From a virus: a stretch of 29,617 bases of DNA. The stretch is from positions 1-29,617 of the IMG/VR virus record IMGVR_UViG_3300009177_000093. One strand, given 5' to 3'. The notes beneath the pieces are model-generated. The model was not told the DNA's origin. It ran no database searches and was given only the letters and a program-made list of their open reading frames with translations. The translations under genes were made by a program, and so were the position numbers. This document shows positions 1 through 29,617 of this stretch, piece by piece (within the stretch, counting starts at the first letter, position 1; each line of letters opens with the position of its first letter).

Positions 1-414
1 GCCGCCCGCTTTCGTCAAGAGCTCGATCGACGGCCGCGGATTCGTCACGAGCTTGATATGCCGCTCGCGCGCCTTTTCGTCGCCGCCGACTAAGAGCCCG
101 TCGGCGCCGCGGCCGATCGCCTTCGCGAGCTCGGGCGCCGGCGTGTGCGCCTTTGAACCGTTGCCGGCGTCCCACCATTTGACCTGTTTACCGGCCGCGG
201 CAATCAGCGAAATACAGGCGTACACGTCGCTATTGAGCGCGTACCCGTTCGTCGCCATGCCCGCGTAATCCTGGCCCGTCCACCTGGCCGACGGCAACCC
301 CGTACCGCCGACGACTCGAATGCTCGGCAGGTTGCCGCGGCCGTCGTTGATAATCGGTACGTCCGCCTTGCGCCCGAGCCCGAGCCGCGATAGCACACGT
401 TCAATTACTGGCAT
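1..414 (-). CDS. Phage portal protein, N-terminal part (cut by window edge)
   Basis: This is the first 138 codons of an HK97-type portal protein, the dodecameric ring through which DNA enters the head and on which the tail is attached. The frame is open from an ATG at 414 to position 1. Characteristic stretches are GYALNSDVYACISLIA near residues 58-73 and NPRPSIELLTKAG at the left edge, which match the start of the portal fold. A GGGAG lies about 11 bases before the ATG. The gene follows the HNH nuclease remnant and lies downstream of the terminase on the same strand, the usual packaging order. The rest of the gene, about two thirds, is outside the window. Assignment rests on recognised sequence pattern and context. 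Confidence 0.85.
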   Translation of the reverse strand, partial: MPVIERVLSRLGLGRKADVPIINDGRGNLPSIRVVGGTGLPSARWTGQDYAGMATNGYALNSDVYACISLIAAAGKQVKWWDAGNGSKAHTPAPELAKAIGRGADGLLVGGDEKARERHIKLVTNPRPSIELLTKAGG

Positions 415-445
415 AGCTTCAAACTCCCGAGCGATCGAGCCGGCT

Positions 446-1019
446 TCATTCAAACAACGTTCCTACCATCGGATTTTGTCGGAGTCGTTCTTGCTGTAAG
501 CGCCACTCGCGGCGCCAACGCCGCTCGGCGCCCCACTGTTCAGGCGACGATTGCCCTTTTATCCGATTGCACGTCATGCAAAACCATCGCGTATTCAGGC
601 CATAGTACGGCGGTTGTCTCGGGTCTACGATATCAAGTGTGACTGTCGGCGAGCCCGTTCGCCATGCTGCCGAATAGCTCGCGGCATTCGGGACAACCGT
701 TCTTGAAAGCGTGCTCAATATCGTGCGCCATTTCCGCGACGTTCCAACCGTACTTGTCAATCAGTTCGCGCTTAGATTGAACGAGCCCTTTGCGAATGAG
801 CTTAGGCGCGTGCGTGCCGATCGCGCTTTGCGCCTTGACCCGAAATCTACCAGGCCCATTCTTAGCTTCCGTTCGGCTTGTTAGACGGCAGAGTTTACAG
901 CGAAGCTGACGATATCTTTTGCAAGAGCTCTTGCAAAAAAGTTCGGTTGCTCCCGTTGCTGAAAAAAAGCTTTCGCCGTACCATCCCAAGCATTTCACGC
1001 ACTGCAACAATCGGTCCAT
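446..1019 (-). pseudogene. HNH endonuclease split by a one-base frameshift
   Basis: Two overlapping frames together make one HNH nuclease of roughly 190 aa. The first frame (1019 to 633, ATG) gives CVKC, FCKSSC and CKLC zinc pairs, then KYGWNVAEMAHDIEHAF and CPEC, and stops at a TGA at 635-633. The second frame (read from about 650 to 446) supplies the rest of the motif, LDIVDPRQPPYYGLNTRWFC, then MTCNRIKG. Removing the single base at 644 joins the frames as GLAD-VTLDIVDP, which is what the family looks like. Such HNH proteins sit beside terminase and portal in HK97-like phages and help cut packaged DNA. It could be a real inactivating mutation, a sequencing error, or a recoding site; no obvious slippery sequence is present. 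Confidence 0.75.
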
Positions 1020-1032
1020 TACAACCACAACC

Positions 1033-1073
1033 GAGCGGGCGAAGCGGCGACGTGCCCGCACCTTCGCCCGCTC
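1033..1073. repeat. Dispersed 41-bp hairpin repeat, copy 1 (reverse orientation)
   Basis: The outer arms GAGCGGGCGAAG and CTTCGCCCGCTC pair over 12 bases around a short inner hairpin. The stop codon of the 1072-1290 gene is TGA formed with the outermost base of this repeat. It lies between that gene and the HNH gene downstream. Confidence 0.85.
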
Positions 1074-1290
1074 ACTCGCCGGCCGTTGCCGCGGCCGGTT
1101 TCCGTTTCCGCAAGGCGTTGCGGCTGACGACGGCTTGCGCGCCGTCTTCAAACTCAATCAATGCCGAATTTAAGGCGCCGCGGGCGAGCACGCGGCAATG
1201 CTCGCCCTTGCGATCGAGTTGCAAGAGCGGCGACGACTTCGGCCACTGCTTCAAGCGCGGCCCCCAAGAGTACACATATTCGTAATCCAT
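1072..1290 (-). CDS. Small phage protein of unknown function (72 aa)
   Basis: An ATG start at 1290 follows GGAAA on the minus strand. The product is basic, with a central stretch QLDRKGEHCRVLARGALN and then SALIEFEDGAQAVVSRNAL, which suggests a small beta-barrel (KOW- or SH3-like), although no family was recognised. The stop codon abuts hairpin repeat 1. It is the first minus-strand gene after the plus-strand DUF29/HTH pair and is divergent from it, so it needs either its own promoter in 1291-1382 or readthrough from the genes to the right. Coding is supported by codon use like that of its neighbours and by its fit between the repeat and the divergent promoter. Confidence 0.7.
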   Translation of the reverse strand: MDYEYVYSWGPRLKQWPKSSPLLQLDRKGEHCRVLARGALNSALIEFEDGAQAVVSRNALRKRKPAAATAGE

Positions 1291-1322
1291 CGGCCGTTTC
1301 CGATAAGGTGCGATAAGTAAAC

Positions 1323-1353
1323 TTGGTTAGATCTAACCGCAACGTGGTATAAT
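1323..1353 (+). promoter_or_regulatory. Promoter of the DUF29/HTH operon with a 14-bp perfect palindrome
   Basis: A perfect -10 box TATAAT is at 1348-1353, preceded by TGG, which makes an extended -10 (TGn). The -35 region is weak (TTGGTT at 1323-1328). It overlaps the perfect palindrome GGTTAGATCTAACC at 1325-1338, placed where a bound repressor would block polymerase. An extended -10 promoter with a weak -35 and an overlapping operator is typical of autoregulated cargo genes; the HTH protein of the same operon is the obvious candidate repressor (inference). Confidence 0.75.
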
Positions 1354-1382
1354 ATAGAAATGTTGTTTGGAGCGACTAACCT

Positions 1383-1802
1383 ATGGCTACTAAAGACATT
1401 GACCGATACGAATGGATGCGCGACACAGCTCAACACTTGCGAAGCGGCGAGCTTGCCGCCCTCGATCCCGTCGCAATGGCAGATTGGTTCGACGAAGTGA
1501 GTAATTCCGACCGCCGAGAAGTGAATAGCCGATTGGCTCGCCTGATTGAGCACCGCTTGAAACTTGATTACGTGACCGGCCCCGAATTGGAGCGCAACGA
1601 GCGCGGATGGGATCTCACCGTTAGTGAACAGGTTCGCGAACTGGCAAGTATCTTTGACGAAAGCCCGAGCCTTCGCAATCATCTGACGCCCAAACTGTTG
1701 CACGATACGTATTCGCGCGTCGCCCCGGTTATCGCGCGAGTTTACAAGGTTTCGCTTCCCGATCTGTGCCCATACACTACCGAGATCGTCAATGCCGCGT
1801 AA
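1383..1802 (+). CDS. DUF29 family protein
   Basis: The 139-aa product matches the DUF29 family in length and pattern: an N-terminal YEWMRDTAQHLRSGELAALD, then WFDEVSNSDRREVNSRLARLIEHRLK, a tryptophan in RGWDLTVSEQ, and SPSLRNHL before the C-terminal helix. DUF29 proteins are small, all-helical and of unknown biochemical role, widespread in cyanobacteria and proteobacteria; a toxin-antitoxin-like role has been suspected but I know of no proof. Translation starts at ATG 1383 with GGAG 10 bases upstream. It overlaps the following HTH gene by 11 bases, so the two are translated together. The pair stands alone on the plus strand within a minus-strand block and has its own promoter, which marks it as a cargo (moron) insertion. 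Confidence 0.85.
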   Translation: MATKDIDRYEWMRDTAQHLRSGELAALDPVAMADWFDEVSNSDRREVNSRLARLIEHRLKLDYVTGPELERNERGWDLTVSEQVRELASIFDESPSLRNHLTPKLLHDTYSRVAPVIARVYKVSLPDLCPYTTEIVNAA

Positions 1803-2280
1803 GCCCCAATGGTTCCGAGATTTCCCGACGATCGAGCGCAACTTATCGGCGATCGCCGAGCCGTTCTTAGACCGTCGCGCGATCGAACACGTTTTCCACG
1901 TTTCGCAAACCGAAGCCGGCCGGCTCATGCGGCGCATGGGCGCCATACAAGCCGGCGCCTCACACGTCGTCGTACGCCGGCAAGCCCTCGCATGGGTTCG
2001 CAAGATCGCCCGTACCGACGATTTCGAGTATGAAGCCCGCCGCGTCGAACGCGTCGGCGTCCACCTGGCCGAAGCCGGCCGCGTGCTCGCCGCCCGCTCG
2101 ATCGCCGTACCGCCCGCTCGGTCCGAAGCGTTCGCCGATCTGCCGGCAAATATCGCGCTTGAAGCCGGCCGGCTTGTCGTCACGTTCGACGGCGCCGCCG
2201 AGCTCCTGCAGGCGCTTAATGAGATCGTACAAGCCGCGGCGCGCGACTTCCCTCGGTTCCAGTCGGCATGTGGTGATTGA
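1792..2280 (+). CDS. Helix-turn-helix protein, partner of DUF29
   Basis: The 162-aa product begins MPRKPQWFRDFPTIERNL and contains a helix-turn-helix around residues 25-55 (FLDRRAIEHVFHVSQTEAGR, then LMRRMGA), followed by VVVRRQALAWVRKI. The C-terminal half is an alpha/beta region ending LVVTFDGAAELLQALNEIVQ. I recall similar proteins of this layout in acidobacterial genomes, annotated only as HTH or hypothetical. Its start codon lies inside the end of the DUF29 gene. It probably binds DNA and may repress the operon through the 14-bp palindrome at 1325-1338 (inference). The stop TGA is provided by the first bases of hairpin repeat 2. Confidence 0.75.
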   Translation: MPRKPQWFRDFPTIERNLSAIAEPFLDRRAIEHVFHVSQTEAGRLMRRMGAIQAGASHVVVRRQALAWVRKIARTDDFEYEARRVERVGVHLAEAGRVLAARSIAVPPARSEAFADLPANIALEAGRLVVTFDGAAELLQALNEIVQAAARDFPRFQSACGD

Positions 2281-2320
2281 GCGGGCGAAGGTGCGGAGAG
2301 TCCGCCGCTTCGCTCGCCCG
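2279..2320. repeat. Dispersed hairpin repeat, copy 2
   Basis: Forward-orientation copy; the right arm carries a small insertion (CTTCGCTCGCCCG). It sits between the convergent ends of the plus-strand HTH gene and the minus-strand membrane protein gene, and its left end contributes the HTH stop codon. Confidence 0.8.
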
Positions 2321-2329
2321 ATCGCCGTT

Positions 2330-2458
2330 TCATCCGATAATCACCGCGAGCACCCAAAGCGCGAGCCCGAGCGCAACCAGATTGACGCGCGACGCGACGC
2401 CCGCGGCGCCGAGCACGAGCGAAAAGAACGCAAGTACTAACAGAATCAAGCGAAGCAT
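2330..2458 (-). CDS. Small membrane protein (42 aa)
   Basis: The product begins MLRLILLVLAFFSLVLGA and continues AGVASRVNLVALGLALWVLAVIIG, which is two hydrophobic segments separated by a short polar turn, so a hairpin in the inner membrane. A run of six G lies about 9 bases before this ATG; an alternative ATG two codons upstream (2464) is closer to the G run. Small proteins of this type are common in phage early regions and have no known role; a holin function is conceivable but no lysis gene lies nearby. Convergent with the HTH gene across repeat 2. Confidence 0.7.
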   Translation of the reverse strand: MLRLILLVLAFFSLVLGAAGVASRVNLVALGLALWVLAVIIG

Positions 2459-2475
2459 CACCATAAGCCCCCCAT

Positions 2476-2712
2476 TTAGCCCGAGCGGGCGCCCGATCGC
2501 TCCATACCCCCCGGTATATTTGCCGTCGAGCGCCCTTCGCCGGTGGACGAAGCCGGCGATTCCGCGGCGCCGGCTTCGCGCGCTTCGATGCGAGCCATTG
2601 CCGGCGAAAGATTGTGGAGTAACCGCCATTCATCCGGCGTCAATTCGCGCTTGCCGGCGTCGCGTACCAACTGGCCGGAGACGCGAGCGATAGCATATTC
2701 GGCAAGTGTCAT
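2476..2712 (-). CDS. Hypothetical protein (78 aa)
   Basis: The product starts MTLAEYAIARVSGQLVRDAG and then KRELTPDEWRLLHNLSPAMA, followed by a glycine/serine-rich tail. The N-terminal 45 residues look like a compact helical domain; no family recognised. The ribosome binding site is poor (GAG 12 bases before the ATG) and no other start is available in frame. A shortened copy of the leader found before four other genes lies just upstream at 2746-2768. The tail overlaps a GAGCGGGCGCCCG sequence resembling a partial hairpin repeat. Confidence 0.55.
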   Translation of the reverse strand: MTLAEYAIARVSGQLVRDAGKRELTPDEWRLLHNLSPAMARIEAREAGAAESPASSTGEGRSTANIPGGMERSGARSG

Positions 2713-2745
2713 CGTGATAAACTCAAAACCGGCCGGCGCCCGCGG

Positions 2746-2768
2746 TTTCCTTCGCTTAGTCGTCTACA
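2746..2768 (-). promoter_or_regulatory. Degenerate copy of the shared early leader
   Basis: On the minus strand this reads TAGACGAC followed by AAGCGAAGGAAA. The same two blocks occur in the leaders at 10609, 11249, 11738 and 12718, where about 16 more bases separate them. No TTGACA/-10 pair is found upstream here, so it is probably a remnant. A 15-codon ORF (2803 to 2756) overlapping the upstream stop as ATGA ends in it. Confidence 0.4.
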
Positions 2769-2799
2769 ACAACTAAACCGTTGTCCCGCGGGCGATCGG

Positions 2800-3210
2800 T
2801 CATAATCTCGATTCGATCTGGCCGTCTTCGCTGAATTCGTCGCGCGCCGGAATCGCCAACCATTCCGGCGTGAGACAAGCCATTTCTTCGGCCGATAGCG
2901 CCCGCCGTACATGCAGGCAAACCGGCCTGAGCATTTCGACCGATTCGCCCGTACCCACGCCGTTTAGAACCGAGTACGCGAGCCGGCGCGCGGCGTTCAT
3001 CACGCCGGCTCCCCATCGGTCCGTCGGTACCAGCTTGCCGGACCATCGCGCTAATGAGGCGTGCCAAACTGGACGCCCAGAATTGACCGTGAGTCATTTG
3101 TTGACCGTTAGAATAATCGACCACGGAATCTGAATTAGCCGGTATTCGTCCGAACTGCCGGCCGCTCGCGCGAGCGGATGCGCCAAAGCGTACGCCTGAA
3201 AAGGTGTCAT
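2800..3210 (-). pseudogene. Phage gene interrupted by an in-frame TGA inside an 18-bp insert
   Basis: One reading frame runs from ATG 3210 to the stop at 2800, broken only by TGA at 3096-3094. The first part (38 codons) is MTPFQAYALAHPLARAAGSS then DEYRLIQIPWSIILTVNK. After the stop it continues GRPVWHASLARWSGKLVPTD, then WGAGVMNAARRLAYSVLNG and HVRRALSAEEMACLTPEWLA. The stop lies in an 18-base stretch bounded by 8-bp direct repeats TTGACCGT (plus strand 3083-3090 and 3101-3108); dropping one repeat unit gives a smooth SIILTVNSGRPVW join. The downstream part could still be made from GTG 3003 or ATG 3000. The family looks like a conserved small phage protein of unknown role. Confidence 0.55.
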
Positions 3211-3280
3211 TCGTCCGGAACCTCTTGCGCCGTCGTTTGGTTCCGGATATTGCAAGCCATAACAACAGACGGCATCGGCA

Positions 3281-4615
3281 TCATAAGCTCAACACACGGC
3301 CGACGCGCGCCGGCTTGAGCATCAGATACGACGCACCCCACACGAGCGCGTCCACGCGGTTCGGCGATTTCTTCATCTGCCCCGGTACGAAATTCGCCAT
3401 TTCATCCTCAAGCGCCGGCATACTGCCGACGTGATGGATTCGCCCTTGCTCGTATAGCGCCGCGATCGGCTCGGCGCGCGCCACTTTGCCGCGGCTCGCG
3501 TGCACCTTCTCGTACGGGATATTGCGCCGCTCGGTTCGCATCGTGAGCTCTACCATATCGCCGCCGTTGTTGGCTTCGCCAATCACCTTATCGGCTTCGT
3601 GCCCGTCGAACATCCCCACGGCGCGCGCCGCCCAACCTGCCGGCCCAAGGTGGCAAGTACCATCGGCGAGTACATAGCCGTCACCGTCGGCGCCGATGCC
3701 GAACGCCGAAATACCCGTATCGTCGGAATCTTCGCCGCTCGTTGTCGCCGGATCAATCGCAATCACGATTCGCACGAGCTCGGGCGCCGAGCGCACGCGC
3801 GCCCGCTCGATCGCCTCGCGCGTCCACAAGGCGCCCTCGGATTCTTCCAAGAGTTCGCCGCCGAGCTCTTGCCGACCAATGCGCGTACCGCCATAGACCC
3901 GCTCGAAATCGGCGAGTTGCGATGCCGGCAAGTTCGCCCGATTGTCGAACGTCGAGCCGCGCGTAACGACCGTACCAGGATCGGCGAGCAAGTCTTTTAA
4001 AAACTTGATCGGCTTCGGCGTCGTCGTCGCGAGAATCCGCGGATCATCGCCGAGCCGCAAGCCGAATTGCAGGTTGCTCCAAAGGTCTTTTAGCTTCGCG
4101 TACGCCGCGATTTCATCGCACCAGGCGAAGCCGTGTTGCGGTCCGCGCAACCGTTCCGGTTCCTCTGCCGAGTACAGAAACGCCCGCGTACCGTTATGGA
4201 ACGTGACGCGGCGTTTCGACGGCTCATAGATCGGCCGTTGCGATGGCGGAAACACCGAAAGCAAGCCCGATTCACCCTCTACCATGACTTCTCTACAGTC
4301 GCCGGCCGTCGGCCCAATAAGCGCGATGCGTTGCCGCGGCGCCTGATTCACCACCTGGCGCACCGTCTCGGCGCCCGTCCGCGTCTTGCCGTAGCCGCGG
4401 CCGGCCATGATAAGCCACAAGCGCCAATCGCCGGCCGGCCATTCTTGCTCGCGCCGGCTCCAAAGCTCCCAACAATAGAGCAAATCGCGGATTTCCGATT
4501 CGCTCAAGCTCGCGGCCGTCGCCGCGATTTCGTCGGCCGTGACGCCGGCCGGCAAACGGTTAAAATTGATCGGCGTTGCGCCGCTAATCGAGCTCGACGC
4601 ACTCGAAGCGCGCAT
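3281..4615 (-). CDS. terL: Terminase large subunit (TerL)
   Basis: This is the packaging motor, an ATPase plus nuclease that pumps DNA into the prohead through the portal. The 444-aa product has a Walker A loop GRGYGKT near residue 72, a Walker B-like FAWCDEI followed by an ATTTPKP coupling motif, and C-terminal RNase H-fold nuclease acids in IAIDPATTSG, EANNGGDMVE and VDALVWG. The pattern fits the Terminase_6 / gp17-like family. Upstream in-frame starts reach 4702, but the ATG at 4615 has GGGAG directly before it and overlaps the preceding gene by only 32 bases, so I chose it. It is followed by small genes, the HNH remnant and the portal. No adjacent small terminase is evident on this strand. 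Confidence 0.92.
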   Translation of the reverse strand: MRASSASSSISGATPINFNRLPAGVTADEIAATAASLSESEIRDLLYCWELWSRREQEWPAGDWRLWLIMAGRGYGKTRTGAETVRQVVNQAPRQRIALIGPTAGDCREVMVEGESGLLSVFPPSQRPIYEPSKRRVTFHNGTRAFLYSAEEPERLRGPQHGFAWCDEIAAYAKLKDLWSNLQFGLRLGDDPRILATTTPKPIKFLKDLLADPGTVVTRGSTFDNRANLPASQLADFERVYGGTRIGRQELGGELLEESEGALWTREAIERARVRSAPELVRIVIAIDPATTSGEDSDDTGISAFGIGADGDGYVLADGTCHLGPAGWAARAVGMFDGHEADKVIGEANNGGDMVELTMRTERRNIPYEKVHASRGKVARAEPIAALYEQGRIHHVGSMPALEDEMANFVPGQMKKSPNRVDALVWGASYLMLKPARVGRVLSL

Positions 4616-4775
4616 ATTCTCCCGCCGTGTCTGGATCCATGACGGCGCCGACTGTGGACAGATCGTAGCTACGCTCGATTTCGTCGCCGTCGTCATCCTC
4701 ATATCGGGCGATTATCTCAATTTCTAGCCCGTCGTCAAGCGCGGCGATCGCCTGCTTGAGTTCGCCGATCGTCAT
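4584..4775 (-). CDS. Small acidic phage protein (63 aa)
   Basis: The product begins MTIGELKQAIAALDDGLEIE and then has a strongly acidic stretch YEDDDGDEIERSYDLSTVG. Its start overlaps the stop of the upstream gene as ATGA (4775-4772), showing translational coupling, and its end overlaps the start of the terminase. No family recognised. Short acidic proteins immediately before terL are sometimes small terminases, but this one is too short and has no DNA-binding domain that I can see. Confidence 0.75.
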   Translation of the reverse strand: MTIGELKQAIAALDDGLEIEIIARYEDDDGDEIERSYDLSTVGAVMDPDTAGEYARFECVELD

Positions 4776-5095
4776 TGCGTCACCATGCAATCGAGTATCG
4801 CCGAGCGGAAAACGTCGCGATCTTCGGGATAAATCTGCTTGAAGCCGTCCACCTGGCCGCGGCCGTTCGCCGTCGTGTATTGCTGGCTTCGGCCAATCAC
4901 GGCGAGCAAACCGCCGCGGCTCGTATGCGTTCGGCCGGCGAGTCCATCCGGCGCAACCTCGCCGATTCCGATTAACTGTAGTGCGCGCCCGCTTCTCGCA
5001 ATCTTCGCTTGCGCTTTTTCAAGCATTCGGATTGCGGCGCCTTGGTGGACTTCGTAAATCCTATCGCCTGCAGGGTTTAATACAGAAATTCTCAT
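4772..5095 (-). CDS. Hypothetical phage protein (107 aa)
   Basis: The chosen ATG (5095) follows GAGGTG. The product runs MRISVLNPAGDRIYEVHQGA, then IRMLEKAQAKIARSGRALQL and a glycine-rich centre, and ends RDVFRSAILDCMVTQ. It appears to be a small alpha/beta protein; no family recognised. The stop overlaps the next start as ATGA, so it forms a coupled pair with the acidic protein and then terL. Confidence 0.75.
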   Translation of the reverse strand: MRISVLNPAGDRIYEVHQGAAIRMLEKAQAKIARSGRALQLIGIGEVAPDGLAGRTHTSRGGLLAVIGRSQQYTTANGRGQVDGFKQIYPEDRDVFRSAILDCMVTQ

Positions 5096-5360
5096 GAGGA
5101 AACACCTCGGGGGAGGAAAAGGCAAAAATTCCCTACGGAATCAGGAGAGCCGAGAGCTTCGGGCAATTCGCTCCAAAAACGGAGAGAAAAGGCACCCGAA
5201 ACGCGTGGTACGCGCCTAAAACCGCACATCCTATCGCCCCTCGTGCGGGCAAATGTTGCATGGTTGCGGTTCGGCTACAAGGCTATCCCATTTATGCAGA
5301 CGACGGATATAGGGAATCACCCGATGCCTTGAGATTGTGAGCAAAAACGAACAAACGCAA
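5096..5360. other. Intergenic spacer with a possible 29-codon ORF
   Basis: These 265 bases separate the replication gene from the next minus-strand gene. No convincing promoter was found. A GTG-started ORF of 29 codons on the minus strand (about 5318 to 5231), preceded by AAGG six bases upstream, ends in a zinc-knuckle-like CNICPHEGR; it is too short to assert. On the minus strand CTCTCCGTTTTTGGAG and GGAATTTTTGCC give short T runs without a strong stem. Confidence 0.3.
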
Positions 5361-6788
5361 TTATGTTTTGGATTCGGCTTCGGCGAGTATGGCGCGAGCC
5401 CATGCCCGATCGCGCGGCGTTGCGACGGCGTACGTAAGGTATGCGCGCGCCGCTTCGCAGTCCCGTTCCAGATCGGCCGGCGCCTGCTCACGCGCGAGCG
5501 AATGCAAGGCGCCGACGACGGCCGACGGCATCGAACGCATCAGCAAGCCCGTAAGCGATCGCACGCGTATACCAGGCGACGTATCGTCCACACGGCGCCA
5601 CTCCTGCAGCTTCATGCGGACGATCAATACAAACTCCCGCGGCGTGAGCTCGGGATTGCGCGCGATCGACGCGCGCCACATGCGGCCGGCCGCGTCATCG
5701 TCGATTTGCAGAGCTTCGCCGATGCGTGTAGCAGGGTCCAGAAAACGTGCTAAATACGCGTTTTCGGTTTCGGCCGGCAACGGCGAGCGGGCGCCCGTCG
5801 TCGTCGGTTCTTTTATGTTTCTTGTTTCAATGCTTACGAGCGGCGAAGCCGTTGATAAATGAGGACATGCCCAATTCCAAGGGCAGTAGGTTTCAGGTTT
5901 TTTGCAATTAGCTTCGTCGGCGACTGTAGTTAACTTCAGTTCTGGCGGTAGTGTCGTTCGTATATCTCCACGGGCAACAACGAGATATACGCCAGAATCC
6001 ATTGCGCCTGTTCGTTCGTCGCCTTGTCCACTTCCAATGCCGCTATCAGGTCCACCGTTGCCGCATTCCGCTTTATCCGTATGCCCGTCGCATCCCACGA
6101 TACGAACGGCTCCAACGCGCTCCGTTTCTGCAGAACCTCCGGACTCAGCCCGACACTCGCCCATTTCCTCGTCAGGCCGTCCAGGTAATTGTCTTTCCGC
6201 GCTTTGAATTTCAACCGAAATTTCCTCATTTCCTATTGAAGTTAACTTCACTGATTCGCCAGCGGCCGGCGCCATCAGAGCGGCGATCGACGCTGCGGCA
6301 TGAACCGCCGCGGCCTTCGTTCTTTGCCGGCACGTACGCGCGGCCGGCAACGGCGCCTTATCGAAATTCTCCGGACACGCCTTCACTCCTCCCCGACCAT
6401 CGAACGCGATAAACGCCTTTTCTCTCAGTGCCGCAAGCGCGAGAAAAATCATCCGCTTCGACTTGCCAGTAAGCATCTGGTACTCGATTATCGAAATCTG
6501 CGCGTACTCCGGACGCCTCGCCGCGGACTCGGTTTCTCCCATGATGAACTGGACAATCGGCAGTTCAATACCAGATGTTCGACGCACGAGCGGATAAAAA
6601 ACGCTCCGATACATTTGAATCCAACCACCCCTAAATGGCAATTCCGAAATCGGAGTTTGCGGTCTCTTAACGGAATATTCGTTATCAGAAGTCGTTGAAT
6701 TATTTGAAGAAAAATCGCTTCGCGAAGCGGATTTTCTGTTGGGAGTTGCCCGATCGTCTGTTATACTCGTTGCAGTTTCAGGCCGCAC
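5361..6788 (-). CDS. Replication initiator-like (lambda O type) protein carrying an inserted segment
   Basis: The 475-aa frame starts at GTG 6788 with GAGG eight bases upstream. Residues about 55-140 (GWIQMYRSVFYPLVRRTSG, then ISIIEYQMLTGKSKRMIFLA) look like the winged helix of phage replication proteins such as lambda O. A long low-complexity linker follows, and the C-terminal third (AYLARFLDPATRIGEALQID, then LTPREFVLIVRMKLQEW) is a helical region of the kind that recruits helicase or its loader. Residues about 180-285 come from a 312-base insert bounded by 11-base direct repeats (see that entry), which keeps the frame open. Upstream lies a 458-base region with several inverted repeats that could hold the origin. 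Function is inferred from fold pattern and position; no helicase or polymerase gene is in the window. Confidence 0.6.
   Translation of the reverse strand: MRPETATSITDDRATPNRKSASRSDFSSNNSTTSDNEYSVKRPQTPISELPFRGGWIQMYRSVFYPLVRRTSGIELPIVQFIMGETESAARRPEYAQISIIEYQMLTGKSKRMIFLALAALREKAFIAFDGRGGVKACPENFDKAPLPAARTCRQRTKAAAVHAAASIAALMAPAAGESVKLTSIGNEEISVEIQSAERQLPGRPDEEMGECRAESGGSAETERVGAVRIVGCDGHTDKAECGNGGPDSGIGSGQGDERTGAMDSGVYLVVARGDIRTTLPPELKLTTVADEANCKKPETYCPWNWACPHLSTASPLVSIETRNIKEPTTTGARSPLPAETENAYLARFLDPATRIGEALQIDDDAAGRMWRASIARNPELTPREFVLIVRMKLQEWRRVDDTSPGIRVRSLTGLLMRSMPSAVVGALHSLAREQAPADLERDCEAARAYLTYAVATPRDRAWARAILAEAESKT
5928..6250 (-). mobile_element. 312-bp insert flanked by 11-bp direct repeats inside the replication gene
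   Basis: The 11-mer AGTTAACTTCA (plus strand) occurs at 5928-5938 and 6240-6250, exactly 312 bases apart (104 codons). The segment between them carries a complete gene in a different frame, whose stop codon TGA is formed by the right-hand repeat in the direction of transcription. Near that end is a strong inverted repeat, GTATATCTC/GAGATATAC plus TCTGGCG/CGCCAGA (5941-5996). There are no terminal inverted repeats and no transposase. Codon choice inside (CTG for 6 of 11 Leu, AGG Arg) differs from the surrounding genes. The structure suggests an acquired element whose entry preserved the host frame. Confidence 0.5.
5936..6229 (-). CDS. Nested gene of unknown function inside the replication gene (97 aa)
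   Basis: The ATG at 6229 has AGGAA immediately before it. The product is basic at its start (MRKFRLKFKARKDNYLDGLT), has a folded-looking middle (KWASVGLSPEVLQKR, then FVSWDATGIRIKRNAATVDL), and ends WILAYISLLPVEIYERHY. Hydrophobic residues are spaced as in a real globular protein, and third positions are GC-rich in this frame. In the overlapping host frame the same stretch is glycine-, acid- and cysteine-rich and looks unstructured. Family not recognised. The whole gene fits between the two 11-bp repeats, so it is probably the cargo of the insert. It could be a nuclease, an antirepressor or a selfish gene; nothing seen decides. Confidence 0.6.
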   Translation of the reverse strand: MRKFRLKFKARKDNYLDGLTRKWASVGLSPEVLQKRSALEPFVSWDATGIRIKRNAATVDLIAALEVDKATNEQAQWILAYISLLPVEIYERHYRQN

Positions 6789-7246
6789 GGTAATACCTCA
6801 AAGCTTCCCGTTTTCGGCCTTCATTGACGGCGCGATGGTTGCACATCGCGCCGTTTTCGCGTCTAGATGACGGAAACGGCGTCAAGAGTCCGAAAACTTT
6901 TTCGATCGTGTTTACGATATCACAATAGCCCAACATTCGGTTAACCCCCATGTTGGACGCCGCTTACGGCAGAATTGCGGTTACACGCGAGACGGCGCCC
7001 GCCGATCGGGATTCAACCGGCCGGCACCCGATGTTGGCGCCGTAATATCCCCCACAGTGTGAGCCCGAAAGCACGCACCTGCAGACGACGGGGAGTCCGT
7101 CTTCGGTGGACTGATGCGGGGAATTTCCCCCCGCAAACCACTTCCCTGCCCCGACCAAGGTACAGCAAAATGTAACCGAGACAAGGCTAACGCCAATTTC
7201 ACGTGGAAGTCAACGCGAAGAAATCGCGAAGAAAAGGCAAAATCGC
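6789..7246. promoter_or_regulatory. Non-coding region with several inverted repeats; candidate replication origin or control region
   Basis: No coding frame in these 458 bases is convincing. They contain an 11-bp perfect stem (6827-6837 with 6844-6854) followed by T's on the plus strand, an inverted repeat CCAACAT/ATGTTGG (6930-6936, 6950-6956) with a third ATGTTGG at 7031-7037, ATCGT/ACGAT around 6905-6917, and TGCGGGG/CCCCCGCA at 7115-7135. The region lies directly upstream of the replication-initiator-like gene. That position and the clustering of hairpins fit an origin or a structured leader. The plus-strand terminator-like hairpin has no obvious gene to terminate. Confidence 0.4.
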
Positions 7247-7723
7247 TCAAATTCTCAACGAGCGGGCGCCGGCGCGCTTGCCCTCGATCGCGTCCAGATC
7301 GAGCCGGCGCACTCGCCAATGTCCACCAGGCCGGACGCCAACATCACGCGCGGCGAGCTCGCCCGAGTTGATCTCGGCGAGCAAATGCGACGCCGGCAAC
7401 CCCGAGTACGCCGCGGCTTCGGCGAGCGTGAGCCACAGCCGGCCGGCGCCGGTATCCGCGGCGTCGTCGATATCGTAATCGTCGAGCGGCAACCGCGACG
7501 GCCGGACGGCGAGCGCACCTGGCGCCGGCTTCGTCGCCGCGTCGCGCCGGTACGCCTCGATTTCGGCCGCGTCAAACATGATCGCCTCCCGCTTCGTTTC
7601 AGGGTCAAACTCCCGATGCCGTGTGAAAACGCCGGCCGCGGAAAGCTCGATAATCCGGCGTATGCTCAGTTCGAGCCGATCGGCCGCAATCTGCTTTGTG
7701 AGTAATTCAAGTTTTTTGGGCAT
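7247..7723 (-). CDS. Protein with two excisionase/MerR-type DNA-binding segments (158 aa)
   Basis: The ATG at 7723 was chosen because longer in-frame starts would translate hairpin repeat 3. The C-terminal half (LWLTLAEAAAYSGLPASHLL, then GHWRVRRLDLDAIEGKRAG) is a typical excisionase-family helix-turn-helix, with the LTLAEAA entry helix and the WRVRRLDLD wing. The N-terminal half (LTKQIAADRLELSIRRIIEL, then FDAAEIEAYRR) resembles a second one. It probably binds DNA as a regulator; a role as excisionase is possible, but no integrase is present. It is the last gene before the non-coding region and the replication gene, so it may control them. Confidence 0.7.
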   Translation of the reverse strand: MPKKLELLTKQIAADRLELSIRRIIELSAAGVFTRHREFDPETKREAIMFDAAEIEAYRRDAATKPAPGALAVRPSRLPLDDYDIDDAADTGAGRLWLTLAEAAAYSGLPASHLLAEINSGELAARDVGVRPGGHWRVRRLDLDAIEGKRAGARSLRI

Positions 7724-7742
7724 TGCCCGAGAATAGCAGAAT

Positions 7743-7783
7743 GAGCGGGCGAAGGTGCGGACAGTCCGCCGCTTCGCCCGCTC
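7743..7783. repeat. Dispersed 41-bp hairpin repeat, copy 3
   Basis: Near-consensus copy (ACAG in the inner loop) with perfect 12-base outer arms. Its right end supplies the TGA stop of the 7782-8003 gene. It separates that gene from the HTH gene downstream. Confidence 0.85.
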
Positions 7784-8003
7784 ATTGGCGCAACAACAAA
7801 ATTGCGGTCCACATTTCGACGGCTGCACGGCTCAAGCCGGCCGGCAACGGCGCGCCGATCGCCGCGGCTTGCGCTGATATGTGGATTTGCGGTTCCGGCC
7901 CGTCGAAATCGCGTGACGAAATCTCAAACTGAATCACGCCGGCTCGGGCGAGTTCGTCGAGCACCGCGACAACCTCGCGCCGGCGCGCCGCCCGCTCACT
8001 CAT
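7782..8003 (-). CDS. Hypothetical phage protein (73 aa)
   Basis: The start ATG (8003) overlaps the upstream stop as ATGA. The product runs MSERAARRREVVAVLDELAR, AGVIQFEISSRDFDGPEPQI, ending AAVEMWTAILLLRQ. It looks like a small winged-helix-like or alpha/beta protein; family not recognised. Translation is coupled to the 8000-8242 gene, and the stop lies in hairpin repeat 3. Confidence 0.7.
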   Translation of the reverse strand: MSERAARRREVVAVLDELARAGVIQFEISSRDFDGPEPQIHISAQAAAIGAPLPAGLSRAAVEMWTAILLLRQ

Positions 8004-8242
8004 GCGCTTTTGCGAGTCCCGGCAATCCACGCGATCGAGCCGGCCGGTACCTCGATCGACTTAAAGCGCGACTCAAGCGCGTATATCTTGCCGGTGGCAT
8101 TGACGCGGAAGTACGCCGCCTTGCGTAGTACGCGCTTCATCACGAGCGTACGCAGCACCAGGCGCCCGCGCGCATCCCAAACGTCGTAGCCTTGCCGAAG
8201 CCGGCCAAATTCTTTTTCGAGTTCAACGAGTACCGCTTGCAT
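8000..8242 (-). CDS. Hypothetical phage protein (80 aa)
   Basis: The ATG at 8242 was chosen for the GGTGA five bases upstream; longer forms would begin in the intergenic region facing the divergent plus-strand gene. The product (MQAVLVELEKEFGRLRQGYD, then VWDARGRLVLRTLVMKRVLR) is basic with a beta-rich second half. No family recognised. It is coupled by ATGA to the following gene. A promoter between 8243 and 8374 is likely, because the next gene to the right is divergent, but no clear box pair was found. Confidence 0.65.
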   Translation of the reverse strand: MQAVLVELEKEFGRLRQGYDVWDARGRLVLRTLVMKRVLRKAAYFRVNATGKIYALESRFKSIEVPAGSIAWIAGTRKSA

Positions 8243-8380
8243 GGCTTCACCAATTAGGGGGAGGAATAAAAGGCGAACCGGCATATATTGTGCCACGGTT
8301 CGATATTCTGTGAAAGTACGTTTACGCTCGCAATCGCAACGACTTTCGGCGCATGATAGATAGCACGGGAGCATTCAACC

Positions 8381-8902
8381 GTGGAGCAAGCTAGTCTGAT
8401 CGACGATTTCGAGCCGGCGCCCAATCAGGCGCCGGCGCCCAACAACGGCAACGGCCGGCCGGCCGGCGCCCGCAACCGGAAACACCGCGCGCTCGAAGCC
8501 GCGGCGCGATCGCGAGCGTTGCCGCTACTGTCGAAGGTCATCACGGCCGCGGAAAACGGAGATATGACCGCGGCCAAAATTATCTTTGATCGGATCTGGC
8601 CGAAGCCGCGAACGGCGCCGATTCAATGCGAATTGCCCAAGACTGAGACGCCGGCCGACGTGCGCGCCGCGATGCTTGAGGTAATCCAGCGTGTAAGCCG
8701 CGGCGAGCTCACGGCCGACGACGGCGCCTCACTGGTAGCGATGATGCGCGATGTACTCGACGCGCACTCCGTTAAGGTGCTCGCGGCCGACGACGACGAC
8801 GCGGCGAATATCGGCGACGTGCGCGAAATCTTCGCGAAGCGGCTCGGTCGGATCATCGAAGCACGCGCACTGCCGGCCGACGACGACGACGGCGACGACT
8901 AA
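8381..8902 (+). CDS. DUF5681-like protein, candidate small terminase
   Basis: The gene starts at GTG 8381, with GGAG about 10 bases upstream. The product has a basic GRPAGARNRKHRALEAAARS segment near residue 27, a helical part LPLLSKVITAAENGDMTAAK, a WPKPRTAPI turn, and TPADVRAAMLEVIQRVSRGE then LTADDGASLVAMM, all typical of the DUF5681 group. The tail is unusually acidic (DDDDAAN, ADDDDGDD). Proteins of this group often sit near terminases and may act as small terminase or regulators, but that is not established. Here it is on the opposite strand and 4 kb from terL. It ends convergently, overlapping the stop of the 8899-9276 gene. Confidence 0.65.
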   Translation: MEQASLIDDFEPAPNQAPAPNNGNGRPAGARNRKHRALEAAARSRALPLLSKVITAAENGDMTAAKIIFDRIWPKPRTAPIQCELPKTETPADVRAAMLEVIQRVSRGELTADDGASLVAMMRDVLDAHSVKVLAADDDDAANIGDVREIFAKRLGRIIEARALPADDDDGDD

Positions 8903-9276
8903 CGCCGATTCTGAATATCGAGCGCCACGATTTTCAAGCCGGCGCCGCTCGTTCCCACCAGGCACGTATACGGCGTGCGGATTTTTGCGCCGAAACTATT
9001 GGACGCGTCCACATAAGAGACGATCTTGTAACCGTCCGTCAAGCGTGTGATATCGGCTTGCCGCGGCGCCTGAAACTCGGCGCCGGCCGGCGCTTTCAGG
9101 CGATCGCGTACGGCGCCCTGGCACATGAACGCCGCGGTATAGCCGTCGCGCTGCGCGTTGCTCGCCGCCTGTTGTTCCGGCGTCGGCTTGTTCCGAATCA
9201 CAACAACCATTATCAGAACGAACGTGCCGATAATGAGCCCCATACAACCGAGCCCGAGCTTATGGCCTAATTTCAT
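8899..9276 (-). CDS. Membrane-anchored protein with a conserved phage periplasmic domain (125 aa)
   Basis: Residues 8-28 (LGCMGLIIGTFVLIMVVVI) form one N-terminal membrane segment or uncleaved signal anchor. The outer part contains MCQGAVRDRLKAPAGAEFQA, VSYVDASNSFGAKIRT and YTCLV, a pattern (Cys, VRDRLKAP.AEF, S.VDA.N.FGA, Cys) shared by many small phage and bacterial exported proteins of unknown function. The two cysteines could form a disulphide in the periplasm. AGGGA lies before the ATG. A role at the cell surface, for example in superinfection control, is only a guess. Confidence 0.7.
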   Translation of the reverse strand: MKLGHKLGLGCMGLIIGTFVLIMVVVIRNKPTPEQQAASNAQRDGYTAAFMCQGAVRDRLKAPAGAEFQAPRQADITRLTDGYKIVSYVDASNSFGAKIRTPYTCLVGTSGAGLKIVALDIQNRR

Positions 9277-9303
9277 TGATTCCCTGCCCTTCTAAATTGC
9301 GAT

Positions 9304-9337
9304 GGGCGCCCGCGGGCGCCCGATCTATTCTTTTTTT
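9304..9337 (+). terminator. Hairpin plus T-run, probable terminator on the plus strand
   Basis: A perfect palindrome GGGCGCCC-GC-GGGCGCCC (9304-9321) is followed, 9 bases on, by seven T's at 9331-9337. Only the plus strand has the T-run. It could stop transcription from the 8381 gene. The gap between stem and T-run weakens the call. Confidence 0.45.
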
Positions 9338-9644
9338 ACGTCGCCACCTGGCCGGACTCGATCGGCACCCAAGGGTACGGCAAGTATTCGACGATCGGCC
9401 GATCGCTGTTTGGATTCGGCACCTTGGTTTTAATGATCGTGACCGGCTCGCCGACGCCGATACCGCGCGCTTTGAGCCGTGCGCGGAATAGTCCGCCTTG
9501 CGTGTCGGAAAGATAAAACCGCCCTTCTTCGGCTTCAAACGTCCAATACGTGTCGAACGGTGGAAACGCCGAGTCCCGCTCGCGGCCGTCCAAGTCCATC
9601 ATGTGAACGACTAGCGGCGAGTCGAGCTCAAATTTAATTTTCAT
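9336..9644 (-). CDS. Small beta-rich protein, paralogue of the 9833-10438 gene (102 aa)
   Basis: The product begins MKIKFELDSPLVVHMMDLDG. Its core, GRFYLSDTQGGLFRARLKAR followed by GIGVGEPVTIIKTKVPN, aligns with GAFYVSEPVGNLLHDRFERL and GVKAGEAIEICKREVNR of the 201-aa protein two genes upstream, so the two share one domain. The domain is small and beta-rich, which would suit an OB-fold or similar nucleic-acid-binding barrel, but I cannot name it. The start overlaps the end of the preceding gene, so the three genes are translated as a chain. Confidence 0.75.
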   Translation of the reverse strand: MKIKFELDSPLVVHMMDLDGRERDSAFPPFDTYWTFEAEEGRFYLSDTQGGLFRARLKARGIGVGEPVTIIKTKVPNPNSDRPIVEYLPYPWVPIESGQVAT

Positions 9645-9843
9645 CGTTTGTCCCTTTCAACCTTTCCACGCACTTGTGGAGCAACCATAGCAACGTAGGA
9701 TCTTTCCGGCCGCGGGCGAGCTTGACCGCTTCGCGCAAGATAAAGGCGAGCGTCGCATCGTTCGCCGGCCGACCGAGCGGGCGAGCGGGCGAGACTTCCG
9801 CCCGATCGCCGCTCACAAGTACCTGCAGTCCGTTACGCTGCAT
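9634..9843 (-). CDS. Hypothetical protein with a translated hairpin repeat (69 aa)
   Basis: The ATG at 9843 overlaps the end of the upstream gene by 11 bases. The product starts MQRNGLQVLVSGDRAEVSPA, then RPLGRPANDATLAFILREAV and ends LLWLLHKCVERLKGTNDEN. The stretch from about residue 11 to 25 (SGDRAEVSPARPLGR) is encoded by hairpin repeat copy 4. The rest is a helical segment that would stand as a protein without it. The stop overlaps the next start. Family not recognised. Confidence 0.65.
   Translation of the reverse strand: MQRNGLQVLVSGDRAEVSPARPLGRPANDATLAFILREAVKLARGRKDPTLLWLLHKCVERLKGTNDEN
9775..9814. repeat. Hairpin repeat copy 4, variant, inside a coding sequence
   Basis: GAGCGGGCGAGCGGGCGAG followed by CCGCCCGATCGCCGCTC keeps the arms of the family but has a changed centre. 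It lies within the 69-aa gene and is translated in frame. Confidence 0.6.
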
Positions 9844-10438
9844 TGGAACGGGCGCCGCCTTTCGCGAGATTGATAAACGCCGAGAGCATGAGCGATCGCA
9901 CGTCATCGGCTTTCACCGCGTTGCCGTGCTGCGAGCTCGCATGAGCGACGGCCGCGGCGAACACGTCGGTAAGCGCGTTGGTTTGCGCCAACAAGTGAGC
10001 TTGCCACGGTTGCGCCATTTCCGCCACCTGGCGGACGGCAACCGGCGCCGCGGCCGGCGCCTTGCGGCGCGCGACTTCGGCGAGCGATGCGGCTAACTGC
10101 CGTTCCAGATCGCTCGGCGGTTCCGGCGTCGATACGGCAAACGTTCCATCGCCGCGTTCGCCGATCGCGAAGCCGACGCGCGCCACTTCCCACTGAATCG
10201 ACTTGCGGCCGTTGCGGTTTACTTCGCGCTTGCAAATCTCGATCGCTTCGCCGGCCTTTACGCCGAGCCGTTCAAACCGATCGTGCAAGAGATTGCCGAC
10301 CGGCTCGGACACGTAAAAGGCGCCGGCTTCAGATATGAAGCGGTATTGCTGTCCGCCAAATTGCGAGTCCACCAGTTCGCCGGCGATCGAACGCATACGC
10401 AGTTCGTTGGGTACGTTTGTTTCAAACTTGAGTGCCAT
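9833..10438 (-). CDS. Early protein with a small beta-rich domain (201 aa), possible nucleic-acid binding
   Basis: The ATG at 10438 sits two bases after the stop of the 53-aa gene. Residues 1-85 (MALKFETNVPNELRMRS, then GGQQYRFISEAGAFYVSEPV) form a beta-rich domain shared with the 102-aa protein at 9336-9644. The linker is rich in Ala and Pro, and the C-terminus (QAHLLAQTNALTDVFAAAVA, then VRSLMLSAFINLAKG) is helical. I recall similar phage proteins with no assigned role; a single-strand DNA-binding function would fit the layout (OB-like domain plus tail), but the tail here is not acidic, so I leave it open. It is second in the unit transcribed from promoter A. Confidence 0.7.
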   Translation of the reverse strand: MALKFETNVPNELRMRSIAGELVDSQFGGQQYRFISEAGAFYVSEPVGNLLHDRFERLGVKAGEAIEICKREVNRNGRKSIQWEVARVGFAIGERGDGTFAVSTPEPPSDLERQLAASLAEVARRKAPAAAPVAVRQVAEMAQPWQAHLLAQTNALTDVFAAAVAHASSQHGNAVKADDVRSLMLSAFINLAKGGARSNAA

Positions 10439-10439
10439 G

Positions 10440-10601
10440 TTATGCAACCTCCCGGCCGGCCGCGAGCTCGCGGCTAACCCACCGGAACGCTTGCGCGTAC
10501 TCGGCGTTGGTGTAAGGGAACCCCTGCACGCGCTCTTGCGCGGCAACGATGCGAAGTGTTTCGCGCATCGCTTCGGTAGTGTTAATCGTCGTGAAATTCA
10601 T
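10440..10601 (-). CDS. Small early protein (53 aa)
   Basis: A short gene directly behind promoter A, with GAAGGAAAAAC before the ATG at 10601. The product reads MNFTTINTTEAMRETLRIVA, then QERVQGFPYTNAEYAQAF and ends WVSRELAAGREVA. It is helical, with no recognised family. The stop TAA at 10442-10440 is two bases from the next ATG, so it is translated with the 201-aa gene. Its place right after a strong promoter and leader argues that it is real despite its size. Confidence 0.75.
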   Translation of the reverse strand: MNFTTINTTEAMRETLRIVAAQERVQGFPYTNAEYAQAFRWVSRELAAGREVA

Positions 10602-10608
10602 TGTTTTT

Positions 10609-10678
10609 CCTTCGCGCTTTTAAGCCTCGCGGCTGTCGTCTACTCTTTTAGTATGCTTGACGTGAGCGGAATTGTCAA
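10609..10678 (-). promoter_or_regulatory. Early promoter and leader, copy A
   Basis: Minus-strand TTGACA (10678-10673), 17-base spacer, CATACT (10655-10650). The 6-bp inverted repeat CTTGAC/GTCAAG spans the -35 box and spacer and is a likely operator. The leader to the start codon (TAGACGACAGCCGCGAGGC, then TTAAAAGCGCGAAGGAAA) is nearly identical in copies A, B, C and D. Confidence 0.85.
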
Positions 10679-10693
10679 GAGAATTTTTTGAAT

Positions 10694-10734
10694 GAGCGGG
10701 CGAACGGGCGAAGATTCCGCACTTTCGCCCGCTC
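10694..10734. repeat. Dispersed 41-bp hairpin repeat, copy 5 (reverse orientation)
   Basis: It lies between the end of the 10740-10994 gene and promoter A, i.e. at a transcription-unit boundary, 15 bases from the -35 box. Outer arms GAGCGGGCGAA and TTCGCCCGCTC. Confidence 0.85.
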
Positions 10735-10739
10735 GCGGT

Positions 10740-10994
10740 TTAGAACGTGAGGAACGCTCGCCGGCAAGCGTCGCCGCAATAGATCGAATCAAGGCGAGCG
10801 GGCGCCGCCTTGCAGTTCACGCACGCCGGCGCCGCATACTCGGCGCCGTTCCAGTGCAGTTCAACCTCGACGAAGCGCGAGCCGTTCCAGCGATCGACGA
10901 CGACGACGCGCGGCCGGCCGGCCGGCTCGGGCGCCGCGGGCGCCACCAGGCGCCCTCCGGTTGATACGCTGGCCATGAAGTCGGCCGCGGTCAT
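10740..10994 (-). CDS. Small protein with a C-terminal zinc-binding motif (84 aa)
   Basis: The start ATG (10994) overlaps the stop of the upstream gene as ATGA. After MTAADFMASVSTGGRLVAPA and a central VVVVDRWNGSRFVEVELHW, the C-terminus holds CVNC and YCGDACRRAF, a four-cysteine zinc ribbon of the form C-x2-C...C-x3-C. This may bind nucleic acid or act as a protein adaptor. It is the second gene of the unit from promoter B. Family not recognised. Confidence 0.75.
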   Translation of the reverse strand: MTAADFMASVSTGGRLVAPAAPEPAGRPRVVVVDRWNGSRFVEVELHWNGAEYAAPACVNCKAAPARLDSIYCGDACRRAFLTF

Positions 10995-11242
10995 GCTGCC
11001 ACCTTGCACGCGGCCGGCGCAAGCGCCGCGGCGAGCTCGGCGAGCGTATCGCCGGCAAGGTGAGTGCTCACCCACATGACGCGCGCCACGCCGTCGGCGT
11101 CGTCGCCGTCTTCAAATGCGTTGAGCTCCCACGCAAAGCCGTAATCGCCGCTCAAGTCTACATAGCGATCGCCGGCGTGATTCTGAAAGCCGGCGCCGTA
11201 CCGCGTCCAACCGTTGCGTTTGAGGTAATTGCTCAGTTCCAT
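10991..11242 (-). CDS. Small early protein (83 aa)
   Basis: First gene behind promoter B. The product starts MELSNYLKRNGWTRYGAGFQ, continues NHAGDRYVDLSGDYGFAWEL and has an acidic FEDGDDADGVARVMW. It looks like a compact alpha/beta protein with an acidic surface, in the size and charge range of phage DNA mimics or host-takeover proteins, but no family was recognised. Its stop is coupled by ATGA to the zinc-ribbon gene. Confidence 0.75.
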   Translation of the reverse strand: MELSNYLKRNGWTRYGAGFQNHAGDRYVDLSGDYGFAWELNAFEDGDDADGVARVMWVSTHLAGDTLAELAAALAPAACKVAA

Positions 11243-11248
11243 TGTCTT

Positions 11249-11321
11249 TTTCCTTCGCGCTTTTAAGCCTCGCGGCTGTCGTCTACTCTTTTAGTATGCT
11301 TGACGTGAGCGGAATTGTCAA
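11249..11321 (-). promoter_or_regulatory. Early promoter and leader, copy B
   Basis: TTGACA at 11321-11316, 17-base spacer, CATACT at 11298-11293, with the same inverted repeat and leader as copy A, including the GAAGGAAAAAG ribosome binding site. It drives the 11242-10740 pair. Confidence 0.85.
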
Positions 11322-11335
11322 GAGATTTTTTAAAT

Positions 11336-11376
11336 GAGCGGGCGAAGGTGCGGAGAGTCCGCCGTTTCGCCCGCTC
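11336..11376. repeat. Dispersed 41-bp hairpin repeat, copy 6
   Basis: It lies between the end of the 11385-11729 gene and promoter B, mirroring the position of copy 5 at promoter A. Confidence 0.85.
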
Positions 11377-11384
11377 GATCGCCT

Positions 11385-11729
11385 TTAGAACGGGCAATCG
11401 TCGCCGGCGCCCGCGGCGAGCATCTTAACGGCCGGCGCGAACGTCCACCGAATCTCCAAAACAACCGGCTTGCGGCGCACGGCAACCGCGGCGATCGCCG
11501 CGGCGTCGCCATCTTCCGCGGCATCCATCATCGCCTCAAGATGCGCCATGCATTCGTCGCACGCGTAAACCAGGCTCACGGTACCAGGCACGCGGTTTAA
11601 GTCGCTTACGACTTCGCCGCAATTGTCGCAAGTGTTGACCGCGGCATAGCAAAGCGCGTCGTCGTAATTCGCTTCGGTGATCGTGCCGGCCGCTTTGCGG
11701 CTGTTCAGGTTTTCAGTAAAGAGATTCAT
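11385..11729 (-). CDS. Small early protein with a zinc-finger-like motif (114 aa)
   Basis: Directly behind promoter C. The product has an N-terminal MNLFTENLNSRKAAGTITEA, then CDNCGEVVSDLNR and YACDECMAHLEAMMDA, so two CxxC pairs about 20 residues apart, a probable zinc site. A helical alanine-rich stretch and VLEIRWTFAPAVKMLAAG complete it. The C-terminus is GDDCPF. No family recognised. It appears to be a single-gene unit ended by hairpin repeat 6. Confidence 0.75.
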   Translation of the reverse strand: MNLFTENLNSRKAAGTITEANYDDALCYAAVNTCDNCGEVVSDLNRVPGTVSLVYACDECMAHLEAMMDAAEDGDAAAIAAVAVRRKPVVLEIRWTFAPAVKMLAAGAGDDCPF

Positions 11730-11737
11730 GCTTTTGT

Positions 11738-11808
11738 TCCTTCGCGCTTTTAAGCCTCGCGGCTGTCGTCTACTCTTTTAGTATGCTTGACGTGAGCGGA
11801 ATTGTCAA
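11738..11808 (-). promoter_or_regulatory. Early promoter and leader, copy C
   Basis: TTGACA at 11808-11803, 17-base spacer, CATACT at 11785-11780; leader and inverted repeat as in copies A and B. It lies just downstream of a canonical terminator, so it starts a new unit. Confidence 0.85.
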
Positions 11809-11818
11809 GCGCGAATGG

Positions 11819-11848
11819 AAATAAAAAAGGGCGCCCGTTTGGGCGCCC
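11819..11848 (-). terminator. Rho-independent terminator after the DUF932 gene
   Basis: On the minus strand the stem GGGCGCCC-AAAC-GGGCGCCC (11848-11829) is followed directly by TTTTTTATTT. It lies 30 bases beyond the stop of the DUF932 gene and before promoter C. Confidence 0.9.
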
Positions 11849-11880
11849 GTCGTTACTGCAGGATGGCCGGCCGCGGCCGG

Positions 11881-12708
11881 TTAGCTTTTGAGCTTCGCCA
11901 TTTCCTGCGTAAGCGTCCATAGCGCCTTATTCAAGCGCGTATTTTCGCTGATACCGTTTACCGGCCGCGTCGTCACGTGGCGCCGCGTTTCGGCGTTGCG
12001 GCCGTGTAATCCGCCGCCAACTAAATTCTCTTGCGCGCGGTTAAAGGTGTTCCATAGCGTCGAGTCCGAATCTTCGGTACGGCGAGCGCGCATGACCTGA
12101 TCGGCCGATACGGGCGCCGTCCCTTCGTCGTAGCGAAGCGCGAGCGCGGCCGACGCGTACGCGCGTTGCTCGGGCGCCGTGAGCCGCAACGCCTGAAAGT
12201 TCGCCGCGGAATCAATCACCTTCGGAAATTGCTCGACGACTTCGTAAGACGCCTCAATGATGCCGTCGGCCGAACCGGAATGACGCACGTTGATCTGAGA
12301 GAATTCGCCGTCCGAAACAACCATGCCGTTAGTGCAAACCAGGCGAAATAAGCCGGCGTCGAGTTTGTAAGCCGAACCGCCATCATGCGAGTTTGTCAAC
12401 ACGAGCTCGGGATAGATGACGCCGAGCGCACGAGTTGCCGGCGCCGAGCCCGCGCGCATATCGCGGAATCGGATCACGTGTTTCGTAAAATCGCCTTTCC
12501 CTTCGATGCGCGTACGCGATTGCGTCGCGGCGACTGGCTGAAAGCCTTCGGCGCGCATCCGATCGACAACGGCGGACGTGGGAATAAAGGTGTAACGATC
12601 GCTCATGGCGTGCCACGGTTGCGCGGCAAAGATCGACGGCGCCGCGGCGCGCAATTGATCGTTGGTCATGGCGTAATCGGTGCGGAACATCTGGTAACGG
12701 TTGCTCAT
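11881..12708 (-). CDS. DUF932 family protein (TIGR03299-like)
   Basis: The 275-aa product has the features of the DUF932 phage/plasmid family: RYTFIPTSAVVDRMRAEGFQ near residue 38, then GKGDFTKHVIRFRD, PELVLTNSHDGGSAYKLDAG, FRLVCTNGMVVSDGE and a C-terminal RNKALW-like region (ENTRLNKALWTLTQEMA). The family is common on mobile elements and its biochemical role is not known to me. It stands alone between promoter D, the best match of the four early promoters, and a canonical terminator, so it should be the most strongly expressed early gene. Coding call is firm; function open. Confidence 0.88.
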   Translation of the reverse strand: MSNRYQMFRTDYAMTNDQLRAAAPSIFAAQPWHAMSDRYTFIPTSAVVDRMRAEGFQPVAATQSRTRIEGKGDFTKHVIRFRDMRAGSAPATRALGVIYPELVLTNSHDGGSAYKLDAGLFRLVCTNGMVVSDGEFSQINVRHSGSADGIIEASYEVVEQFPKVIDSAANFQALRLTAPEQRAYASAALALRYDEGTAPVSADQVMRARRTEDSDSTLWNTFNRAQENLVGGGLHGRNAETRRHVTTRPVNGISENTRLNKALWTLTQEMAKLKS

Positions 12709-12717
12709 TTGGTTTTT

Positions 12718-12789
12718 TCCTTCGCTCTTTTAAGCCTCGCGGCTGTCGTCTACATTTCCAATCATACTTGACTTGAGCGGACGTGTCAA
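12718..12789 (-). promoter_or_regulatory. Early promoter and leader, copy D
   Basis: TTGACA at 12789-12784, 17-base spacer and TATGAT (5 of 6 consensus) at 12766-12761. The CTTGAC/GTCAAG inverted repeat is kept although the bases between its arms have changed, which argues that the arms are under selection. The leader differs slightly around the start of transcription. Confidence 0.88.
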
Positions 12790-12861
12790 GCGATAGCGCA
12801 AAAAAAGATTGCGGCCGGCGCCGGTGGACAACCAAGCACCGCTCAAGTTAAGCTAAAAGGT

Positions 12862-13107
12862 ATGAAAAAAGAGACGAAGAAAAAGAACCCGCACGCCGTT
12901 GCACTCGGGCGATTGGGCGGATTAAAAGGCGGGAATGCGCGAGCCGAAGCGTTGAGCGATGCCCAGCTATCGGCGATCGGACGAATGGGAGGGCGCGCTG
13001 GTGGACCCGCGCGAGCCGCGGCGCTTACGCCGGCGAAGCGTAAGGCGATCGCGCAGAAAGCCGCGGCCGCACGTTGGGCGAATAAAGCCGAACCAAACGC
13101 AGAATGA
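12862..13107 (+). CDS. Small Gly/Ala/Lys-rich protein (81 aa)
   Basis: The product begins MKKETKKKNPHAVALGRLGG, then LKGGNARAEALSDAQLSAIG and a second copy-like segment MGGRAGGPARAAALTPAKRK, ending AAAARWANKA. The motif RLGGLKGG.AR...LS is that of a small, very basic protein common in bacterial genomes and phages, of unknown role, perhaps nucleic-acid binding. The two halves look like an internal duplication. AAAAGG lies just before the ATG. It is divergent from promoter D and its TGA stop is formed with hairpin repeat 7. Confidence 0.75.
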   Translation: MKKETKKKNPHAVALGRLGGLKGGNARAEALSDAQLSAIGRMGGRAGGPARAAALTPAKRKAIAQKAAAARWANKAEPNAE

Positions 13108-13146
13108 GCGGGCGAAGGTGCGGAGATTCCGCCGCTTCGCCCGCTC
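13106..13146. repeat. Dispersed 41-bp hairpin repeat, copy 7
   Basis: Perfect 12-base outer arms with GATT in the inner loop. It contributes the stop codon of the preceding gene and ends 19 bases before the -35 box of the brnTA promoter. Confidence 0.88.
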
Positions 13147-13165
13147 GTTTATTTTTGCCGAACGG

Positions 13166-13195
13166 TTGACAATACCGTACTGTATGTACGATACT
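13166..13195 (+). promoter_or_regulatory. Promoter/operator of brnTA
   Basis: TTGACA at 13166-13171 and GATACT at 13190-13195 (18-base spacer). Overlapping it are repeats TACTGTA at 13178-13184 and 13192-13198 and the inverted ATAC/GTAT elements, as expected for an autoregulated toxin-antitoxin operon. The predicted start point, near 13202, is only a few bases before the brnT ATG. Confidence 0.7.
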
Positions 13196-13205
13196 GTAAT
13201 TACCG

Positions 13206-13490
13206 ATGCGGTTTGAATGGGACGAAGCGAAAGCGGCGAGCAATGAAGCGAAACACGGCGTCAAGTTTGCTGTTGCCGCGACGGTGTTTGCTGATTCAAA
13301 CCTTGTGTTATTTGTCGATGCCATCATCGACGGTGAGGAACGCTGGCACGCAATCGGCGCCGTACCTGGCACTGTGTTGCTGTTGACAGTCGTTCACACG
13401 TACCGCGACGGCGAAGAAATCGTACGGATCATTTCCGCACGCACCGCAACCCGCAAAGAGGTAAAACGTTATGCCAAAAACCTTGAATAA
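13206..13490 (+). CDS. brnT: BrnT toxin (ribonuclease of a type II toxin-antitoxin system)
   Basis: The 94-aa product is a full-length BrnT: FEWDEAKAASNEAKHGVKFA at the start, VFADSNLVLF, GEERWHAIGAVPG in the middle, and IVRIISARTATRKEVKRYAK at the end, with the conserved DE.K, KHGV and ISAR.A..E motifs. BrnT folds like RelE toxins and cuts RNA; BrnA neutralises it. Only one start codon is available, an ATG about four bases from the predicted transcription start and without a ribosome binding site, so the mRNA may be leaderless. It overlaps brnA by 20 bases. The toxin-first order is normal for this family. Confidence 0.93.
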   Translation: MRFEWDEAKAASNEAKHGVKFAVAATVFADSNLVLFVDAIIDGEERWHAIGAVPGTVLLLTVVHTYRDGEEIVRIISARTATRKEVKRYAKNLE

Positions 13491-13785
13491 GACGGTGGTT
13501 TTCAACTACGAACCAGGCGACCCGCTCACGCCCGAGCAAAAAGCCAACATCATCAAGCTAATCGAGAATCCGAAGCGCGATGAAGATATCGACCTGTCCG
13601 ACGCGCCCGAAATACCGGACGATGCCGTGCTCGTGCATTTCCGGCCGCGCAAGGCGAGCGTCACAATGCGCCTTGATTCGGATGTACTGGCGTGGCTCAA
13701 ATCGTCCGGCGAAGGATACCAGACACGCGTTAACGAGCTCTTGCGGCAAGCGATGAACGCGAGCCGCGGCCGGCGCCACGCCTGA
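13471..13785 (+). CDS. brnA: BrnA antitoxin
   Basis: The 104-aa product carries the BrnA signature near its C-terminus: VTMRLDSDVLAWLKSSGEGY followed by QTRVNELLRQAM, a ribbon-helix-helix that binds the operon's operator. The N-terminal part (VVFNYEPGDPLTPEQKANII, then DLSDAPEIPDDA) is the flexible segment that wraps the toxin. Translation starts inside the end of brnT, so the two are coupled. Together with BrnT it could stabilise the prophage or exclude other phages. Flanked by hairpin repeats 7 and 8. Confidence 0.92.
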   Translation: MPKTLNKTVVFNYEPGDPLTPEQKANIIKLIENPKRDEDIDLSDAPEIPDDAVLVHFRPRKASVTMRLDSDVLAWLKSSGEGYQTRVNELLRQAMNASRGRRHA

Positions 13786-13814
13786 AAACCAGGCGAGCCC
13801 CCAAAACGCAAAAC

Positions 13815-13855
13815 GAGCGGGCGAAGGTGCGGAGAGTCCGCCGCTTCGCCCGCTC
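13815..13855. repeat. Dispersed 41-bp hairpin repeat, copy 8 (consensus)
   Basis: Matches the consensus in full. It lies between the convergent ends of brnA and the 13884-14177 gene, so it could act as a two-way boundary. Confidence 0.9.
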
Positions 13856-13883
13856 GTTTTGTTTCCGGCCGGCCGGCGCCGGC

Positions 13884-14177
13884 TTACATCATCTTGTTTA
13901 CGACGGTTTCGACGCTCGCCTGCAATGCCCCGTCGGTAATTTCGGCGCCGGCCTCTTGTACCGCGGCGTCCATGACGACGGGCGATTGCAACTGGCCGGC
14001 GACAAATTCGGGATTTTGAAAACACTGCAACGCCCAACGCTCGCGCGTATTGTGCGCCGGCACGTTGCTAGCTTCGCCGAGTATCGAATCGGCGTACCTC
14101 AACGCGGACACTTTCACACGCCCGCGGAAAGCGGCGTCATTCATGAGCGCCGCGGATTCTTCATAAGTTAAAGCCAT
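13884..14177 (-). CDS. Small phage protein after the tail fibre (97 aa)
   Basis: The ATG (14177) has a strong AAGGAG eight bases upstream and follows the tail fibre stop by 10 bases. The product, MALTYEESAALMNDAAFRGR then VKVSALRYADSILGEASNVP and RERWALQCFQNPEFVAGQLQ, is helical. Similar proteins occur at the end of phage tail operons without known function. Position suggests a late structural or accessory role. It is the last gene of the tail operon before the brnTA cargo. Confidence 0.78.
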   Translation of the reverse strand: MALTYEESAALMNDAAFRGRVKVSALRYADSILGEASNVPAHNTRERWALQCFQNPEFVAGQLQSPVVMDAAVQEAGAEITDGALQASVETVVNKMM

Positions 14178-14187
14178 AATTTCTCCT

Positions 14188-17106
14188 TTATGTCCACTCT
14201 GTCCAATGAGTCAGGCCCGCGGCGTTTATGATGGTTAGCTGATACCACAAATTCGGCAACACCCAAAACGAACACGTTGAGTACGCCGCGGTATTCCCTC
14301 CGTTGGTCATTTGCGCGACCTTGGTGCCAGCATTAAACCCACCCGAAGACGCCGCGTTTGCGTCTACGGCCGCGCCATTACCAGGCCCGGAATTGATACA
14401 TACCGTCACACACATTGGCTTGCCGGAAGTATTTTGGTATGCGTTGCCGATGTTCCTTGAAGTCCCCGCGAGATTTCCCGATGAAGCCGTTACCCCGCCC
14501 CCGCTCGCGGCCGGCGCCGCCCATTGTCCATCGCCGCGGAGATATACGCCAGAATTTGCAGTGCCGGCGCCGAGCCGCGCGCTGGCGAGCACGCCGGACA
14601 CGATCGCCGATGCATCGTGAGTATGTACCGTCGGCGCGAAGCTCAACGGCGCGCCGTTGACGCGAAACGCGCCGGTACAATTCACGTCGCCGGCCACGTC
14701 GAGCTTATACGCCGGCGTAACCCCGACTCCGACTCCGACCCGACCGTCTGCGGTAATCCTCATGCGTTCGGCCGGCGCCGCACCGTTCGCCGTACTGAAT
14801 ACCAAGTCGGCCGCGTTATTGCCGACGCCGTACGTACCAATCGCCGCCGCATAGTTCGTATCGACGAAATAGAACCCGATGACCGGCCCGCTGCCGAGCC
14901 CATACGAGTCACACGATAACCGCAAGGTTTCGCCGCCTGAAACAGTCCGCACGTGCAACGGTGCAAGCGGACTCTGGACGTTGATTCCGAAATTGCCCGC
15001 CGACGTTGCGCGGAAGATTTCGGTCTGTCCCGCCGAGCCGCCGAAGTAAATCAAATCGCCCCCGTACGGTGACGACTCTACCGACATACGCAGTTCACCA
15101 CGCAAAGTCGCATCCAAAAAGCGGATTGATACGGCGTCATGGAGTGCCCCTGTACTGTTCTCCAACGTCAGTACCGGCCCAACAGCGCCACTGGCGGACT
15201 TGTTCATGTGGAGTGTACTATTGATCGCAGCCGCGCCGGTATGTCCGATAGCGACGTTTCCCCCGCTCGGTTGTAATAGGAGATTACCGCCCGCCGCGCC
15301 TTGCCAGTTCTGCAACACACTGGCAAATCCCGCGGCGTCGGTATAAAAATAACCAGCCTGCAACCCAAACTGAATATTACCGTCTAAGCCTAAATGGAAT
15401 TGATGCGCCGTTGAAATGCTGCCCGACGTTGACGCCGCGGCGACATGCAAGCGAGAACCAGGCGCCGCCACGCCGATTCCCATATTGCCGTTGGTGTCTA
15501 TAATCATGCGTTGCGCCGCATTCGTGCGAAACGCAAGCGTTGCCGCCCCGAACTCAATCGCCGCAACCTCTGATGCGTCCACGCGCCGGCCGACTCGCCA
15601 ATACGCCGAATCCCAAGTATTTCCGGCCGACGCACGCCATAAAGCCGTGCTGAAATCATCGGAATTTGCGCTTAACGCTTGCGCCATTTGCATGATAATG
15701 CCGGCGCCGGCTGTCGCGGCGAGCGAGCCCGCAACAATGTTGACTTTCGCCGAGCTTGCCATACCGCCGATACCGATCGCGCCGGCGTTGTTTAACAGGA
15801 ATCCGGCCGCGTCGATATTGCTTGTCCAAGGCGTTTGAGAACCGCCGAACGAAACGGGCGCCCCGTTTTTCCGAAGCGTGCCGCTATAGTTGATATCCCC
15901 CGTCACGTCGAGCGGGTACCCCGGCACCATTGCGACGCCGACGCGCGACACGTTCGCCAATTGGTAACCGGCCGCGTCAACATTTGTCACCCACGGCGTT
16001 TGAACCGCGGCGCCTAATGTCGTCCACTTCATACCAACCGACAACGACGTATCCGCCTGCAGTACTTGACCGCTCGCGCCGACGGGCAAGCGCGCCATGA
16101 CGTTTATGTCATTGCGTACCATTAGATCGCCCTTGATAACCGTAGGATCGACAACGGCGCCCGTCACCATTGCGGCCGTGTAATCGCCGCCTTGCGCGAT
16201 GACCGTACCGGCGCGGCCAAAAACGCTAATCACGCCGCCGCCGCCACCCGTACCGGCCGCGGCCCATGTGCCATCGCCGCGAAGGTAGACGCTCGCGCTC
16301 GCGACGCCCGTACCGAGCCGTGCGGTGGAAAGCACGCCCGAGACGACGGCCGCGGCATCGTGCGTATGCGGCGCCGCGGGAAACGTCGCCGGCACGCCGA
16401 TCAATTTAACCCAACTGAGCGAAGTCAACCAGGCGGGATCTGGATACGAACCAAGCACCGATACCGCGTTTGTGATTTGCGCGGCCGTGTAGTCGCCGGC
16501 TTGCGCGACGATCGACCCGAGCCGACCGAAAACGCTCCAAACGCTTTCGGCCGTCCACTGCAAGCCGAACGGTTGCGATGCATTCGTACGGAGCACCAGA
16601 CCATCCGCGCCGGCCGGCAAGCGGCCGGTTCCCGCGGCGCCGCGGGCGAAGATATCGCCCTTCGTCGTGAGAGAGTCTACAACCGCGCCCGTCACCATTG
16701 CCGCGGTATAATCGCCCGCTTGCGCGACGACGGCACCTAAGCGCCCGAAAACGCTCGCAACGGGCGCAACTGCCGGCGTTGCCCACCTGAGTTTAGCCGG
16801 CGCCGCCGTGTCAACCGTGAGCACCTGGCCGGCCGCGCCGATCGGGAAGCGCCCGAGCGCGGAGCCGTCGCGGGCGAGAATATCGCCGGCCGTCGTCGTT
16901 GGATCGGAAAGCACGCCGGTTGCGCCGGCCAAATGTACGTTACTGAGCGTATGCCCTTGCCCGTCCACATCACCAGGCCACGCATACGCGCTCGATCGAA
17001 TCGCGTTGATATGCGCGGCCGTAATCGTCTGATTTGGCGATACGTCCGGTGGCCAACCGGACGGCACAACCGCCCGCGGGCGAAGCCGGACGGGAATATC
17101 AGACAC
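14188..17106 (-). CDS. Tail fibre / receptor-binding protein (972 aa)
   Basis: The gene starts at GTG 17106 with a G-rich site (GGGGCGGAAC) and overlaps the preceding stop. The protein is built from short repeated modules: SVFGRLGAVVAQAGDYTAAM three times between about residues 115 and 320, GDI(F/L)ARGAAGTGRLPAG-like turns, TPW(V/T)(T/S)NVDAAGYQLANV pairs near 370-440, and a late VHTHDASAIVSGVLASARLG, GVYLRGDGQWA segment also seen near residue 250. The last 110 residues (NLAGTSRNIGNAYQ, then FWVLPNLWYQLTIINAAG) form a distinct tip domain, presumably the receptor binder. Such Gly/Ala/Asn-rich trimeric fibres decide host range. No intramolecular chaperone or peptidase was seen. Confidence 0.85.
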   Translation of the reverse strand: MSDIPVRLRPRAVVPSGWPPDVSPNQTITAAHINAIRSSAYAWPGDVDGQGHTLSNVHLAGATGVLSDPTTTAGDILARDGSALGRFPIGAAGQVLTVDTAAPAKLRWATPAVAPVASVFGRLGAVVAQAGDYTAAMVTGAVVDSLTTKGDIFARGAAGTGRLPAGADGLVLRTNASQPFGLQWTAESVWSVFGRLGSIVAQAGDYTAAQITNAVSVLGSYPDPAWLTSLSWVKLIGVPATFPAAPHTHDAAAVVSGVLSTARLGTGVASASVYLRGDGTWAAAGTGGGGGVISVFGRAGTVIAQGGDYTAAMVTGAVVDPTVIKGDLMVRNDINVMARLPVGASGQVLQADTSLSVGMKWTTLGAAVQTPWVTNVDAAGYQLANVSRVGVAMVPGYPLDVTGDINYSGTLRKNGAPVSFGGSQTPWTSNIDAAGFLLNNAGAIGIGGMASSAKVNIVAGSLAATAGAGIIMQMAQALSANSDDFSTALWRASAGNTWDSAYWRVGRRVDASEVAAIEFGAATLAFRTNAAQRMIIDTNGNMGIGVAAPGSRLHVAAASTSGSISTAHQFHLGLDGNIQFGLQAGYFYTDAAGFASVLQNWQGAAGGNLLLQPSGGNVAIGHTGAAAINSTLHMNKSASGAVGPVLTLENSTGALHDAVSIRFLDATLRGELRMSVESSPYGGDLIYFGGSAGQTEIFRATSAGNFGINVQSPLAPLHVRTVSGGETLRLSCDSYGLGSGPVIGFYFVDTNYAAAIGTYGVGNNAADLVFSTANGAAPAERMRITADGRVGVGVGVTPAYKLDVAGDVNCTGAFRVNGAPLSFAPTVHTHDASAIVSGVLASARLGAGTANSGVYLRGDGQWAAPAASGGGVTASSGNLAGTSRNIGNAYQNTSGKPMCVTVCINSGPGNGAAVDANAASSGGFNAGTKVAQMTNGGNTAAYSTCSFWVLPNLWYQLTIINAAGLTHWTEWT

Positions 17107-17503
17107 GTTCCGCCCCCGAGCGATCGACGCCGTTAACCTTTTCGTTAACCTGGCCGGCCGGCGCCGAGTCCATCACTGGAAGGTGCGGCGCCGGCATGAT
17201 CGGTTGAGGTTCGACGATTGCGAGCGAGTTCGGCGCCGCGGCCGGCTTGTCCGGCACTTCGCCTATCAGCTTCGTACAATCCATGCTCAACTGGTACGGG
17301 CGAACGGGCGCCGGCAAGCCCTCGGTTTGCTCGATAATCGCGACTTGATCGGTAATCGTCTGTTGCAATGATTCCGATTTCATTTCGGCCTCTTTTGCGA
17401 GCCCGAGCGCCCGCAATTGCTCAAGCCGAAGCGCGTTCAATCTTTCAACACCGTTGCGGAATAGTTGCGCCGCGGCCGGTGATAGCGTGTGTTCAAACTT
17501 CAT
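17099..17503 (-). CDS. Tail-module protein of unknown function (134 aa)
   Basis: The product begins MKFEHTLSPAAAQLFRNGVE and is helical for about 60 residues (RLNALRLEQLRALGLAKEAE, then QTITDQVAIIEQTEG), probably a coiled coil, followed by a proline-rich tail. It lies between the tail hub and the fibre, so it may connect them or help fibre assembly (inference from position). The end overlaps the GTG of the fibre gene. GGAAAAGGGGAAAA precedes the start, after hairpin repeat 9. Confidence 0.7.
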   Translation of the reverse strand: MKFEHTLSPAAAQLFRNGVERLNALRLEQLRALGLAKEAEMKSESLQQTITDQVAIIEQTEGLPAPVRPYQLSMDCTKLIGEVPDKPAAAPNSLAIVEPQPIMPAPHLPVMDSAPAGQVNEKVNGVDRSGAERV

Positions 17504-17527
17504 CGTTTTTCCCCTTTTCCTCTAATT

Positions 17528-17568
17528 GAGCGGGCGAAGGTGCGGAGAGTCCGCCCGTTCGCCCGCTC
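17528..17568. repeat. Dispersed 41-bp hairpin repeat, copy 9
   Basis: Variant with CCGCCCGTTCGCCCGCTC at the right arm. It supplies the TGA stop of the tail hub gene and sits within the late operon between it and the 134-aa gene. Confidence 0.85.
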
Positions 17569-20224
17569 ATACCGTCTCGCGTGGCGGGAATATCGTCCCG
17601 TCGGCGAGCGTGTAACCCGTTATCAAGCCGCTAACGACGTTGAGCGGCCGGCCGGCCGGCACCGTGCCGGTGAAACTGGCATTGCCCGTAACCGCGAAGC
17701 CCGAAGCGCGCACCTGGCCGGTGAAGCCGTCCAAAAAAATCATCAGCGAACCGCCGTTGTTTACCGTGAGCTCGCCGGCGTTTTCATGGCCGGCCGTCGG
17801 CGAGCGGACGAACGCGCCGGCCACACTTCCGCCACTCCCCTTGAGCACGAGTCCGCGGCTGACAAGCGATGCCGTCGAATCGGCCGGCTTCGCAACGCGC
17901 CATTCAATCGAGCCGTACGTGGCATCGTACGTCGTCGGACTCGACGCAATCGAACTGCCTTCGGCCGGCGTGCCCGTCGCGCCGGTGATCGTAAACGACG
18001 CCTGCCGGATAAACAACGAGCCGGCCGTGTTCGTATAGATCGGCGCATTGCTGTATTCCGTACCGCCGAAGCCGGCGAGCCGCCCCCATACGCCGAAATA
18101 GGTGTTAGCCGGCACGCCGGCGCCGCCCATATCGCCGAGCAATGCAACCAGATTTTGCGACGTGTCGTAAACGGCGACGCGCGCCGGCTTGTTTGAGCCG
18201 TACCCTACGGCAAGCTCGATCGTTGATAGCTTATCGGATGTAATCGAGCCGGCTTGGATCTTAGCGGCCGTGACGGAGTTTGCCGCGAGCTCATTTGCCG
18301 TGATCGCGCCCGCGGCGATCTTGCCGGCGATGACGGCGCCCGCGGCGATCGCGCCGGCCGTTACCGAGTCGGCCGCAAGGTTGCCGGCGACGACGGCGAG
18401 CGCGGCGATTTTGCCCGCTACCACCGAGTTTGCGGCGAGAGCTTGCGCCGTGACGCTGTTTGCCTGCAGAGCTTGAGCATAGATCGCGTTCGCCGCCACT
18501 GCGTTAGCCGTGACTGATCCGGCCGCAAGCTCGGTTGCTGTCACGGCGCCCGCGGCGATCGCGTTTGCCGTGATTGCATCCGCGGCGACGGCGCCGGCCG
18601 TGACGGAGTTTGCCGCGAGCGCGTTTGCCGTGACTGCGCCGGCTTGTATCTTTTCGGCCGCGATCGCATTTGCCGCGATCGCGTTTGCCGTGACGCTCGA
18701 CGCCGCGAGCTTCGGCGCCTGAATCGCGCCGTCCGGTATCTTTGCCGTCGTAACGGCGCCGTCGGCGATCGCCGATACCGTGACGGCGCCAACGTCGATT
18801 TGCGGCGCCCGTATCGCGCCCGTCGGTATCTTCGCCGTGACAACCGAGCCGTCGGCAAGTACCGTACTCGTGACGCTACCAGGCGCAAACTGGCTTGTTT
18901 TTAATTGCCCTTCAATGTCGGCCGTATCAACAACCGCCGTCCAATCGTTGCCGGTTCGCCGGTACAATTTCCGATCGGCCGTGTTGAGGAAAACCGCGTC
19001 GGCCGGATACTGCGCCCATTCCGCGCCGGCCGGCTTGTGATTGACGGTATAAACCGGCGCAATGCCCGCGGCGAAGTCGTCGCCCTCGATCGTTCCCGGC
19101 GCGATCGACGCGGCCGGCGCCTTGGTCGCCTGCACTGGTACGCGTTGCATCCGGCGCAACATGTACACCAGATCGGGCGGACGACTCCCGAGCGTCGCCG
19201 AGTACTTGAGCTTATGGCCGGCCGTCGTCGGCCGCGATCGGTCCGGCGCCATAATCGTAATCGTGAGCGATCGCAGAATCAGCGATGTAACCAGGCCATA
19301 TTTCCACGCCTCGATTTCGACCGTCATTCCGCGCGCAAGCCCTGGCACAAAGCAACCGGCCTGTATCGTGTATTTCGGCGTGGAACGCAACCCCACTTCG
19401 GTATCGGCCCAAAGCGCCGCCGTCGCCGCGTCGGTCAAATTCCGATCAACGAGCGTAACCGAGAGCACGCCGAATTGCGCTTGACTCCCGGTATCTTCGG
19501 CCGTCGCGCGCAGTTCGCCGGCGTCGCCGACGGCGCCGAGCACCAGCACGCGGTTTGCGGCGTCGCTGAAATCGCGCGTATAGCTTTCGAGCTGATACGC
19601 TTGTGTCGTCGAGCCGTCCGGCCGATCGGATAAACCGAACGGCGCCACGATCGAGCCCGCGGCGTAGTAATTGACCTTGCCGTTATAGCCTACATTCCAC
19701 TCGCCGCCCGTCAACTGGCAAATACTGTCGAGCAAATCGCGGACGCGTTGGTCTTTCGCCTCGATCAATCCAAGGCTCGCCGTAAGCGTGATAATCGAGC
19801 CCGCGGAAAGCTCCGGTACTTGCTTGATCGCATCGGCAATAATCGTTGAATCCGGCGTGCCGTCCGGCCAACTTTGGGTAATCAACGCCCGCTCAAACAG
19901 AATCCCCCAATCGGACGCGTGTACCGTTAGCCGTATGTGCGGCCCTTCGGCGTCGCGATCAACGGCGAGAATGAAGCCGGCAAACTGAATTTGCGTCGTA
20001 TCTTCATCCCATATAACAAGCTCGTCCCATTCGTTGACCGTCCACGTGTACTGAAAAGATGCGTGATCGTATTGCGCGTGATCGTAGCGCGACTCGCCGA
20101 ACCGCTGAAACAACGTAAGCTCACACGTCGAAATCGCTTCGCTTGAATCCTGTTGGATTGTGGCGGATTCTACTAACGCGGCAACCGATACGTCAAAGCC
20201 GGCGACGGCCGCGCGCAATCTCAC
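17567..20224 (-). CDS. Tail tip / hub protein with a long Ala-rich repeat (885 aa)
   Basis: The gene starts at GTG 20224, overlapping the tape measure stop as GTGA. Residues 1-330 (STCELTLFQRFG, WDELVIWDEDTTQIQFAGFI, then DLLDSICQLTGGEWNVGYNG) resemble the gp27/Tal-like hub at the end of siphophage tails. Residues about 440-665 are near-regular repeats of the type xxAxAITANAIAAGAVTA, more than twenty in number, likely a stacked or triple-stranded shaft. The end (SSIASSPTTYDATYGSIEWR, then GFTGQVRASGFAVTGNASF) resembles phage fibre tip domains. The plus-strand 83-aa gene at 24765 and the 109-aa gene at 26129 contain the same repeat unit. The TGA stop is part of hairpin repeat 9. Confidence 0.8.
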   Translation of the reverse strand: MRLRAAVAGFDVSVAALVESATIQQDSSEAISTCELTLFQRFGESRYDHAQYDHASFQYTWTVNEWDELVIWDEDTTQIQFAGFILAVDRDAEGPHIRLTVHASDWGILFERALITQSWPDGTPDSTIIADAIKQVPELSAGSIITLTASLGLIEAKDQRVRDLLDSICQLTGGEWNVGYNGKVNYYAAGSIVAPFGLSDRPDGSTTQAYQLESYTRDFSDAANRVLVLGAVGDAGELRATAEDTGSQAQFGVLSVTLVDRNLTDAATAALWADTEVGLRSTPKYTIQAGCFVPGLARGMTVEIEAWKYGLVTSLILRSLTITIMAPDRSRPTTAGHKLKYSATLGSRPPDLVYMLRRMQRVPVQATKAPAASIAPGTIEGDDFAAGIAPVYTVNHKPAGAEWAQYPADAVFLNTADRKLYRRTGNDWTAVVDTADIEGQLKTSQFAPGSVTSTVLADGSVVTAKIPTGAIRAPQIDVGAVTVSAIADGAVTTAKIPDGAIQAPKLAASSVTANAIAANAIAAEKIQAGAVTANALAANSVTAGAVAADAITANAIAAGAVTATELAAGSVTANAVAANAIYAQALQANSVTAQALAANSVVAGKIAALAVVAGNLAADSVTAGAIAAGAVIAGKIAAGAITANELAANSVTAAKIQAGSITSDKLSTIELAVGYGSNKPARVAVYDTSQNLVALLGDMGGAGVPANTYFGVWGRLAGFGGTEYSNAPIYTNTAGSLFIRQASFTITGATGTPAEGSSIASSPTTYDATYGSIEWRVAKPADSTASLVSRGLVLKGSGGSVAGAFVRSPTAGHENAGELTVNNGGSLMIFLDGFTGQVRASGFAVTGNASFTGTVPAGRPLNVVSGLITGYTLADGTIFPPRETV

Positions 20225-23200
20225 GCCCGAGCTCCCTGCAGGCGCATTTGCGTTGCGATGCGGCTTGCAACCGTCGTCGGATCTGTGCCGGTAAGGTTCA
20301 TCGTCATAGTGGCGCCCGCGGCGAGCGTGTCGAGCTTGTACGCCATCTTGCCGAGTAGGTTTACAACCTGATCCATGAGCGTCATTTCGGCCGGCCCGCT
20401 CGTGCGTGAGTCAGTGAGCATATCGGCGAGCGTTGCCGATGCGTTGTAGCAGTGCGTTTCGATCGCCTGCAGGCTCGCGAGCGCCGTACCCGTATTACCC
20501 TCGGTTTTCCATAGCGTCGTAAGGAAATCATCTTTCCAGAGTGCGTACTCTTTATGCCTGTCCCAATCATCGCGGCGCAAATTCGCAAGGTCATTCGCGG
20601 TTTGCAACGTGTGATGCACAATCACGTCAAGTGATTTGTTCATGCCGGCCATCTGGAAATTACCGATAACCGAACTGATCGCCGTTACCGCGCCGCTGAT
20701 CGCCGATATCCAACCAGTGAGCCCGCCCCCTATCGCGCTCGCGGCGCCGCCCGCGCCGCCGCCACCAGGCGCGCCGCCGCTCGGCACGCCGCCCGCGGCC
20801 GGCGTCTCGCTAAACACGTCCTTCGCTTTTGATCCGATTTCTCCCAACGTCGAGAGCACGCCGCCGAGCCCGTTACCGCTGAGTAAATCCTTAATGGCGC
20901 CGCCGATAAAGTCGCCGATCGCTTTCGCGGCCGGCTCGATAAACGAGCTCGTAACGGCTTGCCCGAGCCCCTTTAGCGCCTCTTTGCCTTTTTCACCCCA
21001 TGACATATCGCCATCCCAAAGCGATTTGGAAATGTCCTGCGCGAAATTGGTGATGACGGTAGACACCGAATTAGCGAAGCCGTCGAACGCGCCGGCAACG
21101 GCCGGCGCCTTGCCGTCGATCGACGCCTTGATATCCGACATTTGCTGAGTCATCAGCGCCGGAATTTCTTCGCCGTTCGCGATCATCTTTTGCCGTTGCG
21201 CTTCCAACAATTTCAGGAATGCCGAGTCTTTTTCCCACTTCGTCGCGTCCGGCGCCGCGATCACTTTGTCGTATGCGGTTTGCGCGTCGGCCGCGATCTG
21301 CGCGAATTTCGCCGCCGACGTGATGCCGAGCGTTTCTAGCCCCGAGTTCATCGAAGCGATCGAGCCCACGGCCGGATCTATCGCCGGCTTGATTTGCCCG
21401 AGCTTTTCGAGCACCTTCGGCAAGCCGTTGTTGCCGGTGAGAGTGTCGAAATGCCCAACCAGTAAGCCGGTTTCCGTGTTCACCTTTTCGAGCGCCGGCG
21501 CCATGCCGTCGCCGAACTCTTTCGTTATGTCATGGCCGGATAGCTTCGCCGCGGCGATATCGTTCGCGAGCTTTTGATGCGCGGCGCCTAGCTTGCTCGC
21601 GATCGCATAAAGTACGTCGTTTTTCTCGATGAGCGGCTTAAATTCGTCGGCGCACGCCTTCGCCTCTTTGGCGAGCGCCTTTGCCGCGTCCTTCTGTTCC
21701 TTCGTCGCTTCGGTACTGCCCTCGGCGCCCTTTTTCACGCCGTCGTGACTTGTCTTGAGTTTGTCGAGCGCGCCGGCGAGCCCGGTATGCGCGGCTGTCG
21801 ATTTTGCCGCTTCTTCTTTCGCCTTTTTCTGCGCCGCGGCTTGATCGTCGGTTGTCTTTTGCAGTTTGCGGTTGAGTTCGGCCGAATCCGACGCCTGTTT
21901 GCCGTAATTCTGTAGCTCGGTTGCGGCCGACTTGAGAGCTTGCCCCACTGCCGACGACGCCGGCACGAGCTTTGCGAGCCAATCGACAAAACCGGCAATT
22001 TTGGCGACGACGGCCGCGAGCGCGTCTTGAATTACCGCCATGATGGCATTCCAGTTTTGGTTTACCCAAACGCCGAGCGCCACCAGGCCGGCGACAACCG
22101 CGGCGATCGCGATCACCCAACCGCCGAGCGCGAGCACCGAAACGCCGACGGCGCCGGCCGCGGCCGTAATGATCGGCATGAGTGCGCCGATCGCGATTGC
22201 CAACTGGCCGGCAATCAAGAGAACCGGCCCGAGCGCCGCGGCGAGCGCGACGATGGTAAGCGCGAACGCCTGAACCGGCGCCGGCAATTTGCCGAACCAC
22301 TCGACGGCCGGCAAAATAAACTCGTTAACGAGTTTGGTTCCCACGTCGAGCAACGCGACGATAAGCGGCGCGAGCGATTGCCCGAGCGCAATACCGGCGG
22401 TTTCTACCGAGCCCTTGAATTGTTCAAAGGCGCCGGCAACGCCCGAGTTGAGCGTATCCGCCATCTTGCGCGCGGCGCCCTCGGATTTATCAATCTCTGT
22501 CGTCATCGCGGCCCACGCCGGCCCCGAATCCTTCATCAGAACCGCCGCCGCGGCCGACGACTCGCGGCCGAAAATCTTAAACATTTCCGAAGCGCCGGCG
22601 CCCGATTCCTTCATCTGCAACATGATCTGATCGAGCGGCAAGAGATTGCCGGCCGCATCTTTGGTTTCGACGCCGAGCGCGTTTAGTGCCGCCGCGGCTT
22701 TTTTGCTCGGCGCCTCAAGCGTCGCGAGCACGCCGCGCAAGCCCGTACCGGCTTCGGTTGCTTTCAAGCCCGAGTTGCCGAGCAACGCAACCGCGGCCGT
22801 CGTTTGTTCCAGGCTCAAGCCGGCAAGGTTCGCAACCGGCCCCACTAATTTCATGGATTGTGCTAGATCCTCGGCGGAAATTGCCGACGCGCCGGCGCCT
22901 TTCGCGAACACGTCGGCGACGTGTCCCGCGGCGCCCGCGGCGAGCCCGAATTGCCCGAGCGTTTCGGCCGTGACTTCGGCCGCTCGGGATACTGAGAGCG
23001 TACCGGCCGCGGCAAGATCCAATACACCAGGCATCGCGGCGATAGTCTGCGAAGTGGTGAAGCCGGCCGCGGCAAGATCGGCCATACCGTCGGCCGCTTC
23101 TTTCGCCGAGTACTTCGTGTCGGCGCCGAGCTTCATTGCTACCAGGCGTAGCTTTTCCAGATCGGCGCCCGTCGCATCGCTCACGGCGACGATCTTGTTT

Positions 23201-23466
23201 AGCGACTGTTCAAAGCCGGCCGCGGCCGTGACGGATGCGCCGGCGATCGCGAGAATTGGCGCCGTGATGCCGAGCGTGAGCGAAGTACCGACGCTCGAAA
23301 GCGACTCGCCGGCCGATTTGAGCCCTTCCCATTTGCTCTTTTGTTCGTCGATCATCTGGCCGACTTCCGAGCCGAATTTCTGGAAATCGGAAAGCGCCTG
23401 ATCTACGGCCGCTTGTATCGTGATCGAAAGTGTACCGAGACTGAGCCCGCCGCCCATTGCGCCCAT
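20221..23466 (-). CDS. Tail tape measure protein (1081 aa)
   Basis: The protein sets tail length and is ejected ahead of the DNA. Residues about 70-330 are the TP901-type tape measure domain (VSDATGADLEKLRLVAMKLG, KYSAKEAADGMADLAAAGF, then AISAEDLAQSMKLVGPVANL). Residues about 390-480 hold strongly hydrophobic helices (AFALTIVALAAALGPVLLIA, GVSVLALGGWVIAIAAVVAG) that could span the host membrane during DNA entry. Long Lys/Ala coiled-coil regions follow (KKAKEEAAKSTAAH), and the C-terminus has a Gly-rich stretch. At 1081 aa a tail of very roughly 160 nm would be expected from the family rule of about 0.15 nm per residue. Confidence 0.93.
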   Translation of the reverse strand: MGAMGGGLSLGTLSITIQAAVDQALSDFQKFGSEVGQMIDEQKSKWEGLKSAGESLSSVGTSLTLGITAPILAIAGASVTAAAGFEQSLNKIVAVSDATGADLEKLRLVAMKLGADTKYSAKEAADGMADLAAAGFTTSQTIAAMPGVLDLAAAGTLSVSRAAEVTAETLGQFGLAAGAAGHVADVFAKGAGASAISAEDLAQSMKLVGPVANLAGLSLEQTTAAVALLGNSGLKATEAGTGLRGVLATLEAPSKKAAAALNALGVETKDAAGNLLPLDQIMLQMKESGAGASEMFKIFGRESSAAAAVLMKDSGPAWAAMTTEIDKSEGAARKMADTLNSGVAGAFEQFKGSVETAGIALGQSLAPLIVALLDVGTKLVNEFILPAVEWFGKLPAPVQAFALTIVALAAALGPVLLIAGQLAIAIGALMPIITAAAGAVGVSVLALGGWVIAIAAVVAGLVALGVWVNQNWNAIMAVIQDALAAVVAKIAGFVDWLAKLVPASSAVGQALKSAATELQNYGKQASDSAELNRKLQKTTDDQAAAQKKAKEEAAKSTAAHTGLAGALDKLKTSHDGVKKGAEGSTEATKEQKDAAKALAKEAKACADEFKPLIEKNDVLYAIASKLGAAHQKLANDIAAAKLSGHDITKEFGDGMAPALEKVNTETGLLVGHFDTLTGNNGLPKVLEKLGQIKPAIDPAVGSIASMNSGLETLGITSAAKFAQIAADAQTAYDKVIAAPDATKWEKDSAFLKLLEAQRQKMIANGEEIPALMTQQMSDIKASIDGKAPAVAGAFDGFANSVSTVITNFAQDISKSLWDGDMSWGEKGKEALKGLGQAVTSSFIEPAAKAIGDFIGGAIKDLLSGNGLGGVLSTLGEIGSKAKDVFSETPAAGGVPSGGAPGGGGAGGAASAIGGGLTGWISAISGAVTAISSVIGNFQMAGMNKSLDVIVHHTLQTANDLANLRRDDWDRHKEYALWKDDFLTTLWKTEGNTGTALASLQAIETHCYNASATLADMLTDSRTSGPAEMTLMDQVVNLLGKMAYKLDTLAAGATMTMNLTGTDPTTVASRIATQMRLQGARA

Positions 23467-23472
23467 TTGCGT

Positions 23473-23922
23473 TTACCCCTTGCCCCTGTTGTCGATCACA
23501 CGCACCCCGAGCCGTCGAATTTTCATCAGGAGTTCATCGCCACTCGGCAAGTCGCGCTCGGCCGCTTCGCGTGCCCGCCGCTTGAGCTCGGCGCCGTTCA
23601 TCATGTACCGCATCGGGTCGAATTTCCGGCGCTTTGAGTTGACGGCCGCAACCATCGCGACAATACGCGCCGTTTGCCAGTCCGCGATATTCTCGCGCGC
23701 CCGTTGAGCGTCCACCAGGCGCGCGAGCTCACGCAGTGTTAGCCGGCCGAACTCGCCGGCGCCGATTCCGCTTGTGTCTCGGCACTTTGCCCAGAGCCGT
23801 TCCCACTGCTCAAGCGTGAACCGCGGCCCTTCGGCGCCGGCTTCATAGGGCGAGCCGGCGAGCCCGCGGCCGGCAATGCCATTGTGACGGCTTGCGTAAT
23901 AACCGGCATCAGTGCGGGAAAA
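23473..23922 (-). CDS. Tail assembly chaperone, -1 frame extension (GT-like)
   Basis: This frame is the -1 frame relative to the chaperone upstream and is open from a TGA at about 23923 down to 23473. It encodes GPRFTLEQWERLWAKC, FGRLTLRELARLVDAQ, IADWQTARIVAMVAAVNSKR and RKFDPMRYMMN, a convincing protein that has no start of its own before the overlap ends; the first usable codon is GTG 23715. This matches the gpG/gpGT arrangement of lambda and many siphophages, where a ribosomal -1 shift makes the fusion. A plain U-UUU slip is possible at 23922-23919 and C-CCU at 23850-23847; no canonical X-XXY-YYZ heptamer was found. The coordinates give the whole region in which the shift could occur. Confidence 0.72.
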   Translation of the reverse strand, partial: FSRTDAGYYASRHNGIAGRGLAGSPYEAGAEGPRFTLEQWERLWAKCRDTSGIGAGEFGRLTLRELARLVDAQRARENIADWQTARIVAMVAAVNSKRRKFDPMRYMMNGAELKRRAREAAERDLPSGDELLMKIRRLGVRVIDNRGKG

Positions 23923-24218
23923 TCAACCAGGCCGAACATACGCGTTACATCGTCGCGGACGATCGCCGGTTGAGCGTCAATCAGGCCGGCCCATAGAACA
24001 TCGCTCATGGTTGCGAGAATCGGCGCAAGCGCCGCGTACTCGCCGGCCGCGAGCAACCGGCCGTAGTCCTGCAGAGCGGCGCCCATACGCCGGATATCGT
24101 GCAATAGATCGCCCTTGCATTCCGCGGCATATTGAATAAAGGCGATTGCACGATATCGAAGTATGAAATCTTGCCCGTCGAGCTTGATCGGCTTCGACGC
24201 ATTGACAAGGTTTTCCAT
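23739..24218 (-). CDS. Tail assembly chaperone (gpG-like, 159 aa)
   Basis: The ATG at 24218 lies four bases after the tail tube stop. The product begins MENLVNASKPIKLDGQDFIL and continues RYRAIAFIQYAAECKGDLLH, then VLWAGLIDAQPAIVRDDVTR, a helical protein of the size and position of lambda gpG. Its last 40 residues, after the likely shift region, are low in complexity (KGRGSRLSSGNGSGQSAE), as expected where the real signal moves to the -1 frame. It binds the tape measure during tail assembly and is not in the finished particle. Confidence 0.8.
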   Translation of the reverse strand: MENLVNASKPIKLDGQDFILRYRAIAFIQYAAECKGDLLHDIRRMGAALQDYGRLLAAGEYAALAPILATMSDVLWAGLIDAQPAIVRDDVTRMFGLVDFPALMPVITQAVTMALPAAGSPARPMKPAPKGRGSRLSSGNGSGQSAETQAESAPASSAG

Positions 24219-24222
24219 AACT

Positions 24223-24723
24223 TTACGCCGCGAGCTTCGCCGCTTCCGGCGCGCCGGCAACCGTCGGAACCGGCATGGTATCGGTGAGCGTGATCGGTCC
24301 GACGATGCGGATTGTCGGTTGAATTTCCTGCGGATCATCGGGATTCAAGGCGCCGAAACTCCAATCGCGCAAGAACCCTTTGAACGTGCCGAACGTTTCG
24401 CCGGCCGTCGCTTCGGACGAATTGAAGCGGATTACCCAATCGCGTACTTCGCCGCTCGTGAACAGTCCGAATAGCCCGTCGGCGCTTTCGTCCTGATCGG
24501 CCAACGCCGGATCAAACAACACCGTCAATTGGCACTCACCAGGATCTTTGAAACCCTGTATGTAGTCGCGGTAATCGCCGGCGTCGAGCGTCGTTACGTC
24601 CACTTCGTCGGCCGAAACATCGACGTTGCCGATTTCGGCCACCTGGCCGACGGCTTTGTACGCCGGCGTCGCGCCGCTGCCTAAAACGAAGATCTTTGCA
24701 CCCTTACCCGTAAATTTTGCCAT
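24223..24723 (-). CDS. Major tail tube protein (166 aa)
   Basis: The product (MAKFTGKGAKIFVLGSGATP, then VAEIGNVDVSADEVDVTTLD) and its centre (YIQGFKDPGECQLTVLFDPA, WVIRFNSSEATAGETFGTFK) follow the siphophage tail tube pattern, with a beta-sandwich whose loops stack hexamers into the tube. It sits, as usual, between the tail terminator and the chaperones. The C-terminal part LNPDDPQEIQPTIRIVGPIT is also typical. No extra Ig-like domain is present. Confidence 0.88.
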   Translation of the reverse strand: MAKFTGKGAKIFVLGSGATPAYKAVGQVAEIGNVDVSADEVDVTTLDAGDYRDYIQGFKDPGECQLTVLFDPALADQDESADGLFGLFTSGEVRDWVIRFNSSEATAGETFGTFKGFLRDWSFGALNPDDPQEIQPTIRIVGPITLTDTMPVPTVAGAPEAAKLAA

Positions 24724-24764
24724 TGCCTTTTGTCTCCCTTTCGAGTTGTTAAAATTGAATCCTC

Positions 24765-25016
24765 ATGGATTCGTACACCCTGACATTCGTACTCGGCGCC
24801 GCGGCCGGCGCCGCGATCGCGGGCGCCGGCTTGTTCATCGGCTATCGACTCGGACGGCAAGCGGCGATTACACACGATGGAATCAACCAGGCGCGAGCCG
24901 TGCGCGATCGAATCGTGGCCGGCATACTTGCGGACGGCGCCGTTACTCAAAATGTGCTCGCCGACGGCGCCGTAACCGAAAACCGCATCGCGGCCGGCGC
25001 CGTTAAACCTAACTGA
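24765..25016 (+). CDS. Plus-strand membrane protein with tail-hub-like repeats (83 aa)
   Basis: The product has an N-terminal membrane helix (TLTFVLGAAAGAAIAGAGLF, then IGYRLGRQA), followed by a short linker and three copies of a unit like ILADGAVTQN, VLADGAVTEN, RIAAGAVKPN. The same unit builds the shaft of the tail hub protein (residues about 440-665 there). It lies on the strand opposite to the tail operon, between the tube and terminator genes, and its end overlaps the terminator gene end. The ribosome binding site is poor. It could anchor to the inner membrane and mimic the hub, for example to interfere with other tails, but this is a guess. Confidence 0.6.
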   Translation: MDSYTLTFVLGAAAGAAIAGAGLFIGYRLGRQAAITHDGINQARAVRDRIVAGILADGAVTQNVLADGAVTENRIAAGAVKPN

Positions 25017-25392
25017 AAACCGCGACGGTGAAACGCAGCACGCCGTGACGCGTGATTCCGTCAAATTCGCGCAACGTTTGCGCGTACGTCCAAATCGTGT
25101 CTACCCATTGAAAGCCCGCGGCCGGCAAGCGTTGCCGATCGAGCGCGTCTTTCACGCGCGCCATGAGTTGCTGGCTTTCCAGCATTCCAGGTTGCCGGCT
25201 CCAAATATGCACCGTGATTTCGAGATTGATTCCCTGCTCGCCGAGCGTATCGACCTGATCGCCGAGAAATTCGCCGATCGTCACGTAGGGAAACGCCTGA
25301 TTCGGTCCGGCTTGATCGAGTACCGGCACTGGCGCGAGCGCCGGCCCGAGCGCGGCGACGATCGCGGTTTGTACTTCACTGAGCGGTAACAT
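25009..25392 (-). CDS. Tail terminator / completion protein (DUF3168 family)
   Basis: The 127-aa form from ATG 25392 (an upstream TTG would add six residues) begins MLPLSEVQTAIVAALGPALA, with PYVTIGEFLGDQVDTLGEQG, INLEITVHIWSRQPGMLESQ and TLREFDGITRHGVLRFTVAV. This is the DUF3168 pattern: an N-terminal helix, the PYVTIG strand and a central TVHIWS strand. These proteins cap the tail tube and join it to the head. Position just before the tail tube gene agrees. Its start is 8 bases from the divergent plus-strand gene at 25401. Confidence 0.85.
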   Translation of the reverse strand: MLPLSEVQTAIVAALGPALAPVPVLDQAGPNQAFPYVTIGEFLGDQVDTLGEQGINLEITVHIWSRQPGMLESQQLMARVKDALDRQRLPAAGFQWVDTIWTYAQTLREFDGITRHGVLRFTVAVFS

Positions 25393-25400
25393 AGGATTCG

Positions 25401-25649
25401 ATGCTGGCAAAATGCGAAATCGAGCGGCAATTAGAACACTTCAAAACGGCTTGCACTACCGACGCCGCGGAAACCGCCATTTGGATTAAAGCCCTTGAAT
25501 TTGTACTCGGCAACGACGCGCACCGCCTCGCATACGCCGAATGGTTGCGCTCGATCGAGCCCGAGCCCATAACAATCCCCATTGACTACACGCCGCGCGA
25601 GCTCGTTTTGCGTCATTCGCTACTCATGACACTTGAACGGCTTCGCTGA
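25401..25649 (+). CDS. Plus-strand small protein of unknown function (82 aa)
   Basis: The product reads MLAKCEIERQLEHFKTACTT, DAAETAIWIKALEFVLGNDA and HRLAYAEWLRSIEPEP, ending VLRHSLLMTLERLR. It is helical and reads as a real globular protein with codon use like the rest of the phage; no minus-strand frame here is better. Family not recognised. It is an isolated plus-strand gene in the head-tail operon, divergent from the tail terminator, with hairpin repeat 10 just after its stop, the same arrangement as the other plus-strand cargo genes. Confidence 0.65.
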   Translation: MLAKCEIERQLEHFKTACTTDAAETAIWIKALEFVLGNDAHRLAYAEWLRSIEPEPITIPIDYTPRELVLRHSLLMTLERLR

Positions 25650-25652
25650 ACC

Positions 25653-25701
25653 GAGCGGGCGAACGGGCGAGCCGGCCGCACCTTCGCCCGCCCGATCGCC
25701 G
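25653..25701. repeat. Hairpin repeat copy 10 (reverse orientation, variant)
   Basis: GAGCGGGCGAACGGGCGAG on the left and CCTTCGCCCGCCCGATCGCC on the right, with GCCGGCCGC in the middle. It lies between the convergent ends of the 25401 gene and the 25702 gene. Confidence 0.75.
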
Positions 25702-26142
25702 CTACAGCGTTTTTACGTCCGGCCCAAGGCGTTGCAGATCGAAATAAAGCCCGCCCGCCTCGGCGTTCCTCACCAGAACGGCCCACGACTTCTCGGCGCC
25801 GAGCTTTTCGGCGTACTCGGGCGAGTTCGATTTCGCGTTCGTCCAATTCGTTTTGAGACTCTTGTTATTGATGAACGCTTTATCCTGCGCGTCCGCCTGC
25901 AAAAATTCATAATTCCCGTAGGGATCATGAACCGGACCAGGATTCAGCACGTCAGTATTCTCTTTTGCCGGCAAAACCGTGCCGACGGCCGGTGCTTCGT
26001 AAGCCATATCGTCTATCTCCTTTTTCAACTTCGGATGCGTCCACACGCCCGCGGCGAAGCCGTGGCCGGCGAGCTCGTGAAAGTTTTCCCATTCCGCGGC
26101 CGTGTGCCGGCGCCGATCGGCGCACGCGTCACACGTCGTCAT
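25702..26142 (-). CDS. Head-tail region protein of unknown function (146 aa)
   Basis: The start ATG (26142) overlaps the end of the preceding gene by 14 bases. The first 45 residues (MTTCDACADRRRHTAAEWEN, then FHELAGHGFAAGVWTHPKLK) include a CxxC and two histidines that could bind zinc. The remainder (YGNYEFLQADAQDKAFINNK, then KLGAEKSWAVLVRNAEAGGL) is probably a compact alpha/beta domain. No family recognised. By position it may be part of the connector or tail assembly. Confidence 0.7.
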   Translation of the reverse strand: MTTCDACADRRRHTAAEWENFHELAGHGFAAGVWTHPKLKKEIDDMAYEAPAVGTVLPAKENTDVLNPGPVHDPYGNYEFLQADAQDKAFINNKSLKTNWTNAKSNSPEYAEKLGAEKSWAVLVRNAEAGGLYFDLQRLGPDVKTL

Positions 26143-26458
26143 AGCGCCACCCGAGCATGAGCCGCACGATAAACCGGCGCAACCAACCCGGCCGGCGCAA
26201 CGGCACGCGCAAGGCGCCTAATACCATCCATTCCGCCGACCTAATCCCGCTGGCCTTGATCGAGCCCGCGGCGATCGCGCCGGCCGCGATCGTCTCCGCC
26301 GTAATCGAGCCGGCCGGCGCCGGCTTCGCGTCGTCGTCGAGCGTGCGAAACGGATCTTGTCTTTTGCTCATGCGTGTTGCTTCCTCGATCTCAGAAACGC
26401 GGTATCGGGAGAGCGCCTCAGCCCTCCTGAAAGCGTCCAAAGCATCCTGCTTGCTCAT
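26129..26458 (-). CDS. Small protein with hub-like repeats and a basic C-terminus (109 aa)
   Basis: I chose the ATG at 26458 because it overlaps the upstream stop as ATGA; an internal ATG at 26371 has a strong GAGGA site and gives an 80-aa form. The centre, AGSITAETIAAGAIAAGSIK, repeats the unit found in the tail hub shaft and in the 24765 gene. The C-terminus (VLGALRVPLRRPGWLRRFIV, then RLMLGWRYDDV) is basic and amphipathic. No family recognised. Confidence 0.65.
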   Translation of the reverse strand: MSKQDALDAFRRAEALSRYRVSEIEEATRMSKRQDPFRTLDDDAKPAPAGSITAETIAAGAIAAGSIKASGIRSAEWMVLGALRVPLRRPGWLRRFIVRLMLGWRYDDV

Positions 26459-26940
26459 GCCAGTAATTTCCTCAATTCAGAACCGACGAAATCGCGCAAG
26501 CGGTTCAAATGGCCGCTCATGCCGGCCTTGTACGCCGGATATAACCAGGGTCTTTCCGGCGTGCCGCGTTCGCTGATCGCCCGCGCGATCGGAAACGCCG
26601 CGGACTCCGGTATCCCTTTGCGCGCGCACCAGGCGCGAATTTTATCTAGTGGCGGAAAATGCGGCGCCGTCCCAAACTCGATAAACGGTGCGTGCTTCGC
26701 CGTCGAAAAGACGACGACGGAATTACCGAGCCGCGAAACGCTAAACTCGATCGAGTCGTAAAGCTCGTGCGTATCGTACGCGTCGATTTGCATGACGTTT
26801 TTGCGCGCTTCGTTGCGGATTTCCACGGCCGTTTCGACGTTCGCCGAGTTGACCCAATCGGGAAATTGCGCGCGCAAATTGCCGAAATTCGCCTTTATCT
26901 TCGCGTCGCCGGTGATCTTTGCGCTAAGAACTCGCGCCAT
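26455..26940 (-). CDS. HK97 gp10-like protein
   Basis: The 161-aa product begins MARVLSAKITGDAKIKANFG, then VETAVEIRNEARKNVMQIDA, with YDTHELYDSIEFSVSRLGNS, HAPFIEFGTAPHFPP and RPWLYPAYKAGMSGHLNRL. The helix with KNV, the T.(E)L..SI strand, the FIEFGT...FP loop and the P(F/W)L.PA segment are the marks of the HK97 gp10 / tail completion family. It is involved in joining tail to head. Position between head closure and tail terminator genes fits exactly. Confidence 0.87.
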   Translation of the reverse strand: MARVLSAKITGDAKIKANFGNLRAQFPDWVNSANVETAVEIRNEARKNVMQIDAYDTHELYDSIEFSVSRLGNSVVVFSTAKHAPFIEFGTAPHFPPLDKIRAWCARKGIPESAAFPIARAISERGTPERPWLYPAYKAGMSGHLNRLRDFVGSELRKLLA

Positions 26941-26968
26941 TGTTTACAAGTCAGGCTCACTCTGTGAG

Positions 26969-27166
26969 CTAGTTCGCGTGAATGTCGGCCGGCCGTCTGG
27001 AATCGAGATAATTACAAACGCACAACGCACAATAAGCCGTCTTGAGCGTGCCGATATCGGCCGGCGCGAGCGGACACCAGAACACATGCCCGCAACTGAG
27101 CGTCACGAGCGAACCGGCATCGTCGGCCGCGATCGAATCGACATTCCGCGTAAAATCGTCGTTCAC
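26969..27166 (-). CDS. Small cysteine-containing protein (65 aa)
   Basis: The gene starts at GTG 27166, overlapping the upstream stop as GTGA. The product has LSCGHVFWCPLAP and YCALCVCNYL, so a C-x-H-x3-C plus C-x2-C-x-C set that could bind one zinc. No family recognised; not a usual member of the head-tail cassette. Coupled translation with the head closure gene supports it. Confidence 0.7.
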   Translation of the reverse strand: MNDDFTRNVDSIAADDAGSLVTLSCGHVFWCPLAPADIGTLKTAYCALCVCNYLDSRRPADIHAN

Positions 27167-27501
27167 TGCGCGCCGGCCTCTTTACGCTCGCAAATGAGCT
27201 TTAGCCACGTTTCGCGAGCGTCAAGGTTTTCCGGCTCGCCGACGATATCTAGCAACTGATCGCGCCACATGACGCGATAGACGGCCGTAATTCCCGGCTG
27301 ATACCGGATTGTGATTTCGTGGCGTACCCGATCGGCGACCTGATCGCCGGCGAACGTCGGCCGGCCGCTCGGCGTGCGGACGTTCGCCGGCGTATCGGCA
27401 ACCAGGCCGGCCGGCACGGTTTCGCGGTATCCGCCCTGGCCGTCCGGCGTGAGCTCCATTTGGAAAAGCGCGATCCACTCGCGCAAATCGCTAGCCTGCA
27501 T
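27163..27501 (-). CDS. Head closure / head-tail joining protein
   Basis: The 112-aa product, with MQASDLREWIALFQME at the start, GGYRETVPAGLVADTPANVR, the central TPSGRPTFAGDQVADRVRHE and ITIRYQPGITAVYRVMWRDQ, matches the Phage_H_T_join family (SPP1 gp16 / HK97 gp7-like): a small beta-barrel that seals the packaged head and docks the tail. It is found between the gp6-like connector and the gp10-like gene, as expected. Confidence 0.87.
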   Translation of the reverse strand: MQASDLREWIALFQMELTPDGQGGYRETVPAGLVADTPANVRTPSGRPTFAGDQVADRVRHEITIRYQPGITAVYRVMWRDQLLDIVGEPENLDARETWLKLICERKEAGAQ

Positions 27502-27507
27502 CGTATT

Positions 27508-27741
27508 TCATACCCACGTTTCCACGATCGCCCAATCGTCGCCCGGTTGCCGCCCGAGATTGAATAAGCCGGCCGGCAACGCTTGCCGCACTTCGTCGAG
27601 CGTCCGGCCGCGGGCGAACGGCTCGCCGTCGTCGATTGGTTCGGCCGTTCTGCCATCGTATCGCCGGCACACAAATTCATGCGGAAAATCGCTCGGCATC
27701 CCGTACACCGTGTAAAGTGTGACCGCGGTTTTCGTCGTCAC
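27508..27741 (-). CDS. Hypothetical protein in the connector cassette (77 aa)
   Basis: I chose GTG 27741 because it overlaps the upstream stop as GTGA, as other pairs here do; a longer form from ATG 27771 would overlap by 34 bases. The product reads VTTKTAVTLYTVYGMPSDFP, HEFVCRRYDGRTAEP and LGRQPGDDWAIVETWV, a small alpha/beta protein. No family recognised. Inserted between connector and head closure genes, its role is unclear. Confidence 0.7.
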   Translation of the reverse strand: MTTKTAVTLYTVYGMPSDFPHEFVCRRYDGRTAEPIDDGEPFARGRTLDEVRQALPAGLFNLGRQPGDDWAIVETWV

Positions 27742-28310
27742 CCGCTTATCTCGATCTGGAACGGGCGCCACAAGTCCCGTATGCCGTCCGGTATGCCTTG
27801 CCCGCCCATTGCCGCGTACTTTTGATCGCGGCCGCCCGATCGGGATTCATAGAGCACCGTTGCGTACTCTAGAATCCCTTCTTTGATGCCGTCCGGCACG
27901 TCGGCCGGATCATCGCCGTAGCCCGACTCAAACAGTACCGATGCGGCGCCGGCAAGCGGCGACGCGAGCTTTACCACGTTCCATTCGAGCGTGTACGTCG
28001 TCGGATCGACGACGGCGCCGCCCGCGGTAATCGACGTGACGCCTTGCACCTTACCCCGCGGCAAAATGAGCATGAGCGTACACGCACATGTGAGATCATC
28101 CGGCACGTACAACGCCTGCAGAGTTTGCGTGAGAAACGAGCGCCGCGTGTATTGCTCGCCGCGACGCGTCGCCGCGGCGAGCTCCCGATCAATCAATTCC
28201 GGTTGCCGATCGACCGTGAGCCCGTTCAACCTGGCATGATCTATAAATTCTGCGGCCGTAACCGGAATACCGGCCGGTGGTGTAACAACCTCGATTTGCA
28301 GAAATCTCAT
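27738..28310 (-). CDS. Head-tail connector (HK97 gp6-like)
   Basis: The 190-aa product starts MRFLQIEVVTPPAGIPVTAA, continues EFIDHARLNGLTVDRQPELI and DRELAAATRRGEQYTRRSFL, then has a beta-rich centre (LMLILPRGKVQGVTSITAGG, VVDPTTYTLEW) and the helix DVPDGIKEGILEYATVLYES. The 'V.L.EAK.HLR.......D..I...I.AA....E..T.R' pattern is that of the gp6-like connector, which forms a ring under the portal. The start overlaps the upstream stop as ATGA. Confidence 0.88.
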   Translation of the reverse strand: MRFLQIEVVTPPAGIPVTAAEFIDHARLNGLTVDRQPELIDRELAAATRRGEQYTRRSFLTQTLQALYVPDDLTCACTLMLILPRGKVQGVTSITAGGAVVDPTTYTLEWNVVKLASPLAGAASVLFESGYGDDPADVPDGIKEGILEYATVLYESRSGGRDQKYAAMGGQGIPDGIRDLWRPFQIEISG

Positions 28311-28681
28311 AACGGGTCTACTCCGGTTTGATCGGCGAGCCGCAACCACTCGTGTATGTCCGATGCTGTCTTGAGCCCGTCAACGCCGGCGCGCAACGCC
28401 GCGAGCGCCGCGGCGCCGGCCGCGTCCTGCATCGGGTTCATATCCCACGCCGGCGAGTCGATCCACTGTTTGAAGTACGCGCGAATTAGCTCATAGTCGC
28501 GATCGCTGAGAGATTCGACGCGTAATAGCTTGCCGATCGACGCCGCGAGCTCGCCGCCCGTCTCATAAGTCCAGTACTTCGGCGCCGCTGGATCGCTCGG
28601 CAACGGCAGCGACGGATTGAGCGGGCGATTGTGCGGAGTGTCCGCCCGTTCGCCCGCCCGTTCGCCGCGTTTCCCCCTCAT
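28307..28681 (-). CDS. Conserved phage protein with a translated hairpin repeat at its N-terminus (124 aa)
   Basis: The ATG (28681) overlaps the upstream stop as ATGA. The first 20-odd residues (MRGKRGERAGERADTPHNRP) are encoded by hairpin repeat 11. From about residue 34 the product is a regular protein: PKYWTYETGGELAASIGKLL, DRDYELIRAYFKQWIDSPAW, DMNPMQDAAGAAALAALRAG and IHEWLRLADQTGVDPL. I recall similar proteins without the N-terminal extension between capsid and connector genes in other phages, of unknown function. The repeat thus appears to have extended a structural-cassette gene in frame. Confidence 0.72.
   Translation of the reverse strand: MRGKRGERAGERADTPHNRPLNPSLPLPSDPAAPKYWTYETGGELAASIGKLLRVESLSDRDYELIRAYFKQWIDSPAWDMNPMQDAAGAAALAALRAGVDGLKTASDIHEWLRLADQTGVDPL
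28619..28667. repeat. Hairpin repeat copy 11, inside a coding sequence
   Basis: GAGCGGGCGATTGTGCGGAG followed by TCCGCCCGTTCGCCCGCCCG. Left half as in the consensus; the right arm has a CGCCCG expansion. It lies in the first codons of the 28307-28681 gene. Confidence 0.75.
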
Positions 28682-28800
28682 AGCGCCTTGTTTTCCGGCG
28701 CGCCGTCCATCGCCTTGTTAACCGGCGACTTCGCCGGCTTGCGTTTCGGCGTCGGCTTGATCTTTTTCGGCTTCGGTTGCTTCGGTTCGCCTTCGGTCAT
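28678..28800 (-). CDS. Short Lys/Pro-rich protein (40 aa)
   Basis: ATG 28800 is preceded by GGGGGCAAT. The product reads MTEGEPKQPKPKKIKPTPKR and ends KPAKSPVNKAMDGAPENKAL; it is basic and disordered. It is coupled by ATGA to the next gene. Short basic proteins after the capsid gene are common in phages and may bind DNA or the capsid, but this is not shown. Confidence 0.65.
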   Translation of the reverse strand: MTEGEPKQPKPKKIKPTPKRKPAKSPVNKAMDGAPENKAL

Positions 28801-28823
28801 ATTGCCCCCAAAAACGCCGGCAA

Positions 28824-28857
28824 GAATCCCGCCCGCCCTGACAAGAGAGCGGGATTC
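28824..28857 (-). terminator. Hairpin after the capsid gene, possible partial terminator
   Basis: The 9-bp arms GAATCCCGC and GCGGGATTC are perfect, 16 bases apart. On the minus strand TTGCCGGCGTTTTT follows, so a T5 tract starts about 10 bases after the stem. It could lower transcription into the connector genes and so favour capsid, or protect the capsid mRNA end. Confidence 0.45.
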
Positions 28858-28908
28858 CCCCGGCAAAGTCCGGCCGGCACCGTTCGCCGCGGCCGGCCGG
28901 ATTATATC

Positions 28909-29617
28909 TTACTTCGCGCCGCGGCGTACCGGCGTTTCGTCGAGCTCGGTTGTACCCGTCGGTACTACGCCCTTCTCAAACGCCTTTACTTGGAAGATTA
29001 CCAGCGCAAGCCGTTCCTCAATAAGAATCGTCACCATGTTCTTAATGAAGTCGTCTTCGTTCTGATTGGCGACCTGTACATGCACGTCTTCGCGATCGAG
29101 AATCTGTGAATGCCCCTGAAAGGCGCCCGTCAAAAACGTGCCGGCCGCTTGATTCGCCGACGCCACCAGGCGAGTACCCCAAATGCGCCCGCCCGTCGCA
29201 TAATCGAGCGGATTGCTGAAAATGTAATTGCCCGTCGCGTTTTTCAGCATCGCCACATGACCCCAATCGGCCGGATTAACTACCGAGCCGTCGGCGATGA
29301 AGCCCTTTGCGGCGAGATCGAACACGGCCGCGCCGATCGCGTCCACCAACGTTGCGCCCGTTGCGGGCGCCGGCGCCGGCGCCGCGGTTGCGACGGTGTT
29401 AAACCCCTGCAGGTTCGGTGGTGCGCCCGAGCCATTCAAGAGTTGATTGTCTTCAACCGTCTGAATGCCCCAAATCCCGTTGTTTTCGACCTGGGACGCG
29501 AGAAAGGGCAGATCGTCGAAAGTCTGCTTGCTCATTTTGAAGTAATGAGCAATCGTACGGACAACCGACGTGCGCGGCGTGAATACCTTATCGGATTTCG
29601 GCTTCGCCGCGCCCTCA
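28909..29617 (-). CDS. Major capsid protein, HK97 family, C-terminal part (cut by window edge)
   Basis: The frame is open to the right edge, so the true start is outside; the ATG at 29535 is internal. Residues upstream of it (KVFTPRTSVVRTIAHYFK) continue into SKQTFDDLPFLASQVENNG, then VEDNQLLNGSGAPPNLQGF, the IA...K.S.Q...D.P.L and QLLNG.G....L.G signature of the HK97 fold (spine helix and E-loop junction). The P-domain and A-domain follow, with AVFDLAAKGFIADGSVVNPA and DWGHVAMLK, and IWGTRLVASANQAAGTFLTG. About 236 residues are present; the family usually has 300-400. Confidence 0.92.
   Translation of the reverse strand, partial: EGAAKPKSDKVFTPRTSVVRTIAHYFKMSKQTFDDLPFLASQVENNGIWGIQTVEDNQLLNGSGAPPNLQGFNTVATAAPAPAPATGATLVDAIGAAVFDLAAKGFIADGSVVNPADWGHVAMLKNATGNYIFSNPLDYATGGRIWGTRLVASANQAAGTFLTGAFQGHSQILDREDVHVQVANQNEDDFIKNMVTILIEERLALVIFQVKAFEKGVVPTGTTELDETPVRRGAK

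Follow-up and report, generated by a model that had tools for sequence, protein, structure and literature searches.

In an uncultivated tailed phage, a gene that resembles the O initiator gene of phage lambda in its layout probably carries an internal replication origin and, within the part encoding its linker, an optional and replaceable second gene in the +1 frame, whose product would be an accessory early protein. The window (the whole stretch of 29,617 bases that was analysed, which is the entire virus record) has a GC content of 60% and contains terminase, tail, and capsid genes. Slightly upstream of the terminase gene lies the host gene, a candidate lambda-O-like replication initiator, at 5361-6788 on the minus strand; it encodes 475 aa from GTG 6788, and its true start is possibly further in. 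The nested gene is found on the same strand at 5936-6229.

According to our proposal, the initiator, in which a long disordered linker joins an N-terminal winged-helix DNA-binding domain to a helical C-terminal domain, would bind two palindromes (the inferred iterons) and open an AT-rich tract, with the origin placed inside the gene, as in lambda. A ribosome on the initiator mRNA would synthesize the initiator, and initiation at an internal start, with its own ribosome-binding site, would yield a small +1 protein of ~92 aa that is encoded between the palindromes and ends at the second one. The linker may tolerate the nested gene because little beyond an open frame is required of it. In other words, the same region would have three uses: as a disordered linker in the host frame, as a folded small protein in the nested frame, and as binding sites at the level of the DNA. 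During phage recombination, the nested gene would travel with the DNA-binding domain and the palindromes.

The host gene and its relatives

The phage and genome collections searched yielded no homologues of the host protein; these came only from IMG/VR contigs, designated L002-L008, L009, and L010 (L004 and L005 carry the same gene). Three further loci, L021, L024, and L049, were added through their terminase neighbours. The carriers of a nested gene, all of them uncultivated contigs, number four for the first family, family A (the window, L002, L003, and L009), and two for a second, family B (L006 and L021). Distant terminase relatives (~50% identity) have other initiators, or no visible ones, upstream, and no further nested genes were found there.

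In an AlphaFold model, residues 61-140 of the host protein (6369-6608, minus strand) form a winged-helix-like N-terminal domain (pLDDT 58-89 by block), and residues 342-472 (5373-5765, minus strand) form a helical C-terminal domain, which is identical in L003 and 75% identical in L006. The region between them that encodes the disordered linker covers residues 150 to ~283 (5939-6338, minus strand), with disorder extending up to residue 350; the pLDDT is below 40 for most of residues 150-350, and the linker is the least conserved part of the host frame. Fold comparison of the N-terminal domain lists winged-helix DNA-binding domains, with a best Z of 8.7 that is not specific. A profile comparison with eight lambda-O-like N-termini gave 79 aligned columns with an E-value of 2.3e-4, as a single comparison, and a probability of 44%. 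Three of the six family members have weak matches to phrog_678, "replication initiation O-like" (best E 0.019), and the matches of the host-protein family to O-like and DnaD-like proteins are weak in general. It is by its layout, as modelled, that the host protein can be called O-like, as a candidate rather than an established member of the O family.

Two conserved features near the 5' end of this gene should be mentioned. An AT-rich patch, TCAACGACTTCTGATAACGAATATTC, at ~6672-6698 on the minus strand, is kept as DNA even in L004, despite a shifted frame; it is possibly a site recognized as DNA, unless the true start of the initiator lies downstream of it. Upstream of the gene, a ~200-nt leader (~6790-6985, minus strand) is conserved in five relatives and contains predicted hairpins with paired changes, GGCGCGATG...CATCGCGCC in some relatives and GGCACGATG...CATCGTGCC in others, with a double change at 7 of the 51 predicted pairs. 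It is possibly a structured leader or an attenuator.

The nested gene

At this locus, one gene lies wholly within another in a different frame. The sequence-only reading had reported a 97-aa ORF at 5936-6229 on the minus strand, and we found it as described: it runs from ATG 6229, in host frame +1, to a TGA stop codon at 5936-5938 inside the second of two repeats, and the host frame (5361-6788) is open through it. TTG 6214, which would give 92 aa and aligns with the starts of the homologues, is likely to be the better start; the aligned family A starts are TTG in the window and GTG, GTG, and ATG in the others. The start codon in the window is a weak one. GAGGA, a candidate ribosome-binding site, is located 8 nt before it (6223-6227, minus strand). 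The homologous ORFs of family A, at 5626-5901 in L002, 5572-5859 in L003, and 3703-3975 in L009, are all in host frame +1.

The coding signal that had been proposed for the 97-aa frame is borne out by these three relatives, where this frame is more conserved than the host frame. In all six family A pairs, similarity is higher in the +1 frame than in the host frame (identity 0.23-0.57 versus 0.17-0.44). When two disjoint pairs were pooled, the nested region had 91/93/69 differences at host codon positions 1/2/3, compared with 173/161/304 for the flanks (p 1.7e-7 by chi-square). In other words, host positions 1 and 2 of the nested region vary at least as much as position 3, which is the opposite of the flanks. 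The similarity of the nested proteins also exceeds that in host-preserving codon shuffles, with Z values of 5.0-9.5 for family A and 9.9 for family B, and none of 1000 shuffles reaches the observed value in the seven pairs. These shuffles preserve both host proteins, but not the shared ancestry at host third positions, so that their Z values overstate selection; the contrast in frame between this region and the flanks carries more weight.

The family B gene offers a comparison of the same kind. In L006 and L021, a different +1 ORF occupies the same slot and is 39% identical over 105 columns between the two (E 3e-14), whereas their host proteins are ~20% identical in the flanks. In all six carriers, the host and nested frames contain no stops and the third frame contains 6-8; for the host frame, which is thus open across the overlap in six of six, the chance product is 9e-7 if the carriers were independent, which related sequences are not. 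Insertions and deletions preserve the nested frame. An AlphaFold model of family A, made with four sequences, consists of helices and a beta hairpin, with a pLDDT of 81-91 over residues 31-90, and the host stretch encoded by the same DNA does not fold in its own model. The contrasts in codon position and frame similarity, the resemblance within family B, the preserved frame, and the modelled fold make it very improbable that the host frame alone codes and that the conservation of the nested frame comes from a constraint on the DNA (the structure of an origin) or on the host protein, an explanation that the position of the region within the candidate origin and the length of the ORF would otherwise suit. 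The length by itself is not significant, as a +1 ORF as long occurs in 18% of synonymous-codon shuffles (P = 0.18), and P is 0.15-0.21 across the four family A carriers. From the comparison of the sequences, we consider that the nested frame is under selection for its protein.

A Foldseek search of the family A model against the PDB and viral models gave no match (best E 2.6 and 1.1, respectively), nor did sequence searches of solved structures, and no convincing family was found for either nested protein in Pfam, PHROGs, NCBIfam, or PADLOC. An Rfam match to Pyrobac-1 in the nested region scored 23.6 bits against a threshold of 40 and was taken as a chance match.

Two further features had been attributed to the nested gene. 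The interrupted stem at 5941-5996, regarded as marking its 3' end, does fold (-19.2 kcal/mol, z -2.1), but at the equivalent position of three relatives the fold is no more stable than in shuffled sequences (z 0.7, 0.5, and 0.0), so the stem is probably due to chance. The leucine codons are as counted (CTG in 6 and TTG in 5 of 11), but they are no clear sign of foreign origin, because they follow from a preference for codons ending in G: in five nested ORFs for which it was determined, this base occupies 50-63% of third positions, compared with 28% in the rest of the host gene and 36-42% in three other genes of the window.

The palindromes and the candidate origin

The 11-bp sequence AGTTAACTTCA is present at 5928-5938 and again at 6240-6250, with the period of 312 bp that had been given for it. 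The match can be extended to 14 bp (5925-5938, TGTAGTTAACTTCA; 6237-6250, TGAAGTTAACTTCA), and in this longer form, which the sequence-only reading had missed, it is a palindrome, with one mismatch in the 5925-5938 copy; it can therefore be named a direct or an inverted repeat. Its core, AGTTAACT, occurs twice in the whole window, both times at this locus. We designate the two candidate iterons I1 (TGAAGTTAACTTCA, 6237-6250) and I2 (5924-5939, CTGAAGTTAACTACAG on the minus strand, with one mismatched pair); I2 holds the stop codon of the nested gene.

With strict scanning, nine of 12 loci were found to have repeated palindromes inside the initiator gene. There are three in L002 and L003, the third copy being outside the interval that corresponds to the window's pair. 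Among relatives, the palindromes vary by symmetric paired changes: the sequence is TGCAGTTAACTGCA in L002, TGCATTTAAATGCA/CACTGCATTTAAATGCAGTG in L009, TGAAACGGGTTTCA/GTGAAACGGGTTTCAC in L006, and TGAAAATATTTTCA/GTGAAAATATTTTCAC in L024, and GCGAACTCCAGTTCGC occurs twice in L049. Such changes are as expected for protein-binding sites. It is very unlikely that the repeats are kept instead for the peptide they encode, as a short protein-protein motif in the linker. All copies do lie in the same host frame, and the peptide is similar, LKLT[S/T/A]V, in the window, L002, L003, L004, and L007; nevertheless, it is ETGFT in L006, ENIFP in L024, and LHLNAV in L009, where the DNA is still palindromic, and symmetry is meaningless at the peptide level. 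Because the encoded peptides differ between groups, the symmetry is a property of the DNA.

After the last palindrome comes the AT-rich tract ATTGAAACAAGAAACATAAAAGAAC (5807-5831, minus strand), a candidate unwinding element. It is 76% A+T in a genome that is 40% A+T, but an equally AT-rich stretch is found in 4.5% of 160-nt windows. An AT-rich 25-mer (68-80% A+T) lies within 160 nt in 11 of 11 loci, but is equalled in 3-25% of windows elsewhere. The DNA of the tract is conserved across a one-base slip in reading frame that separates L002 and the window from L007 and L009. By itself, the tract is weak evidence for an origin. The anatomy of the window and its relatives, with inverted-repeat palindromes in the linker-coding part, matches that of a lambda O-type internal origin, and by this analogy the palindromes resemble iterons to which the initiator would bind, in an origin located within its own gene.

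The sequence-only reading had interpreted the same interval differently, as a mobile mini-element of 312 bp that carries a gene of its own and is inserted without breaking the frame; the 11-bp repeats would then be its ends or target duplications. A gene that is present in some relatives and absent from others, with a repeat on each side, would agree with this. However, homologues without the gene were then expected to lack exactly 104 residues and to be joined at a single TGAAGTTAACT site, and the gene-less L004, L005, and L007 retain two palindromes, 90 or 69 nt apart; the repeats are thus not a target duplication. Their palindromic nature and symmetric changes, the third copy outside the interval in L002 and L003, and the position of the family B gene, upstream of all the palindromes seen in its loci, also argue against the element. 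There is one copy of it in its own record, and the nested protein was found in no setting other than this gene in the collections searched. Overall, the mobile mini-element is hardly credible. What stands is that there is indeed a second gene, read in another frame and not present in every relative, and that the host frame stays open across it in all six carriers.

Other repeats are scattered over the window. An imperfect palindrome of ~42-60 bp, GAGCGGGCGAAG...CTTCGCCCGCTC, which resembles REP-like repeats, occurs in relatives and at ten sites in the window (1032-1081, 2273-2334, 7739-7784, 10689-10741, 11335-11386, 13095-13147, 13814-13856, 17525-17569, 25652-25701, and 28615-28667); one copy in a relative (L002, 5513-5561) is located in the initiator linker and keeps the frame open. 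Repeats of ~76-82 bp, 84-100% alike, at ~10604-10679, 11247-11322, 11733-11809, and 12712-12793, lie just upstream of several small minus-strand genes (starting, for example, at 11242, 11729, and 12708) and are perhaps a repeated early promoter or leader.

Apparent exchange at the linker and comparison with known systems

The comparison of the window with L003 reveals a mosaic boundary. From 32 nt past the start of the last palindrome, the two differ by one mismatch in ~2.6 kb; before that palindrome, the shared fraction is 37% for the nested protein and 55% for the host protein's N-terminal part. The DNA-binding domain, the nested gene, and the palindromes therefore look as if they had been exchanged as a unit, with one edge of the exchanged block at the last palindrome. 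In L006, the nested gene is unrelated to family A although the C-terminus of its host protein closely matches that of the window, and a profile comparison of families A and B found no relation between them. Neither family was found in five distinct relatives (L004/L005, L007, L008, L024, and L049). Given these unrelated genes, empty loci, and the boundary with L003, the linker appears to be a place where dual-coded accessory genes can be exchanged for one another.

It is unlikely that the nested protein is instead a core partner of replication, such as a helicase loader or an antagonist of the initiator. Its coding within the initiator gene, with expression from the same mRNA to be expected, and its exchange along with the DNA-binding domain and the palindromes would be in keeping with such a role, but the five distinct relatives do without either family (including L007, which is similar to L002 in its DNA-binding domain and palindromes), and an unrelated family occupies the same slot. 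Since some phages lack the gene and others have an unrelated one in its place, an accessory role is likelier than a core one; the product, an early protein made from the initiator mRNA, would most likely be a replication modulator or a host-takeover factor. A further speculation, which we hold only tentatively, is that the linker/origin part is a dedicated slot for out-of-frame cassettes (A, B, and perhaps more), which would be swapped in host frame +1 in every case, the iterons delimiting the exchange. Their products would act on replication itself; one might be a brake linked to the origin, or a specificity factor, that is passed on along with its iterons.

In one phage group, then, the same site of a gene holds one nested gene, another that is unrelated but uses the same frame, or neither, and the same DNA holds candidate origin sites. 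If our proposal is true, dual-coded cargo can be accommodated in the disordered linker of an initiator, and it becomes testable how a gene of this kind comes in, which of the two frames is the older, and how three constraints are combined in the same DNA. Annotation programs that disallow nested genes would miss such proteins.

In lambda, the inverted-repeat iterons are located in the middle of gene O, adjoining an AT-rich tract (PMC7466680, PMC3349717). The candidate shares with lambda O a predicted winged-helix-like N-terminal domain, a linker, and a C-terminal domain, as well as inverted repeats in mid-gene, followed by what may be the equivalent of its AT-rich tract. It differs in that lambda O has four iterons 20-24 nt apart, whereas two or three palindromes of different sequences lie 54-330 nt apart here, and also in its much longer linker, the weak sequence similarity, and the nested gene. 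No gene is annotated inside O in the lambda record consulted, and in the open-licence papers searched no initiator of the lambda O type was described as containing a nested gene.

Among nested overlaps in general, the +1 shift is the commoner one, and the conflict between the two proteins is milder when one of them is disordered (PMC8227390). A second product encoded inside a replication initiator gene is also reported for plasmid pIGRK, where one gene yields two in-frame Rep proteins with antagonistic functions (PMC6854812). The second pIGRK protein is in frame with the first, whereas the nested protein here is read in another frame and has no sequence in common with the host protein.

The presence of a gene wholly inside another in a different frame is shared with phage phiX174, in which E lies within D. 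In the same phage, B is nested in A, the replication initiator gene. In contrast to phiX174, the phages considered here are tailed dsDNA phages of ~30-34 kb, without the pressure of a tiny genome, and their nested genes occupy an optional slot that is used by two unrelated genes and is bordered by candidate origin palindromes.
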